Source: Bradyrhizobium amphicarpaeae
Lineage (GTDB): Bacteria > Pseudomonadota > Alphaproteobacteria > Rhizobiales > Xanthobacteraceae
Assembly: GCF_002266435.3 (NCBI RefSeq)
Contig: NZ_CP029426.2
Coordinates: 186,001 to 250,000 of the forward strand
DNA length: 64,000 nucleotides
Reading direction: 5' to 3'
The notes below the pieces were generated by a model that did no database searches, had not been told where the DNA came from, and saw only the letters and a list, made by a program, of their open reading frames with translations. Shown here one piece after another: positions 1-64,000 of the stretch (positions are counted from its first letter, which is position 1; every line of letters begins with the position of its first letter). The position numbers were made by a program, and so were the translations under genes.

Positions 1-1348
1 CATCGTCAATCTGGCGCCGGCCGACCTGCCGAAGGAAGGCAGCCATTACGACCTGCCGATCGCGCTCGGGCTGATGGCGGCGATCGGCGCGATCCCGCCG
101 GATGCGCTGACCGGCTTCACCGTGCTCGGCGAGCTCGGTCTCGACGGCTCGATCGCGCCCGTGGCCGGCGTTCTTCCCGCCGCGTTCGGCGCCAATATGC
201 GCGAGGAAGGGCTGATCTGCCCGGTCTCGTGCGGTTCCGAAGCGGCGTGGGCGAGCCCGGACATCCAGATCATCGCCGCACACTCGCTGATCCAGATCGC
301 CAACCACTTCAAGGGCACGCAGGTGCTGTCGCGGCCGTCACCGAAGGTGCATGAGCCCGCCGCCTCCACGCTCGATTTGCGCGACATCAAAGGTCAGGAA
401 AGCGCCAAGCGCGCGCTGGAGATCGCGGCCGCAGGCGGCCATCATCTGCTCATGATCGGGGCGCCCGGCGCCGGCAAGTCGATGCTGGCGGCGCGCCTGC
501 CCTCGATCCTGCCGCCGTTGTCACCGGGCGAATTGCTCGAGGTCTCGATGATCGCCTCGGTCGCCGGCGAGATCAAGGACGGCGCGCTGACGGCGCGGCG
601 GCCGTTCCGCTCGCCGCATCATTCCGCGAGCATGGCCGCGCTCACCGGCGGCGGCATGCGCGCAAAACCCGGCGAGATCTCGCTGGCGCATCAGGGCGTG
701 CTGTTTCTCGACGAATTGCCGGAGTTCGATCCGCGCGTGCTGGATTCGCTGCGGCAGCCGCTTGAGAACGGCGAGGTCGCGGTGTCGCGCGCCAATCATC
801 GCGTCACTTACCCCGCGCGCTTCATGCTGGTCGCGGCGATGAATCCGTGCCGCTGCGGCAACGCGTACGAGCCCGGCTATGCCTGCAAGCGCGGCCGCGT
901 CGACCGCTGCACCGGCGACTACCAGGCGCGCATCTCCGGCCCGCTGATGGACCGCATCGATCTGCGCATCGAGGTGCCCGCCGTGACCGCGGCGGATCTG
1001 ATCCTGCCGCCACCGGCGGAAGGCTCCGCCGAAGTCGCCGCGCGCGTCGCGGCGGCGCGCGACATCCAGCTCGCGCGTTATGCCGATGCCGGCCTGCCCA
1101 AGGTTCGCACCAATGCCGAAGCCCCGGCCTCCGTGCTGGAGGAGGTCGCAAAACCGGACGCGCAAGGCGCCAAACTGCTGCGCGACGCGGCCGAGACCAT
1201 GCGGCTGTCGGCGCGCGGCTATCACCGCGTGCTGCGGGTGGCGCGCACGCTGGCCGACCTCGATCGCGCCGACAAGATCGGCCGGCTGCATCTGGCCGAA
1301 GCGCTGTCCTACCGCGCACTCGCGGAGGATGTGCGGCAGATGGCTTGA
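1..1348 (+). CDS. ComM/YifB family Mg-chelatase-like AAA+ ATPase, 5' end missing
   Basis: The reading frame is open from base 2, so the gene begins left of the window. The visible part has the YifB/ComM layout: an N-terminal Lon-like (ChlI) segment whose first visible residues are IVNLAPADLPKEG, then an AAA+ Mg-chelatase domain with Walker A GAPGAGKS and Walker B LFLDELPEF, and a C-terminal Mg-chelatase lid ending in LSYRALAEDVRQMA. The Cys-rich MNPCRCGN segment is typical of the family. In competent bacteria ComM is a hexameric helicase promoting branch migration during transformation; in this organism the role is unproven. The family is usually about 500 residues, so roughly 60-70 are missing. 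Recognition of the family is firm; the cellular role is inferred. Confidence 0.93.
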   Translation, partial: IVNLAPADLPKEGSHYDLPIALGLMAAIGAIPPDALTGFTVLGELGLDGSIAPVAGVLPAAFGANMREEGLICPVSCGSEAAWASPDIQIIAAHSLIQIANHFKGTQVLSRPSPKVHEPAASTLDLRDIKGQESAKRALEIAAAGGHHLLMIGAPGAGKSMLAARLPSILPPLSPGELLEVSMIASVAGEIKDGALTARRPFRSPHHSASMAALTGGGMRAKPGEISLAHQGVLFLDELPEFDPRVLDSLRQPLENGEVAVSRANHRVTYPARFMLVAAMNPCRCGNAYEPGYACKRGRVDRCTGDYQARISGPLMDRIDLRIEVPAVTAADLILPPPAEGSAEVAARVAAARDIQLARYADAGLPKVRTNAEAPASVLEEVAKPDAQGAKLLRDAAETMRLSARGYHRVLRVARTLADLDRADKIGRLHLAEALSYRALAEDVRQMA

Positions 1349-1445
1349 TCATTCCACGCATCAACCCGGCGGTAACGAGTTTCCTTTACGCTCTGCAAAC
1401 CATAAGGCCCACTGAGTTCCCGTACCGGGCCCGGCGAGTAGAGTC

Positions 1446-1931
1446 ATGTTGCGTTTAAAGGTCCTGGCCTCGGTTGTTCCCTTGTTGGCGGCTGCGGTGT
1501 TCGCCCGCGCGGAGATCGGATCGGTCTCGCATCCGTGCATCGCCCTCGGCGAAACCTCGGTCGAGCTCACCTCCCTGTTCTGGACCGCCGGCGTCCATGT
1601 CGCCTTCACCGAAGATCCCGCCCGCGCCACGGTGCGGGTTCAGATCACCGACGATGCGGACACTGCGGATTTCGCCGTGGTCGACGACGGTCCCGGTTCC
1701 GAGCCGGAGTCCTGTCAGGCCAATCCTGCAACGCGCCTCGTCTCGATTGCCGCTCAGCCGGTCGATGGCGGCCAGGTGATCTATCTCTCCGCCGAAGGGC
1801 CGGCGGATTACCGCATCTATGTGCGCTCGAAGTCGTTCTCGCAGCGCGAGGCCGCGGCGCTGATCGTCGGCGCTCATGGTAGTCAATATGGCGGCCATCG
1901 CCCGCTCCCGCTCCAGGCCGCCTCGCTCTGA
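1446..1931 (+). CDS. Small exported protein of unknown function
   Basis: A 161-residue protein starting at ATG with a likely signal peptide (MLRLKVLASVVPLLAAAVFARA, cleavage around residue 22). The mature part has two Cys (SHPCIAL and PESCQAN) that could form a disulfide in the periplasm, and no recognisable catalytic motif. It sits alone between the ComM-like gene and the histidine kinase on the same strand, with about 97 bp before and 119 bp after. I do not recognise a family. It is supported by its length, base composition like its neighbours, and the export signal. Function unknown. Confidence 0.6.
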   Translation: MLRLKVLASVVPLLAAAVFARAEIGSVSHPCIALGETSVELTSLFWTAGVHVAFTEDPARATVRVQITDDADTADFAVVDDGPGSEPESCQANPATRLVSIAAQPVDGGQVIYLSAEGPADYRIYVRSKSFSQREAAALIVGAHGSQYGGHRPLPLQAASL

Positions 1932-2050
1932 AGCATTAACACCTCGTCAACCCTGTTTGGAGGCGGCGCCAAAGCCTCAAGCTGTTCGCAAGGTCGGCGC
2001 GACATCGTCGCAGCCGGCGGGTCGCAGGATTTCGAAAAGAGTCAGGGTCG

Positions 2051-4282
2051 GTGGCGATGGGTCGGACGTTCCGGATCAAGGTGCGCATGCGCCGCTTCAG
2101 GCGACAGCATCCCCGCATCGCCTTCGCGATCCGCTCCTTCATGATCTTCTCGGCGACCTTCGGCGGCGCCTATGGTTTCGTGTCCGGCAGCCGGTCTGAG
2201 AACTCCGGCTACGATCCCTACACATTTGCGATCGGCGCGAGCTTCCTGTTCGCGCTCGCCTGCCTCGGCCTTGCGACGCTGAGCATGCGCCTGCGCTTCG
2301 TGAACAAGCGGCTGCGAACGCTCGCCGCCCACAACGAGGCGCTGATCGATCGCAATTGGGAGCTGAAGGAAGCGGAAGAGCGGGCCCGCAGCCTGTTCGA
2401 GCAGCAGGGCGACCTGATCGTGCTGCGCGCACCCGATGGCCGCATCACCTTTGCCAACGACGCCTATTGCGCGCTCGCAGCACAGGCGCGCAGCGCGCTG
2501 GTCGGCACCCGTTTCGATTTCGACGTGCTGGAGCAGGGCGACAGCGCCCGCGAGAGCAGCGGCACACGCATCCACGATCAGAAGATCGCAACCCCGCTCG
2601 GCGCGCGCTGGATCGCCTGGCGCGAAGGCTATGTCCGCCTCGATGCCGGCCAGCCCGCCGAATTGCAGAGCGTGGGACGCGACGTCACCGATCGCACCGA
2701 GACCGAACGCGCTTTGTCCGACGCGCGCGACCAGGCCGACGCCGCCAACCGCGCCAAATCACGCTTCCTCGCGATGGCCTCGCACGAAATCCGCACGCCG
2801 CTGAACGGCATCATCGGCATGGGCGGCCTCCTGCTCGACACCAATCTGACCCCTGAGCAGGCGACCTATGCCAAAGCGGTGAAAACCTCGGGCGAAGCCT
2901 TGATGGCGTTGATCGAGGAACTGCTCGATTATTCCAAGATCGAGGCCGGCAAGCTCGATCTCGAGCAGCGTCCCTTCGCGCTCTCGACCCTGGTCGAGGA
3001 AATCACCGAGCTGCTCGCGCCGCGCGCGCAGGCCAAATCGCTCGAGATCGCCGCCTATGTCGACGAGCGCCTGCCGCTGGAGGTGGTCGGCGACGCCGCG
3101 CGGCTGCGCCAGGTCCTGCTCAATCTCGCCGGCAACGCCATCAAATTCACCGCGAGCGGTGGCGTCGCGCTGATCGTCGAGCCCGGCATCTGGCCGAACG
3201 AGATCAGCTTCATGGTCCGCGACACCGGTATCGGCATTGCGCCGGAGGCGCAGCAGCGCATCTTCCGCGAATTCGAGCAGGCCGACGAGCGCGTCGCCCG
3301 CACCTATGGCGGCACCGGGCTCGGCCTTGCCATCAGCGAGCGCATCGTCAAGCGCATGGGCGGCCGGATCACGCTCGCCAGCGAGCCGGGCAAAGGCTCG
3401 ACCTTCGAGATCGCGGTGCCGCTTCCGCCGTCGCAGGCCGGCGCAGGACAGACGGCCTTTCCGAGCCCCGACCTTACCGGCAAGTCGATCCTCCTCGTCG
3501 CCGACGGCATCGAGGCCTCGCTGATCGCGCGGCGCCTCGAGCGCTGGGGTGGCCAGACCTGCATGGTTGCGGATGCGGCGGTCGCCGAAGCGCTGCTGCC
3601 GGAACGCTCATGGCACGCGGTGCTGATCGATCGTGCGATCGGTCCCGCCGCAGCCGACCGGCTGGGGGAAATGGCCCGCACACATGCGCTGCAGCGCCTG
3701 GTGCTGCTGACCTCGAGCTCGCGCCACGAAAAACCGTCGCCGGCCTTCACCGGCTTTCTGGTGAAACCGCTGCGGGCGGCCTCGCTCGCCGCGCGCCTTG
3801 CGCTGACGCCGGAGGTCGCCTCGCCGGATCTCGCGCCGGAACCGCCGGCTGACGCCGCCGGCGCGATCGCTGCCAAAGGCCTGTCGATCCTCGTCGCCGA
3901 GGACAACGAGATCAACGCGCTGTTGATGCGCTCGCTGCTGACGAAGCTCGGCCATCGCGTCGTCATCGCCGTGCACGGCGAGGCCGCGCTGGAATCCTGG
4001 CTCGCCGCATCGTCGGCCGGCACGCCCTATGATCTCGTGCTGATGGACATCCAGATGCCGCAGCTCGACGGCATCGAGGCGACCAAGCGCATCCGCGCGC
4101 ATGAGGCCGCGACGAGCGGCCACCACACGCCGATCCTCGCGCTCACCGCCAACACTCTGGTGGAGGATCGCTACGCCTGCTTCGAGGCGGGCATGAACGG
4201 ATTCCTGATCAAGCCGCTCGATCGCGACAAGCTGGACGAAGCGCTGGCAGGCCTTGCGGCGTCACGGCGGCTGGCCGTCTGA
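2051..4282 (+). CDS. Membrane-bound hybrid sensor histidine kinase with PAS domain and two receiver domains
   Basis: 743 residues from a GTG start; an in-frame ATG two codons later is an alternative. Order of domains: basic N terminus, two membrane helices (about 24-46 and 57-79), a coiled linker, a PAS-like sensor (about 113-215), HisKA with phospho-acceptor His245 in MASHEIRTPLNG, HATPase_c with DTGIGI and YGGTGLGLAIS, a first receiver (about 478-590) and a second receiver (about 618-735) with phospho-acceptor near Asp666 in LVLMDIQMPQLDG. The first receiver is weak: it lacks the acidic pair and is probably structural. The helices are joined by a very short loop, so sensing is probably cytoplasmic or within the membrane. 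No response regulator gene is adjacent, so the partner (perhaps an Hpt protein) is unknown. Confidence 0.9.
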   Translation: MAMGRTFRIKVRMRRFRRQHPRIAFAIRSFMIFSATFGGAYGFVSGSRSENSGYDPYTFAIGASFLFALACLGLATLSMRLRFVNKRLRTLAAHNEALIDRNWELKEAEERARSLFEQQGDLIVLRAPDGRITFANDAYCALAAQARSALVGTRFDFDVLEQGDSARESSGTRIHDQKIATPLGARWIAWREGYVRLDAGQPAELQSVGRDVTDRTETERALSDARDQADAANRAKSRFLAMASHEIRTPLNGIIGMGGLLLDTNLTPEQATYAKAVKTSGEALMALIEELLDYSKIEAGKLDLEQRPFALSTLVEEITELLAPRAQAKSLEIAAYVDERLPLEVVGDAARLRQVLLNLAGNAIKFTASGGVALIVEPGIWPNEISFMVRDTGIGIAPEAQQRIFREFEQADERVARTYGGTGLGLAISERIVKRMGGRITLASEPGKGSTFEIAVPLPPSQAGAGQTAFPSPDLTGKSILLVADGIEASLIARRLERWGGQTCMVADAAVAEALLPERSWHAVLIDRAIGPAAADRLGEMARTHALQRLVLLTSSSRHEKPSPAFTGFLVKPLRAASLAARLALTPEVASPDLAPEPPADAAGAIAAKGLSILVAEDNEINALLMRSLLTKLGHRVVIAVHGEAALESWLAASSAGTPYDLVLMDIQMPQLDGIEATKRIRAHEAATSGHHTPILALTANTLVEDRYACFEAGMNGFLIKPLDRDKLDEALAGLAASRRLAV

Positions 4283-4391
4283 TCCGGCGTCTCGCGGGAA
4301 CCGGCGCGGGAGGGGCGGGCATGACTTTTCGTCCCGCCGCAGTCCTGTGCTACCAGCGTCCCTTCAGTCGCGACCGAAGGGCCAACGGCAG

Positions 4392-5450
4392 GTGAAAACA
4401 TCGGAAGACCGCTCATTCCTCGTCTGGCTTGGCGTCATCTCCATCGCGTTCGGCTGGGTGCTTTGGCCGTTCTCCGGCGCATTGCTGTGGGCCACGCTGC
4501 TGGCGATTATCTTTGCGCCGGTCTATCGGCTTTGCCTGAAAAAGTTCCCGGAATGGCGCAACCTTGCCGCAATTTCCACCGTCGTCGTCGTGATCATCCT
4601 GGTCCTGATCCCCGTCGGGGTCGTGATCGCTTCGCTCATCGACCAGGGAGGCGAGCTGTATCAGCGCGTTCAGACCGGCGAGATCAGTCTTGCCCATCCC
4701 CTTCAGCAACTGAAATCCGCGCTGCCGGACTGGGCTTCGTCCATGTCGGACCGCCTGGCCAGCATCGATTTTTCGGCCGTAAAGGAGCGCCTGTCGAGTC
4801 TCGTCGTCCCGGCCGGCCAACAACTGGCGGGGCACGCGATCGATCTGGGCCAGTTGACGCTGGAGTTCGTCGCGAGCCTGCTCGTGATGCTGTACTTGCT
4901 GTTCTTCTTCCTGCGCGACGGGGACGAGCTGAATCTGCGCATCCGCGGCGCGGTGCCGCTGCGGGCGAGCCACACCTCCGAGATCATGGATGCGTTCACC
5001 CTCGCGGTTCGCGGGACGATCAAGGGAATCATCCTGGTTGCCCTGATTCAGGGCGCGCTCGGCGGAGTGATTTTCTGGCTGCTCGGCCTGACCGCCCCGC
5101 TGCTGGCCGGCGCCATCATGGCGCTGCTGTCGCTCTTGCCGGTGCTTGGCTCCGCGCTGGTCTGGGCTCCCGCCGGCCTCTATTTGCTGCTGGCGGGCTC
5201 GGTCACGAAGGGAATCATCCTGCTCGCATTCGGGACATTTGTGATCGGCCTTGCCGACAATTTCCTCCGCCCGATCCTGGTCGGCCAATCGATCAAGATG
5301 CCGAGCTACATCGTGTTGCTCGCCACCCTGGGCGGGCTTGCGGCTTTCGGGGCGAACGGCTTCGTCATCGGCCCGCTCGTCGCCGCCATGTTCCTGACGG
5401 CCTGGCAGGTCTTCGTCCGCTCGAAAGAGCAACGCGACGTCCGGAACTGA
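4392..5450 (+). CDS. AI-2E family transporter (TqsA/PerM-like permease)
   Basis: 352 residues from GTG at 4392; a frame extends further upstream but its residues are Arg/Pro-rich and unlike a transporter. A GAAGG stretch about 12 bases before the GTG could serve as a ribosome binding site. The protein has the AI-2E transporter (UPF0118) pattern: paired N-terminal helices (SIAFGWVLWPFSGALLWATLLAIIF as separate segments), a soluble stretch, then helices including the conserved PVLGSALVW and GLADNFLRPILVG motifs near the C terminus. Members export autoinducer-2 or exchange ions in different species; the substrate here cannot be told. It follows the histidine kinase by 109 bp on the same strand. 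Confidence 0.88.
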   Translation: MKTSEDRSFLVWLGVISIAFGWVLWPFSGALLWATLLAIIFAPVYRLCLKKFPEWRNLAAISTVVVVIILVLIPVGVVIASLIDQGGELYQRVQTGEISLAHPLQQLKSALPDWASSMSDRLASIDFSAVKERLSSLVVPAGQQLAGHAIDLGQLTLEFVASLLVMLYLLFFFLRDGDELNLRIRGAVPLRASHTSEIMDAFTLAVRGTIKGIILVALIQGALGGVIFWLLGLTAPLLAGAIMALLSLLPVLGSALVWAPAGLYLLLAGSVTKGIILLAFGTFVIGLADNFLRPILVGQSIKMPSYIVLLATLGGLAAFGANGFVIGPLVAAMFLTAWQVFVRSKEQRDVRN

Positions 5451-5454
5451 CCTG

Positions 5455-5694
5455 CTACGCGGCGTAGGCCATGAAGCGCGGCGCGGAGAGCTTGGGCGGC
5501 GGCCCCTGCGTGCCCTCGAATATCGTGTCGGTCTTTGCCGCGCGCTTGCAATGCGGGCAGACGAAGAGATGCGAAATCACCGGAACGGGCACGTCCGCGA
5601 GCAGCTCCGAGCGGTACCACCTCATCTCGATATGGCAATCCGGGCAGGTCGGTGCTTCCAGTTGTTCCGCAGCGCTTCTGAGACGATCAACCAT
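5455..5694 (-). CDS. Small zinc-ribbon protein
   Basis: 79 residues starting at ATG 5694, which has a GAGGG ribosome binding site a few bases upstream; the longer open frame above it is Arg-rich and probably not translated. Two Cys pairs, CPDC near the N terminus and CPHC about 30 residues later, form a probable zinc ribbon. The tail is short and ends MAYAA. The gene is convergent with the AI-2E transporter, with only 4 bp between stop codons. I know similar small zinc-ribbon proteins in Bradyrhizobium but no assigned function. Confidence 0.65.
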   Translation of the reverse strand: MVDRLRSAAEQLEAPTCPDCHIEMRWYRSELLADVPVPVISHLFVCPHCKRAAKTDTIFEGTQGPPPKLSAPRFMAYAA

Positions 5695-5794
5695 CGAACC
5701 CTCGCGTTTCCGAAGGTCATAACGCAATACCTTTCGCCGGTCTGCAACAAAAGACACGCGGCGCAAACGCGCAGGGCCCCGCCGGCCGCCGCGA

Positions 5795-6751
5795 TTACAG
5801 GCGCCTGAGCGCCACGCTCTCCACGGCGTGATCGGCACCCTTCTTCAGGATCAGCGTCGCACGGGGGCGGGTCGGCAGGATGTTGTCCTCGAGATTGGCG
5901 AGGTTGGTCCGCTCCCAGATCGCGGTCGCGGTCGCGGTGGCTTCCTCGTCCGACAGCAGCGCGTAGCGGTTGAAATAGGATTTCGGGTTGGTGAACGCGG
6001 TATCGCGCAGCGCCAGGAAGCGCTTGATGTACCAGCGCCGCAGCGCCGCCTCGTCGGCGTCGATATAGACCGAGAAGTCGAAGAAGTCGGAGACCACCGG
6101 CACCGCCTTGCCGTCGCGCGGCAGCTTGCCGGTCTGCAGCACGTTGACGCCCTCGACGATCAGGATGTCGGGCTGGTCGATCTCGGCCCATTCGTTCGGC
6201 ACGATGTCGTAGGTCAGATGCGAATAGACCGGCGAGCGGACATGGCGGCGTCCCGACTTGATGTCCGACAGGAAATTGAGCAGCAGCGGCAGGTCGTAGC
6301 TCTCCGGAAAGCCCTTCTTCTGCAGGATGCCCTGCTGCTCGAGCAGGGCCTTCGGGTAGAGAAATCCGTCGGTGGTGATCAGCTCGACCTTCGGACGCGG
6401 CGACCAGCGCGCCAGCAGCGCCTGCAGCACGCGGGCGGTGGTGGATTTTCCGACCGCGACCGAACCGGCGACGCCGATGATGTAGGGCATCTTGCGGTCG
6501 CGGATGTTGAGGAACTGGCGCTCCGCATAATACAGGCGCTGCATCGCATCGACATAGATCGAGAGCAGGCGCGACAACGGAAGATAGATGTCCTCGACTT
6601 CCTTGAAATCGAGGCGATCGTGCAGCGAGCGCAGCCGGTCGAACTCGCCCGGCTCCAGCGTCATCGGCGTATCGTCGCGCAGGCGCGCCCACTCTTCGCG
6701 CGAATAGATGCGGTACGGATTATACTGCTGCTCGGGTGCGCGGATATCCAT
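5795..6751 (-). CDS. coaA: Type I pantothenate kinase
   Basis: 318 residues, the usual length for bacterial CoaA. It phosphorylates pantothenate with ATP, the first and feedback-controlled step of coenzyme A synthesis, in the cytoplasm. The P-loop [12 protein letters not shown] lies near residue 95, and the [12 protein letters not shown] segment and the Tyr-rich N terminus ([12 protein letters not shown]) are characteristic of the family. It lies 29 bp downstream of hisE on the same strand, so it may be transcribed with the histidine genes; the hisE-coaA pairing is common in rhizobia. coaE, the last gene of the same pathway, is also in this window (19461-20060). Confidence 0.96.
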
Positions 6752-6780
6752 GACGCAACCTTCTCCGTTGGGGGCTTATG

Positions 6781-7101
6781 TCAGCCCTTACGCGACGCTT
6801 TCTCTTCCAGCCCCGACATATTCGTACGCTTGTCGAGCGCGGCTTCCACCTCTTCCAGCTTTACGCCGCGGGACTTGAGCAACACAAGGAAGTGATAGAG
6901 CAGATCGGCACTTTCAGCGATCAGATGCGCGCGATCGTTTTCGACTGCTGCGATTACGGTTTCGACTGCTTCCTCACCGAACTTCTTGGCGCAATGCTCG
7001 GCGCCCTTGTCCAGGAGCTTGCGGGTATAGGACGCTTCGCCGCCGGCCGCCGCGCGGGCGTCGATGGTCTCGGCCAGATCGTGGATCGTGAAACGCGGCA
7101 T
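6781..7101 (-). CDS. hisE: Phosphoribosyl-ATP pyrophosphatase
   Basis: 106 residues from ATG 7101 (MPRFTIHDLAETI); an upstream in-frame ATG would add 16 residues that do not look like HisE. The enzyme removes pyrophosphate from phosphoribosyl-ATP, step two of histidine synthesis. The MazG-like all-alpha fold is visible through KKFGEEAVETVIAA and the ESADLLYHFLVLL metal-binding helix (E-x-x-D). It is a stand-alone HisE, not fused to HisI. It follows hisF by 88 bp and precedes coaA. Confidence 0.95.
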   Translation of the reverse strand: MPRFTIHDLAETIDARAAAGGEASYTRKLLDKGAEHCAKKFGEEAVETVIAAVENDRAHLIAESADLLYHFLVLLKSRGVKLEEVEAALDKRTNMSGLEEKASRKG

Positions 7102-7189
7102 CGGAATTACTCGGAAACACACTTGGCAGCACATTTGGCCAGAGGCCAATCCCCGGCGGCCTGTGTAGCATTTTTATGAAGCGGAGTCG

Positions 7190-7966
7190 TCAGGCATCGA
7201 GGCGCATGGCCAGTCCGCGCCGGGCCATATGCTCCTTGGCTTCACGAATGGTGAATTCCCCGAAATGGAAGATCGAGGCGGCCAGCACCGCCGTGGCGTG
7301 GCCGTCGCGGATCCCGTCGACGAGGTGATCGAGATTGCCGACGCCGCCCGAGGCGATCACGGGCACGGCCACGCTGTCGGCGATCGCCCGGGTCAGCGGG
7401 ATGTCGAATCCCTGCCTGGTGCCATCGCGATCCATCGAGGTGAGCAGGATTTCACCGGCGCCGAGCGAGACCACTTCCTGGGCGTATTCGATGGCGTCGA
7501 TGCCGGTCGAGTTGCGGCCGCCATGGGTGAAGATCTCCCAGCGCTCGCCACCGCCCGCGCGCTTGACGCGCTTGGCGTCGATCGCGACCACCACGCATTG
7601 CTCGCCGAATTTTTCGGCTGCTTCCTTGACGAACTCGCGCCGGGATACCGCGGCACTGTTGATCGAGACCTTGTCCGCGCCGGCGCGCAGCAGCGTCTTG
7701 ATGTCGTTGACCTCGCGCACGCCGCCACCGACGGTGACAGGCATGAAGCAGGCCTCCGCGGTGCGCCGGACCACGTCCAGCATGATGCCGCGGTTCTCAT
7801 GGGTCGCGGTGATGTCGAGGAAGGTGAGCTCGTCGGCGCCGGCGGCGTCATAGGCGATCGCCGCTTCGACCGGGTCGCCGGCGTCACGCAGATCGACGAA
7901 GTTGACGCCCTTGACGACACGGCCGTCCTTGACGTCGAGGCAGGGGATCACGCGCACCTTGAACAT
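7190..7966 (-). CDS. hisF: Imidazole glycerol phosphate synthase cyclase subunit
   Basis: 258 residues, the usual length. With HisH it converts PRFAR and glutamine-derived ammonia to imidazole glycerol phosphate and AICAR, linking histidine and purine synthesis. The (beta/alpha)8 barrel begins [15 protein letters not shown] with catalytic Asp11; the second catalytic Asp lies in VVVAIDAKR, and the phosphate-binding loops GGGVR and ASGGVGN are present. It starts only 3 bp after the hisA stop codon, so the two are probably translationally coupled. Confidence 0.97.
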
Positions 7967-7969
7967 GTG

Positions 7970-8713
7970 TCAGCTCCCGGGCGCGCGCGCGTTGCGGATC
8001 AAGGTGAGGGCGGCGGCCGGATCGAGCCGGCCGTCATAGAGCGCGCGGCCGGCAATCGCGCCGGCGAGCTTTTTGGCGCGCGGTGTCAGCATGGCTTTCA
8101 CGTCTTCGATCGAGGCGAGGCCGCCTGAGGCAATCACGGGGATCGAGATGGCGTCGGCGAGCGCGATGGTCGCGTCGAGGTTCAGGCCCTTGAGCAGCCC
8201 GTCGCGCGCGATGTCGGTGAAGATGATGGCGGCGACGCCGGCATCCTCGAAGCGCCGTGCGATCTCCAGCACCGTCACCTGCGAGGTCTCGGCCCAGCCT
8301 TCGACCGCGACCTTGCCGTCGCGCGCGTCCAGCCCGACCGCGACGCGGCCCGGGAATTTCTTCGCGGCAGCTTTCACCAGCTCCGGATCACGCACCGCGG
8401 CGGTGCCGATGATGACGCGGGTGATGCCCTTGTCGAGCCAGGCTTCGACGGTCTTGAGATCGCGGATGCCGCCGCCGAGCTGCACCGGGATCTTGATCGC
8501 CTTCAGCATCGCCTCGACGGCCTCGGCATTCACCGGCTTGCCGGCGAAGGCACCGTCGAGATCGACGACGTGGAGATATTCGAAACCCTGCGCGACGAAG
8601 CTCTGCGCCTGCGCGGCGGGATTGAGGTTGAACACGGTCGCGCGCGCCATGTCGCCTTGCTCGAGGCGCACGCACTGGCCGTTCTTGAGGTCGATGGCGG
8701 GGAAGAGGATCAT
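7970..8713 (-). CDS. hisA: Phosphoribosylformimino-5-aminoimidazole carboxamide ribotide isomerase
   Basis: 247 residues from ATG 8713 ([15 protein letters not shown]). The longer open frame above it runs through an intergenic repeat and is not coding. HisA isomerises ProFAR to PRFAR, the substrate of HisF. Like HisF it is a half-barrel duplication, with Asp8 in PAIDLKNG and the partner Asp in [14 protein letters not shown], and phosphate loops GGGIRD and ASGGLAS. It lies between hisH and hisF; a dispersed repeat separates it from hisH. Confidence 0.97.
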
Positions 8714-8745
8714 GATTGAGCCAAGAGTTTTCCGAGCGCACGGTG

Positions 8746-8861
8746 CGCTCCCTCCCCCCTTGTGGGGGAGGGTTGGGGAGAGGGGTAAGCCACGAGCTCC
8801 GCCGTCGCGGCTACCCCCCTCCCGAATGCTTCGCATTCGACCTCCCCCACAAGGGGGGAGG
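8746..8861. repeat. Intergenic palindromic repeat, family A copy 1 (hisH-hisA gap)
   Basis: The outer arms CCTCCCCCCTT (8751-8761) and AAGGGGGGAGG (8851-8861) are a perfect 11-bp inverted repeat. The inside holds a second hairpin (CGAATGC/GCATTCG, 8823-8839) and the phrase GGGTTGGGGAGAGGG that also occurs in copies at 11513 and 14831. It sits inside an operon, so the transcript would carry a strong hairpin between hisH and hisA. Confidence 0.85.
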
Positions 8862-8879
8862 TAACAAGAGAGGCAACCA

Positions 8880-9530
8880 TCACGGTTTCCATCGCAAAAA
8901 GTTCGAGATCAAAGCGAGGCCGAAGCGCTGGCTCTTCTCGGGGTGAAACTGCGTGCCGATGGCGGTGTCCTTGCCGACGATGGCGGTGACCGGCCCGCCA
9001 TAGTCGGCGCGCGCGAGCACGTCCGCCTCGTTGGCAGCATTGAGGTGGTAGGAGTGCACGAAATAGGCGTGCTGGCCCTTGGGGCCGAGCGGCAGCCTCT
9101 CCAGCACCGGATGCTCGCGCAGGACGTCGAGCGTATTCCAGCCCATGTGCGGGATCTTCAGGCTCTCGTCGCGCGGGGCGATCTTCTCGACGTCGCCGCC
9201 GATCCAGTTCAGGCCTTCGGTGACGACATGCTCCTTGCCGCGACTCGCCATCAGTTGCATGCCGACACAGATGCCGAAGAACGGCCGCGCCTTGACGCGG
9301 ACCGCTTCGTTGATCGCTTCGACCATGCCGTTGACGGCATCGAGCCCGCGCCGGCAATCGGCGAAGGCGCCGACGCCCGGCAGCACCAGACGATCGGCCT
9401 CGTAGGCCTGATCCGGGTCGCTGGTGACGAAAACCTTCTGCGGATTTTCGAGACTGCGCGCGGCGCGCTCGAAGGCTTTCGCGGCGGAATGCAGATTGCC
9501 GGAACCGTAATCGATGATGGCGACGCTCAT
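8880..9530 (-). CDS. hisH: Imidazole glycerol phosphate synthase glutamine amidotransferase subunit
   Basis: 216 residues from ATG 9530 ([15 protein letters not shown]). HisH hydrolyses glutamine and channels ammonia to HisF. The class I amidotransferase triad is visible: nucleophile Cys in [10 protein letters not shown], and His and Glu in FHPEKSQ near the C terminus. The start codon overlaps the stop of the upstream DUF2628 gene as ATGA (9530-9527), which points to coupled translation. The family is usually 200-216 residues, so length is normal. Confidence 0.97.
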
Positions 9531-10057
9531 CTTGACCCTCCCGGTTCTGGAAACAACCCGATGATGCCGCCGGCCGGAATCGGCGGCGGGTTCGAGAATG
9601 GCTGACCCGGCACGTTGCGGGTCGGCGGCGGGCCGCCGCGGTCGACAGCCCATTGATCATTGACGATGCCGCGCTGTGACTTGCTCCAGCGTTCGAAGAA
9701 GCGGCGCTCGGCGGTGTCCTCGTCGTCGGCAATCACCACGTCGAGCTGCCGCCATTTTCCGCGCGACAGCGTCCAGCGGCGCAGGCTCGAGGCCTCGAAA
9801 CCCGTCAGGAGCGCGACAATGACATCGGCGAAGAAGATCGAACCGCGCCCGAGGCCGAGGCCGGACAGCCCCGCGTTGAACGCAGCGACGAAGACCAGAT
9901 AGCCGATCAGCGCCAGCCACAGCCTGTTCCACAGCAGCCAGACCGGACCGAAGATCATCGCCCAGAAATGGAATCCGTCGCGCACGAACACGAACTTATC
10001 GGTCGCGCGCAGATCGGCTCCGGCGGGGGAGGGAGCATGAACTGTGTAGACAGGCAT
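9527..10057 (-). CDS. DUF2628 small membrane protein within the histidine operon
   Basis: 176 residues from ATG 10057 (MPVYTVHAP). It contains the DUF2628 signature: a short soluble start, [23 protein letters not shown], then hydrophobic helices around 45-65 and 70-90, and a Pro/Gly-rich tail ([16 protein letters not shown]). The function of the family is unknown. It lies between hisB and hisH, 66 bp after hisB, with its stop overlapping the hisH start, so it is almost certainly co-expressed with the histidine enzymes. I recall the same placement in other Bradyrhizobium and Rhodopseudomonas genomes; this was not checked here. Confidence 0.85.
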
Positions 10058-10123
10058 GGTGATGCCCCGTTGCTCGAGAATTCGGTGATACCGCAAGCGG
10101 CGCGTGCCGCCGGCCGAAAGATG

Positions 10124-10717
10124 TCAGCCGCCGAGCGAGCCCTTGGTGGACGGGATTTCTCCCGCCGCCTTCGGGTCGATCGCGACCGCTGTGCGCAGCG
10201 CCCGCGCCAGCCCCTTGAAGCAGGACTCGGCAATATGGTGGCTGTTATCGCCATATAGGGTCTCGACGTGGAGAGTCACGCCGGCGTTCATGGCGAAGGC
10301 CTGGAACCACTCGCGCACCAGCTCGGTGTCGAACTCGCCGATCTTGTCGCGGGGGAAGTCGGCCTTGAACACCAGGAACGGGCGGCCCGAGATGTCGATG
10401 ACAACGCGCGACAGCGTCTCGTCCATCGGCATGTGCACGCCGGCGTAGCGGGTGATGCCCGCCATGTTGCCGAGCGCCTGCTTGACCGCCTGGCCGAGCG
10501 CGATGCCGGTATCTTCGGTGGTATGGTGGTAATCAATGTGCAGATCGCCCACCGCCTTGACCGTGAGGTCGATGCGGGAATGGCGGGCGAGGAGATCGAG
10601 CATATGGTCGAAAAAGCCGATGCCCGTCGCGATATCAGCCACGCCGGTACCATCGAGGTTCACGGAGACCTCGATCTCGGTTTCCTTGGTCTTGCGCTTG
10701 ATCGTCGCGGTGCGCAT
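10124..10717 (-). CDS. hisB: Imidazoleglycerol-phosphate dehydratase
   Basis: 197 residues from ATG 10717 ([17 protein letters not shown]). It is the single-domain HisB (no HisN phosphatase fused) that dehydrates imidazole glycerol phosphate to imidazole acetol phosphate. The duplicated metal sites are seen as [30 protein letters not shown] and [19 protein letters not shown], giving the manganese-binding His/Glu set. It is the first gene of the minus-strand his block, divergent from hslV with 191 bp between start codons; its promoter should lie there. Confidence 0.97.
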
Positions 10718-10908
10718 TGAAAGCTGGCTCTCATCCTGGCTCGGGGCCGAAAACGCCGGTCTTTTAACAGCCAAATGACGCCTTCGCTACTGCGGGATCG
10801 CGTTGGCAGGCAGCACTTCCACCTATGGTGAGCGAAATTCGGCCCGGAACGGCCCGTTGTGCGCCTGCGCCGGACCGCCTAAATCAGGCGGGACAACGAG
10901 GATCATTC

Positions 10909-11469
10909 ATGCAGGCTTCCCAAAACAGCTCGCCGGGCTGGCACGGCACCACGATCCTGACCGTCCGCAAGGGCGGCAAGGTGGTGGTCGGCGGCGACGG
11001 CCAGGTCTCGATCGGCCAGACCGTGATCAAGTCCAACGCCAAGAAGGTCCGGAAACTCGGCAAGGGCGACGTGATCGGCGGCTTCGCCGGCGCGACCGCC
11101 GACGCCTTCACCCTGTTCGAGCGCCTGGAAGCCAAGCTCGATCAATATCCGGGGCAGCTGACCCGGGCCGCGGTGGAACTCGCCAAGGACTGGCGCACCG
11201 ACCGCTATCTGCGGCGGCTGGAAGCCATGATGATCGTGGCCGACAAGGACGTGTCCCTGGTGCTGACCGGCACCGGCGACGTTCTGGAGCCCGAGGCCGG
11301 CGTGATGGCGATCGGCTCCGGCGGCAATTACGCGCTGGCCGCCGCGCGCGCCCTGCTCGACACCGACAAGGACGCCGAAGCCATCGTCCGCCGCTCGCTG
11401 GATATCGCTGCGGATATTTGCGTCTACACCAACCGGAATTTGACCGTCGAAGCGCTGGCGACCGGCTAG
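10909..11469 (+). CDS. hslV: ATP-dependent protease subunit HslV
   Basis: 186 residues from ATG 10909 ([23 protein letters not shown]). HslV is the proteasome-like peptidase of the HslUV complex. The catalytic N-terminal Thr after propeptide removal is the first Thr of [21 protein letters not shown], giving a propeptide of about 13 residues. The [19 protein letters not shown] motif is conserved. hslU lies 863 bp downstream rather than directly adjacent: a repeat and a UPF0314 gene intervene. Confidence 0.97.
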
Positions 11470-11512
11470 AGGATCCATCGGTGGATGAACAGCGCTGCTC
11501 CGGGCTCGGTCT

Positions 11513-11633
11513 AACCTCTCCCGCTTGCGGGAGAGGTCGCGCCAAAGGCGCGGGTGAGGGCTCTCACCTCTTGGGGGTTCTTGCTAGCGGAGACACCCTC
11601 TCCCCAACCCTCTCCCGCAAGCGGGAGAGGGAG
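11513..11633. repeat. Intergenic palindromic repeat, family A copy 2 (hslV downstream)
   Basis: Both ends carry self-complementary hairpins: CTCTCCCGC-TT-GCGGGAGAG (11516-11535) and CTCTCCCGC-AA-GCGGGAGAG (11610-11629). These are also complementary to each other, so the whole element can fold into one long cruciform. The internal phrase CCCTCTCCCCAACCCTCTCC is the reverse complement of the GGTTGGGGAGAGGG phrase in copies 1 and 3. Confidence 0.85.
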
Positions 11634-11650
11634 CGCAGCACCGCCTTGGC

Positions 11651-12283
11651 ATGACGCTCGCGCCCACCAAAAATGCCACGACAACGATCCCCCCAGCCAC
11701 CTGGGTCGGCATCGCGCTGTTGCTGCTGGCGCTGCAGGCCGCGATCCTGTTCGGCATGGGGCGAGTGCCGATCTGCACCTGCGGCTATGTCAAGCTGTGG
11801 CACGGCGTGGTGAACAGCTCGGAGAATTCGCAGCACATCGCCGACTGGTACACTTTCTCGCACGTGCTGCACGGCTTCCTGTTCTACGGCCTGACCTGGC
11901 TGCTGTTCGTGCGCCTGCCCTTGCTGTCTTTCCCTCTTCCAAGCTTATCCTGGCCGGCACGGCTGATCATCGCGATGCTGATCGAGGGCGCCTGGGAGAT
12001 CGTCGAGAACTCGCCCTTCATCATCGAGCGCTACCGCGCCGGCACGATCTCGCTGGATTATTTCGGCGACAGCATCGTCAATTCGGTCTCGGACAATGTG
12101 GCCATGATGCTCGGTTTCCTCGCCGCGCGCGTGCTGCCTGTCAGCGTGACAATCCTGCTCGGAGCAGCCTTCGAGATCATGCTGGCGCTGCACATTCGCG
12201 ACAATCTGACGCTCAATATCCTGATGCTGATCCATCCGATCGAAGCCGTGAAGCAATGGCAATCCGGCCCGCCTATCATCTGA
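11651..12283 (+). CDS. UPF0314 (DUF2585) membrane protein
   Basis: 210 residues with hydrophobic segments around 18-36, 66-88, 98-117 and 150-178. The family features are [30 protein letters not shown] near residues 40-72, with conserved Cys and His residues, and the [17 protein letters not shown] motif. DUF2585 proteins are inner-membrane proteins of alphaproteobacteria with no established function. It lies between hslV and hslU on the same strand, 49 bp before hslU. Confidence 0.85.
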
Positions 12284-12332
12284 CGCAAAATCCGGCTTGT
12301 CCTCCCCCGCATCTGACCCTAGCTAAGGTCCC

Positions 12333-13637
<1,305 letters not shown>

Positions 13638-13665
13638 TTTGGAGCGGTCACGCTATTGATGCGGC

Positions 13666-14802
13666 GTGACCCTGCGCATCCTGCAAAACACTTGGCGAAA
13701 TCCTTGGCGGCTCCTGCTCGTGATCAACGCGGCGGTCATCGCCGGCGTATTCATTCACAAGATCCAGCTGCCGCCTTACGTCCCCTACATCCATCTGCTG
13801 GTCGACTACCATTTCGGCTTCATCAAGCGCGCACTGATCGGCGCCATTGTCGCGCTGTTCACCGACAAGGTGCCGGTGTGGCTGGTGTTCGCACTGGGCG
13901 GTGCGACGTGGCTGGTGACGGTTGGACTGTACGCAAAGTTATTTCAGAAGACGTTCGGCTTTACCGCGAAAACGCTGCCGCTGTTCGTCTTCATCGCGGG
14001 CTCGCCGTTCTTCCGGAAGAACTTCATGCACACGCTCGGCCATTTCGACATCTACGGCTGTGCGCTGGCGCTCGTCCTGCTGCTGATGCCGGCGGGCTCG
14101 TTGCTGTTCGTTGCAACGGCGGCGTTGTTCTCGATCATCCTCGTGCTGATCCACCACATTCATCTGCTGATGTACGTGCCGACCATCGTCACCATCGTCG
14201 TGCTTAGGCATTATCTCGCTTGCGGCTGCACCCGCAGCAATGTCACGTTTGGTGTTGTCGCTCTCGCGATTGTCTCCGCGCTGTTCTTCGCCGCGCAATT
14301 CCTGGGAACGATGCCGATCCCGGAAGCGGATTTCGTCGCGTACCTGAAAGCCCGGATGGCCGATCCGTCACGGACCGACCTGCTGCAATTCGCCTATATC
14401 TGGTACCAGCCGCTGGCGAAGGAGATCTCGGACACCTGGGACCGCCTGCCGCACAACATCCTCGGCGTACCCGTGTTCGCGTTGCTGATCTGGCTGCACG
14501 CCCCACTGTGGCGCTTCTTCGCGAACCTGATCGGCGCGCTTGCCAATGAGACGCACCGTCGTCTCGTGCTTGCGGCGCTGATCGGTGTCAGCCTCGCTTA
14601 CCTCGTGATGTTCGCGATGGTGTTCGACTATTCGCGCTGGATCTCGAACTGGGCGGTCTGCATGTTCCTGATCCTGCACGCTGTGAAGATGCTGCCCGCC
14701 GCGCGGGAGACGCCGCTGATTGCGGCAGAGGATCGGAAGACCAACATCTTCGGCCTGATCCTCACGCTGATCCCACGCGTCGGAATCATCCGGCCGTTTT
14801 AA
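13666..14802 (+). CDS. Multi-pass inner-membrane protein of unknown function
   Basis: 378 residues from GTG 13666, 28 bp after hslU; a nearby ATG at 13659 is out of frame. About eight to nine hydrophobic helices are visible. Recognisable local features are DYHFGFIKRALIGAIVALF near residue 45, LGHFDIYGCALAL near 125, HHIHLLMYVPTI near 165 and FDYSRWISNW near 325: charged or aromatic residues at the membrane edges as in polysaccharide polymerases or glycosyltransferase-like membrane proteins. I do not recognise a named family. The tight spacing suggests readthrough from hslU. Confidence 0.75.
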   Translation: MTLRILQNTWRNPWRLLLVINAAVIAGVFIHKIQLPPYVPYIHLLVDYHFGFIKRALIGAIVALFTDKVPVWLVFALGGATWLVTVGLYAKLFQKTFGFTAKTLPLFVFIAGSPFFRKNFMHTLGHFDIYGCALALVLLLMPAGSLLFVATAALFSIILVLIHHIHLLMYVPTIVTIVVLRHYLACGCTRSNVTFGVVALAIVSALFFAAQFLGTMPIPEADFVAYLKARMADPSRTDLLQFAYIWYQPLAKEISDTWDRLPHNILGVPVFALLIWLHAPLWRFFANLIGALANETHRRLVLAALIGVSLAYLVMFAMVFDYSRWISNWAVCMFLILHAVKMLPAARETPLIAAEDRKTNIFGLILTLIPRVGIIRPF

Positions 14803-14830
14803 GCTTCGCTCGCAACCACAGCAGCGATGC

Positions 14831-14956
14831 GCTCCCTCCCCCGCTTGCGGGGGAGGGTTGGGGAGAGGGCTATCTCAACAGCGGGAATCCCCCAGAGGAG
14901 AGAACCCTCACCCGCCGCGCGTTCCGCACGTCGACCTCTCCCGCAAACGGGAGAGG
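14831..14956. repeat. Intergenic palindromic repeat, family A copy 3
   Basis: Starts with CTCCCCCGC-TT-GCGGGGGAG and the shared phrase GGTTGGGGAGAGGG, and ends with CCTCTCCCGC-AAA-CGGGAGAGG. It lies between the convergent membrane-protein gene and the Smr gene, where it could also end transcription from both sides. Confidence 0.85.
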
Positions 14957-14982
14957 CAAGAGAAGCCGCACGCGTCGGGCTG

Positions 14983-15585
14983 CTAAAACCTCGCCCGCCT
15001 GATCCGCACATACAGCGCGCCCTCGCCGCCATGGCCGATATGGGCTGTCTCGAAGCCGACCACGAAGCTGCGGAATTCCGGCAGGCTCAGCCATTCCGGC
15101 ACCTGACGGCGCAGCACGCCGCTTTCGCCGCCGCTGCGGCCCTTGCCGGTGATGACGAGCACGAAGGTCAGTCCGTCGTGATGGGCGCGGTGCAGGAAGC
15201 CGGTCAGGGCACGATGCGCGCGCGTCTGGGTCATGCCGTGCAGATCGAGCCGCGCCTCGATCTCGCTGCGGCCGCGCGACAGCTTTGTCCGCTCGCGCTT
15301 GCCGAGCGGCGCCAAAGGCGGGACGGCCGGTTTTACCGCGCGCGGCGCCGGTGCAGCAGCGACCGGCCGTGGCGATGACGCAGGCTGCGTGACGGGTGCT
15401 GCGGACAAAGGCTCGCTGCGCGGAGCGGCGTGCGCCTTGACCACTGCCTTGGCCGCGCGCTGCTTCCTCAGCGGCTTGACCTGTTTGGCCACGACCTCCC
15501 ACAGCTCGCGCTCCTCCTCGCTCAGCGCGCGGCGGCGCGGCGAGGGGCGAGGCTCCAGCACGGGCGGACGGGACGATCGCTTCAT
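14983..15585 (-). CDS. Smr-domain (MutS2 C-terminal-like) nuclease protein
   Basis: 200 residues. The first half is basic and Pro/Ala-rich with no fold visible; the second half is an Smr domain with the diagnostic LDLHGMTQTRAHRAL, VITGKGRSGG and the C-terminal GGEGALYVRIRR. Stand-alone Smr proteins have nicking or RNA endonuclease activity in several species; which applies here is unknown. Its ATG overlaps the mltA stop as ATGA (15585-15582), so translation is probably coupled with mltA. Confidence 0.9.
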   Translation of the reverse strand: MKRSSRPPVLEPRPSPRRRALSEEERELWEVVAKQVKPLRKQRAAKAVVKAHAAPRSEPLSAAPVTQPASSPRPVAAAPAPRAVKPAVPPLAPLGKRERTKLSRGRSEIEARLDLHGMTQTRAHRALTGFLHRAHHDGLTFVLVITGKGRSGGESGVLRRQVPEWLSLPEFRSFVVGFETAHIGHGGEGALYVRIRRARF

Positions 15586-17117
15586 TGCTGCCGTTGAGGA
15601 CGTTTCTTTACCGGCCGCTGCGGTTCGCGATCGGCCTCGATTGCGGGACGCGGCGCCGGCAACGGGACTGGACCCGCGATGGCGACCGTGTCGCTCTTGG
15701 TGTCCGCGGGGGCGGCAGCAGCCGGCTTTGCCGTCCCTTTTCCGGGATCGGTTTGCGGAAACAGCTTTGCGATCTTCTCCGAGGGGCGCGGATCAGGCAC
15801 CGGCAGGCGCGCAGCCCGCGCCGAGGGATCCAGCCCCTTCGGCACCAGCATCACGAAATGCATGGGGTGGCGCAGCCGACCGGAGACGCGGCCTGCTTCC
15901 TGACCGGCGCCGAAATAGAGATCGGCGCGCGCGGGACCGATGATGGCCGAGCCGGTGTCCTGCGCGATCATCAGCCGATGGAACGGCGTCTTCGAGCGTT
16001 CGGACTCGATCGGCAGCTCGCCCTCGATGAAGAACGGCGTGCCGTAGACATGCAGCGCCTTGTCGACCGCGATCGAGCGTCCCGCCGTCAGCGGAATACC
16101 CTGCGCGCCCACCGCCTCCTCCTTGTCGGAGAGATTGACCTCGCGGAAGAAGATGTAGGAGCGGTTCTGGCGGCGCAGGTCCTTGGCACCGTCAGGATTT
16201 TGCGCCATCCACTCCCTGATCTTCTGCATCGACATCTCTTCCTTCGGAATGATGCCGCGCTCGATCAGGACGCGCCCGACTGCGGTATAGGGATAACCGT
16301 TATAGGCGTCGTAGTTCAGCCGGACCGAGCCGCCGTCGTCGAACTTGATCCGCGCCGAACCCTGGATCTGCGCGAACAACAGATCGGTCGGATCCTTCAG
16401 CCAGGCGATCTCGAGCCCGCGGCCGGCGATCTTGCCATCCTCGATCTCGGCCCGATCGTAATAGGGCACCAGCTTGCGGCGGCCGATCTTGCGATAGACC
16501 GGCCCCTTGTTGGGCAGGCTCACCGAATCCTGCTTGTAGCCGCGCACGAACAGATTCGAGGGGCGGCGATAGACCGGAACGTTGTAGACGTCGGTCTGCG
16601 TCCTCGATCCCTCCAGCACAGGCTCGTAATAGCCGGTGACGAAACCATCGGGCTCGCCGAGTCGCGAGATCCGCAGCGGCGCAAAATTCTCCTCGAAGAA
16701 GGTCTTCGCCTTGGCGTCGTCGGCGAGCTCGAGCGATTTCGCCGCCCGGCAAGGTTCGTTCAATGAACCTGCCAGCGCCTTCGGCTCGGATGCTCCGGTC
16801 TGCGCATTGATCGGTTTGCAGCTGGCGCGAAACGTCTTGTATGCCGCGAGGTGATTGTCGTCGCTCCAGCCCTTCACGTCCGCCCAGGCCAGCGGCAGAT
16901 ATTGCGCGCCGGGAATTTCGAACGGCAGCGGGAGCTGCGGATAGGGCAAGGCCCGCAGCGGAGCGGCAGGCAATTGCGGCGGATGATGGTGATGGCTGCG
17001 ATAATGGCGCCGCGCCGCTTCGGCGCCGAGCGAAAACGAGGACAGCGCGACGACGCCTGCGCAAAGCGCGGTCGCGCCGGTCTTCAGAAAGACCTTAATT
17101 CGCGCTTCCGGTGCCAA
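15582..17117 (-). CDS. mltA: Membrane-bound lytic murein transglycosylase A
   Basis: About 511 residues. The best start is TTG at 17117 with a GGAAG ribosome site 5 bases upstream; it gives MAPEARIKVFLKTGATALCAG, a good signal peptide, and overlaps the end of the Tim44-like gene by 23 bp. The enzyme cleaves peptidoglycan glycan strands with 1,6-anhydromuramic acid formation. The MltA barrel is seen in GFVTGYYEPVLEGSRTQTDVYNVP and the C-terminal 3D domain in IAQDTGSAIIGPARADLYFG with catalytic Asp. There is a natural His patch (RRHYRSHHHHPP) after the signal peptide and a Pro/Ala/Lys-rich tail of about 70 residues. No lipobox Cys is evident. Confidence 0.93.
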   Translation of the reverse strand: MAPEARIKVFLKTGATALCAGVVALSSFSLGAEAARRHYRSHHHHPPQLPAAPLRALPYPQLPLPFEIPGAQYLPLAWADVKGWSDDNHLAAYKTFRASCKPINAQTGASEPKALAGSLNEPCRAAKSLELADDAKAKTFFEENFAPLRISRLGEPDGFVTGYYEPVLEGSRTQTDVYNVPVYRRPSNLFVRGYKQDSVSLPNKGPVYRKIGRRKLVPYYDRAEIEDGKIAGRGLEIAWLKDPTDLLFAQIQGSARIKFDDGGSVRLNYDAYNGYPYTAVGRVLIERGIIPKEEMSMQKIREWMAQNPDGAKDLRRQNRSYIFFREVNLSDKEEAVGAQGIPLTAGRSIAVDKALHVYGTPFFIEGELPIESERSKTPFHRLMIAQDTGSAIIGPARADLYFGAGQEAGRVSGRLRHPMHFVMLVPKGLDPSARAARLPVPDPRPSEKIAKLFPQTDPGKGTAKPAAAAPADTKSDTVAIAGPVPLPAPRPAIEADREPQRPVKKRPQRQQ

Positions 17118-17802
17118 CCAGCTTCCAGTTCGGATCGCGGGAGGTGATGTCGCGGGCGAAAGTCCAGATGTCGGTGATGTCGGCAACCGTGTCGGCGCTG
17201 CCGTCGACGATGTTGCCGGCCTTGTCCCGGGTGGCGGAGATCATCTGCGAGACGAAGCGGATCGTGAGCTGGGCGGTGCGGTCGCGCAGCTCGGCGCCGA
17301 CGAGCTCGGCCTTGTCGATCGAGACGAAGCGGGTCTCGGTCTTCTGCTCTTTCGTCTCGCGCTCCTTGATTGCGGCCTCGAAGCTCTCATAGACGTCCGC
17401 CGACAACAGGTCGCGCAGCGCGCGGCGGTCGCCGTTGGCAAAGGCCAGCACGATCATCTCGTAGGCACCCTTGGCGCCCGAGATGAAATGACGCGGGTCG
17501 AACGTGGAATCCTTCTCGACGATGGCATCCAGGCCCTGCGCCAGCGCGGTGCCCGGCTCGGTCAGACCCTTCCAGCGGTCGGACGGCGGGGTCGGCTCGG
17601 CCGTCGGCGCCAGCGGAGCCTGGTCGATCACCTTGCCCGGCATGGTCACGACGTTGTTGTCCTGGGCACCACCGAGCGCATTGCGGGCGGCGGTCCGATC
17701 GAACGGCGGCCGCTCGTTGCCGGTTCGCTGCCCGAGCACGCTGCGCAGCCGCAGAAAGATGAAGACCGCCAGCGCCAGGAAGATGATGGTGTAGATGTCC
17801 AC
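17095..17802 (-). CDS. Tim44/TimA-like domain protein
   Basis: 235 residues with one N-terminal membrane helix (IYTIIFLALAVFIFLRL), a linker of about 80 residues, and a Tim44-like domain from about residue 95 (FDPRHFISGAKGAYEMIVLAFANGDRRALRDLLS) to the end (DITSRDPNWKLVGT). Bacterial Tim44 homologues (TimA) are membrane-anchored with an unclear role. Its order with mltA, Smr and divergent secB is conserved in alphaproteobacteria near the replication origin, and matches Caulobacter gene order. Confidence 0.9.
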   Translation of the reverse strand: MDIYTIIFLALAVFIFLRLRSVLGQRTGNERPPFDRTAARNALGGAQDNNVVTMPGKVIDQAPLAPTAEPTPPSDRWKGLTEPGTALAQGLDAIVEKDSTFDPRHFISGAKGAYEMIVLAFANGDRRALRDLLSADVYESFEAAIKERETKEQKTETRFVSIDKAELVGAELRDRTAQLTIRFVSQMISATRDKAGNIVDGSADTVADITDIWTFARDITSRDPNWKLVGTGSAN

Positions 17803-18215
17803 GTCGGATTCGCTTTCTGGTCTTTGCTCTGGGTCTACGCTTTGGGGTCGTCGCCGGGAAAATCAATCCGGCCAGTCAACCGTTCCACACGGGAACGGCA
17901 AGTCTACATCACCATTTTAGGTCCGCGTCAGGTCCTTCGGGATGTAGGCACGAAATCCTGCCCGGCCAATGGCGCCTTTTGGCACAGTGCCGAGTGTAGC
18001 GCGTTTTATGCTTAAGGGGAAACCCGATCCTGCCCGGAAATCGCGTATCTTCAATCATTTAAGGCGCAGTTTCGTGGAAAGGGCCGGATCAGTGCGGCAG
18101 TTGCGGCGCGGCGGCAAATCCCGCCTCCGGGACCGTTCGTCCTTGTGGAACGAGGCGGCCCTATGTTAGCCAACCGCCGCGAAATTCAGCCCAAATCGGG
18201 TAAGGAGAGACTCTC
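17803..18215. other. Intergenic region between divergent tim44-like and secB genes
   Basis: 413 bp without a convincing gene; the short open frames here have no family features or ribosome sites. It should hold both promoters. A small hairpin (CCGTTCC/GGAACGG, 17880-17898) is the only structure I see. The secB ribosome site is AAGGAGAG (18200-18207). Confidence 0.6.
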
Positions 18216-18698
18216 ATGACCAACGGTAACGGCACCCCTCCCGAGGCGGCCCAGGCTCCCCAGCTCAACGTGCTGGCGCAATATACCAAGGACCTTTCAT
18301 TCGAGAATCCGAACGCGCCCGGCTCGCTCCAGCAGCAGAGCCAGCCCCCCCAGATCAACATCCAGATCAATGTCAGCGCCAACAACCTCAGCGAGCAGGA
18401 GTTCGAGGTGACGCTGTCGGTCGAGGGCAAGGCCGAGACCGCCGGCAAGATCATGTTCTCGTTCGAGCTGGCCTATGCCGGCGTGTTCCGCATCGCCAAC
18501 GTGCCGAAGGAAAATCTGCATCCGCTGGTCATGATCGAGTGCCCGCGCCTGCTGTTCCCGTTCGCCCGCGAGATCATCGCGACGGCGGTGCGCGACGGTG
18601 GGTTCCCGCCCCTGATGCTGGATCCCGTCGACTTCGTCGGTCTCTATCGCCAGAACATGGAGCGGCAAATGGCCGCCCCGACGAGCGGCCAAGCATAG
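18216..18698 (+). CDS. secB: Protein-export chaperone SecB
   Basis: 160 residues with a good AAGGAGA ribosome site. SecB is a tetrameric cytoplasmic chaperone that keeps preproteins unfolded and hands them to SecA. The core is recognised from [31 protein letters not shown] and [32 protein letters not shown]. Slightly long N and C tails are normal in alphaproteobacteria. It is convergent with dnaQ, 7 bp between stops. Confidence 0.97.
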
Positions 18699-18705
18699 GC
18701 CAAGC

Positions 18706-19419
18706 CTAACCGGCCGGAGGCGCTGGAGCGGGCAAAAACTCGTTCCAGATCGCTTTGTCGCCGAGCGTTGCGATGAAGGCCCGGTGGGCCTCGCGCTCGG
18801 CATCTGAAACCCGTAGCGCGAGCGGCACCAGCCGCTGCCGCCGCGGCGCATCGCCGGCGGCATTGACGCGAATCTCCTGGGCGTCCGACGCCAGCAGCAG
18901 CTGCGACTGCCGCGCCCCGACCAGATCCACATAGACCTCGGCCAGCAGTTCGGCGTCCAGCAGCGCGCCGTGCTTGGTGCGGCGTGAGTTGTCGATCGCA
19001 TAGCGCGAGCAGAGATCGTCGAGCCGGTTGGACACGCCGGGATGCTTGCGGCGCGCCAGCAGCAGCGTATCGACCAGCCGTTCGCGCGGGATCGCCGCGC
19101 GTTTGATCTTGTCGAGCTCGGCATTGATGAAGCCGATGTCGAACGAGGCGTTGTGGATCACCAGCGGCGCATCGCCGATGAACTCCAGGAACGCATCGGC
19201 GACCTCGTGGAACAGCGGCTTGGTCGACAGAAACTCGGCCGACAGCCCATGCACCGCGAAGGCTTCCGCCGGCATGTCCCGTTCGGGATTGATATAGACG
19301 TGATACGTCTGCCCGGTCGGCATGCGGTTGAGCATCTCGACGCAGCCGATTTCGACCAGGCGATCACCGCGAAGCGGATCGAGGCCGGTGGTTTCGGTAT
19401 CGAGAACGATTTCGCGCAT
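18706..19419 (-). CDS. dnaQ: DNA polymerase III epsilon subunit (proofreading exonuclease)
   Basis: 237 residues. Exonuclease motifs are complete: ExoI DTETTGLDP with the two acidic metal ligands, ExoII HNASFDIGFINAEL, and ExoIII KHGALLDAELLAEVYVDL. It removes misincorporated bases during replication as part of the Pol III core. It is the last gene of the minus-strand run PPDK regulator-maf-coaE-dnaQ, the same order as next to the Caulobacter origin (there with aroE between maf and coaE). Confidence 0.96.
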   Translation of the reverse strand: MREIVLDTETTGLDPLRGDRLVEIGCVEMLNRMPTGQTYHVYINPERDMPAEAFAVHGLSAEFLSTKPLFHEVADAFLEFIGDAPLVIHNASFDIGFINAELDKIKRAAIPRERLVDTLLLARRKHPGVSNRLDDLCSRYAIDNSRRTKHGALLDAELLAEVYVDLVGARQSQLLLASDAQEIRVNAAGDAPRRQRLVPLALRVSDAEREAHRAFIATLGDKAIWNEFLPAPAPPAG

Positions 19420-19460
19420 GTCTTGAGATCGGTGTCGTGAGAGCCGCGTGAGACGGCGAA

Positions 19461-20060
19461 TCAGGCTCGCCGCTGCGGCATCTTAACCACCTCGGCCAGG
19501 ATGTGGGCGATTTGCGCGCGCACCGGTTCAAGTCCGTGCGACGTATCCACCACGAAATCGGCCCGCTTGCGCTTCTCGGCGTCCGGCGTCTGCTTGGCGA
19601 TGATGGCGTCGAGCTTGGCTTCGTCCATGGTGCCGCGCGCCAGCACCCGCTCGCGCTGGAGTTCCGGCGAGGTCGAGACCACGACCACGGCGTCCACGCG
19701 CGTCTCGCCACCGGTCTCGAACAGCAGCGGGATGTCGAGCACCACGACCGGCGCCTCGGCGGCTTCCGCCTCGGCGAAGAACTTTTGCCGGGACGCGCCG
19801 AGCATCGGATGGACGATCTGCTCGAGCTGCTTGATCGCGGCGGGATCATGCACGACGCGCGCCGACAGTTTTGGCCGGTCCACCTTGCCGTTCACGGTGG
19901 TGCCGGGAAAGGCGGCTTCGATCGCGGGCGCCGCTTCGCCTTCATAGAGCTGATGCACGGCGGCATCGGCATCGTAGACGGGCACACCGGCCTCCGCGAA
20001 CAATTTCGCGGTGGTGGATTTTCCCATCCCGATTGAGCCGGTCAGTCCCAGGATCCGCAT
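19461..20060 (-). CDS. coaE: Dephospho-CoA kinase
   Basis: 199 residues from ATG 20060 ([19 protein letters not shown]); an upstream in-frame start would add 14 residues and overlap maf. It phosphorylates dephospho-CoA, the last step of coenzyme A synthesis. Walker A is GSIGMGKST, and [14 protein letters not shown] and [11 protein letters not shown] are family motifs. A consensus DnaA box lies in the 38-bp gap between coaE and maf. Confidence 0.96.
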
Positions 20061-20079
20061 CAGCGTCCAGCCAAGTCCT

Positions 20080-20088
20080 TTATCCACA
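20080..20088 (+). promoter_or_regulatory. Perfect DnaA box TTATCCACA
   Basis: The 9-mer TTATCCACA is an exact match to the bacterial DnaA box and lies in the short maf-coaE gap, about 1.5 kb from the predicted oriC. It may titrate DnaA or regulate coaE/dnaQ; a chance match cannot be excluded. Confidence 0.5.
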
Positions 20089-20098
20089 TGTCTGTCAT

Positions 20099-20707
20099 TC
20101 ACACGGCAACTAGCCGTTCGCGTCGCAGGAACGCAAGCAGCGGCAGCAGCGGCAGGCCGAGAATGGTGAAATGATCGCCCTCGATCCGCTCGAACAGATG
20201 GATGCCCAGGCCTTCGAGCTGATAGGCGCCGACGCTGGTGGTGACCGCGTCTCCGGCAGCGTCCAGATAGGCCGAAAGCTCGTCCTCGGTCATCTCGCGC
20301 ATCGTCATGCGGGCGACCGAGACGTCCTCGAAAACGATCCGGCCGTCACGCGCCACGGCCACCGCGGAATTCAGCTCATGGCTGTTGCCGGCGAGCTCGC
20401 GCAATTGCGCCAATGCCTGCGGACGGCCCGCCGGCTTGTTGAAAAGGCGGTCGCCGAGAGCCAGCGTCTGATCGGCTCCGATCACGTAGCTGCCGGAATA
20501 ACTGGCCGAGATCGCCTTGGCCTTTTCGCGCGCCAGCAGCAGAGCGATTTCGCGCGGATTTGAAAGCGCTGACGCCGATTGAAGACCGCGCTCGTCGATA
20601 TCGGCGGTCACCGCCTGGAACTCCAGCCCGGCATTGGCGAGCAGCATCTTTCGGGCGCTGCTTTGCGAGGCCAGGATCAAGGGATGTTTGCCGCGCCACA
20701 AACCCAT
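20099..20707 (-). CDS. maf: Maf-family nucleoside triphosphate pyrophosphatase
   Basis: 202 residues from ATG 20707 ([20 protein letters not shown]); a much longer open frame above it runs antisense to nothing recognisable and through the next gene. Maf proteins hydrolyse dTTP, UTP or modified nucleotides to monophosphates. Motifs: [30 protein letters not shown] with catalytic Asp, and [24 protein letters not shown]. The initial WRG extension is seen in rhizobial relatives. It starts 9 bp after the PPDK regulator stop. Confidence 0.94.
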
Positions 20708-20715
20708 CGCGAAGA

Positions 20716-21555
20716 CTATCCGGAAGGCCGGTTGCGCTGGCGATCGCTGTAGAGCTTCATGATCGCCGCCGCGGTTTCCTCGATCGAGCGACGGGTGACG
20801 TCGAGCAGCGGCCAATCGTGCTTGGCGCTGAGCTTGCGCGCAAACGCGACCTCCTCGGTCACCGACTGCCTGTCGGTATAGGTCTCGTTGCCGGAATCGG
20901 ACCCCATCGAGAGCAGGCGATTCTGGCGGATCTGGATCAGGCGTTCCGGCGTCGCGTGCAGGCTGACCACCAGCGGCCGTGTCAGCTTCCCCAATTGCTC
21001 CGGCACGGGAATGCCGGGCACCAGCGGCACGTTGGCCGTGCGGATGCCGCGATTTGCGAGATAGATCGACGTCGGCGTCTTCGACGTGCGGGACACGCCG
21101 ACAAGGACGACGTCGGCATCGTCGAGGCCTTCGACATGCTGGCCGTCGTCGTGGATCATCGTGTAGTTCAGCGCATCGATGCGCTTGAAATATTCCGCAT
21201 TGAGGACGTGCTGGGCGCCGACGCGGCCGGTGGTCGCAGCCCCGAGATAGGCTTCGAACAGCTGCATCACCGGGCCGATGATCGACAGGCTCGGAACATT
21301 GATCCCCTTGCACTTGTCCTCGAGCCTGGAGACCAGATCTTTCTCAAGCAGCGTGAACAGCACGATCCCGGGCGCTTCCTCGATCTCGTCGAGCACTCGG
21401 TCGAGCTGTTTCTGGCTGCGCACCAGCGGATAGACATGCTCGACCGGGGTGACGTTGGCGTATTGCGCAGCGACGGCGCGCGCCACCGTGATCAGCGTCT
21501 CGCCGGTCGAGTCGGACACGAGGTGCAGATGGAAATAATTGTTCGAGGTCGGCAC
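20716..21555 (-). CDS. Pyruvate, phosphate dikinase regulatory protein (DUF299 kinase/pyrophosphorylase)
   Basis: 279 residues from GTG 21555. DUF299 proteins phosphorylate and reactivate PPDK or PEP synthase, tuning pyruvate-PEP interconversion. The family start [21 protein letters not shown] and the P-loop-like [18 protein letters not shown] are clear. It is the equivalent of Rickettsia RP001 and the Caulobacter first gene, which border the origin of replication. The gene-free region immediately upstream is annotated as the candidate oriC. GTG is the only start near the conserved N terminus. Confidence 0.93.
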
Positions 21556-21848
21556 AAAAACCCTTTGTATGGAGACGGTGTGGTCTGTGGATTTCTGTGG
21601 ACCTTAACCCCTCGGAAAGGGTTGCGCGACACCGGGGGCGGGACAACTGCCAATTTTGTTCACACCACTGCCCCTCTGAAGAAGTTCGATGCCCCGGAAA
21701 AGCAGACATGGGATTCCGGGGACAACCCCCTTGATAAGCTGCCGACAGACACGCGCAAGCCTTTGAAGCTGGTCGTCTTCTCGGAAGGCGCCGGAGCTGC
21801 CTGGGATATGTTGATGGATGTGAACAAACGATCGGGAACGTGCGAACG

Positions 21849-21906
21849 GAATCTTGTGAGTCCAATTCACGGTCACATAGACTCAAACCTTAAGAATCTA
21901 AGATTC
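21849..21906. promoter_or_regulatory. Cluster of five GANTC (CcrM-type) methylation sites with AT-rich palindrome
   Basis: Sites: GAATC 21849-21853, GAGTC 21858-21862, GACTC 21880-21884, GAATC 21894-21898, GATTC 21902-21906. The last two are in the arms of a perfect palindrome AAGAATCT-A-AGATTCTT (21892-21908). A sixth GATTC is at 21712-21716. At about 64% GC one GANTC is expected per roughly 300 bp, so five in 58 bp is a strong excess. The palindrome is a candidate DNA unwinding element. Confidence 0.65.
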
Positions 21907-21955
21907 TTTATAGGAGAAGGGGCGCTCCAGATGGACTATGTGTGAAGGTGAGACC

Positions 21956-21970
21956 TTAACGAGTTCTTAC
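21956..21970 (+). promoter_or_regulatory. CtrA-like box TTAA-N7-TTAC
   Basis: TTAA at 21956-21959 and TTAC at 21967-21970 with the exact 7-base spacing of the CtrA consensus TTAA-N7-TTAA, seven of eight bases matching. It lies 44 bp before the hemJ ATG, so it could act on origin firing or on hemJ. Confidence 0.4.
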
Positions 21971-22013
21971 TATCCCCAGTTCCATTCCCTGGCAGAAATC
22001 CCTGGCGCCAAAC

Positions 22014-22448
22014 ATGTTCGAAGACGTCTATCTCTGGATCAAGGCGCTGCATGTCATCGCGGTCATCGCCTGGATGGCCGGCATGCTCTATCTGCCGCGG
22101 CTGTTCGTTTATCACTGCGAGGCCGAGATTGGCTCGAAGCAGTCGGAAACGTTTAAGGTCATGGAACGCCGGCTGCTCAAGGCGATCATCAACCCCGCCA
22201 TGACCGTCACCTGGCTCGCAGGGCTCTACCTCGCCTGGTCCGGCCACTGGTTTTCATTTGGTTGGCTGCACGTAAAATTGGCAATGGTCCTGGCGATGTC
22301 GGGGGTCCACGGCTTTTTTGTCCGCTGGGTGAAGGACTTCGCCGCCGACCGGCGTCCACGGACCCAGAAATTCTATCGGATTATCAATGAGGTGCCGACA
22401 ATTTTGATGATCATCATCGTTGTCATGGTGATCGTGAAGCCGTTCTAG
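22014..22448 (+). CDS. hemJ: Protoporphyrinogen IX oxidase HemJ
   Basis: 144 residues with four membrane helices. HemJ oxidises protoporphyrinogen IX to protoporphyrin IX in heme synthesis in many alphaproteobacteria. Family features: WIKALHVIAVIAWMAGMLYLPRLFVYHCEAE at the N terminus with the essential His, MERRLLKAIINPAMTVTWLAG, and WLHVKLAMVLAMSGVHGF. hemE, which often adjoins it near the origin in related genomes, is not in this window. No gene lies between the candidate oriC and this start codon. Confidence 0.93.
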   Translation: MFEDVYLWIKALHVIAVIAWMAGMLYLPRLFVYHCEAEIGSKQSETFKVMERRLLKAIINPAMTVTWLAGLYLAWSGHWFSFGWLHVKLAMVLAMSGVHGFFVRWVKDFAADRRPRTQKFYRIINEVPTILMIIIVVMVIVKPF

Positions 22449-22695
22449 GCAGAACGCGACGAAACGCTCAGTGCTTCGGCTTGCGGAGTGCCGGGCGATT
22501 TTCTATATTGTCGATATCCCACCCAACGCAGGCGGATGTGGTTGTGTCTGAGCTTTCCAGAGGCCGGACACCGCATCAGGTTTGAAGCCTCATCGGCACT
22601 TAACCTTGCCAGACCTGCGGACCTTATCTTCTCACGTCCGCATTTCAGAGCCTCCTCGCACCCCCCTCCCAAGGTTACCCCACAGGACCACCCCA

Positions 22696-23961
22696 ATGCG
22701 GGAAATTAAACTCGAAGACCTCAAGTCCAAGACGCCGGCCGAGCTTGTCTCGTTTGCGGAGGAGAATGGGGTCGAGAATGCCAGCACGATGCGCAAGCAG
22801 GAGCTCCTGTTCGCCATCCTCAAACAGCTCGCGCTCGCCGAGACCGATATCGTCGGCCAAGGCGTCGTCGAGGTTCTCTCCGACGGCTTCGGCTTCCTCC
22901 GCTCGCCCGATGCGAATTATCTGCCGGGCCCCGACGACATCTACGTCTCGCCGTCGCAGATCCGCCGTTTCGGCCTGCGCACCGGCGATACCATCGAAGG
23001 CCACATCCGCAGCCCGAAAGAGGGCGAGCGCTATTTCGCGCTGCTGAAGGTCAACACGCTCAATTTCGAGGACCCGGAAAAGGCCAAGCACAAGGTCAAT
23101 TTCGACAACCTCACACCGCTGTTTCCGAATCAGCGTTTCCGCATGGAAATCGACGACCCGACGCGAAAAGACTTGTCAGCAAGGGTGATCGACATCGTCG
23201 CGCCGATCGGCAAGGGCCAGCGCGCGCTGATCGTGGCGCCGCCGCGCACGGGTAAAACCGTGCTGATGCAGAACATCGCGCACTCGATCACGCACAACCA
23301 TCCCGAATGCTATCTGATCGTGCTGCTGATCGACGAACGTCCGGAAGAAGTCACGGACATGCAGCGCTCGGTGAAGGGCGAGGTGGTGTCCTCGACCTTC
23401 GACGAGCCGGCGGTGCGTCACGTCCAGGTCGCCGAGATGGTGATCGAGAAGGCAAAACGCCTGGTCGAGCACGGCCGCGACGTCGTCATCCTGCTCGATT
23501 CGATCACCCGCCTCGGCCGCGCCTACAACACCGTGGTGCCGTCATCCGGCAAGGTGCTGACCGGCGGTGTCGACGCCAACGCGTTGCAGCGCCCGAAGCG
23601 CTTCTTTGGTGCCGCCCGCAACATCGAAGAGGGCGGCTCGCTGACCATCATCGCCACCGCGCTGGTCGATACCGGCAGCCGCATGGACGAAGTCATCTTC
23701 GAAGAGTTCAAGGGCACCGGTAACTCGGAGCTGATCCTGGACCGCAAGGTCTCGGACAAGCGCACCTTCCCGGCGATCGACATCTCGCGCTCCGGCACCC
23801 GCAAGGAGGAGCTCATCACCGATCCGCAGGTGCTCAAGAAGATGTACGTGCTCCGCCGCATCCTCAATCCGATGGGGACGATGGACGCGATCGACTTCCT
23901 GCTCGACAAGCTGCGCTCGACCAAGAGCAATTCGGAGTTCTTCGACTCCATGAACACCTGA
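22696..23961 (+). CDS. rho: Transcription termination factor Rho
   Basis: 421 residues from ATG 22696 ([23 protein letters not shown]); the open frame above is leader. Rho is a hexameric RNA helicase that ends transcription. Rho-N and OB-fold RNA binding (about 1-125) are followed by the RecA-like motor with Walker [10 protein letters not shown] near residue 180, [14 protein letters not shown], the Q-loop GKGQRALIV and the R-loop region [20 protein letters not shown]. The 247-bp space before it has no gene and may hold the leader used for Rho autoregulation in other bacteria. Confidence 0.98.
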
Positions 23962-23981
23962 GTGCGGTGCAACAAGAACCA

Positions 23982-24006
23982 AAGGGCGCCTTCGGGCGCC
24001 CTTTTT
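23982..24006 (+). terminator. Intrinsic terminator after rho
   Basis: A 9-bp stem AAGGGCGCC (23982-23990) and GGCGCCCTT (23995-24003) closed by a UUCG tetraloop and followed by T residues, 20 bases after the rho stop. Confidence 0.9.
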
Positions 24007-24274
24007 CGTTGTGCGGCTTTGCTGCGGCGAAAGCGCAGCATGGAGCAGGTTTCGAGGAGTAGATCTGGGGTTCTATGAAGATGTTGATATAACTGCATAA
24101 ATCTTGAAATTTTCTGGTAGAAGTTCCTTGAGCGGGTGAGATTTTGCAGCAAACGGCCAGCTTATATTGCACTGCGATATAATCATTGCTGCGGCAGAGG
24201 GTGCAGCAAACCGGCCCCGCCGCGCTGCTGGAACGGGCCGTTTGCCTTTTCGTCGCCAGCCGGACAAATAGGCC
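24007..24274. other. AT-rich intergenic region before mnmE with hairpin and direct repeat
   Basis: 268 bp without a gene. TGCAGCAAAC-GGCC (24145-24158) is repeated almost exactly at 24202-24216, and between the copies a hairpin TTATATTGC/GCGATATAA (24162-24182, one G-T pair, loop ACT) is visible. These could be an operator and promoter for mnmE or a small RNA; nothing further can be supported. Confidence 0.4.
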
Positions 24275-25627
24275 ATGCATCCGCGGGACCAGACCATCTT
24301 TGCGCTGTCATCCGGCCGTGCGCCGAGTGCGATCGCCGTGGTGCGCGTCTCGGGTCCGCAAGCCGGCCTGGTGTTGGCGACCTTGGCGGGAAAGCTGCCG
24401 GCGCCGAGGCAGGCCAGTCGCCGACTGCTTCGTGACGGCGCGGGCCAGCCGATCGACGATGCGGTGGTGCTGTGGTTTCCGGGGCCGGCCAGCGCCACCG
24501 GCGAGGACGTCGCCGAATTCCACGTTCACGGCGGCCGCGCCGTGCTTGCGGCGCTGTTTGCCGAAATTGCTGTAATTCCGAATATTCGAGCCGCCGAGCC
24601 GGGCGAGTTCACGCGACGCGCCTTCGAGAACGGCAAGCTCGACCTCACCGAGGCCGAGGGCCTGGACGATCTCATCCACGCCGACACGGACCGCCAGCGT
24701 CGCCAGGCGCTGCGGCAGCTGCAAGGCCTGCTCGGCGATCGCGCGCGCGACTGGCGCGAGCGAATCATCGAGGCTTCTGCGCTGATCGAGGCCGGCATCG
24801 ATTTTTCCGATGAGGGCGATGTTCCCGCGGAATTGAGGGCGCCGGCGATCAGGGCGATCGAGGCGCTACGGGATGAGATAGCAGAAGTCCTTGCAGCACA
24901 GGGACATTCTGAACGGCTGCGCGAGGGCCTCGTGGTTGCCATCGCCGGCGAACCGAATGTCGGCAAGTCGACGCTGATCAATCAGCTCGCCCGCCGCGAT
25001 GTCGCGATCGTCTCACCGCATGCCGGAACCACGCGCGACGTGATCGAGGTCCAGCTCGATCTCGACGGCTATCCCGTCACCGTGATCGACACCGCCGGCA
25101 TCCGCGAGACCGATGATCCCGTCGAGCAGGAAGGCGTGCGCCGCGCGCGGGCGCGGGCCGAGGACGCCGACCTCGTGCTGTGGCTGGTGGAGGGGGAGCA
25201 GGCCGTCGATCCGGGCGCGATGCACTCCCTTCGGAAATCCGAAGGCGGCGATCGACCGGAGGGGGCGGTCTGGATCGTCCGTAACAAGATCGATCTCGTG
25301 GCTGGCGGTACCGGACCGAGCGGGGAGTTCGCGATCTCGGCGAGGCAGGGTGATGGCATCCCCGAGCTGGTCGATGCTCTGGTCAAATTTGCTTCCGAGT
25401 TTTTCGGGACCACCGAGGGCGCGGTTGTGACCCGCGCCCGCCAGCGCGACCTGTTGAGCCGGGCGTCGGAAAGCTTGCGCCGGAGTCTGGACCTTGTAGA
25501 AGACGGCGAGGAGCTGGCGGCCGAGGAGCTGCGAGCGGCGGCTTATGCCTTGGGTCGGCTGCTTGGCCGGGTGGACGTCGAGGACGTCCTGGGCGCGATC
25601 TTCCATAAGTTTTGCATAGGAAAGTAG
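24275..25627 (+). CDS. mnmE: tRNA modification GTPase MnmE
   Basis: 450 residues. With MnmG it makes 5-carboxymethylaminomethyl-uridine at tRNA wobble position 34. Start [27 protein letters not shown] is the standard N-terminal domain; the G domain has [12 protein letters not shown] near residue 228, DTAGIRET and NKID; the C-terminal FCIGK with the catalytic Cys is intact. mnmG follows 486 bp later, the gap being filled with parS sites. Confidence 0.98.
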
Positions 25628-25670
25628 GGCTAGTTCTTGATTGTAGAACTAGCGCTTGTTCCATTTCTTT

Positions 25671-25684
25671 GTTTCACGTGAAAC
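25671..25684. promoter_or_regulatory. parS site 1
   Basis: Perfect palindrome GTTTCACGTGAAAC, within the 16-base form TGTTTCACGTGAAACA (25670-25685). It is the conserved ParB-binding centromere sequence of alphaproteobacteria and is 44 bp after mnmE. Confidence 0.95.
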
Positions 25685-25732
25685 ATCGACCCGGGCCTCA
25701 GCCTTCTTCGCCGGGCTCATATTCCGTCAGCT

Positions 25733-25746
25733 GTTTCACGTGAAAC
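25733..25746. promoter_or_regulatory. parS site 2
   Basis: Perfect GTTTCACGTGAAAC, again with flanking T and A (25732-25747), 62 bp from site 1 centre to centre. Confidence 0.95.
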
Positions 25747-25958
25747 ATGACTCGGCTGGCGCGGGGCCGATCCAGTTCCTCTCCCTTCGCAGTCCCGGGT
25801 CCATTCTTGGGGTACCCAGGTCACCTCGTCGCATAGCCCTAGCGACCAACGAATCCAGACTGTCGCCGTGAAAAGAGCCTGCTTGCTGCGCTTGCAATAC
25901 CGAGTGCGAGGCGCTGTCCGGACCCAAACGGGCGTCCTCGGCCGTGAGCACCGACTTT

Positions 25959-25972
25959 GTTTCACGTGAAAC
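25959..25972. promoter_or_regulatory. parS site 3
   Basis: Perfect GTTTCACGTGAAAC in the mnmE-mnmG gap; the right flank is G rather than A. Confidence 0.95.
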
Positions 25973-26042
25973 GCGAGACAATTCAATGCCCGTTCTACTG
26001 TGCATGGGGTTGTTTTCACAAAATTGCCTCGGCCGGATCGGT

Positions 26043-26056
26043 GTTTCACGTGAAAC
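26043..26056. promoter_or_regulatory. parS site 4
   Basis: Perfect GTTTCACGTGAAAC with flanking T and A, 57 bp before the mnmG start, so bound ParB could affect mnmG transcription. Confidence 0.95.
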
Positions 26057-26113
26057 ATCCGCCTCACGAGTTTCCACTTCCGGCCCAACCGCCCGTGAGC
26101 TAGAAGTCTGTCC

Positions 26114-27994
26114 ATGCGAACAGAGCAAGAGAGCTTCGACGTCATCGTGATCGGCGGCGGCCACGCCGGCTGTGAGGCCGCGGCTGCATCCGCTCGGATG
26201 GGTGCTGCGACGGCTTTGGTGACGCATCGCTTCGCCACCGTCGGCGCGATGTCCTGCAATCCCGCCATCGGCGGCCTCGGCAAGGGTCATTTGGTCCGCG
26301 AAGTCGATGCGCTCGATGGTCTGATGGGTCGCGTGGGCGATGCCGGCGGCATTCAGTTTCGTGTGCTCAATCGCCGGAAGGGTCCCGCCGTCCGAGGCCC
26401 GCGGGCCCAGGCTGACCGGAAGCTTTATGCCGCCGCGATGCAGGCCGCGATCCGGGAGACCGAGGGTCTTTCCGTCATCGAAGGCGAGGCAGACGAGCTG
26501 ATCGTGGTCGATGGCCGCGTCACCGGTCTGCGCCTGGCCAGCGGTCGAGAGCTTCGGGCAGGGGCTGTGGTTGTCACCACAGGCACCTTCCTGCGCGGTC
26601 TGATCCATCTTGGAGAGAAGAACTGGCCTGCCGGCCGCGTCGGTGAGGCACCGGCGATGGGTCTTTCGGCCTCCTTTGAGCGCGCCGGCTTCAGCCTCGG
26701 ACGGCTCAAGACCGGCACTCCGCCGCGCCTCGACGGCACCACGATCGACTGGTCGGCGGTCGAGATGCAGCCCGGAGACGAGCCACCGGAGCCGTTCTCG
26801 GTGATGACCGAGCGGATCACCACGCCGCAGATCCAGTGCGGGATCACCCGGACCACCGCTGCGACCCATGAGGTGATCCGGGCCAATGTCCATCGCTCGC
26901 CGATGTACTCCGGCCAGATCAAGAGTTCTGGTCCGCGCTATTGCCCCTCGATCGAGGACAAGATCGTCCGCTTCGGCGACCGCGACGGTCATCAGATCTT
27001 CCTGGAGCCGGAAGGGCTCGACGACAGTACCGTCTATCCCAACGGCATCTCGACCTCGCTGCCGGAGGAGGTCCAGCTCGCGATCCTTGCCACCATTCCC
27101 GGCGTGGAGCGGGCGAAGATGGTCCGCCCGGGCTATGCCATCGAATACGATCACATCGATCCCCGCGAGCTGGATCCGACCCTGCAGACCAAGCGCCTGC
27201 GCGGCCTGTTCCTGGCCGGACAGATCAACGGCACCACCGGCTACGAAGAGGCAGCAGGGCAGGGCATCGTGGCCGGCCTGAACGCGGCGCTGGCTGCGAG
27301 CGGGGCCGCACTGACCGTGTTCGACCGCGCCGACGGCTATCTCGGTGTGATGATCGACGACCTCGTCACCCGCGGGATCAGCGAGCCCTATCGGATGTTC
27401 ACCTCCAGGGCCGAGTACCGGCTGACGCTGCGGGCCGACAACGCGGATCAGCGCCTGACCGAGAAGGGGATTGCCCTGGGCTGCGTCGGGAATGCCCGGA
27501 TCCAGCATCACCGCGCCAAGATGGGCGCTTTGAATGCGGCTCGGACGCTGTCGAAATCACTGACGATCACCCCGAACGAGGCGATCAAGCACGGACTGTC
27601 CCTGAACCGGGACGGGCAGCGCCGGTCGGCGTTCTCGCTGATGGCCTATCCGGATATCGGCTGGAGCCAGGTCCGTGCGATCTGGCCGGAGCTGTCCGCG
27701 ATCGACCCCGTCATCGCCACCCATCTCGAGATCGACGCCAAATACGACGTCTATCTGGAGCGCCAGACCGCCGACGTTGAATCCTTCCGGCGTGACGAGG
27801 GGCTGGTGCTGTCGGAGGTCGATTATCAGCAGGTGCCCGGGCTCTCCAACGAGGTCCGCGCCAAGCTGGAGAAGGCGCGGCCGTTCACCGTCGGGCAGGC
27901 GGGCCGGATCGACGGCATGACGCCGGCCGCACTCGGCATCCTCGCGGCCTATCTCCGCCGTGAGGCCCGGAAGACCTCCAAAGCAATCGCATAG
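26114..27994 (+). CDS. mnmG: tRNA uridine 5-carboxymethylaminomethyl modification enzyme MnmG
   Basis: 626 residues. The FAD-dependent partner of MnmE. The dinucleotide-binding start [49 protein letters not shown], the catalytic-loop [10 protein letters not shown] and the Cys-containing [13 protein letters not shown] are all present, and the C-terminal MnmE-binding helical domain ends at [12 protein letters not shown]. It is preceded by four parS sites and followed by a fifth 2 bp after its stop codon. Confidence 0.98.
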
Positions 27995-27996
27995 GC

Positions 27997-28010
27997 GTTT
28001 CACGTGAAAC
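27997..28010. promoter_or_regulatory. parS site 5, overlapping the rsmG start codon
   Basis: Perfect GTTTCACGTGAAAC two bases after the mnmG stop codon. The GTG in its right half (28004-28006) is the only canonical start codon in the rsmG frame before the conserved region. Confidence 0.92.
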
Positions 28011-28777
28011 AGCGCGGACCGGGCGGCGACAGACCGCTAACGCGACGACCCGGAACGGGTGAGGGCGCCGATCGCCGATCCGAACCGGCGCCGGTTAAGC
28101 CGAAGATCGACAAAGCCAGCGCCAACGATCAGGCGCTCGATTCTGTCATCGCCGCCGACAAGCGCGAGGCGCTGAAGCTCGCGCCTGTTTCACATGAAAC
28201 GGAGGCGCGGCTCGATCGCTACATCGCCTTGCTCCGGGAGTGGCAGGCCAAGACCAATCTGGTCGCACCCTCGACCCTGCCTCAGCTCTGGACCCGGCAT
28301 ATCGCCGACTCGTTACAGCTGGTCGATCTCGCGCCCTCCGCCAAGCGCTGGGCCGACCTCGGCAGTGGCGGCGGCTTTCCCGGAATCGTGCTCGCCTGCG
28401 CCATGGCCGGCAAGCCGGACGCCCGTGTCCACCTCGTTGAGCGAATCGCCAAGAAGGCCGCGTTTTTGCGCGAAGCGGTTCGCGTCACCACATCACCGGG
28501 AGTCGTACATCTCGCTGAGATCGGGGATAATGTGGATAGAATCACCGGCCCGGTCGATTGCGTCACCGCGCGTGCGCTGGCTCCGCTAAATCAACTCATC
28601 GGCTTTGCGGAGCCGCTGATGCGCCAAGGCGCAAAGGCGCTGTTTCTCAAGGGTCAAGATGTAGAGGCTGAATTGACCGAAGCCGCTAAATATTGGAATA
28701 TTCAGCCGCAGCTCCACAAAAGCCGTACAGGCGACGGGTGGATCGTTGAGCTGATATCCGTCGAACGGCGCGGGTGA
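28004..28777 (+). CDS. rsmG: 16S rRNA (guanine-527-N7)-methyltransferase RsmG
   Basis: 257 residues if it starts at GTG 28004. The first 55 or so residues are polar and not RsmG-like; the domain begins near LKLAPVSHETEARLDRYIALLREWQ. The SAM-binding motif DLGSGGGFPGIVLACAM and WTRHIADSLQL are diagnostic. In this frame there is no ATG, GTG or TTG between 28004 and the domain, and the frame is closed by the mnmG stop just upstream, so the GTG inside parS site 5 appears to be the start although it has no ribosome site. Translation may be coupled to mnmG termination 9 bases before. Confidence 0.9.
   Translation: MKQRGPGGDRPLTRRPGTGEGADRRSEPAPVKPKIDKASANDQALDSVIAADKREALKLAPVSHETEARLDRYIALLREWQAKTNLVAPSTLPQLWTRHIADSLQLVDLAPSAKRWADLGSGGGFPGIVLACAMAGKPDARVHLVERIAKKAAFLREAVRVTTSPGVVHLAEIGDNVDRITGPVDCVTARALAPLNQLIGFAEPLMRQGAKALFLKGQDVEAELTEAAKYWNIQPQLHKSRTGDGWIVELISVERRG
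28187..28200. promoter_or_regulatory. Near-perfect parS site 6 inside rsmG
   Basis: GTTTCACATGAAAC differs from the consensus palindrome at one central base (G to A). It encodes Val-Ser-His-Glu-Thr of RsmG, so it is constrained by coding too. Confidence 0.65.
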
Positions 28778-28806
28778 GGCGTCCAGGGGCTGAGTGGGGA
28801 ATTTCG

Positions 28807-29661
28807 ATGAGCGAGATTGACGAGCCGCAGCAAGAGCAGACTTCCGAGGTCCCGCACGGCCACCCGCGCATCCTGGCGCTGGCGAATCAAAAGGGCGGCG
28901 TGGGCAAGACAACCACAGCGATCAACCTCGGCACGGCACTCGCCGCGATCGGCGAGCGCGTCCTGATCGTCGATCTCGATCCGCAGGGCAACGCCTCGAC
29001 CGGTCTCGGCATCGACCGCCGCAACCGCTCCTGCTCGACCTATGACGTGCTGATCGGCGAAGCTCCGTTGCGCGAGGCCGTGGTCTCGACCGCGGTGCCG
29101 CGGCTGCACATCGCGCCCTCGACCATGGATCTCTCCGGCCTCGAGCTCGAGCTCGGCACCACGCCCGGCCGGGCCTTCAAGCTGCGCGACGCCATCGGCG
29201 CGCTCAACAACAACGTCTCGCCGGATGCCGACTACACCTATGTGCTGATCGACTGCCCGCCCTCGCTCAACCTGCTCACGGTGAACGCGATGGCGGCGTC
29301 GGACGCGATCCTGGTGCCGCTGCAATGCGAGTTCTTCGCGCTCGAAGGTCTGTCGCAATTGCTGCAGACGGTCGAGCAGGTGCGGTCGACGCTCAATCCG
29401 AACCTGTCGATCCACGGCATCGTGCTGACCATGTTCGATTCGCGCAACAACCTCTCCAACCAGGTCGTTGCCGACGTCCGGCAGTTCATGGGCGAGAAGG
29501 TCTACAAGACCATGATCCCGCGCAACGTGCGCATCTCGGAGGCGCCGTCCTACGGCAAGCCGGTGCTGGTCTACGATCTCAAATGCGTCGGCAGCGAAGC
29601 CTATTTGCGGCTCGCCACCGAAGTGATCCAGCGCGAGCGCGAGCTGCGGGTCACGCATTGA
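28807..29661 (+). CDS. parA: Chromosome partitioning ATPase ParA
   Basis: 284 residues from ATG 28807 (MSEIDEPQQEQ). It is the ATPase that moves ParB-parS complexes during segregation. The deviant Walker A KGGVGKTTTAINLGTALA is near residue 30, followed by DLDPQGNASTGLG and the Walker B YVLIDCPPSLNLL. The short N-terminal extension before the domain is of chromosomal ParA (Soj) type, not the plasmid type with a DNA-binding domain. It starts 29 bp after rsmG. Confidence 0.97.
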   Translation: MSEIDEPQQEQTSEVPHGHPRILALANQKGGVGKTTTAINLGTALAAIGERVLIVDLDPQGNASTGLGIDRRNRSCSTYDVLIGEAPLREAVVSTAVPRLHIAPSTMDLSGLELELGTTPGRAFKLRDAIGALNNNVSPDADYTYVLIDCPPSLNLLTVNAMAASDAILVPLQCEFFALEGLSQLLQTVEQVRSTLNPNLSIHGIVLTMFDSRNNLSNQVVADVRQFMGEKVYKTMIPRNVRISEAPSYGKPVLVYDLKCVGSEAYLRLATEVIQRERELRVTH

Positions 29662-29671
29662 GGGAGAGGTC

Positions 29672-29757
29672 CGTAGGGTGGGTTAGCACAGCGTAACCCG
29701 CCGTCTCTCACCTCGAATGTGTCCGTGGCGGGTTACGCTTCGCTAATCCGCCCTACG
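29672..29757. repeat. Palindromic repeat family B copy 1, between parA and parB
   Basis: Outer arms CGTAGGGTGGGTTAGC and its near complement GCTAATCCGCCCTACG, with inner arms GCGTAACCCGCC and GGCGGGTTACGC. It splits the parA-parB operon, 10 bp after parA. The family recurs at 45367-45457. Confidence 0.85.
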
Positions 29758-29818
29758 ACCTACAACTTACGACAATTCAGTTCTGGAGTGCTGCAGCGTG
29801 AATCCAAGGGAGCTGGCG

Positions 29819-30706
29819 ATGGCCGACGAAGCGCGTTCGCGACTGGGCCGGGGTCTTGCAAGTCTGATCGGTGACGTCGGCGGCGAGGCTCAGCATGTCG
29901 ATCGGCCACGCGCGCAGCGCAAGGTGCCGATCGAGTTCATCAAGGCCAATCCGCGCAATCCGCGCCGCACCTTTTCGGACACCGAGCTGAAGGAGCTCAG
30001 CGAGTCGATCAGGCAGCACGGCGTGATCCAGCCGATCGTGGTGCGTCCCGTGAAGGGTGCACAGGACCGCTTCGAGATCATCGCCGGCGAGCGGCGCTGG
30101 CGCGCCTCGCAGATGGCCGGCCTGCATGAAGTGCCGATCGTTCCGGTCGACATCAGCGACAGCGACGCGCTGGAATTCGCGATCGTCGAGAACGTGCAGC
30201 GCGAAGATCTCAATCCGATGGAAGAGGCGCAGGGCTATCACGCGCTCGCCAACGAGTTCAAACGCAGCCAGGAAGACATCGCAAAAGTCGTCGGAAAGAG
30301 CCGCAGCCACGTCGCCAACATGATGCGGCTGACCAAGCTGCCGGCCGAGGTGCAGGCCTTCATCGCGACCGGTGCGCTGACCGCCGGACACGCCCGCGCG
30401 CTGATCGGCGTGCCCGATCCGCTCGCGGCTGCCAAGCGCATCGTCGAGGAGGGTCTCAACGTGCGCCAGGCGGAGGCGCTCGCACATGAAGAGGGCGTGC
30501 CGGAGCGCAAGCCGCAAAAAGCGCGCGCCACTGGGGGCAAGGAAAAAGACCCCGACACGATCGATCTGGAAAAGCGCGTCAGCGACGCGCTCGGCCTCAA
30601 GGTCACCGTCAATCACCGCGATCCCGGCGGTTCGGTCCAGATCAGCTACAGCAACCTCGATCAGCTCGACGAGGTGATGAAGCGGCTGGCCAAGGGCGTG
30701 CTGTAG
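29819..30706 (+). CDS. parB: Chromosome partitioning protein ParB
   Basis: 295 residues from ATG 29819 with AAGGGAG as ribosome site; GTG 29798 in frame is an alternative. ParB is a CTPase clamp that loads at parS and spreads along DNA. Order: ParA-contacting N terminus (SRLGRGLASLIGD), the ParB/Srx CTP-binding part with NPRNPRRTF and the GERRWRA box, the helix-turn-helix (QEDIAKVVGKSRSHVANMMRL) and a C-terminal dimer domain after a charged linker. Its target sites lie 2-4 kb upstream. Confidence 0.97.
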   Translation: MADEARSRLGRGLASLIGDVGGEAQHVDRPRAQRKVPIEFIKANPRNPRRTFSDTELKELSESIRQHGVIQPIVVRPVKGAQDRFEIIAGERRWRASQMAGLHEVPIVPVDISDSDALEFAIVENVQREDLNPMEEAQGYHALANEFKRSQEDIAKVVGKSRSHVANMMRLTKLPAEVQAFIATGALTAGHARALIGVPDPLAAAKRIVEEGLNVRQAEALAHEEGVPERKPQKARATGGKEKDPDTIDLEKRVSDALGLKVTVNHRDPGGSVQISYSNLDQLDEVMKRLAKGVL

Positions 30707-30743
30707 CTTCGCGGTCTTGTGCCACGGGCATGTCTCTCTATCC

Positions 30744-30873
30744 CGTCACCCTGAGGTGGCCGCTTCTTCAGCGGCCCTCGAAGGGCGACGGCCCGGCTGC
30801 ATCGGGGCCGTGCATTCTTCGAGGCTCCCGGCACGATGCTGCGCATCGCGCCACTCGCACCTCAGGATGACGG
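30744..30873. repeat. Palindromic repeat family D
   Basis: Ends CGTCACCCTGAGGTG (30744-30758) and CACCTCAGGATGACGG (30858-30873) are complementary with one or two mismatches, a form I know as widespread in Bradyrhizobium intergenic DNA. It shares the parB-holA gap with a family C element. Confidence 0.75.
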
Positions 30874-30916
30874 ATTTTGCGCTCCTCGTCGTTGAGGCGC
30901 GCAACTCTCTCCGCAT

Positions 30917-31003
30917 CGTCATTGTGAGGAGCACTTTCGACGAAGCAATCCAGAAGCTTTCCGCGGAGGGATTCTGGATTGCTTCGCTCCGCTCGCAATG
31001 ACG
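30917..31003. repeat. Palindromic repeat family C copy 1
   Basis: CGTCATTGTGAGGAGC...GACGAAGCAATCCAGA on the left pairs with TCTGGATTGCTTCG...GCTCGCAATGACG on the right. The same element is at 41531-41617. It lies next to the 3' ends of parB and holA. Confidence 0.85.
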
Positions 31004-31019
31004 TGGAGAGAGCGGAGGC

Positions 31020-32048
31020 TCAGCCCCGCCGCTTCGCGTTCGCAGCGATCGCCATCAGCGTGCGCTGGGCGATGGCGGCGGCCAGCGTCGATTGCTTGCG
31101 GGTGTCGAGCGCCGCGGTCGCGAGCTGTTCGATGATGGCGGCGAGCCGCGCCACGCTGAAATTGCGCAGCGCCGTTTCGACCGCTGGCTTGCGTGAGAAA
31201 TGCAGGCGCGGATAGCCGCCGTCGAGCACGGCGGAAGCAGGTTGGCCGTCGGCGATCGCGAGCGCCGATTTGTGCAACCACGCAGCCTGGCGCTGCGCGG
31301 CCGAAATGATCACGCCGGGATAAGTGCCGGCGATCATGGCCTTGGCGAATTCGGTCTCGACGATGTCGGGCCGGCCGGCAAAGGCCCCGTCGACGATCGG
31401 GTCGAGCTTCAGCTCGGAGGCGTCGGCGACCACCGCCATCACGTCGTCCAGCGTGATCTCGCCCTTGCCATGGGCATAGAGGGTCAGCTTGCGCAGCTCG
31501 TTGCGCGAAGCCTGGCGGTCGCCGCCGAGGAACGACATCAGCGCCGCGCGGGCGTCCTGCGCGATGCGTAAATTGGCGATGCGCAGCTCGTCATCCATCA
31601 GCTTGGCAAGGTCGCGCTCGGTGTCGGGGTAGCAGCCGATCGCCACCGCGGCCTTGGCCTTCTCGCAAGCCTTGCGCAGCGGCGATTCCGGGCGCAGCTC
31701 GCCGGCTTCGATCACGATGCGGCAATCCCTGACGTTCATCTCAGCCAGAGTGTCGATGCCGCTGGCGAAGCTGCGCGAGCCCGCGCGAATGCGGATGGCG
31801 CGGCGGCCGCCGAACAGCGGCACCGTCATGGCCTCGTCGACGAGGCGCGAGGGCTCGGCGGAGAGCTCGTCGCCGTCGAGCTTGACCAACGAGAACGGAT
31901 CGTTGGGATCGTCGACGGCGGAGGCGATCAGCGCATCGGCGCGCTCACGCACCAGGCCGGCATCGGGGCCGTAGAGCAGGATGATCGGACGGCCCGCATC
32001 GGGGCGGGCGAGGAAGGCGTCGATCTCTTTTCCACGCAGCGCGACCAT
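31020..32048 (-). CDS. holA: DNA polymerase III delta subunit
   Basis: 342 residues. Delta is the clamp-loader wrench that opens the beta clamp. It is recognised from IILLYGPDAGLVRERADAL near residue 22, PLFGGRRAIRIRAGSRSF, and the C-terminal GGYPRLHFSRKPAVETALRNFSVARLAAIIEQL. It follows lptE by 63 bp on the minus strand, the conserved leuS-lptE-holA order. Confidence 0.95.
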   Translation of the reverse strand: MVALRGKEIDAFLARPDAGRPIILLYGPDAGLVRERADALIASAVDDPNDPFSLVKLDGDELSAEPSRLVDEAMTVPLFGGRRAIRIRAGSRSFASGIDTLAEMNVRDCRIVIEAGELRPESPLRKACEKAKAAVAIGCYPDTERDLAKLMDDELRIANLRIAQDARAALMSFLGGDRQASRNELRKLTLYAHGKGEITLDDVMAVVADASELKLDPIVDGAFAGRPDIVETEFAKAMIAGTYPGVIISAAQRQAAWLHKSALAIADGQPASAVLDGGYPRLHFSRKPAVETALRNFSVARLAAIIEQLATAALDTRKQSTLAAAIAQRTLMAIAANAKRRG

Positions 32049-32111
32049 CGGGCCTCAAGGACGTCATTGCCTGGCTCGGGATGTCGTCACGCCCGGAGAT
32101 GACGGAGTGAA

Positions 32112-32663
32112 TCAGGTGCCTGCGGTGAAGAACGCGGCGAGCCGGGTGGTGATGTTCTCAGCGATCTCGTTGGCGGCGCGATCCTCCGCGTCGCGGACGG
32201 CGCGGGTGCGGGAGAAGCGCTGATAGGAGCCCGGCATGTCGTAGGACACGCGCGAGAACGTGGTGCCGGTCATTACCGACTTGCCGGTCGCGACCTCGAT
32301 CAGATTGTACTGGGCATCGATGCCGAGGTTTTCGCTGGTCGGCAGTCCCGTCGTGGCGCTGACGATCAGCGACGAACGGCTGGTCGTAAAGCGGATGTCC
32401 AGGCGATGCGTCGGCGGCATCCCCGTTGCGCTTCCGTAGAGCTTGAAAGCGAGAGCATTGCGGACTTCGACGCCGACGCGGGCCTCGCGCGAGGCATTGG
32501 GCTTGTTGATCGGGGGCAGCTCGACCCCCATCAGCTTCTCGCGCAAGCCGGGCAAGCCGTCGCCGCGCTCGGCATACATCGGCTGGAAGCAGCCAGCCGT
32601 CAGCGCCGCCAAGGCGGCGACCGCCAGCAACCGGGCTGCGATGCGGATCCTAGCCGACAACAT
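32112..32663 (-). CDS. lptE: LPS assembly lipoprotein LptE
   Basis: 183 residues with a lipoprotein signal peptide: [15 protein letters not shown], lipobox LTAGC with Cys about residue 25. LptE plugs and guides the LptD beta-barrel that places LPS in the outer membrane. Weakly conserved family features: FQPMYAERG right after the Cys and [26 protein letters not shown]. Its first 14 bases overlap the end of leuS, so the two are coupled. Confidence 0.88.
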
Positions 32664-35286
32664 TCACGATCCTCTTGGGAACGATAATCACCTTGCGGAC
32701 GGGCTTGCCGTCCAGGGCCAGCTTTACCGCATCGAGCGCCAAAACGGCAGCCTCGATTTCCGGATTCTGGGCCGCTGTTGCAACTGTGACGTCGCCCCGC
32801 TTCTTGCCGTTGACCTGGACCACCAGGGTCACACTGTCTTCGACCAGCAAATCGCGTTCGATTTGGGGCCAATTGGCCTCTGAAACCAGTCCGGTCTGGC
32901 CGAGAGCCTGCCAGCACTCCTCGGCGAGGTGCGGCATCATCGGGGAGAACAGCTGGACCAGGATCTGGCTCGCTTCCCGGATCGCCCACGCCAAATCCGG
33001 GGTGGGATCGCCTGCCGGCTGGCCGGGTCGCTGCAGGATCTCCGAGAAGCTGTTGGCGAACTCGCGGATATGGGCCAGGCAGACGTTGAAGTGCAGCCGC
33101 TCGATTCCCGTGGTGACCTTGTCGAGCGCGCCATGAGCGGCCTTGCGCAGGGCGGTGGCGTCCGGACCGAAGCTGGCCGGCCGGGCCACCGGCGCGGCTT
33201 TGCCGAGTTCGATGGAATCGTTCACCAGCCGCCACAGCCGCTGCACGAAACGCGAGGCGCCCTGGACGCGCTCGTCGCTCCAGATCACGTCGCGGTCAGG
33301 CGGGGAGTCCGACAGCATGAACCAGCGGGCGACGTCGGCGCCGTAGGTCTCGATGATGTCGTCGGGGTCGACGGTGTTCTTCTTCGACTTCGACATCTTC
33401 TCGATCGGGCCGATCTGGATGTCTTCGCCCGTCGTCAGCAGCGATGCGCGGCGCCCATTACCGCCCACCTCGACCTTGACCTCGGCCGGCTGCACATAGG
33501 TGCCGTCTGCCTTCTGGTAGGTCTCGTGCACCACCATGCCCTGCGTGAACATGCCGGCGAACGGCTCGTCCAGTGCGATGTGCCCGGTCGCCTTCATCGC
33601 GCGGGTGAAGAAGCGGCTGTAGAGCAGATGCAGGATCGCGTGCTCGACGCCGCCGATATACTGGTCGACCGGGAGCATCCGGTTGGCCACCGCGGGCGTC
33701 GTCGGCGCGCGCTCGTTCCAGGGATCGGTGAAGCGCGCAAAATACCAGGACGAATCCACGAAGGTGTCCATGGTGTCGGTTTCGCGCTGGGCTTTGCCGC
33801 CGCATTTGGGGCAAGTCACGTGCTTCCAGGTCGGGTGATGGTCGAGCGCGTTGCCCGGCTTGTCGAAGCTCACATCCTCCGGCAGCACCACGGGCAGGTC
33901 GGCATCCGGCACCGGCACCACATCGCATTTCGGGCAATGGATGACGGGAATCGGACAGCCCCAATAACGCTGGCGCGAGATGCCCCAGTCGCGCAGGCGG
34001 AAGTTCACTTGACGCTCGCCGACCGGCGCATTGCCGCGCAGCTCGCTTTCAAGACGTTTGGCAACCTCGTCCTTGGCCTGCTCGATGGTCATGCCGTCGA
34101 GGAAGCGCGAATTGATCATGCGGCCGTCACCGTCATAGGCGGTGTCGGTGATGACGAACGATTTTGGATCCTGGCCCTCGGGGCAGACCACCGGAATGTT
34201 GCCGAGGCCGTATTTGTTGACGAAATCGAGGTCGCGCTGGTCATGCGCCGGGCAGCCGAAGATCGCGCCGGTGCCGTATTCCATCAGCACGAAATTGGCG
34301 ACATAGACCGGAAGCTTCCAGCTCGGATCGAACGGATGGACCGCGCGGATACCGGTGTCGAAACCCTGCTTCTCGGCGGTGTCGATGATCGACTGCGCGG
34401 TGCCGATCTTCTTGATGTCGGCAATGAACTCCGCAAGCTTCGGGTTCTTCGCGGCGGCCGCCTGCGCCAGCGGATGGTCCGCAGAGATCGCCATGAATTT
34501 CGCGCCGAACAGCGTGTCCGGGCGCGTCGTGAAGATCTTCAACTCGTTCTCGCCGGCGGGCGTCGTCGCCTGATCCAGCGCAAAGCGGATCAGCAGGCCT
34601 TCGGACCGGCCGATCCAGTTGCGCTGCATCAGCCGCACCTTGTCGGGCCAGCGGTCGAGGCCATCAAGCGCGGAGAGCAATTCCTGCGAGTATTTCGTGA
34701 TCTTGAAGACCCATTGGCTCATCTCGCGCTGTTCGACGACGGCACCGGAGCGCCAGCCGCGGCCGTCGATCACCTGCTCGTTGGCGAGCACGGTCATGTC
34801 GACCGGATCCCAGTTGAGCTTGCGCTTCTCGCGCTCGGCGAGGCCGGCGGCGAGCATGTCCAGAAACATCTTCTGCTGATGCTTGTAGTAGCTGGGGTCG
34901 CAGGTCGCGAATTCGCGTGACCAGTCCAGCGACAGCCCGATCGAGCGGAGCTGCTTCTTCATCGCGGCGATGTTGTCGTAGGTCCAGGCCTTCGGCGCGA
35001 CCTTGCGCTCGATCGCGGCGTTCTCGGCCGGCAGGCCGAAGGCGTCCCAGCCCATCGGATGCAGCACGTTGAACCCCTTGGCGCGCATGAAGCGGGCCAG
35101 CACGTCGCCGAGCGTATAATTCCGGACGTGCCCGATATGGATGCGCCCGGACGGGTAGGGGAACATCTCGAGCACATAGTATTTCGGCCGGGAATCGTCG
35201 TTCCTGGAGACGAAGATCGCCTGCTCGTCCCAGAGGCGTTGCCAGCGCGGTTCGGCGTCGCGGGCGTTATAGCGTTCGGAGGTCAT
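32650..35286 (-). CDS. leuS: Leucyl-tRNA synthetase
   Basis: 878 residues, usual length. It charges tRNA-Leu. The HIGH motif is [17 protein letters not shown] near residue 47, the KMSKS motif [15 protein letters not shown] near residue 630, the CP1 editing domain lies between them with [11 protein letters not shown], and a zinc motif [12 protein letters not shown] is visible. The C-terminal anticodon-binding part ends [14 protein letters not shown]. First gene of the leuS-lptE-holA operon, divergent from the diguanylate cyclase with 193 bp between starts. Confidence 0.98.
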
Positions 35287-35479
35287 GGAATCGTTGCGTT
35301 TTCGTGGTTTCGGTAGCCTGAAGAGGCCGGACTAGGCCATAGAAGTCGTCGGGGGGTCAATGGGTTGCCGCGGGCGGCGGCAGCCGGCAATGCTGCTCCG
35401 CAAAAGTACTGAGGGGGGCATTGGGGTCGGGTTAAGGGGTCGGTGCGAAGTTGGGTGCTGGCAACCCTCATGTCAGGCT

Positions 35480-36529
35480 ATGGATTCAGATTGCTACGAT
35501 CTCGATTACGACTATGCCGCGTCCATCGCCGGACGGGCGATGCGGAGCATGGTCGAACAGCGGATTCCGCCGACACCGTCAAATTTTGCCATTTGGTTCC
35601 ACTATTTCGCCGGCAACCATGACGATCTGCGCAACGCCATCGATCTCCTGATCGATCACAATCGTCCCTTCGACGACAGGACCAATCGGGACCTGTTCAA
35701 GACCTATATCGCTCCCAAGGTGAACGCCGCGGTCACCGCTGACACGTCCGAGCGCCTTCATGACGTCATGGGCGCGGCGAAGGAGTTCCTGACCACTGCG
35801 ATTGCCGACAATCGCTCCCAGATGCAGGTCATCAGCGAGGTGGCGGACCAGGGCAAGGCCGGCGTCGATCCGAAGGCGCTGGTCGCCCAGCTCATAAACG
35901 AGCTGGCGCGGGCCGCCACGCGGGCGACACGGCTGGAAGCAGGCTTTGCGGAAAAAACCCGCGAGCTCGATGTCATCCGCGATTCGCTATCGAGGTCCGA
36001 GGAGCGCGCCCGGACCGACACTCTGACGGGTCTCGCAAACCGCCGCGCGCTCGACGAATTCCTGCGCAAGGCGCAGGCGACCGCGGCATGGGGCGAGCCG
36101 CTCAGCGTGCTGATGCTCGACATCGACCACTTCAAGGCGTTCAACGACAATTTCGGCCACGGCGTCGGCGACCAGGTGTTGCGCCTGATGGCGAAGGTGC
36201 TGCGCGAAAAGGTTCGCGCGCAGGATCTGCCGGCGCGCTATGGCGGCGAGGAGCTGATCGCGGTGCTGCCGGATGCCGATCTCGCCACCTGCGCCGATCT
36301 CGCCGAGCGCATCAGGCACGCGCTCGCCGAGTGCACGATCACCCGCCGCTCGACCGGCGAGGTCCTGCCCAGCATCAGCGTGTCGATCGGCGTGGCGCAA
36401 TACCGGGCCGGCGAAGCCGTCGCCGATCTCATCGAGCGCTGCGACCGCGCCCTCTATCTCGCCAAGAGCAGCGGCCGCAATCGCGTGATGACGGAGACCG
36501 AGCTCGATCGCGCGGGAGCTGCGGGCTAG
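35480..36529 (+). CDS. Cytoplasmic GGDEF diguanylate cyclase
   Basis: 349 residues from ATG 35480 (MDSDCYDLDYDYAASIAGRAM); the upstream frame is not protein-like. It makes cyclic di-GMP from two GTP. The N-terminal 170 residues form an alpha-helical domain without membrane helices (PTPSNFAIWFHYFAGNHDDL), followed by a coiled coil and a GGDEF domain starting DTLTGLANRRALDEFL. The active site reads GGEEL, a conservative variant, and the product-inhibition I-site RxxD is present (RAQD, nine residues before). The N-terminal domain recurs in many Bradyrhizobium cyclases, but I cannot name its ligand. Its stop codon overlaps that of the HIT gene opposite. Confidence 0.93.
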   Translation: MDSDCYDLDYDYAASIAGRAMRSMVEQRIPPTPSNFAIWFHYFAGNHDDLRNAIDLLIDHNRPFDDRTNRDLFKTYIAPKVNAAVTADTSERLHDVMGAAKEFLTTAIADNRSQMQVISEVADQGKAGVDPKALVAQLINELARAATRATRLEAGFAEKTRELDVIRDSLSRSEERARTDTLTGLANRRALDEFLRKAQATAAWGEPLSVLMLDIDHFKAFNDNFGHGVGDQVLRLMAKVLREKVRAQDLPARYGGEELIAVLPDADLATCADLAERIRHALAECTITRRSTGEVLPSISVSIGVAQYRAGEAVADLIERCDRALYLAKSSGRNRVMTETELDRAGAAG

Positions 36530-37233
36530 GCCCTGGCCGCCACGAAACTCTTCCTGATCTTCAATTCAAAACCTTGCTCGATGGTCGCCTTGACCAGGCT
36601 CTTAGCGGGCTCAATTTTCCAGTTCCAATTATTACTTCCGATCACAGAGGCTATGATTTTTCGCAGGAACTGAGAGGGAACACCAGCTGCGGGCAATACA
36701 TATGCTAACGTTTCCCCGCCAATGGCTTTCAAATCGCAAGCATAAATGAAGTCTCTCTCTTTGCTCGCGCGCTTGGGAAGCATGGAGAATGGAATTGGCT
36801 GAGCGCCTCTGGATTTGAGTTCTGCAAGGACCAGAGTGAGTTCTTCAGTACCAAGCGGTACAACATGGAGATGCCCATGCTCCGTGGAACAGAGTGAATT
36901 TCCAATAGAAGTGGAGCCATGCTCAAACAGTAAGTGGGAGCTTCTCGTCGGCATCGTATATTGAGTAAGAAGCCCTACGAGTTCTTCGAGCAAGCCGTTC
37001 GTTCGCGCATAGAGCAGAACATTGGGCTCGTGCGAGAACGGCACGACTAAACTGTGACCAGCAACCAAAGCTCCGATGCTTGGAATTACAGCAAAATTCT
37101 TCGTTTGCCGAGCCACAGCGGAGACGATTCCTTCATCCATAAACAATTGTGATAGGAGGGTGTTGTTCTTGCCTACCAACTCCGCACATATCGAGCATGC
37201 GTGGTTATGGCGCAACGAAAGATTTGAGTTCAT
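36526..37233 (-). CDS. HIT-family hydrolase/transferase
   Basis: 235 residues. The histidine triad reads HGHLHVVPL near residue 120, and a CSIC pair near the N terminus (HNHACSICAEL) matches the Cys pair of many HIT and GalT-related proteins. HIT enzymes cleave or transfer nucleotides (for example dinucleoside polyphosphates, phosphoramidates, adenylated intermediates). The C-terminal 100 residues have no match I recognise, and the protein is longer than simple HIT proteins (110-150). It overlaps the ThiL-like gene by 29 bp. Its last codons lie in high-GC DNA and end in the stop of the converging cyclase gene. Confidence 0.85.
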   Translation of the reverse strand: MNSNLSLRHNHACSICAELVGKNNTLLSQLFMDEGIVSAVARQTKNFAVIPSIGALVAGHSLVVPFSHEPNVLLYARTNGLLEELVGLLTQYTMPTRSSHLLFEHGSTSIGNSLCSTEHGHLHVVPLGTEELTLVLAELKSRGAQPIPFSMLPKRASKERDFIYACDLKAIGGETLAYVLPAAGVPSQFLRKIIASVIGSNNWNWKIEPAKSLVKATIEQGFELKIRKSFVAARA

Positions 37234-38227
37234 CCGAGATCGATCCCACAGTTCTAAACTGTTCCCAAACGTTGAGAGTGACGCCTGATCGTATTAAGTC
37301 GGCTTCGCAAAGGCCGGTGCCCTGCTTGGGCCTCTCTTCAACGATGCCAAGGTAAATGGCACCCATTTTTCTTGCCACATCAGCGATAGGAGTTGTGCCG
37401 GTAAATATCAGGCCGTAGTCGCCGCCGACATTGACGTTGAAGTTTTTCCATTTTGCGGAGTCAGTACCTAATGGATTCTGCGCCAGCGGGACTTTTTCGA
37501 GATCGATCCGAAACGTAACCCCGCTTGTATCTGCAAGTTGCTCTGCCGAGGCTAATAGTCCATCTGACATATCCATGCATGACGTACAAAAGCCAGATTC
37601 GACTAGCTGTAAGCCGGCAGAAACCTGCGCGTGAGGCCTTGAGACGTCCAAAGAGCCGCCTCGTAGTTTTGCGCGAGCTGCGTGAATAAGGCTAGCCACG
37701 GATGTACCTAAAGGGGGGCCAACAACGTATATCAAGTCGCCGGGTTTAGCTCCGGAGCGAGTAAGCACCCCTCGCGATGAGGCTTGGCCAATCGCTGTGA
37801 TCGTCGTCGAGCGCATCCTTGACTGTTTGGTATCGCCTCCGAGCAACCTAAGTCGGTAGTCCGACATCGCGTCGCTTATTCCCTCCAAGTACTTGCGGAG
37901 ATAGTCGATCGTATCCGTTCGAGTTAAGCTCAGCACCAGAAGCATACCAAGTGGTTGTCCGCCCATGGCGGCGATGTCGCTTACATTCATTGTCACATGA
38001 AAGTGTGCGAGGTCCGACGGTGTGCCGACCTCCAAAATCTCCATAAACGTTCGGCTGGGACCTTGGTCGGTCGTGAAAAGAAGGGGCGATGTATCCGGGG
38101 CTGTGAACACAGCGCAGTCATCGAGAAGGATGTTTCCAAAGTCCCGACTCATCAGGGGTAAAATCAGCTGCGAGATAATACCACGCTCTCCCAACTCAGA
38201 GAGGCTATCATTCATTATCTTGGTCAT
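37205..38227 (-). CDS. ThiL-like kinase of the AIR-synthase (PurM) superfamily
   Basis: 340 residues. The layout is that of thiamine-monophosphate kinase: LGERGIISQLILP at the start, the acidic LDDCAVF, TTDQGP, the NVSDIAAMGGQPLGMLL helix, LGGDTKQS and MDMSDGLLASAEQLADTSGV. These are the Mg-ATP and substrate loops of ThiL. However DDCAV replaces the usual DDAA and the TTD loop continues QGPSRTF rather than the ThiL TLVEGVHF, so the substrate may not be thiamine phosphate. The gene is in the low-GC block; a housekeeping thiL probably lies elsewhere (with nusB/ribH), not checked. Confidence 0.85.
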   Translation of the reverse strand: MTKIMNDSLSELGERGIISQLILPLMSRDFGNILLDDCAVFTAPDTSPLLFTTDQGPSRTFMEILEVGTPSDLAHFHVTMNVSDIAAMGGQPLGMLLVLSLTRTDTIDYLRKYLEGISDAMSDYRLRLLGGDTKQSRMRSTTITAIGQASSRGVLTRSGAKPGDLIYVVGPPLGTSVASLIHAARAKLRGGSLDVSRPHAQVSAGLQLVESGFCTSCMDMSDGLLASAEQLADTSGVTFRIDLEKVPLAQNPLGTDSAKWKNFNVNVGGDYGLIFTGTTPIADVARKMGAIYLGIVEERPKQGTGLCEADLIRSGVTLNVWEQFRTVGSISDELKSFVAP

Positions 38228-38242
38228 CGGAGTGCCAGCTGA

Positions 38243-38869
38243 TTAATCGTGTGGGTCGTGCGATACTGCATCGACAGATCTGTCTTCCTGTTCTCCAAAA
38301 AGAGCCTCGGTAGCGCGAATAAGGCGCTTTACGAATAACTCGGAAGAGAAACCCACGATAAAGGCAAAGCCCCCGACAAAGAATCCAAACTCCGGACCTA
38401 CCGCCGGCGAACGGACCATTGCGAGCAACCCTCCGAGGACAACGTAGAGACCGACGACAGCAAGTACACCCCCGTGAAGGGGGGTGAGCAGCTGCCACGC
38501 CACCTTCTCGCTCTGATAGTTCTTATACCGAAGAGCAAGCACGACAATCCTGGACGCCGCGAGGGTACTACCCAGAGCTCCGAATAGGAAGACAAAGACT
38601 AGAAGCGAGCGGTGCTCGAAACGGCAGATACTAGAAACCGTCGCAGTCTGCATCGTCGTAGCCGAATCGGAACAACTAACCAGCTTTTCTGGCCCAATAA
38701 CGAATGTAGTGAGGCCCAATGAAATTGCAAAAATAGCTACGTGATAGGCGCATACTAGAACGGCGATTCTTGGGACATGTCCGCTGCTGTCAGATGGAGT
38801 GTTCGCCGGTGCGAGCCCGGAGGGGGCGCCCTCTTCTGGTTCATTGGTGAGTGGCTGTAATTCCGACAT
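38243..38869 (-). CDS. Small four-helix membrane protein, first gene of the ThiL-HIT operon
   Basis: 208 residues: a polar start of about 32 residues, helix 1 (about 33-54), a loop with two Cys (SCSDS, SICRF), helix 2 (88-112), helix 3 (132-152), helix 4 (162-180) and a charged tail. The sequence GGFAFIVGFSSELFVKRLIR in helix 4 resembles a pattern in small membrane proteins of unknown role. It ends 15 bp before the ThiL-like gene. No function assigned. Confidence 0.7.
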   Translation of the reverse strand: MSELQPLTNEPEEGAPSGLAPANTPSDSSGHVPRIAVLVCAYHVAIFAISLGLTTFVIGPEKLVSCSDSATTMQTATVSSICRFEHRSLLVFVFLFGALGSTLAASRIVVLALRYKNYQSEKVAWQLLTPLHGGVLAVVGLYVVLGGLLAMVRSPAVGPEFGFFVGGFAFIVGFSSELFVKRLIRATEALFGEQEDRSVDAVSHDPHD

Positions 38870-38996
38870 CTCAAAAGCTCTCTTCGCCGGTGCATATTAC
38901 AGATTGAACCGCCCGCTGTCAGGCTCTTGAACCCCTGAATTTACGTTAGTTTACCTTAGAGACGGGCCGCAGAGGGCCGTTCCCCGGGAATAACCG

Positions 38997-40694
38997 TCAG
39001 CCCGCCATCATCATTTCCGTCGCGCCGGTCTCGATCGCGTGCACGCCGTGCTCGACGACATTGTTGCGGCCGCCGTGTTTTGCGGCGTAGAGCGCGGCGT
39101 CGGCGGCTTCGATCAGGTCGCCGGGACGCAAGGCCTCGTTGGGCTTCGCTGCGGCAACGCCGATCGAGACGGTGACGATCATGTGGGCTGAGGTGATGTG
39201 CGGCAGGCACAGCCTCTGCACCGCCGCGCGCACCTGCTCGCCGATCTCGACGGCGCGGTTCACGTCGGTGTTCGGCAGCAGCAGGCAGAACTCCTCGCCG
39301 CCATAGCGCGCCGCGAAGCCCATCGTGTCGGCGGCGATGCCGGACAGGGATTCGCCGAGCCGGGTCAGGCAGGAATCGCCTTCGAGATGGCCGTAGGTGT
39401 CGTTGAACAGCTTGAAGTGATCGACGTCGATCATCAGCAGCGCGAGGTCGCTGCCATATTGCTGCGCGCGCATCCATTCGAAGTCGAGCCGGCTCTGGAA
39501 GCCGCGGCGATTGTTGAGCCCCGACAGCATGTCGATCGAGGCCATCACCGTCAGCCGGTCGTTGCTCGCGATCAGCTCGCGTTCGCGCTGACTCAGCTGC
39601 GCCGCCATTGCGTTGAACGCGCGGGCCAGCGGCACGAACTCGGCCGGCAGGCGGTTGCGCGCCGCGCGGGCCGACAGATCGCCCTCGCCGAGACGCTTGG
39701 CCATGTCGGCGAGCATCTCGATCGGCTTGATGACGACCTTTTCGGCGGCGATCAGCGCGCCGAGCAGGACGAACACGACGACGAAACCGAGCTGGAGATA
39801 GGCGGTACGGATGTCGCGATTGACCGCCGCGGACACCTTGTCTTCGTCGATGCTGGTGATCAGGCGGGCATTGGTGCCGGAGATGCGGATGTAGCTGACC
39901 GCGCGACGCGAGCCGTCGGCGGCGAGGAAGGACAATGAGCCTTCATCCTGGTCGGAACGCAGCGCCCTGTCGGCGATCGCCGACATCAGCGGCAGATTGT
40001 CGAGCGGACGGCCGACCGCACTGTGCTGATCGGCCGGCGCGGCCAGCACGGTGCCGGCGCTGTCGACCAGCACGGCGGTGATGCCGGCGCGGCCGCCGAG
40101 ATTGTTCATGACCTTCGACATCCAGTCGAGGTTGACCGTGGCGAGCACGACGGCGTCGGATGTGCCGCTGAAGGCGGATACCGGATAGACCGCCATCACG
40201 GTCGGCGTCTGCACCGGCCGCGACAGGATGAAATCGCTCAGCACGAAGCGGCCGCTCGTTTGGGCCTGCTGAAAATAGGGCCGGTCGCTCAGGTCGAGGC
40301 CGACATACATGTTGTTGGTCGCGCACTGGATGCGCCCGTCTGCGCCCGCGATCAGAAGCGTGCGGATCCAGGGCAGGTTCGACGGCAGGCTCGCGCGCAG
40401 CACGTCGCAGCTCTTGCTGACGCCGCCGGCGGAGGCGCGAATGAAGGCCTCCGATTTCAGGATGGTCTCGACCGACGAGATCACCTCGCGCTGCGCGTCG
40501 GCGCTGTGTCTGGCGACGGTGGTGAATTCGGCCGTCGCCTGCGCGATCTGCCGCGTACGGGTGTCTTCGAGCGAACGGATGCGCTCCAGCATCAAGGGCG
40601 CCACCAGAATCACCGCGAGCAACGCAAGGCGCGCCCGGATTCCGAGAACCTGCTTGAGTTTCGCTCGTTTGCGGTTGAAACTGACGCTTGCCAT
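38997..40694 (-). CDS. Membrane diguanylate cyclase with dCache sensor, HAMP and GGDEF
   Basis: 565 residues: helix 1 (about 20-38), a periplasmic dCache domain with GLDLSDRPYFQQAQTSG and TVMAVYPVSA, helix 2 (about 275-297), a HAMP linker (KPIEMLADMAKRLGEGDLS) and a C-terminal GGDEF domain with DMLSGLNNRRGFQ and active site GGEEF. The product-inhibition RxxD is absent at its usual place (ADTMGFAARYGGEEF). It senses a small periplasmic ligand, unknown, and makes cyclic di-GMP. It lies upstream of the low-GC block and on the same strand. Confidence 0.93.
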   Translation of the reverse strand: MASVSFNRKRAKLKQVLGIRARLALLAVILVAPLMLERIRSLEDTRTRQIAQATAEFTTVARHSADAQREVISSVETILKSEAFIRASAGGVSKSCDVLRASLPSNLPWIRTLLIAGADGRIQCATNNMYVGLDLSDRPYFQQAQTSGRFVLSDFILSRPVQTPTVMAVYPVSAFSGTSDAVVLATVNLDWMSKVMNNLGGRAGITAVLVDSAGTVLAAPADQHSAVGRPLDNLPLMSAIADRALRSDQDEGSLSFLAADGSRRAVSYIRISGTNARLITSIDEDKVSAAVNRDIRTAYLQLGFVVVFVLLGALIAAEKVVIKPIEMLADMAKRLGEGDLSARAARNRLPAEFVPLARAFNAMAAQLSQRERELIASNDRLTVMASIDMLSGLNNRRGFQSRLDFEWMRAQQYGSDLALLMIDVDHFKLFNDTYGHLEGDSCLTRLGESLSGIAADTMGFAARYGGEEFCLLLPNTDVNRAVEIGEQVRAAVQRLCLPHITSAHMIVTVSIGVAAAKPNEALRPGDLIEAADAALYAAKHGGRNNVVEHGVHAIETGATEMMMAG

Positions 40695-40802
40695 CTTCGC
40701 TGCCCACCCCGTCGACCAAGGTAAAGCGAAGGGTTCAAAAACTCTTTCTTGAACTCGGTAAAATTGGACTTACCCAGGTTACGACCTTAATCAATCGACC
40801 TC

Positions 40803-41492
40803 ATGACAGATGAAAATGATGGGCCGGTCACCGGCCATTCACCAAACGCGCTCGCCGCGGTCGAAGCCGAAATCGCCCGCGCCTGCAAGGATGCGCGACG
40901 CGATCGCGCCTCCGTGACGCTGATCGCGGTGTCCAAGACTTTCGACGCGGATGCCATTATCCCGGTTATCGACGCCGGACAGCGCGTATTCGGCGAGAAT
41001 CGGGTGCAGGAGGCCAAAGGCAAGTGGCCTGCGTTAACGTCCGTTTACCCTGATATCGTGCTGCATCTGATCGGACCGCTGCAGTCCAACAAGGCGAAAG
41101 AGGCGGTCGCGCTGTTCGACGCTATCCATTCGGTCGACCGCCCGAGCATTTGCCAGGCGTTAGCCAAGGAAATCGAATCCCAGAACAAGCACCCGGAACT
41201 TTTCGTTCAGATCAATACCGGCGAGGAGCCGCAGAAGGCCGGCATCGCTCCCGGCGAGGCCGACGCCTTCATCGCCAGCTGCCGCGACACCTACGGGCTG
41301 ACCATCTCCGGATTGATGTGCATCCCGCCGGTCGACGAGCCACCCGCGGCGCATTTCGCGCTGACCGCCAAGATCGCCGCGCGCAACGGATTGACCAAAC
41401 TCTCGATGGGCATGAGCGCGGATTTCGCCAACGCCATCATGCTTGGCGCGACCCACGTGCGCGTGGGAAGCGCGATCTTCGGGCACAGGTGA
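40803..41492 (+). CDS. YggS-family pyridoxal-phosphate homeostasis protein
   Basis: 229 residues. A single-domain TIM-barrel PLP binder, related to alanine racemase but not known to catalyse; it controls PLP and amino-acid balance. The PLP lysine is in TLIAVSKTFDADAI, and the phosphate-binding part in LSMGMSADFANAIMLGATHVRVGSAIFG, with GENRVQEAKGKW conserved. It is divergent from the second cyclase with 108 bp between starts. Confidence 0.95.
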   Translation: MTDENDGPVTGHSPNALAAVEAEIARACKDARRDRASVTLIAVSKTFDADAIIPVIDAGQRVFGENRVQEAKGKWPALTSVYPDIVLHLIGPLQSNKAKEAVALFDAIHSVDRPSICQALAKEIESQNKHPELFVQINTGEEPQKAGIAPGEADAFIASCRDTYGLTISGLMCIPPVDEPPAAHFALTAKIAARNGLTKLSMGMSADFANAIMLGATHVRVGSAIFGHR

Positions 41493-41530
41493 TTGCCGTT
41501 AGCGAGGGCGGCGCCTCATACTCTCGAGTT

Positions 41531-41617
41531 CGTCATTGCGAGGAGCTCTTGCGACGAAGCAATCCAGACTGTCTCAACTGAGGGAGACTGGATTGCTTCG
41601 CTGCGCTCGCAATGACG
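41531..41617. repeat. Palindromic repeat family C copy 2
   Basis: CGTCATTGCGAGGAGC and GCGACGAAGCAATCCAGACT on the left pair with GACTGGATTGCTTCG and GCTCGCAATGACG on the right. It lies between convergent yggS and the hydratase gene. Same element as 30917-31003. Confidence 0.85.
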
Positions 41618-41624
41618 GCGGTGG

Positions 41625-42410
41625 TTAAACAAACCCCACCGACACCTTCCCGAGCACGCCAAAATCCACTGCAAAATGATCACCGGCTGCAATCGGCAGC
41701 GGCGGATGACACGTGCCTGTGGTCACCACCTGCCCTGCCCGCAGAGTGAGCCCGAGGCCGCGCAACTCGTTGGCGAGCCAGGCGAGCGCGGCGCGGGGGT
41801 CGCCGAGCACGTTCTTGCCGTGGCCGACATAGCGCTCGCCGCGCAGCGTGATCTGTGGCCGTTCCTCGACGAGATCCATCGCACGCCAGGGCGCCGTCGT
41901 CGCCGCGCCCAGCACGAACAGATGCGCGCAGGCGTTGTCGGCGATCAGCTGCGCCTCGCCCGCTCCGGCGAAATCGGTAAAGCGCGAATCGGGAATCTCG
42001 ATCGCGGGATGGAAGGTCTCGACCGCGGCGAGCACCTCGTCGACAGTGTAAGGCGTTGCGCGCGGCGGCAGATCATGTCCCATGCGGAAGGCGAACTCCG
42101 GTTCGCCGACGCGCATCTCATTGCCCTTCATCGACGCGGTGCCGCCATCGGCGATCACTGTGTCGCTCATGATGCGACCGGCCAGCGGCCCCGTGACGTT
42201 GATGTGGCTCTGTCCCGAGACGCTCGTGGCCGCGATCTTCCAGCCGAACAATGTCCCGCGCGACGATGTTTCGAGCGCCGCCTGAACGGCGTAACCCTCG
42301 GTGCGGCTCTGCGGCCGCAGTCGCGGCTCCAGCGCATCAAGCTTGGTGCCGTCGCGCCAATGTTGAACGAGCACGCGCGAGGCGGCCGCGATCTGATCCC
42401 TGTCGAGCAT
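41625..42410 (-). CDS. 2-keto-4-pentenoate hydratase-like protein (MhpD/FAH superfamily)
   Basis: 261 residues of the expected size. Members hydrate 2-hydroxypenta-2,4-dienoate or decarboxylate 4-oxalocrotonate in aromatic meta-cleavage pathways. Family motifs are GWKIAATS, GRIMSDTVI, EPEFAFRMGHDLPP with the metal-binding Glu pair, and the C-terminal GLTLRAGQVVTTGTCHPPLPIAAGD. No other aromatic-degradation gene is near, so the substrate is uncertain. Confidence 0.85.
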   Translation of the reverse strand: MLDRDQIAAASRVLVQHWRDGTKLDALEPRLRPQSRTEGYAVQAALETSSRGTLFGWKIAATSVSGQSHINVTGPLAGRIMSDTVIADGGTASMKGNEMRVGEPEFAFRMGHDLPPRATPYTVDEVLAAVETFHPAIEIPDSRFTDFAGAGEAQLIADNACAHLFVLGAATTAPWRAMDLVEERPQITLRGERYVGHGKNVLGDPRAALAWLANELRGLGLTLRAGQVVTTGTCHPPLPIAAGDHFAVDFGVLGKVSVGFV

Positions 42411-42416
42411 GTGCCC

Positions 42417-43010
42417 TCACCCGATGATGATTTTCGTTCTTGGTCCCAGTCGCCGCAGCAATTGCAGCATCGCAGATTTCGTCATTGAGACGCAGCCCGC
42501 GGTCGGACCGAAATTGTCGCGGGCCAGGTGCAAAAATACCGCGCTGCCACGGCCGGCGATGCGCGGCCTGGTATTGTGGTCGATTTCGACAATGAAGTCA
42601 TAGAGATGGTCGGTCCGCTTGAGCCGGTCGCCGCCCTGCCCCGCGCCGAGCCGGATTTCCCGGTTGTAATGGCGGTCGTTGGGGTCCTCGCACCAGGCGT
42701 CCTCGCCGGTGATGATCCGGGCCGGCAGGAAGGTCTGCGGCCGGCCGTGCCGGTCGCCCCGCCACCACAGGCGCCTGGGACGGAAGCTGCCCCTCGGAGT
42801 GCCGCCGTCACCCTCGCGCTTGTTGGCGAGAATGCCGCCCCGGCCCAGCGCCACCGGAATGGTCAGCGTCCCGGCCAACAGCCAGCCCCGGCGCGGATTC
42901 CCGGCCGCAGGCTTAACGCGGATCGCGGACAGCGGTCCGGCACTTCGATTTGTGGTGTAACTAGCTGAAGCCGCTTTATTTTTCATGTGAACGTGCAATG
43001 TCGAATTCAT
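42417..43010 (-). CDS. YkuD-domain L,D-transpeptidase
   Basis: 197 residues. The catalytic YkuD motif is HLARDNFGPTAGCVSM near residue 165, with the nucleophile Cys in TAGCVS. L,D-transpeptidases make 3-3 peptidoglycan cross-links or anchor lipoproteins. There is no clear signal peptide after either possible start (ATG 43010 or ATG 42986), which is odd for a periplasmic enzyme; the group with GNPRRGWLLAGTLTIPVALGRGGI is common in rhizobia. It ends 6 bp before the hydratase gene. Confidence 0.85.
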   Translation of the reverse strand: MNSTLHVHMKNKAASASYTTNRSAGPLSAIRVKPAAGNPRRGWLLAGTLTIPVALGRGGILANKREGDGGTPRGSFRPRRLWWRGDRHGRPQTFLPARIITGEDAWCEDPNDRHYNREIRLGAGQGGDRLKRTDHLYDFIVEIDHNTRPRIAGRGSAVFLHLARDNFGPTAGCVSMTKSAMLQLLRRLGPRTKIIIG

Positions 43011-43189
43011 TACAGGACATTCATCGAACCGGGCTGCTATTCTGAGTTAGAGTGCTTCCGGCTTGTGAATCGGTAACAGCCCACTACTTCAACACGAACA
43101 ACAATAATAACGGCGACCCCTAAACTTCCCCTCCCGATTGGGTGCAGCATGCATGCGCGCCGAGTCGGACCCCAAAAGGATGACCCCCT

Positions 43190-43876
43190 ATGGCCAATGC
43201 CCGCAAGATCCTGATCGTGGATGACGATACCGATCTGCGCGATACGTTGGTGGAGCAATTATCGCTGCACGAAGAATTCGAAGCCTCCGCCGTCGATACC
43301 GGCGCCAAGGGCGCGAGCGCCGCCAAGGCCAATGCCCCCGATCTCGTCCTGATGGATGTCGGCCTGCCCGACACCGACGGCCGCGAGGTGGTCCGCTCCC
43401 TTCGCAAGGGCGGGTTCAAGGCCCCGATCATCATGCTGACCGGGCACGACACCGATTCCGACACGATTTTGGGGCTCGAATCCGGCGCCAACGACTATGT
43501 GGCAAAGCCCTTCCGTTTCGCCGTCCTGCTGGCCCGCATCCGCGCCCAGCTGCGCCAGCACGAGGCCAGCGAGGACGCGGTGTTCTCGGTCGGCCCCTAC
43601 TCCTTCCGGCCCGGCTCCAAGATGCTCACCGCCGCCAATGCGCGTAAGGTGCGGCTGACGGAGAAGGAAACCGCCATCCTCCGCTTCCTCTATCGCGCCG
43701 GCCAGATGCCGGTTTCACGCGAGACCCTGCTCCAGGAGGTCTGGGGCTATAATTCCGGCGTCACCACCCACACGCTGGAAACCCACATCTACCGCCTCCG
43801 CCAGAAGATCGAGAAGGACGCCGCCAACCCGGAAATCCTTGTCACGGAAGCCGGTGGCTACAAGCTGGTGCCGTGA
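43190..43876 (+). CDS. OmpR-family response regulator, CenR-like
   Basis: 228 residues: receiver (1-118) with acidic pair DDD, phospho-acceptor Asp in LVLMDVGLPDTDG, conserved Lys in VAKPF, and a winged helix (about 130-228) with RLTEKETAILRFLYRAGQMPVSRETLLQEVWGY. Sequence and origin-proximal location recall CenR, the essential envelope regulator of Caulobacter; the assignment is tentative. No sensor kinase is adjacent. A cNMP-binding gene follows 58 bp downstream. Confidence 0.85.
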   Translation: MANARKILIVDDDTDLRDTLVEQLSLHEEFEASAVDTGAKGASAAKANAPDLVLMDVGLPDTDGREVVRSLRKGGFKAPIIMLTGHDTDSDTILGLESGANDYVAKPFRFAVLLARIRAQLRQHEASEDAVFSVGPYSFRPGSKMLTAANARKVRLTEKETAILRFLYRAGQMPVSRETLLQEVWGYNSGVTTHTLETHIYRLRQKIEKDAANPEILVTEAGGYKLVP

Positions 43877-43934
43877 TACGCTCGAAGGGCGTGCGAATCG
43901 TTTTAGATTGCATGCCTTTGAGCCTCGGATCTGA

Positions 43935-44378
43935 ATGTCAATCGACGACGACGTAGCGCTTCTCGAGCGAGTCCCGACACTGCGCCTGTTGGGAGAGGCC
44001 TCGTTGCGCATGCTGGCGATCGGCTCCGAGCAACGCAACTTCGTCCGCGGCGACACCCTGTTCAATCTCGGCGATGACGCCGATGCCGGCTTCGTGGTCC
44101 AGCGCGGCGCCTTCCGGGTCGATGACGGCGCCGGCGCCGAGATGATCGCAGGTCCCGGCGCGTTGATCGGCGAGCTCGCGCTGGTGGTGCCGATGAAGCG
44201 GCCGTCGAGCGCGATCGCGCTGGAGCATTCCTCCGTCATCCGCGTCGCCCGCAGCCTGTTCCAGCGCGTGCTCGAAAGCGATCCGGCCGCCGCGGTTCGG
44301 CTGCGCGATGAATTCGCGGTGCGCTCCAGCCAGATTGCGAGCGATATATTGATGGCGGGTGCGAAGCTGACGAGCTGA
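43935..44378 (+). CDS. Cyclic nucleotide-binding domain protein without DNA-binding domain
   Basis: 147 residues, a single cNMP domain from about 10 to 125: LRMLAIGSEQRNFVRGDTLFNLGDDADAGFVVQRGAFRV and the phosphate-binding-like AGPGALIGELALVV with the conserved GE-L pattern. No helix-turn-helix follows, so it is not a Crp/Fnr regulator. It is close behind the CenR-like gene, so a shared operon is likely; its role is unknown. Confidence 0.85.
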   Translation: MSIDDDVALLERVPTLRLLGEASLRMLAIGSEQRNFVRGDTLFNLGDDADAGFVVQRGAFRVDDGAGAEMIAGPGALIGELALVVPMKRPSSAIALEHSSVIRVARSLFQRVLESDPAAAVRLRDEFAVRSSQIASDILMAGAKLTS

Positions 44379-44394
44379 GATCGTGACGCTTCGC

Positions 44395-44476
44395 AGCCCG
44401 GATGGAGCGAAAGCGCAATCCGAGGTTCGTGCCTCAGGAAAGACCGTCCCGGATTGCGCTGCGCTTCATCCGGGCT
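44395..44476. repeat. Palindromic repeat family E
   Basis: AGCCCGGATGGAGCG on the left pairs with CGCTTCATCCGGGCT on the right, and AGCGCAATCCG with CGGATTGCGCT inside. It fills the gap between the convergent cNMP and xthA genes and could terminate both. Confidence 0.8.
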
Positions 44477-44491
44477 ACCGACCGCTCGAGA

Positions 44492-45307
44492 TCACACCTC
44501 CAGCGTCACCGTGACAGGGACATGGTCCGACGGACGCTCCCAGCTCCGCGCGTCGCGCAGGATCCTGAAATCGCTGACCGCATCCTTCAACGCACGCGAG
44601 ACCCAGATGTGGTCGAGCCTGCGACCGCGGTCGCCGACGGTCCAGTCGGCGGAGCGGTAGCTCCACCACGTGTAGACCTTCTCCGACATTGGAATCCGGT
44701 CGCGCGCGACGTCGACCCATTCGCCTGCGGCCAGCGCGGCCTGCAGCTTTTCGGTTTCGACCGGCGTGTGCGAGACCACTTTCAGAAGCTGCTTGTGCGA
44801 CCACACGTCGTTCTCGTGCGGGGCGACGTTGAGATCGCCGACCAGGATGTGGCGGTCCTCGCCGCGCGGATGCAGCGGCTCGCACGCCTTCATCTCGTCG
44901 AGGAAACGGAGCTTGTGATCGAACTTCTCGTTCAGCGCGGGATCGGGAATGTCGCCGCCTGCGGGGACATAGAAATTATGCACCACCAGCGGCTTGGCGA
45001 TACTGGCCTTCTCGCCGAACGACACCGAGATGTGACGCGAATCCACCTTGTCGCAGAAGGTGCGGATGTCGGTCGATTCGAATGGAATCCTCGAGACGAT
45101 GGCGACGCCGTGATAGCCCTTCTGCCCGTTCAGCGCGACGTGCTCATAGCCGAGCCGCTTGAAGCGCTTCAGCGGAAACGCATCGTCGATGCACTTGGTC
45201 TCCTGCAGGCACAGCACGTCCGGCCGCGCGCTCTTGAGAAACTTCGCGACCAGATCGATGCGCAGCCGCACCGAATTGATGTTCCAGGTTGTCAGGGAAA
45301 AACGCAT
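44492..45307 (-). CDS. xthA: Exodeoxyribonuclease III
   Basis: 271 residues. It is the AP endonuclease and 3'-5' exonuclease of base-excision repair. The EEP fold is evident: TWNINSVRLR at the start, LCLQETK with metal-binding Glu, GDLNVAPHENDVW with the catalytic Asp/Asn, RLDHIWVS and SDHVPV with the catalytic His at the C terminus. A family B repeat separates it from lolA upstream. Confidence 0.96.
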   Translation of the reverse strand: MRFSLTTWNINSVRLRIDLVAKFLKSARPDVLCLQETKCIDDAFPLKRFKRLGYEHVALNGQKGYHGVAIVSRIPFESTDIRTFCDKVDSRHISVSFGEKASIAKPLVVHNFYVPAGGDIPDPALNEKFDHKLRFLDEMKACEPLHPRGEDRHILVGDLNVAPHENDVWSHKQLLKVVSHTPVETEKLQAALAAGEWVDVARDRIPMSEKVYTWWSYRSADWTVGDRGRRLDHIWVSRALKDAVSDFRILRDARSWERPSDHVPVTVTLEV

Positions 45308-45366
45308 GAGGGATGCGTCTTAGCATGGATCGACGAGGGGAAAATGCTTGTCCACAACGAGCTGTC

Positions 45367-45457
45367 TTAGGGTGAGTTAGCCGTAGGCGTAACCCACCAC
45401 GGTCCATCAACGCAGCAGCAGAAGCGGTGGGTTACGCTGCGCTAACCCACCCTACGC
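45367..45457. repeat. Palindromic repeat family B copy 2
   Basis: Left arm TTAGGGTGAGTTAGCCG and right arm GCGCTAACCCACCCTACG, with inner arms GCGTAACCCACC and GGTGGGTTACGC. Same family as the repeat between parA and parB. Confidence 0.85.
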
Positions 45458-45459
45458 AC

Positions 45460-46272
45460 CTATCCCGGCGCCGGGCCGTAATTGGTGAAATCGATCTTGA
45501 ACATGCCGGGATCGAGCTTCTTGCTCGAATCCAGATTGTAGACCGCAATCGTGGTGTCGTAGCCCTGCGGATCGGTGACGGTCCATTGCTTCAACTGGCC
45601 GTCCTTGGCGCCGAACATCAGCAGCAGCCGGCTGGTGCCGACCAGTGCCTGCTTCTCCTCGATGGTGACGCTGACGAAAACGTCGTCGGCCGATACGCCG
45701 ACGACATTGGTGTCCTTCATCAGGTCGATGCGATCCGACAGCAGGAAACGCAGCGGCGTCTGCGACAGGGGATAGACGTCCTGGGTCGCGAGCTTGCGGT
45801 CGCGCACCACCAGTGAGGATCCGTCGGCCACGATGTCGATCGGGCTCGGCGCATCATATTCGAAGCGAACTTTGCCCGGCTTCTGGATGTAGAAATCGCC
45901 TTGCGTCTTGCTGCCGTCGGGACCGACCTGGACGAAATTCCCGACCAGCGTCGACAGCGACGACAGATAGGCGCTGACCTTGGCGGCCTGCGCCTTCTGG
46001 TTGGCATCGAAGGTCTGGAAGATGCTGCTCGGCACGTTGCGGCGCGGATCCGGGATCACCGGATTCGGCGGTGTCTGGGTGGCGCCGGTGACTGCGGGGC
46101 CGCCAGCTGACGCTCCGCCGTCGCGGCCCTTCGGCGCCGGTTTCGGCACCGGCACGGTCTGCGCGAATGAGGATGCCGTCACCATCGCGGCGGTAACGAG
46201 AAGTACGCCGGCCACGCGCGCGCTTCGCGCAGCGATGGTGGCGGCGAATCGAATGTCCGGATGTCTGATCAA
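45460..46272 (-). CDS. lolA: LolA-family outer-membrane lipoprotein carrier
   Basis: About 270 residues from TTG 46272, which has AGGA 10 bases upstream and gives a signal peptide (MIRHPDIRF...VAGVLLVTAAMVTASSFA). A frame to 46416 exists but overlaps ftsK. LolA carries lipoproteins across the periplasm to LolB. After a Pro/Gly-rich linker the domain runs AAKVSAYLSSLSTLVGNFVQVGPDG, RFEYDAPSPIDIVADG and FKIDFTNYGPAPG. It is downstream of ftsK, the usual order in proteobacteria and rhizobia. Confidence 0.92.
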   Translation of the reverse strand: MIRHPDIRFAATIAARSARVAGVLLVTAAMVTASSFAQTVPVPKPAPKGRDGGASAGGPAVTGATQTPPNPVIPDPRRNVPSSIFQTFDANQKAQAAKVSAYLSSLSTLVGNFVQVGPDGSKTQGDFYIQKPGKVRFEYDAPSPIDIVADGSSLVVRDRKLATQDVYPLSQTPLRFLLSDRIDLMKDTNVVGVSADDVFVSVTIEEKQALVGTSRLLLMFGAKDGQLKQWTVTDPQGYDTTIAVYNLDSSKKLDPGMFKIDFTNYGPAPG

Positions 46273-46366
46273 CGCGTCGTCCTGATGTGGCTGGGCGTCT
46301 TTTAGCGTGATTTCGGGCAAAAGCAGATAACGATTTCGCGTGAAATGATGTTGCGAGGTCCCCGCC

Positions 46367-48841
46367 TCACATATGGCTGTCTTCTTCCTCGACCAGAATC
46401 TCCCGCTTGCCGGCATGATTGGCGGGTCCGACGATGCCTTCGAGTTCCATGCGCTCCATCAAGGATGCGGCGCGGTTATAGCCGATCTGCAGGCGGCGCT
46501 GAATGTAGCTCGTCGAGGCCTTGCGATCGCGTTTGACGATCGCAACCGCCTGCTGGAACAAATCGCCGCCGCCATCCCCGCCCATGCCGGTGGCGTCGAA
46601 CACCGCGCCATCCTCGTCCTCGCTGGGCTCTTCGGCCGTGACGGCCTCGAGATATTCCGGCTGGCCCTGCGTCTTGAGGTGACGCACCACCTTCTCGACT
46701 TCATCGTCCGACGCAAAGGGTCCGTGCACACGGCTGATGCGGCCGCCGCCGGCCATGTAGAGCATGTCGCCTTGGCCGAGCAGCTGCTCGGCGCCCATCT
46801 CGCCCAAGATGGTGCGGCTGTCGATCTTGGACGTCACCTGGAAGGCGATGCGGGTCGGGAAGTTCGCCTTGATGGTGCCGGTGATGACGTCGACCGACGG
46901 ACGCTGCGTCGCGAGGATCACGTGCAGGCCGGCCGCGCGCGCCATCTGCGCCAGGCGCTGCACCGCGCCTTCGATGTCCTTGCCGGCGACCATCATCAGG
47001 TCGGCCATTTCGTCGACGATGATGACGATATAGGGCAGCGGATCGAGCGAGAGCTTCTCTTCCTCGTAGATCGCCTTGCCGGTCTCCTTGTCGAAGCCGG
47101 TGTGCACCGTGCGCGTCGGCTCTTCGCCCTTGGCCTTCAATTCGAGCAGGCGCGTATTGTAGCCGTCGATGTTGCGCACACCGAGCTTGGCCATGTTCTT
47201 GTAGCGCTCTTCCATCTCGCGCACGGCCCATTTCAGCGCGACCACCGCCTTCTTCGGGTCAGTCACGACGGGCGTGAGCAAATGGGGGATGCCGTCATAG
47301 ACGGAGAGTTCGAGCATCTTCGGATCGACCATGATCAGGCGACACTGGTCCGGCCGCAGCCGGTACACCAGGCTGAGGATCATGGTGTTGATGGCGACCG
47401 ACTTGCCGGAGCCGGTGGTGCCGGCGATCAGCATGTGCGGCGTGCGCGCGAGGTCGATGATCACGGGGTCGCCGCCGATGGTCTTGCCGAGGCAGAGTGG
47501 CAGCTTGGCAACCGAATCGACCGTTTCCTTGGCGACCAGCAGCTCGCGCAGATAGACCTTTTCGCGATGCGCGTTCGGCAGCTCGATGCCGATGGCGTTG
47601 CGGCCGGGCACGACGGCGACGCGCGCCGACAGCGCGCTCATCGAGCGGGCGATGTCGTCGGCAAGTCCGATCACGCGCGACGATTTGATCCCTGGCGCCG
47701 GCTCGAGCTCGTACAGCGTGACCACCGGGCCCGGATTGGCCTTCACGATCTCGCCGCGAACGCCGAAATCCTGCAGCACGCCTTCGAGCGAACGCGAATT
47801 GGCTTCCAGCTCGGCCTTGCTGAGCGGCTGGCGATCGCCGGCCTTGGGCGCAGCCAGCACGGAGACGGATGGAAGCTCGAACTTGTCGGAGGATTTCTTG
47901 GCGGCAGCTTTCGGGGCGGCTTTCTTGCGCGGGGCGCGCGCGGCGGGCTGCTCCTCTTCCTCCTCCTCGTCGTCTTCCTCTTCCTCGTGATGGTCCTCGT
48001 CATCCGCGGCCTGCGGCGAGATCGAGGGCGCGGCGCGGCCGCCGCCGAGATTCGGCTCCTGGCGGCTGAACGCCACGGCCTTGGTCTTCGGGCCGCTGGA
48101 GACCAGTGAGCGGTAGGCGGCACCACACAGCCAGATCAGCCGCGCCTTGGTGCTCATCAGTGCGTGGAACAGCCAGCCCAGCGACACCGAACCGCGATCG
48201 CTGTCCTCGTCCTCGTCGAGCGGCTTGTCGTCGTCCTCGATTTCCGAGAGCTCGTCGTCATGCGCGCGGGCGCCGAGACCGCACGCGATCAGGAAGGTCG
48301 CGGCCATCGCAGCGAACAGGATCGTGCCCAGCACGATGCGATAGATCGTGCCGGCCGGCCCAAAAATCACTGCGGGCGCGCGGACGAGCGCATCGCCGAC
48401 CACGCCGCCGAGGCCGGTCGGGAGCGGCCAGGCACCGCCATGCTGAAAGCAGCTGACGAACCCCGCGGCAATCACCGTGCAGAGAACCCAGGAGCCGATC
48501 CGCAGTGCCTCGCGGTCGAACGGGCGGTGGGTCATCATGCGCCAGCCCCAGACCGCGACGGTCAGGACCAGCATGATGGCGCCGAGCCCGAGGATCTGCA
48601 TCGCAAGGTCGGCGCCGATCGCGCCGGCATAGCCGAGAATGTTGCGGATCGGCCTCGAGGTCGCATGGCTCAGGCTGGGGTCCTGCACCGACCAGGTCAT
48701 CAGCGCTGCCGAGGCGACGCCCGACAACGCGATCAGGCCGAAGCCGGTGAGCTCGCGCACGCGCCGCGCCAGTCCCTCGCGGATCGAGGGCGGCAGATGG
48801 CCGACCAGTGGAATGACACGTTCGATTGCCGACATGCTCAT
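46367..48841 (-). CDS. ftsK: DNA translocase FtsK
   Basis: 824 residues: four or more N-terminal membrane helices (about 30-190), an acidic then Ala/Lys-rich linker (about 195-325, with long Glu/Asp runs around residue 290), then the motor with Walker [13 protein letters not shown] near 480, Walker [15 protein letters not shown], and the C-terminal gamma domain ([43 protein letters not shown]) that reads KOPS sequences. FtsK moves chromosome ends through the septum and activates XerCD at dif. lolA follows; an aminotransferase gene lies 9 bp upstream. Confidence 0.97.
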
Positions 48842-48850
48842 GGGCCCCGC

Positions 48851-50059
48851 CTAACCCAGAGTTTCGACCAGCCGGTGCAGCGCCTGCGCCGTGGTCTCGC
48901 CATCCTGCACCAGCGCCAGGCGAATGTAGCCCGCGCCGGGATTGAAGCCGTCGGGCTGTTGCCGCGCCAGAAAGCTGCCGGGCACCACGCGCACGCCTGC
49001 TTCCTTGAACAATTTCAGACACACCGACACGTCGTCGCCGATCCCGGACGTGTTGAGCCAGACGCAGAAGCCAGCATCGGGCCGGCGATAGCCGTAGCGG
49101 TTGCCGATGATCTGGTCGGCGAGATCGAACTTGATCCGGTAGAGCCTGCGGTTCTCCTCGACATGCGCTTCGTCGCCGTAGGCATAGGTCGCGACGTGCT
49201 GCAGCGGCACCGGCACCTGGGGCGCTGCGATGTTGCGCAGCTCCAGGAACATGCCGATGAACTTCCTGTCGCCGGCGGCGAAGCCGACGCGCAGGCCCGG
49301 AAGGTTGGAGCGCTTCGACAGTGACTGGAACGCGGCCACGCGGGTGAAATCGGGGCCGGCGCATTCGAGCGCGCTGCCGGGTGCTTCGCGGGTATAGATC
49401 TCCGAATAGCACTCGTCGCTGAGGATCACGAAGCCGTAGCGATCGGCGAGGCTCTTCAGCCGCGTGAAGTAATCGCGCGAGGCGACCGAGCCCTGCGGGT
49501 TGGCGGGCGAGGCCAGATAGAACGCCACGGTGCGCGCCAGCGTCGCTTCGTCGATGGCATCGAGATCGGGCAGGAAACCGTTCTCGACGGTGGTCGGCAG
49601 ATAGACCGGCTCGCAGGCAGCTGCACCGGCGCCCGCGCCATAGACCGGATAGAACGGATTCGGCATCAGGATCGCGGGCTTGCCGGGACGCTGGCCGACA
49701 TAGCGTTTTGCCGCGATCGCGGCGAGAAACAGCCCCTCGCGGCTGCCATTGAGGACGAGCATCTCGCTCTTGGGGTCGAGGGGCCGGGGCAGCTTGAAGC
49801 GAGACGACAGCCAGGCGCTCGCGGCCTGACGGAACGGCTCGGTGCCCTGGTTCATCGGGTAACGGCCGAAATCGGCGATGTGCTTGGCCAGCACCGGGCC
49901 GACGAAATCAGGCACGGGATGCTGGGGCTCGCCGACTGCGAGCGAAATCAAGGGTTTGCCGGGCTGATGCGGCGCCAGCAGCTCGTTCAGCCGGACGAAG
50001 GGCGAGCGTTCGGTATCGGAGCTTCCACTGGCCTGTGGCGCACGGGATGAAGCGGTCAT
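48851..50059 (-). CDS. Class I/II PLP aminotransferase, possible succinyldiaminopimelate aminotransferase
   Basis: About 402 residues; ATG 50059, ATG 50065 and GTG 50080 are all possible starts. The fold-type I pattern is clear: SLAVGEPQHPVPDFV, GRYPMNQGTEPFRQA, LASPANPQGSVA with substrate-binding Asn, LSDECYSEIYTREAPG and the PLP lysine in SLSKRSNLPGLRVGF. The closest family I recognise is the DapC-like aminotransferase of lysine/diaminopimelate synthesis, but substrate cannot be settled from sequence. It is 9 bp upstream of ftsK on the same strand. Confidence 0.88.
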   Translation of the reverse strand: MTASSRAPQASGSSDTERSPFVRLNELLAPHQPGKPLISLAVGEPQHPVPDFVGPVLAKHIADFGRYPMNQGTEPFRQAASAWLSSRFKLPRPLDPKSEMLVLNGSREGLFLAAIAAKRYVGQRPGKPAILMPNPFYPVYGAGAGAAACEPVYLPTTVENGFLPDLDAIDEATLARTVAFYLASPANPQGSVASRDYFTRLKSLADRYGFVILSDECYSEIYTREAPGSALECAGPDFTRVAAFQSLSKRSNLPGLRVGFAAGDRKFIGMFLELRNIAAPQVPVPLQHVATYAYGDEAHVEENRRLYRIKFDLADQIIGNRYGYRRPDAGFCVWLNTSGIGDDVSVCLKLFKEAGVRVVPGSFLARQQPDGFNPGAGYIRLALVQDGETTAQALHRLVETLG

Positions 50060-50291
50060 GACCATTCTGGGCGCCAGCACTCTTGGAACAGCCGGTCGCG
50101 CGAAGGCCCCGGCGGGAAGCGGTTCAGCTCACCATAGATAGGGCGAGGTTAAGACGCGATTAACCATCGGTCGGCCGGCCCGTCCAGCGCAGGAATAATG
50201 GGGCCGGATACAACGGGATGCATAGGTGTTTTCACCTTCCCGCTGGCCTTGCGGGAGAGGCGCGCGTCGTTCTCCCGGCTCGATTCGACCC

Positions 50292-50696
50292 TCAACGCCC
50301 GGGCAGCTTCTCGAATGTCTTCATGCCCGCCGGGATCGCATGAAACTCCTGCAGGTCGCAGGTGTAGATCGCCATCTGCGGCTTGAACTGTTCCGGTTCG
50401 TCCAGCGTGCCGACCTTCAAGACCGCTGCGGGCAGTCCCGGAACCCTGGTCACCAGATGCGTGCCGCATTCGGCGCAGAATTCGCGCGTGACGGCGCGTT
50501 CGAGATCCTTGCGCGTGAACTGCCTGGGTTGCCCGATGATGTAGCTGAAGCCGCCCGCCGGCATCGCGATGAAGGTGTTGGGCGCGCCGCCCGAGATGTA
50601 CTGGCACTCGCGGCAATGACACTGCGCCTGCATCATCGGGTCACCCTCGGCCACGTAGCGCACTTCGCCGCAATAGCATCCGCCTTCCAAACGCAT
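50292..50696 (-). CDS. GFA family protein (glutathione-dependent formaldehyde-activating-like)
   Basis: 134 residues from ATG 50696. The family zinc sites are complete: GGCYCGEVRY, QCHCRECQYISGG and FCAECGTHL. The founding enzyme joins formaldehyde and glutathione; most members have no proven substrate. No formaldehyde-oxidation gene is near. It stands alone between the aminotransferase and the ammonium transporter. Confidence 0.88.
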   Translation of the reverse strand: MRLEGGCYCGEVRYVAEGDPMMQAQCHCRECQYISGGAPNTFIAMPAGGFSYIIGQPRQFTRKDLERAVTREFCAECGTHLVTRVPGLPAAVLKVGTLDEPEQFKPQMAIYTCDLQEFHAIPAGMKTFEKLPGR

Positions 50697-50796
50697 GACG
50701 ACCTCCCGATTGTTGTTTCTTGTGGTCGATATTTCTGCGCCGCCGGGGCGGAATGGCAATCCCTTTCTTCGCTGCGAAATCAAAAACAACCCTGCC

Positions 50797-50831
50797 AAAA
50801 AGAAAGGGGCTCCAACTTGCGCTGGAGCCCC
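50797..50831 (-). terminator. Intrinsic terminator of the glnK-amtB operon (copy 1)
   Basis: Stem GGGGCTCCA (50806-50814) with TGGAGCCCC (50823-50831); on the minus strand it is followed by TTTCTTTTTGG. It lies 84 bp beyond the amtB stop. Confidence 0.85.
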
Positions 50832-50914
50832 TCAACGGTCAGGGCATTGCCGGGTATGTGCCCGAACCGTAGTTGTGGACGTGGTCTCCGGGAAGACCAC
50901 GCCCGGGAGGAGAC

Positions 50915-52363
50915 TTACATGTTGTAGGCGCGCTCGGTGTGCTCGGTGATGTCGAGGCCTTCACGCTCGCTTTCGACATTGGTGCGCAGACCGACGATCA
51001 CGTCGACGACCTTGTAGAGGATCGCCGAACCGATGCCCGACCACACCAGCGTGGTGCCGACGCCCCAGATCTGGGACATCATCTGCGCCGCGAAGTCGTA
51101 ATCGGCGACCTTCGGCGGGATCGCGGTGTAGTCGATGATGCCGGCGCCGCCGAGGGCGGGGTTGACGAGAATGCCGGTGCCGAGGGCGCCGACGATGCCG
51201 CCGACGCAGTGCACGCCGAACACGTCGAGACTGTCATCGTAGCCGAGCGCGTTCTTCACGACGGTGCAGAAGAACAGGCAGACCACGCCGACGATCAGGC
51301 CGAGGACGATCGCGCCCATGACGCCGGAGAAGCCGGCGGCAGGAGTGACGGCCACGAGGCCCGCGACGGCGCCGGAGATGACGCCGAGCACCGAGGGATG
51401 ACCCTTGATGATCCACTCCGCGAACATCCACGACAGCGCGGCGGCTGCGGTGGCGACGAAGGAGTTGGTCATGGCCAGCGCAGCGCCGCCGTTGGCTTCC
51501 AGGTTGGAGCCGGCGTTGAAGCCGAACCAGCCGACCCAGAGCAGCGAGGCGCCGATCATCGACATGGTCAGAGAGTGCGGAGCCATCAGCTCCTTGCCGT
51601 AACCGACGCGCTTGCCGATCAGGAGAGCGCCGATGAGGCCTGCGATGCCGGCGTTGATATGCACCACGGTGCCGCCAGCGAAGTCGATCGCACCCTTCTT
51701 GAAGATCCAGCCGGCGTCGGCGTTGAGCTCGTCGAGCTTGGCCTGAGCCGCGGTCTTCGCCGCCGCATCAGTGGCAGCAGCGAGCGCCTTGGCCGCATCC
51801 TGGATCAGGTCCGGACCCTGCCAGTACCAGACCATGTGCGCGATCGGGAAGTAGATCAGCGTGACCCAGAGCGGGATGAACAGGGCGATCGCCGCGAACT
51901 TCATGCGCTCGGCGAAGGCGCCGACGATGAGGGCGGGCGTGATCGCCGCGAAGGTCATCTGGAAGCACATGTAGATGAGCTCCGAGATGTTGGCGTCGAC
52001 CGAGAAGGTCGCGGCCTTCGAGTCGGTGGTGACGCCCATCATGAAGGCCTTGGAGAAGCCGCCGATGAAGTCGGAACCGCCGGTGAAGGTGAGGCTGTAG
52101 CCGTACACGGCCCAGATCACGGTGACGACGCAGACGGTGTAGAACACCTGCATCAGGACGGAGAGCATGTTCTTGGAACGGACGAGACCGCCGTAGAACA
52201 GTGCGAGGCCGGGGATCGTCATCAACAGCACCAGCACTGTCGATGTCAGCATCCAGGCGTTGTCTCCCTTGTTGACCGTTGGCTCGGCGTAGGCTGCGGT
52301 CGCAGCGAACAGGCCGACTGCGAGAGCCGCCAATCCCGCGCCATAGGGACGCTTGAACGTCAT
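50915..52363 (-). CDS. amtB: Ammonium transporter AmtB, copy 1
   Basis: 482 residues from ATG 52363, with a signal peptide (GLAALAVGLFAATAAYA) and eleven membrane helices. It conducts ammonium under nitrogen limitation. The pore twin-His pair is in GTVVHINAGIAG and DVFGVHCVGG, and GDNAWMLTSTVLVLLMTIPGLALFYGGLVR is the standard start. It has an extra periplasmic Ala/Lys/Asp-rich stretch of about 40 residues (near 155-195) that copy 2 lacks. glnK lies 38 bp upstream; GlnK blocks the channel when nitrogen is ample. Confidence 0.96.
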   Translation of the reverse strand: MTFKRPYGAGLAALAVGLFAATAAYAEPTVNKGDNAWMLTSTVLVLLMTIPGLALFYGGLVRSKNMLSVLMQVFYTVCVVTVIWAVYGYSLTFTGGSDFIGGFSKAFMMGVTTDSKAATFSVDANISELIYMCFQMTFAAITPALIVGAFAERMKFAAIALFIPLWVTLIYFPIAHMVWYWQGPDLIQDAAKALAAATDAAAKTAAQAKLDELNADAGWIFKKGAIDFAGGTVVHINAGIAGLIGALLIGKRVGYGKELMAPHSLTMSMIGASLLWVGWFGFNAGSNLEANGGAALAMTNSFVATAAAALSWMFAEWIIKGHPSVLGVISGAVAGLVAVTPAAGFSGVMGAIVLGLIVGVVCLFFCTVVKNALGYDDSLDVFGVHCVGGIVGALGTGILVNPALGGAGIIDYTAIPPKVADYDFAAQMMSQIWGVGTTLVWSGIGSAILYKVVDVIVGLRTNVESEREGLDITEHTERAYNM

Positions 52364-52401
52364 ATTATTCACTCCTGATTGGATAAAGGTTGAGCGCGAA
52401 A

Positions 52402-52740
52402 TCAAAGGGCCGCGGCATCGGCCTCGCCGGTGCGGATACGCACCGCGTGGTCGAGGTTGATGACGAAGATCTTGCCGTCGCCGATCTGTCCGGTTTTTGC
52501 GGCGGACGTGATGGCGTCGATGGTCTTGTCGACCTGGTCGGAGGCGACAGCGACCTCGATCTTGATCTTGGGCAGGAAGCTCACGGCATATTCGGCGCCG
52601 CGATAGATTTCCGTATGGCCCTTCTGGCGGCCATATCCCTTGACTTCCGTCACCGTAAGACCGTGAACGCCGATGGCGGTCAGGGCGTCACGGACTTCTT
52701 CCAGCTTGAATGGCTTGATAATCGCCATAACAATTTTCAT
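52402..52740 (-). CDS. glnK: PII nitrogen regulatory protein GlnK, copy 1
   Basis: 112 residues from ATG 52740 ([20 protein letters not shown]). A trimeric sensor of 2-oxoglutarate and ATP/ADP that controls AmtB. The T-loop [17 protein letters not shown] has the uridylylation Tyr51, and the B- and C-loops ([19 protein letters not shown]) are intact. It heads the glnK-amtB operon, with a sigma-54-type promoter about 110 bp upstream. Confidence 0.97.
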   Translation of the reverse strand: MKIVMAIIKPFKLEEVRDALTAIGVHGLTVTEVKGYGRQKGHTEIYRGAEYAVSFLPKIKIEVAVASDQVDKTIDAITSAAKTGQIGDGKIFVINLDHAVRIRTGEADAAAL

Positions 52741-53143
52741 GGGTCCTATCCCCGCTTGGGCCCGGTCCGGACGTGGCCGGGCGTTTCTCGACTGGTTCGC
52801 CACGAGGGAGAAAGTTCACTACGCGGGCACAGCCAGAACCCTTAGAATCAAATGCCGTGCCAGATCGGGCCTGTTGCCTAACGGACTATGAAAACGGGTG
52901 TTTTCGGGGTGGACGCGCATTGCGGTGCAGTGCGCCATTCCGTCGCGCTTAAAACGTGATCATGCCTGCTCAAAATGAGGGCATGACAGGCTGCCGACAC
53001 AATATTGCTCACGCGCCGGGCACTCAAGCGGTATTCTGTTACAGGCAAGTGAGCCACGGCGCGGGCTCTGCTCATGCGATACGCGCGGCCACCGAAAAAA
53101 CATTCGAAGCACATCTGCCCGGAAGGGGTGGCCCTCGGCGCGC
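52741..53143. other. Intergenic region upstream of glnK copy 1
   Basis: 403 bp between clpP-like and glnK. It carries the sigma-54 promoter candidate at 52847-52862; otherwise no gene or structure that I can support. Confidence 0.6.
52847..52862 (-). promoter_or_regulatory. Sigma-54 promoter upstream of glnK copy 1
   Basis: On the minus strand TGGCACG-GCAT-TTGATT matches the -24/-12 consensus TGGCACG-N4-TTGCW except for one base (A for C) in the -12 element. Transcription should begin near 52836, leaving a leader of about 95 bases. This fits NtrC control. Confidence 0.7.
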
Positions 53144-53746
53144 TCAGGCGGCGTCCCGCTCCGCAAAAACCCGATCGATCAAGCCCCACTCCACGCCCTG
53201 CTGCGCAGTCATGAAATGGTCGCGGTCCAGGGTTCGCTCGACCTCCTGTTCCGACCGGCCGCAATGCTGGGCGTAGAGCCGGATGATGCGCCGCTTGGTT
53301 TCCTGCATCTCGTTGGCATGGATCAGGATGTCGGAGGCCTGGCCCTGGAAGCCACCGAGCGGTTGATGCACGTGAAGGCTGGCATTGGGCAGCGCGGCGC
53401 GGTGACCGGGCTCGCCGGCCATCAGCAGGAAGGAGCCCATCGAGCGCGCCGTGCCCATGCACAGCGTGTGAACCGGTGCCTTGATGAATTGCATGGTGTC
53501 GTACATCGCAAGGCCGGAGGTGACCACGCCGCCATAGGAATTGATGTAGAGATTGATCGGCCTGTTGGGATTCTCCGCCTCGAGAAACAGGAGTTGTGCG
53601 CAGACCAGGCCCGACATCGCGTCATTGACCTCGCCGTTGAGGAAGATGATGCGCTCGCGCAGGAGCCGCGAGTAGATGTCGAAGGATCGCTCGCCACGCG
53701 CCGATTGTTCGACGACCATCGGGACGAGCTGAAGCATGTCGCGCAT
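53144..53746 (-). CDS. ClpP-like serine protease, accessory paralogue
   Basis: 200 residues with a GGAGG ribosome site. The triad is present: nucleophile Ser in [14 protein letters not shown] (the usual form is GQAASMG), His in [16 protein letters not shown], and Asp in [21 protein letters not shown]. It forms the tetradecameric peptidase of Clp proteases. The principal clpP normally sits with clpX and lon; this one lies only 39 bp after the ArsR-controlled SRPBCC gene, so it is probably in that operon and perhaps serves a specific stress. Confidence 0.92.
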
Positions 53747-53785
53747 CGGCGACCTCCATGTCTTTGGGTGATGAGATTCTTTGTG

Positions 53786-54142
53786 CTAGGCCGCCGCGCG
53801 CATCAGGCGGCAATTGGTGTTGGCCGGCCGCGGCAGCTTCGTTGCGACGTCGCAGGCGTGCTGGATGATGCGGAGGCGGGTGCCGCCGTCCTCATGCGGT
53901 TCGATCCGGAAGACGACATGGCTCTCGCGAAACGGCGGGTCGGGGTCGCGAAGCCGGTAGCGGACCTCCTCGCCGGGGATCGATGATTCCGGCTCGGCCT
54001 TCGCAAGATCGCAATCGGGCAGCCAGCGTTCGCGTAAGGCCGGAATGGTGACGGCGCGCCAGACCTTTGCCGGCGGCGCGGCGAAATCAAACTCGAGCAC
54101 CAGGCTTGCATCGTGGTGATCGGGCTTCACGAACTCGCTCAT
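53786..54142 (-). CDS. SRPBCC (AHSA1/START-like) protein
   Basis: 118 residues from ATG 54142, which overlaps the arsR stop as ATGA. The helix-grip fold start SLVLEFDFAAPPAKVWRAVT and WLPDCDLAKAEPE are typical of the AHSA1/CalC group, which bind hydrophobic ligands or act as chaperone activators. ArsR-SRPBCC pairs are very common in rhizobia; their ligand is mostly unknown. Confidence 0.9.
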   Translation of the reverse strand: MSEFVKPDHHDASLVLEFDFAAPPAKVWRAVTIPALRERWLPDCDLAKAEPESSIPGEEVRYRLRDPDPPFRESHVVFRIEPHEDGGTRLRIIQHACDVATKLPRPANTNCRLMRAAA

Positions 54143-54453
54143 TGATCCATGTCCTTGAGTAGATCGGCAAGTGCTTCCATGCGCTTCGGCCAATAGGCGC
54201 GATAGCGCGCAAGCCATGCTCCGATGGCGACGATTCCGTTCGGGTCGACTTCGTAATTCACAAAGCGGCCTTGCCGCTGCTCCCGCACAAGGCCTGCCGA
54301 GCGCAGCACGGCGAGATGCTGCGATATCGCCGGTTGGCTGATCTCCAGGCCATCGCGCAGAGCGCTTGCGTTCAGGCTTCCGCCAGCGAGCTTCTCAAAG
54401 ACCGCGCGGCGCGTCGGGTCGGCCAGTGCCTTGAAGATGTCGGCTTCGATCAT
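54139..54453 (-). CDS. ArsR-family transcriptional repressor
   Basis: 104 residues from ATG 54453 (MIEADIFKALADPTRRAVFEKLAGG). Winged helix with recognition segment ISQPAISQHLAVLRSAGLVREQRQGRFVNYEV. It lacks the Cys metal site of classical ArsR, so it probably responds to another signal, perhaps through its SRPBCC partner. The start codon is one base from a 13-bp palindrome (54455-54484), which suggests autorepression and a very short leader; an in-frame start at 54501 is less likely because it would put the operator inside the gene. Confidence 0.92.
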   Translation of the reverse strand: MIEADIFKALADPTRRAVFEKLAGGSLNASALRDGLEISQPAISQHLAVLRSAGLVREQRQGRFVNYEVDPNGIVAIGAWLARYRAYWPKRMEALADLLKDMDQ

Positions 54454-54454
54454 G

Positions 54455-54484
54455 GCAACACATAAGCATACGCTTATGTGTTGC
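54455..54484. promoter_or_regulatory. Palindromic operator of the ArsR gene
   Basis: Perfect 13-bp arms GCAACACATAAGC (54455-54467) and GCTTATGTGTTGC (54472-54484) with a 4-base centre ATAC. The core ATAAGC-N4-GCTTAT is typical of ArsR-type operators. Confidence 0.85.
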
Positions 54485-54506
54485 GCAAGCCTTACTGCCA
54501 AGCCCT

Positions 54507-55808
54507 TTACTGTAACGCTTCGCCGTGCTGCGAAATATCCAGCCCTTCGAGCTCGTGCTCACGGGATACGCGCAGGGGCACGAACAGGCCGACCAGCTTG
54601 AGCAGGATGAAGCTCACGCCAGCCGACCAGACGAAGGTGACGGCGACGCCGTAGAACTGGATCAGGAACTGCTGCGGGTGGCCCTCCAGCAGGCCGGCGG
54701 TGCCGCCGATGGCGCTGGTTGCGAACACGCCGGCGAGCAGGGTGCCGGTCAGGCCGCCGATGCCGTGGACGCCGAACACGTCGAGCGAATCGTCATAGTC
54801 GAAGCGGTGCTTCAGCCAGGTACAGGCCCAATAGCAAACCGAACCGGCGACGATACCGATGACGATGCCGTGCCAGGGCGCCACGAATCCGGAGGCCGGC
54901 GTAATGGTGCCGAGGCCGGCCACCGCGCCGGAGATCATGCCGAGCACGGAGGGCTTGCGCCGCGTCGACCATTCGATGGCGCCCCAGGTCAATGCGCCGG
55001 AGCAGGCCGCCAGATGCGTCGCGATGATCGCCATCACCGCGCGCGAATTGGCCGCGCCCGCGGAGCCGCCGTTGAAGCCGAACCAGCCGACCCACAACAG
55101 GCCGGTGCCCATCACCGCGAGCGACAGATCGAACGGCGACAGATTTTCGGTGCCGTAGCCGTGACGTCGCCCCATCACCTTTGCCGCAACGAGGCCGCCG
55201 GTGCCGGCCGACAAATGCACTACCAGGCCGCCGGCGAAATCGAGCACGCCCATGCTGTTGAGGAAGCCGCCGCCCCACACCCAATGCGCCAACGGAATGT
55301 AGACGAATATGAACCAGGCGACCGAAAACAGGAGATAAGCCGAGAACCGCATCCGGTCGGCGACCGAGCCCGCGACCAGCGCCACCGTGATGATGGCAAA
55401 CGTCATCTGGTACAGCATGAACAGCGCTTCCGGGATGGTTTTCGCGGCCGGGTTGACGCTGTCCATGGTCATGCCGGCGAGAAACCAGCGGTCGAGCGTA
55501 CCGATCCACGGGCCATCGCCGACGAAGCACAGCGAATAGCCGAACGCGACCCAGAGAATGGAGATGATCGTCACCGCGGCCAGGCTCTGCGCCATGGTGG
55601 CGAGCACGTTCTTCTTGCGCACCATGCCGGAATAGAACAGCGCCAGGCCCGGGATCGTCATCATCAGCACCAGTGCGGTGGCGACGATCATCCAGGCGGT
55701 GTCGGCGGTGTTGATCTCGGACGTCGCGGCGCGCGCCGGCGCAGCCATGATCGACACAAGTCCGATCGGCGCAGCAAAAGCAGCTGCGCGGCGCAAATAT
55801 CCCGCCAT
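54507..55808 (-). CDS. amtB: Ammonium transporter AmtB, copy 2
   Basis: 433 residues with signal peptide (AAAFAAPIGLVSIMAAPARA). Same fold as copy 1: NTADTAWMIVATALVLMMTIPGLALFYSGMVRKKN, twin His in GLVVHLSAGTGG and DVFGVHGIGG, and C-terminal GLDISQHGEALQ, the GlnK-contact tail. It lacks the periplasmic insertion of copy 1. glnK copy 2 is 77 bp upstream. The two AmtB proteins differ considerably, so the duplication is old. Confidence 0.95.
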   Translation of the reverse strand: MAGYLRRAAAFAAPIGLVSIMAAPARAATSEINTADTAWMIVATALVLMMTIPGLALFYSGMVRKKNVLATMAQSLAAVTIISILWVAFGYSLCFVGDGPWIGTLDRWFLAGMTMDSVNPAAKTIPEALFMLYQMTFAIITVALVAGSVADRMRFSAYLLFSVAWFIFVYIPLAHWVWGGGFLNSMGVLDFAGGLVVHLSAGTGGLVAAKVMGRRHGYGTENLSPFDLSLAVMGTGLLWVGWFGFNGGSAGAANSRAVMAIIATHLAACSGALTWGAIEWSTRRKPSVLGMISGAVAGLGTITPASGFVAPWHGIVIGIVAGSVCYWACTWLKHRFDYDDSLDVFGVHGIGGLTGTLLAGVFATSAIGGTAGLLEGHPQQFLIQFYGVAVTFVWSAGVSFILLKLVGLFVPLRVSREHELEGLDISQHGEALQ

Positions 55809-55885
55809 GTCGTTCCCCCCGGCATCAATTGGCGTCGCACACTCGGCGTCGCTGCCCGGTGCGATCGTTAGATAGTCGAACTAGA

Positions 55886-56275
<390 letters not shown>

Positions 56276-56472
56276 TCAATCTGGCATCTTTCCGGGCAAA
56301 TGGCATAAAAAAGTTGCAGACTGAAGCGGAAAAACGTTTGGCCAAGGGCGGTCATGTGAATGGCCGCCTCTGTACAGGGCAAGTGTTCATCCTTCACAAT
56401 GCATTTTTGGCATGGATGCGGTGAACCCGCGCCTGCCAGGCGGTACATAAGTATTTTGAGGGGGCGCTTCAT

Positions 56473-57369
56473 ATGGCGAGTTGGTTCTACGCATCCGAGG
56501 GCAAGCAACAGGGGCCCTTCCCGGAAGGGCAATTCCGCGATCTCGTCGCCCAGGGCGTCGTGCGCCCGGATACGCTGGTCTGGTCCGAGGGCATGGCCGG
56601 CTGGCAGAAGGCCGCCGAAATCCCCGGCCTGGTCGGGGGCGGCGGCGCGCCGCCGATGATCCCGGCGGGCGGCCCGCCGATGATGGGCTCCGGTGGCTAC
56701 GCCGGCGGCGGAGGCGGAGTCGCCGGATCGCTGGCGGTCGATTTCGGCATCCTCGAGTTCACCTGGCGCACGCTCGTGCTGCTGATCGGTTCGTGCTTCG
56801 TGATCCCGGTGCCGTGGCTGTTCGTCTGGTACACGAAATGGATCGTGTCCTGCGTGAAGGTCCCTGGCCGGCCGAATCTCAGCTTCACCGGCAACGCGAT
56901 GACGATGGTGCCCTGGTTTTTCGGCTTCATCGTTCTGGCGATCGCCATCGGCTTCATCGGCAGCACGCTCCTGAGCAATCTGCTGTTCATCGTCCAGCTC
57001 GTGCTCTATTGGCTTCTGGTCAAATGGATGGTCGCAAACCTCGCGTCCAACGGGCAGCCGTTGGGCCTGAGCTTCACCGGCTCGATCTGGGCCTATGTCG
57101 GCTGGAATCTGCTGTTCGCGATTTCCATCATCACCATCGTCGGCTGGGCCTGGGTCGCTGCAGCCCAGATGCGCTGGTTCTGCCGCAGCATCGAGGGTAC
57201 GCGGCGCGAGATCGTCTTCAAGGGCAGTGGTCTCGGCATCCTCTGGCGCGGCATCGTCGCAGCGATCCTGTGCAGCCTCATCATCCCGATTCCGTGGGCG
57301 TATCGCTGGATCATGAACTGGTTCGCATCGGAGACCGTTCTCGCGCCGCGGGGGTCTCTCGGCGCCTGA
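56473..57369 (+). CDS. GYF_2 (DUF4339)-domain multi-pass membrane protein
   Basis: 298 residues: GYF_2 domain (about 1-52) WFYASEGKQQGPFPEGQFRDL and DTLVWSEGMAGWQKAAEI, a Gly/Pro-rich hinge, then six or so membrane helices. The membrane part repeats a unit three times: a helix ending in a KW/RW-type motif (YTKWIVSC, LVKWMVAN, QMRWFCRS) followed by LSFTG, LSFTG and IVFKG. That resembles DUF898-like membrane proteins. No function known. A strong terminator follows. Confidence 0.8.
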   Translation: MASWFYASEGKQQGPFPEGQFRDLVAQGVVRPDTLVWSEGMAGWQKAAEIPGLVGGGGAPPMIPAGGPPMMGSGGYAGGGGGVAGSLAVDFGILEFTWRTLVLLIGSCFVIPVPWLFVWYTKWIVSCVKVPGRPNLSFTGNAMTMVPWFFGFIVLAIAIGFIGSTLLSNLLFIVQLVLYWLLVKWMVANLASNGQPLGLSFTGSIWAYVGWNLLFAISIITIVGWAWVAAAQMRWFCRSIEGTRREIVFKGSGLGILWRGIVAAILCSLIIPIPWAYRWIMNWFASETVLAPRGSLGA

Positions 57370-57373
57370 TTCG

Positions 57374-57411
57374 AAAAGCCTCGAACGCGAGACCTCGCGT
57401 TCGAGGCTTTT
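57374..57411. terminator. Bidirectional terminator between the GYF gene and tesB
   Basis: A perfect 17-bp stem (57374-57390 with 57395-57411), loop GACC, starting with AAAA and ending with TTTT. It serves both converging genes, and the tesB stop codon overlaps its edge. Confidence 0.92.
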
Positions 57412-58273
57412 ATCCCTTCCGCTCGCGCACGGAGCCTTCCTGCGCAACGGAAGCCACCAGCGTCCCGTCCGGCTTGAAGATCGAGCCGCGGGTCAGGCCG
57501 CGACCACCGCGCGCGCTCGGCGAATCCTGGGCGTAGAGCAGCCATTCGTCGGCGCGGAACGGGCGGTGAAACCACATCGCGTGGTCGAGGCTGGCCGGCA
57601 TCATGCGCTTGTCGAACAGCGTGCGGCCGTAGCGCGCCATGATCGCGTCCAGGAGCGAAAAGTCCGACGCGTAGGCGAGCGCACACATGTGCAGCGCCGG
57701 ATCGTCGGGCAGTTTCGCGGCGGTCTTGATCCAGACATGGATGCGGCCGTCGTCGATCCTCTCGCCGAAATAGCGGCCGAGCTCGACCGGACGCAGTTCG
57801 ATCGGGCGATCGGATTCATAATAGCGTCGGATGAACTCCGGCATCTCGCGGAACATCGGCTGCTTCGCCACCTCCTCCGCCGTGAGCTTCTCCGGCGGCG
57901 GGACGTCAGGCATCTTGTCCTGATGGTCGAACGCGCTTTCTTCCTCGGCGTGGAACGAGACCATGATCGAGAAGATCGCGTTGCCGTGCTGGATCGCGGT
58001 GACGCGGCGGGTCGAATAGCTCTTGCCGTCGCGCAGGCGTTCGACCTGGTAGATGATCGGGATCTGCGGATCGCCCGGCAGGATGAAATAGCAGTGCAGC
58101 GAATGCGGCAGCCGCCCCTCGACGGTGCGGCAGGCCGCGACCATCGCTTGTCCGATCACCTGGCCGCCGAACACGCGCTGCCAGCTTGTCTTCGGGCTGT
58201 TGCCGCGGAACAGGTTCACCTCGAGCTGTTCGAGGTCGAGGATCGAGATCAGGTCGATCAGGCTCTTGGACAT
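57410..58273 (-). CDS. tesB: Acyl-CoA thioesterase II
   Basis: 287 residues from ATG 58273 (MSKSLIDLISILDLEQLE). Double hotdog fold that hydrolyses medium and long acyl-CoA. Features: NSPKTSWQRVFGGQVIGQAMVAA, VERLRDGKSYSTRRVTAIQHG with active-site region, and SLDHAMWFHRPFRADEWLLYAQDSPSARGGRGL. Length is normal. A small inverted repeat lies just upstream. Confidence 0.95.
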   Translation of the reverse strand: MSKSLIDLISILDLEQLEVNLFRGNSPKTSWQRVFGGQVIGQAMVAACRTVEGRLPHSLHCYFILPGDPQIPIIYQVERLRDGKSYSTRRVTAIQHGNAIFSIMVSFHAEEESAFDHQDKMPDVPPPEKLTAEEVAKQPMFREMPEFIRRYYESDRPIELRPVELGRYFGERIDDGRIHVWIKTAAKLPDDPALHMCALAYASDFSLLDAIMARYGRTLFDKRMMPASLDHAMWFHRPFRADEWLLYAQDSPSARGGRGLTRGSIFKPDGTLVASVAQEGSVRERKG

Positions 58274-58290
58274 GGAGTGAACTTTCTCGC

Positions 58291-58322
58291 CGTCATTCCC
58301 GGGTGGATGCTCCGGAATGACA
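58291..58322. repeat. Short inverted repeat upstream of tesB
   Basis: GTCATTCC (58292-58299) and GGAATGAC (58314-58321) form a hairpin, a shortened version of the CGTCATTCC-type intergenic repeats. Confidence 0.5.
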
Positions 58323-58411
58323 CAATGGGGCCGTTCCGCCCTTGTTTCACCGCACTGTTTCGCCCACCTCAAGTCTGCTAGCAAGACCAGGATTTGACCG
58401 GGAATTTGGGT

Positions 58412-59632
58412 ATGTCGGTACAAGGTAGCATAATCATTGGTGGCGGGGCGTTTGCGGGGCTTGCGCTGGCCTTGGCGCTGCGCCAGGGGCTAGGCCCCGA
58501 GATTCCCGTCATCGTCGCCGATCCCGCGCTCGCCACCCGGCCGAGCCGCGACCCCCGCGCCACCGCGATCGTGGCCGCCTGCCGCCGCCTGTTCGAGGCG
58601 ATCGGCGCCTGGGACGACGTCAAGGGCGAGGCGCAGCCGATCCTCGACATGGTCGTCACCGATTCCAAGCTGGAGGACGCCACCCGTCCCGTCTTCCTCA
58701 ACTTCGCCGGCGATGTCGCGCCGGGCGAGTCCTTTGCACACATGGTCGAGAATCGCCGGCTGATCGACGCGCTGGTGGCGCGTGCGGAAGCCGAGGGTAT
58801 CGATCTCCGTGCCACCACGGTCGCATCCTACGATGCGCGCGCCGAAGGCATCGACGTGACGCTGGGGGACGGCAGCGTGTTAGCAGCCAGCCTGCTGGTT
58901 GCCGCCGATGGGGCGAAGTCAAAGCTGCGCGAGCGCGCCGGCATCGCCACCCATGGCTGGGAGTATGACCAATCCGGCATCGTCGTGACCGTCGGCCACG
59001 AGCGCGATCACGAGGGCCGCGCCGAAGAACATTTTCTGCCGGCGGGCCCGTTCGCGATCCTGCCGCTCTCGGGAAAACGCTCGTCGCTGGTGTGGACCGA
59101 GCGCCGGGCCGAGGCCGCGCGCATCATTGCGCTCAGCGATGAAGAATTTCACGCCGAGCTCGAGCAGCGTTTCGGCCTGCATCTCGGCGAGGTGAAGGCG
59201 CTCGACAAGCCGCGCGCGTTTCCGCTGTCCTATTTCGTGGCGCGCTCCTTCATCGCCCCCCGCCTCGCGCTGGTCGGCGATGCCGCCCATGTCATCCACC
59301 CCATCGCGGGCCAGGGCCTCAACATGGGGCTGAAGGATGTCGCCGCGCTGGCCGAGGTCGTGGTCGATGCCGCGCGGCTCGGCATGGATCTCGGCGGCGC
59401 CGACGTGCTCGAGCGCTACCAGCGCTGGCGCCGTTTCGACACCATGGCGATGGGCGTTGCCACCAACTCGCTGAACTTCCTGTTCTCCAACCAGTCGACG
59501 CTGCTGCGCACCGTCCGCGACATCGGCCTCGGCCTCGTCGACCGCGCGCCGCCGCTGAAGAACCTCTTCATCCGCCAGGCCGCCGGCCTCACGGGCGAGG
59601 TGCCAAGGTTGTTGAAGGGCGAGGCGTTGTAG
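58412..59632 (+). CDS. UbiH/UbiF/COQ6-family FAD-dependent hydroxylase
   Basis: 406 residues from ATG 58412; TTG 58394 in frame is possible. FAD-binding start GSIIIGGGAFAGLALALALRQG, the DG motif VAADGAKSKLRERAG and the third motif LALVGDAAHVIHPIAGQGLNMGLKDVAAL are complete. The family hydroxylates the ubiquinone ring; which position (C1, C5 or C6) cannot be read from the sequence. A trm112 gene converges downstream. Confidence 0.93.
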   Translation: MSVQGSIIIGGGAFAGLALALALRQGLGPEIPVIVADPALATRPSRDPRATAIVAACRRLFEAIGAWDDVKGEAQPILDMVVTDSKLEDATRPVFLNFAGDVAPGESFAHMVENRRLIDALVARAEAEGIDLRATTVASYDARAEGIDVTLGDGSVLAASLLVAADGAKSKLRERAGIATHGWEYDQSGIVVTVGHERDHEGRAEEHFLPAGPFAILPLSGKRSSLVWTERRAEAARIIALSDEEFHAELEQRFGLHLGEVKALDKPRAFPLSYFVARSFIAPRLALVGDAAHVIHPIAGQGLNMGLKDVAALAEVVVDAARLGMDLGGADVLERYQRWRRFDTMAMGVATNSLNFLFSNQSTLLRTVRDIGLGLVDRAPPLKNLFIRQAAGLTGEVPRLLKGEAL

Positions 59633-59657
59633 GAGCCAACTCCCCATTCGCGCCCAC

Positions 59658-59855
59658 TCAATCGATCTTGCGCGCTTCTTCCGGCAGCATGATCGGGATG
59701 CCGTCGCGGATCGGATAAGCCAGCTTCGCGCTTCGCGAGACCAGCTCCTGCTTCGCGGAATCGAACTCCAGCGGGCCCTTGGTCAGCGGGCAGACGAGAA
59801 TCTCCAGCAATTTGGGATCGACGCTGGCTTCGGAACGTTCGGTGGGGGCGTTCAT
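59658..59855 (-). CDS. Trm112 family protein
   Basis: 65 residues from ATG 59855. The family pattern [19 protein letters not shown] followed by [23 protein letters not shown] is unmistakable; it keeps one Cys of the zinc knuckle of the eukaryotic Trm112. In eukaryotes Trm112 activates methyltransferases; the bacterial role is mostly unknown. It converges with the hydroxylase gene, 25 bp apart. Confidence 0.92.
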
Positions 59856-59956
59856 GGGAGTCTCCGGCAATCGGTTGCCTCTAGCACAGAAATCCGCGCC
59901 CGCCCATCGCGGCGGCCACAGCGTTTTCGCGTCAGGAAGGCGTCAAAGCGAAACAT

Positions 59957-60487
59957 CTACGCGGAGACCATCGTCAAGATCTCGTCGAGCAGGGCCTGCA
60001 GCCGTGCAGCCGGGACCGGCGCGCCCGACAGGGCGAAGCCGAGAAATGTCCAATACAGGATCTGCGCCCGCGCCTGCGCGGTTGCCGGGGTGAGCCCGCG
60101 CTTTTCCAGCAGCCCTTCGATATAGTCGAGCCGGCGGCGGTCGATCGCGCGCACGGCGCCTTGCGCGGCCGCATCGAAGGCCGCCCAATTGCGCACCGCG
60201 CGCTCGAGCTCGAGCCGCGCGCCGAACGACCTCCGCAGCAGCGCCTTCAAGGGCTCGTCGCTGGCGGCCTCGACGTCGGCGATGATCTGCTCGGCCGCGA
60301 TCTCGCGCCAACGCTTCAGCACGGCGGCCTGGAACGCGCCGAGATCGGCGAAATGCCAATAGAAGCTGCCGCGCGACACCCCCATGGACTTTGCCAGCGG
60401 CTCGGCCTTGAGCGCGGTGAAGCCGCTCTTGGCGAGCGCCTTGAGACCTTGCCTGATCCAGTCGTCGGCGGAGAGCTGTTCGGTCAT
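59957..60487 (-). CDS. TetR-family transcriptional repressor
   Basis: 176 residues from ATG 60487; a longer start at 60511 would place the start codon inside an operator palindrome and has no ribosome site. Helix-turn-helix: IRQGLKALAKSGFTALKAEPLAKSMGVSRGSFYWHFADLGAFQAAVL. The C-terminal part is a ligand-binding helical domain. It is divergent from a four-gene cluster (60591-63036) with two operator copies in the gap, so it likely represses both itself and that cluster. Confidence 0.93.
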   Translation of the reverse strand: MTEQLSADDWIRQGLKALAKSGFTALKAEPLAKSMGVSRGSFYWHFADLGAFQAAVLKRWREIAAEQIIADVEAASDEPLKALLRRSFGARLELERAVRNWAAFDAAAQGAVRAIDRRRLDYIEGLLEKRGLTPATAQARAQILYWTFLGFALSGAPVPAARLQALLDEILTMVSA

Positions 60488-60509
60488 GTCGGGTTCCCGG
60501 AAGCGAGCC

Positions 60510-60523
60510 ATACACTAGTGTAT
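60510..60523. promoter_or_regulatory. TetR operator copy 1
   Basis: ATACA-CTAG-TGTAT, a perfect 14-base palindrome, just upstream of the tetR start. Confidence 0.8.
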
Positions 60524-60554
60524 TGACAGGCCGCGGACTAGCGCCTATTTGACC

Positions 60555-60568
60555 ATACAGTTGTGTAT
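60555..60568. promoter_or_regulatory. TetR operator copy 2
   Basis: ATACA-GTTG-TGTAT, with the same half-sites and spacing as copy 1, extended to CCATACA/TGTATGG. It is 45 bp from copy 1 and 23 bp before the membrane-protein start codon. Confidence 0.8.
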
Positions 60569-60590
60569 GGCTATCAGGCGAGGTCTACCG

Positions 60591-60941
60591 ATGCGTGATC
60601 TGTTGCTGCAATGTGCCGGCGCCGCGGGAATTGTGGTCGCTCTGATCCATGGGGTGTTGGGTGAGACCAAGGTGTTCGCCAAAGCGACGATCACCCCGGA
60701 AAGTCTGCGCACGTTGATCCGGCTGGTCTGGCAGGCCGGTACGGTCGCCTGGATCGGCGGCGGCGTCCTGTTGCTTTCCGCACCTATGTTCGGGTCGGAC
60801 AGCGCGCGGCACGGGATCGTGGCGACGATCGTCGCCGTCTATGGCTTTGCGGCGGTCGCCAACGCCTGGTGGTCGCGCGGGCGCGGCTTTGGCTGGAAAG
60901 CTCTCGCCGCCGTGGTCGCGCTGGCAGTCGCCGGCTACTGA
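60591..60941 (+). CDS. Small membrane protein under TetR control
   Basis: 116 residues from ATG 60591 with GAGG ribosome site. Four helices: about 5-22, 45-65 (LVWQAGTVAWIGGGVLLLSA), 75-92 and 98-115. The segment IHGVLGETKVFAKATITPESLRTLIRLVWQAGTVAW recurs in a small family of rhizobial membrane proteins whose function I do not know. First gene of the cluster. Confidence 0.75.
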   Translation: MRDLLLQCAGAAGIVVALIHGVLGETKVFAKATITPESLRTLIRLVWQAGTVAWIGGGVLLLSAPMFGSDSARHGIVATIVAVYGFAAVANAWWSRGRGFGWKALAAVVALAVAGY

Positions 60942-60965
60942 GCCCGCCGATCCGAGCCGCAAAGG

Positions 60966-61778
60966 ATGAGCAAGATGACCGATCGCGTGCGTGTGAGTGT
61001 CGAGCATGACGTGGCCCACGTTCGCTTGAATCGACCGGACAAGATGAACGCGCTGGATCCGGCGATGTTCGAGGCCCTCGCCGAAGCCGGAGCGGACCTT
61101 CGCGACAGCCCGGACATTCGGGCCGTCGTGCTGTCCGGCGAAGGCGGTGCGTTCTGCGCAGGCCTCGATGTCGAACGCCTGCTCGCGGCCGCGAGTGGCG
61201 AGCCGCTGCTTCCGTCCGCCGATCTGACGCGCCGGACCCACGGCATCGCAAACTTCGCGCAGCACATTGTCTGGCTCTGGCGCGAGCTGGCGGTCCCCGT
61301 GATTGCAGCGGTGCATGGCGTCGCCTTCGGCGGCGGCTTCCAGCTCGCGCTTGGTGCGGACCTGCGCTATCTCGCGCCCGATACGAAGCTCGCGGTCATC
61401 GAGACGAAATGGGGCCTGGTGCCGGACATGTGCGGCACGCAGTTGATGCGCCATCTCGCGCGCGAGGATGTCGTGCGCGAGCTGACCTATACCGGGCGCG
61501 TTTTCTCCGCCGACGAAGCGCTGGCCTATGGCTTTGCGACGCGGCTCGTCGATGATCCCGTGGCCGCCGCTCTGGTGACGGCACGTGACATCGCGGGCCG
61601 CAGCCCTGATGCGATCCGCGCCGCCAAGCGTCTGCTCAACCTGTCCGCAACTTGCGAGGTGGCCTCCGGTCTCGCCGCGGAGACCTCCGAACAGGCGATG
61701 TTGCTCGGCACGCCAAATCACATTGAGGCAGTCAGGAGCAATCTGGAAAGCCGCACGCCGCAATGGAGTTACACATGA
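60966..61778 (+). CDS. Crotonase-family enoyl-CoA hydratase/isomerase
   Basis: 270 residues from ATG 60966; ATG 60975 has a better-placed AAAGGA. Oxyanion-hole segments are GEGGAFCAGLDV and VAFGGGFQLALGADLRYL. One of the two catalytic Glu of true hydratases appears replaced by Gln (GGGFQLA for GGGCELA), while the second (VIETKWGLVPD) is kept, so an isomerase or different chemistry is possible. The stop overlaps the next start (ATGA 61775-61778). Confidence 0.9.
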   Translation: MSKMTDRVRVSVEHDVAHVRLNRPDKMNALDPAMFEALAEAGADLRDSPDIRAVVLSGEGGAFCAGLDVERLLAAASGEPLLPSADLTRRTHGIANFAQHIVWLWRELAVPVIAAVHGVAFGGGFQLALGADLRYLAPDTKLAVIETKWGLVPDMCGTQLMRHLAREDVVRELTYTGRVFSADEALAYGFATRLVDDPVAAALVTARDIAGRSPDAIRAAKRLLNLSATCEVASGLAAETSEQAMLLGTPNHIEAVRSNLESRTPQWSYT

Positions 61779-62233
61779 GCGAGACGCAGGGATTCGATCT
61801 CCAAATGCTCGCCGCGGCGAGCGCGTCTGCGGCCTTCAATCGCCTCGCCGGATTCGAAGTCGTCGCAGCCGGTAATGGCGAGGCGACGATACGCATGACC
61901 TGGCACGACAATTTCACTCAATATTCCGGACATCTCCACGCCGGTCTGATCGCGGCTCTGCTCGACACCGCCTGCGGCTTCGCCGCGGCGACGCGCGCGG
62001 GGGCTGTCACGGCGTCGCACTTTTCGATGAATTGCCTGAAGCCGGCGATCGGTTGCCATTTCGTCGCCAAGGGAGCGACGCTTCGCGCCGGGCGCAGGCA
62101 GGTATTCGCCCGCGCCGAGTTGTTCGCAGCTGATGAGCAAGATCGTCTGGCTCTCGTCGCGACCGGCGAGGCCGTGCTCGTCCCCACCGGGGAGCCGTCG
62201 CGCAAGATCGATGGAGTTGGGCCATGGCTCTGA
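61775..62233 (+). CDS. PaaI-type hotdog thioesterase
   Basis: 152 residues from ATG 61775. The hotdog core is QYSGHLHAGLIAALLDTACGFAAATRAGAVTASHFSMNCLKPA. Members cleave acyl-CoA esters, often aromatic. Coupled translation with the upstream enoyl-CoA hydratase suggests it ends a small acyl-CoA pathway. Overlaps the next gene by 10 bp. Confidence 0.9.
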   Translation: MSETQGFDLQMLAAASASAAFNRLAGFEVVAAGNGEATIRMTWHDNFTQYSGHLHAGLIAALLDTACGFAAATRAGAVTASHFSMNCLKPAIGCHFVAKGATLRAGRRQVFARAELFAADEQDRLALVATGEAVLVPTGEPSRKIDGVGPWL

Positions 62234-63036
62234 CACTCGTCACCGGCGGCTCAGGTCACCTGGGCCGGGACGTCGTCGATCGCCTGGTTCGCGACGGGCG
62301 CCGCGTCCGGGTATTCGCGCGATCGCCGCGCACGCGTTCGGACGTCGAATGGGCCGCAGGCGATCTCGCCACAGGCGCCGGCCTGCACGAGGCGCTGCGT
62401 GATGTCGATACGGTCATCAATGCGGCGACGGATTCGCCGATCGCGCGGCGGGGCGGCGTCCATCCGATCGATTTCTTCAGGTCGCCCTCCGCCGTGGACG
62501 TCGGTGGAACGCAGCGACTGCTGTCGCTCTGCGCGGAGAGCGGAGTGCAACATTTCCTGCACGTTTCCATTGTCGGGCTCGACCAGGCGACCCTGCCTTA
62601 CGCGCGGGTCAAGCTCGCCGGCGAACGGCTGGTGCGTGCGTCAGCGCTTTCCTGGTCGGTCGTTCGCGCGATGCCGTTTTATTACCTGCTCGACAAATTG
62701 CTCTCGCGTCTCGCCTGGCTGCCGGTGTGGCCCGTGCCAACCGCGCTGTTCAATCCAGTCGATACGTCGGATGTCGCCGATCACGTTCTGACCTGCGCGT
62801 TCGACGGGCAGCGCGGCGTGCGTGCGGAGATCGGCGGCCCCGAAGCTCTCGATCTCGTTGCCTTCGCCCGCCAGTACCAGACGGCGAGGAAGCTGCATCG
62901 GAAAATCCTGGCGATCGGCCTGTCCGAGGCGAAGGCGCAAGGGATGGGCCTTGTCGTCAGCGAGGGGGCGCGCGGAGTTCTGCGCTGGGCGGACTGGCTG
63001 CAGCGCAACGATCCGGACATGCGAAATGCGGCCTAG
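62224..63036 (+). CDS. NAD(P)-binding atypical SDR (NmrA-like)
   Basis: 270 residues. The start LTLVTGGSGHLGRDVVDRLV has the GGxGxxG dinucleotide motif, followed by RVFARSPRTRSDVEWAAGDL; no Tyr-x-x-x-Lys catalytic pair is evident, typical of the NmrA/NAD-binding group. LHVSIVGLDQATLPYARVKLAGERLV aligns with that group. Last gene of the TetR cluster; likely a redox sensor or reductase. Confidence 0.88.
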   Translation: MALTLVTGGSGHLGRDVVDRLVRDGRRVRVFARSPRTRSDVEWAAGDLATGAGLHEALRDVDTVINAATDSPIARRGGVHPIDFFRSPSAVDVGGTQRLLSLCAESGVQHFLHVSIVGLDQATLPYARVKLAGERLVRASALSWSVVRAMPFYYLLDKLLSRLAWLPVWPVPTALFNPVDTSDVADHVLTCAFDGQRGVRAEIGGPEALDLVAFARQYQTARKLHRKILAIGLSEAKAQGMGLVVSEGARGVLRWADWLQRNDPDMRNAA

Positions 63037-63256
63037 CGCAATTGGCGAAGTCGGTCGTCCGTCCCTGACGTGAGGCCTAAGGCCGCAGCACCCCAGCGAA
63101 TGCGGGCTGCCTGCGGGGCGCGCTGATCTTTTCGCCGTCGTTAGAAGAACTCTAAATCCGATTGGCCGCGTAACGGATTGACTTCACCATCACCTTTGCT
63201 TCCTTCAGTCCGGCTTCGCGGCTCGCGTAGCGCGCACGACAGAGGAGGAGAGTTTC

Positions 63257-63535
63257 GTGAAGGTCATTCGTTTTGTTGCCATTGCACTGACGGTTGGAAT
63301 GGGCATGGGGTCGGCGGCCATGGCCGACGGGTTCAAGGATTGCACCAAGCTCGACAAGGCGTCGTGGAAGCCGGCCAGCGAGGCCGAAGCCAAGGCCAAG
63401 GCGCTCGGCTACGAGGTGCGGCGCTCCAAGATCGAAGGCTCCTGCTATGAGGTCTACGGCGTCAAGGAAGGCAAGCTTTACGAGCTGTTCTACAGCCCCG
63501 AAGATCTCAGCCTCAAGCACACGATCGCCAAGTAA
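63257..63535 (+). CDS. PepSY-like small exported protein
   Basis: 92 residues from GTG 63257 with a strong GAGGAGAG ribosome site. Signal peptide (VIRFVAIALTVGMGMGSAAMA), then SWKPASEAEAKAKALGYEVRRSKIEGSCYEVYGVKEGKLYELFYSP, the PepSY_2 pattern. It precedes a cytochrome b561-like gene by 100 bp; such pairs are common, with the PepSY protein in the periplasm. Confidence 0.85.
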   Translation: MKVIRFVAIALTVGMGMGSAAMADGFKDCTKLDKASWKPASEAEAKAKALGYEVRRSKIEGSCYEVYGVKEGKLYELFYSPEDLSLKHTIAK

Positions 63536-63635
63536 GGCTTCAAGTAAGGCTTGAAGCAGGTCGCGGCCTGGACTGCGCAGACATTGATTGCGCAAGGCAG
63601 AGCTCGAGGATGGTCTTTGCTTGATTGAAGAAGCG

Positions 63636-64000
63636 ATGCCACAAGCGCGCGGGGCGTCCGGCGGGACCCCTGCGGATCGAACCGTTCCGCGGACGGTCGC
63701 AGTCTGGGACCTCCCGCTGCGCCTCTGGCACTGGGCTCTCGCGGCCTGCGTTCTGGCCGCGTGGTTCACGCCCCCCGTCTACGACCGGCTTCACCGCGTC
63801 GTCGGCTATGCGGTGCTGGGGCTTCTCGCGTTCCGCCTCGTCTGGGGCTTCTGGGGAAGCCGCTATTCGCGCTTCCGCATGATCAGGGTCAGGCTTCGCG
63901 CGGCGCCAGGCTATCTCTGGAATCTGCGCCGCGGCATGACCGGCCGTTATATCGGGCTCAATCCCGCGGGCACGTTGATGCTGGTGGCCTTGATGCTGGC
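63636..64000 (+). CDS. Cytochrome b561-like membrane protein, 3' end missing
   Basis: The frame opens at ATG 63636 (MPQARGASGG) and runs off the right edge. After about 22 polar residues comes WDLPLRLWHWALAACVLAAWF with a heme-ligand-type His, then RLHRVVGYAVLGLLAFRLVWGFWG with a second His and the WGFWGSRYSRF motif of diheme b-type cytochromes. The visible part covers two helices and the start of a third. Likely transfers electrons from quinol or to a periplasmic c-type partner. Confidence 0.85.
   Translation, partial: MPQARGASGGTPADRTVPRTVAVWDLPLRLWHWALAACVLAAWFTPPVYDRLHRVVGYAVLGLLAFRLVWGFWGSRYSRFRMIRVRLRAAPGYLWNLRRGMTGRYIGLNPAGTLMLVALML

Follow-up and report, generated by a model that had tools for sequence, protein, structure and literature searches.

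The locus and its gene content

The window analysed here is a stretch of 64,000 nucleotides from Bradyrhizobium amphicarpaeae (chromosome positions 186001-250000). It belongs to a complete, one-contig chromosome of 7,025,930 bp (7.03 Mb), whose deposited record begins at dnaA (DnaA domain at 379-867). Chromosome positions 207,556-208,013 hold a gap between a COG1806/DUF299 gene and hemJ (Table 1). An earlier note on this DNA had described it as a gene-free stretch of 458 bp and a candidate oriC, and its coordinates are correct: the two genes start immediately outside the gap, at 21555 (-) and 22014 (+), with no credible gene inside. The neighbouring genes listed in that note stand for the most part: SecB, DnaQ, CoaE, Maf, the PPDK regulator, HemJ, Rho, MnmE and the ParB domain score above the curated NCBIfam cut-offs, whereas the ParA matches remain below theirs, and the names mnmG and rsmG come from the reading of open reading frames alone. 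The COG1806 protein has its nearest named relatives in Bradyrhizobium (99% identical). In the plasmid collection (8 records), matches are confined to the flanking genes.

The GC content of the gap is 52.4%, versus a mean of 64.7% for 458-bp windows across 1.2 Mb, and 0.35% of these windows are lower. The motif content exceeds what chance would give: in the same 1.2 Mb, at least two T[AG]TYCACA words together with at least six GANTC sites occur in 5 of 23,991 windows, all of them at 207 kb, that is, at the gap; T[AG]TYCACA and the other box words were chosen with the gap already in view. Elsewhere in the window, the GC content falls to 53-56% at 36001-39000, versus about 64% around it, a larger drop than at the gap. 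The sole Rfam match at the gathering threshold is the Bradyrhizobiaceae sRNA BjrC68 (50797-50878, minus strand, 99.5 bits).

Table 1. Features of the candidate origin region, in positions of the window
Feature	Position	Strand	Basis
COG1806/DUF299 PPDK regulator gene, RP001 orthologue, left boundary	20716..21555	-	profile score above curated NCBIfam cut-off
Candidate oriC: intergenic gap flanked by the COG1806 gene and hemJ	21556..22013		skew, synteny, conservation
Two adjacent DnaA-box-like words AAATCCACA, AGGTCCACA, TGTGGA type	21586..21604 (starts 21586, 21596)	-	conserved cores
DnaA-box-like word TTGTTCACA	21656..21664	+	TTCACA core conserved
DnaA-box-like word TTGTTCACA, inverted	21819..21827	-	exact word conserved
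GANTC (CcrM-type) sites 21858, 21880, 21894, 21902	21858..21906		conservation across 102 gaps
40-bp stretch richest in AT within the gap (72.5% AT), putative unwinding element; holds the palindrome	21873..21912		base composition
Palindrome AAGAATCTAAGATTCTT, 17 bp	21892..21908		read from sequence
CtrA-like word TTAACGAGTTCTTAC	21956..21970		one mismatch to TTAA-N7-TTAA
hemJ, right boundary	22014..22448	+	profile score above curated NCBIfam cut-off
Four parS-like sites, mnmE-mnmG gap	25670..26057 (25670, 25732, 25958, 26042)		palindrome matches
Two further parS-like sites	27996..28201 (27996, 28186)		palindrome matches
parA	28774..29661	+	ParA below curated cut-offs
parB	29798..30706	+	ParB domain above curated cut-off

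Motifs in the gap and their conservation

The motifs reported earlier for the gap are present: DnaA-box-like 9-mers (two copies of TTGTTCACA and two TGTGGA words), six GANTC sites, five of which fall within 58 bp (21849-21906), and a single CtrA-like box. The four box-like words are candidate DnaA sites. Every word in the gap differs from TTATCCACA at two or more positions; the strong variants of the DnaA word are those generally known. The CtrA-like word is imperfect, with C in the last place. An AT-rich stretch, a candidate for unwinding as expected of an oriC, is found at 21873. Four GANTC sites inside 50 bp occur in the 1.2 Mb only at this gap and at a spot near 683 kb. The latter (683.4-683.7 kb) is a second dense cluster, holding eight or more sites over about 240 bp, for the most part without box-like context.

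The same gene arrangement was found in 109/109 Bradyrhizobium-type loci of relatives, with gap lengths of 402-512 bp. The resulting 110 gaps comprise 102 distinct sequences, with identity to the window's gap down to 50%. Locus L153 (JAUEPE010000028.1), titled Frankia sp. RB7, is likewise a Bradyrhizobium-type locus, with a 94% identical protein; mislabelling or contamination of that record is possible. Identity reaches at least 98% in 23.4% of the columns of the gap, versus 7% of fourfold sites in the adjacent gene. Conservation is strong at 21586-21610, where 23 of 25 columns are at least 90% identical. The box at 21596 retains its TGTGGA core in 101/102 gaps and that at 21586 in at least 80/102. 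The TTCACA core of the box at 21656 (21659-21664) is kept in 99/102, the major form being TTCTTCACA (87 gaps) and the form in the window, TTGTTCACA, a minor one (12/102), while the box at 21819 has TGTGAACAA (that is, TTGTTCACA inverted) exactly in 92 of the 102.

The GANTC sites at 21858, 21880, 21894 and 21902 are kept in 100, 101, 102 and 72 of the 102 gaps, respectively. The site at 21894 reads GAATC in 76 gaps and GATTC in 26; since it is kept throughout with either A or T in the middle, the methylation site stays and the free base varies. The exact form of the CtrA-like word is present in 57/102 gaps. Compared with shuffled sequences, mean counts per gap are 2.18 versus 0.23 for TGTGGA-type words, 4.45 versus 2.0 for GANTC and 0.75 versus 0.11 for CtrA-like words. 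By contrast, words within one mismatch of TTATCCACA show no enrichment in these 102 gaps (0.07 observed, 0.07 shuffled). The AT-rich palindrome of the earlier note is real, but its right arm, with GATTC, is present in only 72 of 102 gaps, which rules it out as a conserved element.

The replication-strand switch and the terminus

The earlier note had named cumulative GC skew of the whole chromosome as a check, with a minimum elsewhere, for example next to dnaA, as the outcome that would speak against the gap. The skew was computed on 1.2 contiguous Mb (-400 to +800 kb) rather than on all 7.03 Mb, supplemented by 0.4 Mb close to the terminus and by 20 samples, each 20 kb long. Over the contiguous stretch it reaches its minimum at 201,147, at a distance of 6.4 kb from the gap, and not at dnaA (~0.4 kb), which is 207 kb from the gap. 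The right arm is G-rich in 7/9 of the 20-kb samples and the left arm C-rich in 8/10, the 3.6-Mb sample (C-rich, between the skew maximum and dif) being excluded from these counts. A complete genome of a second species (G021) agrees: in alternate 20-kb blocks across 0.8 Mb, the running skew sum is lowest after the block at 917-937 kb, with the gap at 957 kb and dnaA at 738 kb.

After correction for gene strand, T-A skew at fourfold sites places the switch at 227 kb, with a bootstrap 95% range (145-268 kb) that includes the gap and excludes dnaA. The minimum of the raw cumulative T-A skew is nearer 150 kb at 20-kb sampling. Fourfold G-C skew, considered as another locator, was left unused because it placed the switch badly (464 kb, bootstrap -382 to 766 kb). 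The gap thus lies at the replication-strand switch at a resolution of tens of kb, as judged from the 1.2 contiguous Mb out of 7.03 Mb.

At the opposite side of the chromosome, 28 bases around 3,670,169 are those printed as dif for B. japonicum USDA 110 in passages of the published literature. The half-site pattern used for the search, which we had taken to be that of dif, subsequently matched this sequence. GC skew reaches its local maximum 94 kb away from dif. In nine one-contig genomes (sizes of eight of them rounded to 0.1 Mb), the arc from the gap to dif spans 0.469-0.499 of the circle (mean 0.488), so that the two are nearly opposite each other. The corresponding arc from dnaA is 0.441-0.494 (mean 0.471), and in one genome of the nine (G005) it is dnaA, not the gap, that comes closer to lying opposite dif. 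The distance between dnaA and the gap is 195-233 kb in these genomes. The comparison omitted G010 and G017 (several contigs) and G025, G027 and G031, where dif was not sought.

Relationship to the Caulobacter and Rickettsia origin interval

The earlier note had equated the gap with the origin interval of Caulobacter and Rickettsia, which agrees with the gene order in the family. According to a passage of PMC1914354, the mapped Caulobacter origin sits between hemE and the COG1806 gene. The COG1806 side is shared with the window, where hemJ takes the place of hemE; the two strong genes of the hemE family (URO-D) in this genome are at 1.75 and 5.49 Mb, neither of them at the origin. We compared 53 family loci, retained from 70 after dropping 13 in which no COG1806 gene was found (locus too short or fragment below cut-off) and four wrong-side cuts (L261-L264). 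In 29 of them, hemE lies to the right of the gap; in the other 24, among which are the window's genome and four from its genus, hemJ does. Since hemE borders the gap in 29/53 loci, the interval is orthologous to the hemE-COG1806 interval. The gene order makes the gap the hemE/COG1806 origin interval known from Caulobacter and Rickettsia, after the departure of hemE.

A further 49 family gaps were aligned, at 37-54% identity to the window's gap. GANTC is found at the position of 21894 in 43 of them and at the other two positions in 25 each, and the short cores of boxes 1 to 4 are found in 43, 21, 40 and 27 gaps, respectively. The canonical TCCACA core of box 3 is present in 20/29 hemE-type versus 2/20 hemJ-type gaps. 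The aligned 40-bp stretch is AT-rich on average (mean 63%, lowest 52.5%). Words at most one mismatch away from TTATCCACA do show enrichment in 48 other gaps of the family (0.71 versus 0.08 shuffled). We also looked for the footprint in other families of the order: box-like words occur in 15/20 stretches, and since the TGAGTC block occurs in only 2/20, the footprint is not recognisable there.

Compared with the origins of Caulobacter crescentus (Cori) and Rickettsia prowazekii, the gap has in common the COG1806-side interval, the AT-rich 40 bp, DnaA-like words and a CtrA-like word. It differs from Cori in that hemE is gone, so that hemJ lies at the right, its boxes are off consensus, and it has one imperfect CtrA word versus five sites. 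The IHF consensus (WATCAN5WTR or WATCAAN4TTR) is absent from the window's gap, and in the gap sets IHF words are weakly above shuffles (0.52 versus 0.28). The CtrA-like word also lies outside the looser TTWW rule for CtrA sites given in passages of PMC1914354, where some published origins of this group are described as having no CtrA site. By the strict rules applied to Wolbachia origins in the same source, the gap would fail on DnaA, CtrA and IHF. Because of this failure and the departure of hemE, we regard it as a variant rather than a plain member of the group.

Based on position, skew, dif symmetry, synteny, conservation and motif content, all observed in this analysis, we consider it very probable that the gap is the chromosomal replication origin.

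The parS cluster and the published origin

A different origin has been published for this family. Ori-Finder (2008) proposed TGTTTCACG as the Bradyrhizobiaceae DnaA box, with origins beside gidA (PMC2275245), which here would place the origin in the mnmE-mnmG (gidA) gap. According to passages of that paper, TGTTTCACG was chosen because all ten then-known genomes carried the palindrome TGTTTCACGTGAAACA near gidA and the skew switch. The position is in the same neighbourhood, about 4 kb from the COG1806-hemJ gap, and skew cannot part the two. For the genes in between (80 loci), fourfold T-A skew is -0.045 for hemJ, 0.513 for rho and 0.105 for mnmE (79 loci), with reference values of 0.233 for leading and 0.071 for lagging genes; since these values are mixed, they do not separate the gap from the parS cluster. 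The preference for the COG1806-hemJ gap therefore rests on motif identity and on synteny with a mapped origin, because skew resolves tens of kb at best.

Motif identity argues against the gidA gap. TGTTTCACG is half of the ParB site parS: in the table of a ParB review, as far as its passages go, the TGTTTCACGTGAAACA palindrome is the parS of Hyphomonas neptunium, and the Caulobacter consensus fits it. Six copies of the TGTTTCACGTGAAACA type with 0-2 mismatches are found at chromosome positions 211,670-214,201, 3.7-6.2 kb from the gap toward parAB; elsewhere in the genome there is one copy with two mismatches, at 5.25 Mb. These palindromes (25670-28201), beside the origin and parAB as expected of parS, are predicted sites. 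As with the chromosomal parS of Caulobacter and Hyphomonas, the same 16-bp palindrome adjoins parAB, in the neighbouring cluster rather than in the gap. The palindrome is present in 13/13 other genomes, and in 12 its copies lie exclusively within a few kb of the COG1806 gene, those of G004 adjoining it across the record start, as judged from a rounded size. G010 has one extra copy at 9.11 Mb.

The mnmE-mnmG gap contains no word within two mismatches of TTATCCACA, and the origin-like conservation belongs to the COG1806-hemJ gap. Conversely, a TGTTTCACG-like word (at most one mismatch) is found in 0/102 COG1806-hemJ gaps. Unlike the latter, the Ori-Finder origin is built on parS half-sites and lies beyond hemJ, rho and mnmE. 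The rival placement in the gidA gap, which requires TGTTTCACG to be a DnaA box specific to the family, is thus very unlikely, and the published start signal looks like a chromosome-sorting signal, parS, mistaken for an origin.

The earlier note had held that the origin in this genus is usually placed by GC skew only, which the literature does not bear out. In the passages available, TGTTTCACG was reused to set the origin of B. diazoefficiens and is given for Oligotropha, and in other Bradyrhizobium papers either Ori-Finder itself was used or the record was simply rotated to dnaA. A 2026 paper remarks in general terms that some DoriC entries are wrong. The literature considered also includes PMC3091675, PMC3794950, PMC4840208, PMC7022226, PMC13342612, PMC7020250, PMC11031950, PMC10927693, PMC2731167, PMC1276791, PMC9584773, PMC10225481 and PMC6315104. 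We found no paper in the open-access literature searched that points to the mix-up with parS in the Ori-Finder motif. The deposited record G010:C1 (1-221) opens 120 bp ahead of a parS cluster, which would fit a rotation to the Ori-Finder origin.

Other explanations of the gap

Alternatively, the gap could do no more than house the divergent promoters of the COG1806 gene and hemJ, controlled by the cell cycle and close to the origin without being it. Two divergent genes do require promoters in the gap, and GANTC and CtrA-like words are known from cell-cycle promoters too. However, related blocks persist where hemE instead of hemJ lies at the right, and the hemJ-proximal end is not conserved, with 1/29 columns at 90%. 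In addition, the interval is the mapped origin in Caulobacter (PMC1914354, in the passage mentioned above). We therefore consider a promoter-only role extremely unlikely. An origin next to dnaA, at the record start, can practically be dismissed: nine GANTC sites occur in the region from -1000 to +400, along with one TTGTTCACA and two box-like words that carry a single mismatch, but GC skew falls for 200 kb further past dnaA, likewise in the second species, and the T-A switch is within 25 kb of dnaA in 0.05% of bootstrap draws. The box-like words upstream of dnaA may serve dnaA regulation.

A model of initiation

With the COG1806-hemJ gap as the origin, DnaA would bind the four weak, facing boxes at 21586, 21596, 21656 and 21819, and the bound DnaA would open the AT-rich stretch at 21873-21912. 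Forks would depart both ways and come together in the vicinity of dif at 3.67 Mb. CcrM presumably methylates the GANTC cluster, which lies within and next to the AT-rich stretch, and this cluster may control the timing of initiation jointly with CtrA at 21956. The TGTTTCACGTGAAACA cluster close by would be the parS centromere read by ParB, and not an origin. The genome holds one RAMA-domain gene of CcrM-like length and three genes of the GcrA family, the profile of which also gave a match in one archaeon in the control search. GcrA reads methylated GANTC. We tentatively suggest, as a possibility on the unlikely side, that in the clade lacking hemE the origin lost consensus DnaA boxes and kept a tight cluster of CcrM sites within and next to its unwinding stretch. 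Whether these sites are fully or half methylated, a state that GcrA perhaps reads, would then directly gate melting. The sign of this is the GANTC at 21894, retained in all 102 gaps with either A or T as the free base. Such gating would be the alphaproteobacterial counterpart of the GATC/SeqA control at E. coli oriC.

Implications

For an agriculturally important genus of nitrogen-fixing soil bacteria and its relatives, the analysis specifies an exact origin that can be put to the test. It accounts for the fact that tools reliant on hemE and consensus DnaA boxes miss the Bradyrhizobium-type origin, and it indicates that the origin motif which software proposed for these bacteria, and which genome papers then took over, is half a parS site. 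As the two positions are only about 4 kb apart, large-scale applications, among them copy-number gradients, are little affected. For the family, the placement would change entries in origin databases, ori/ter assays and the rotation of records.
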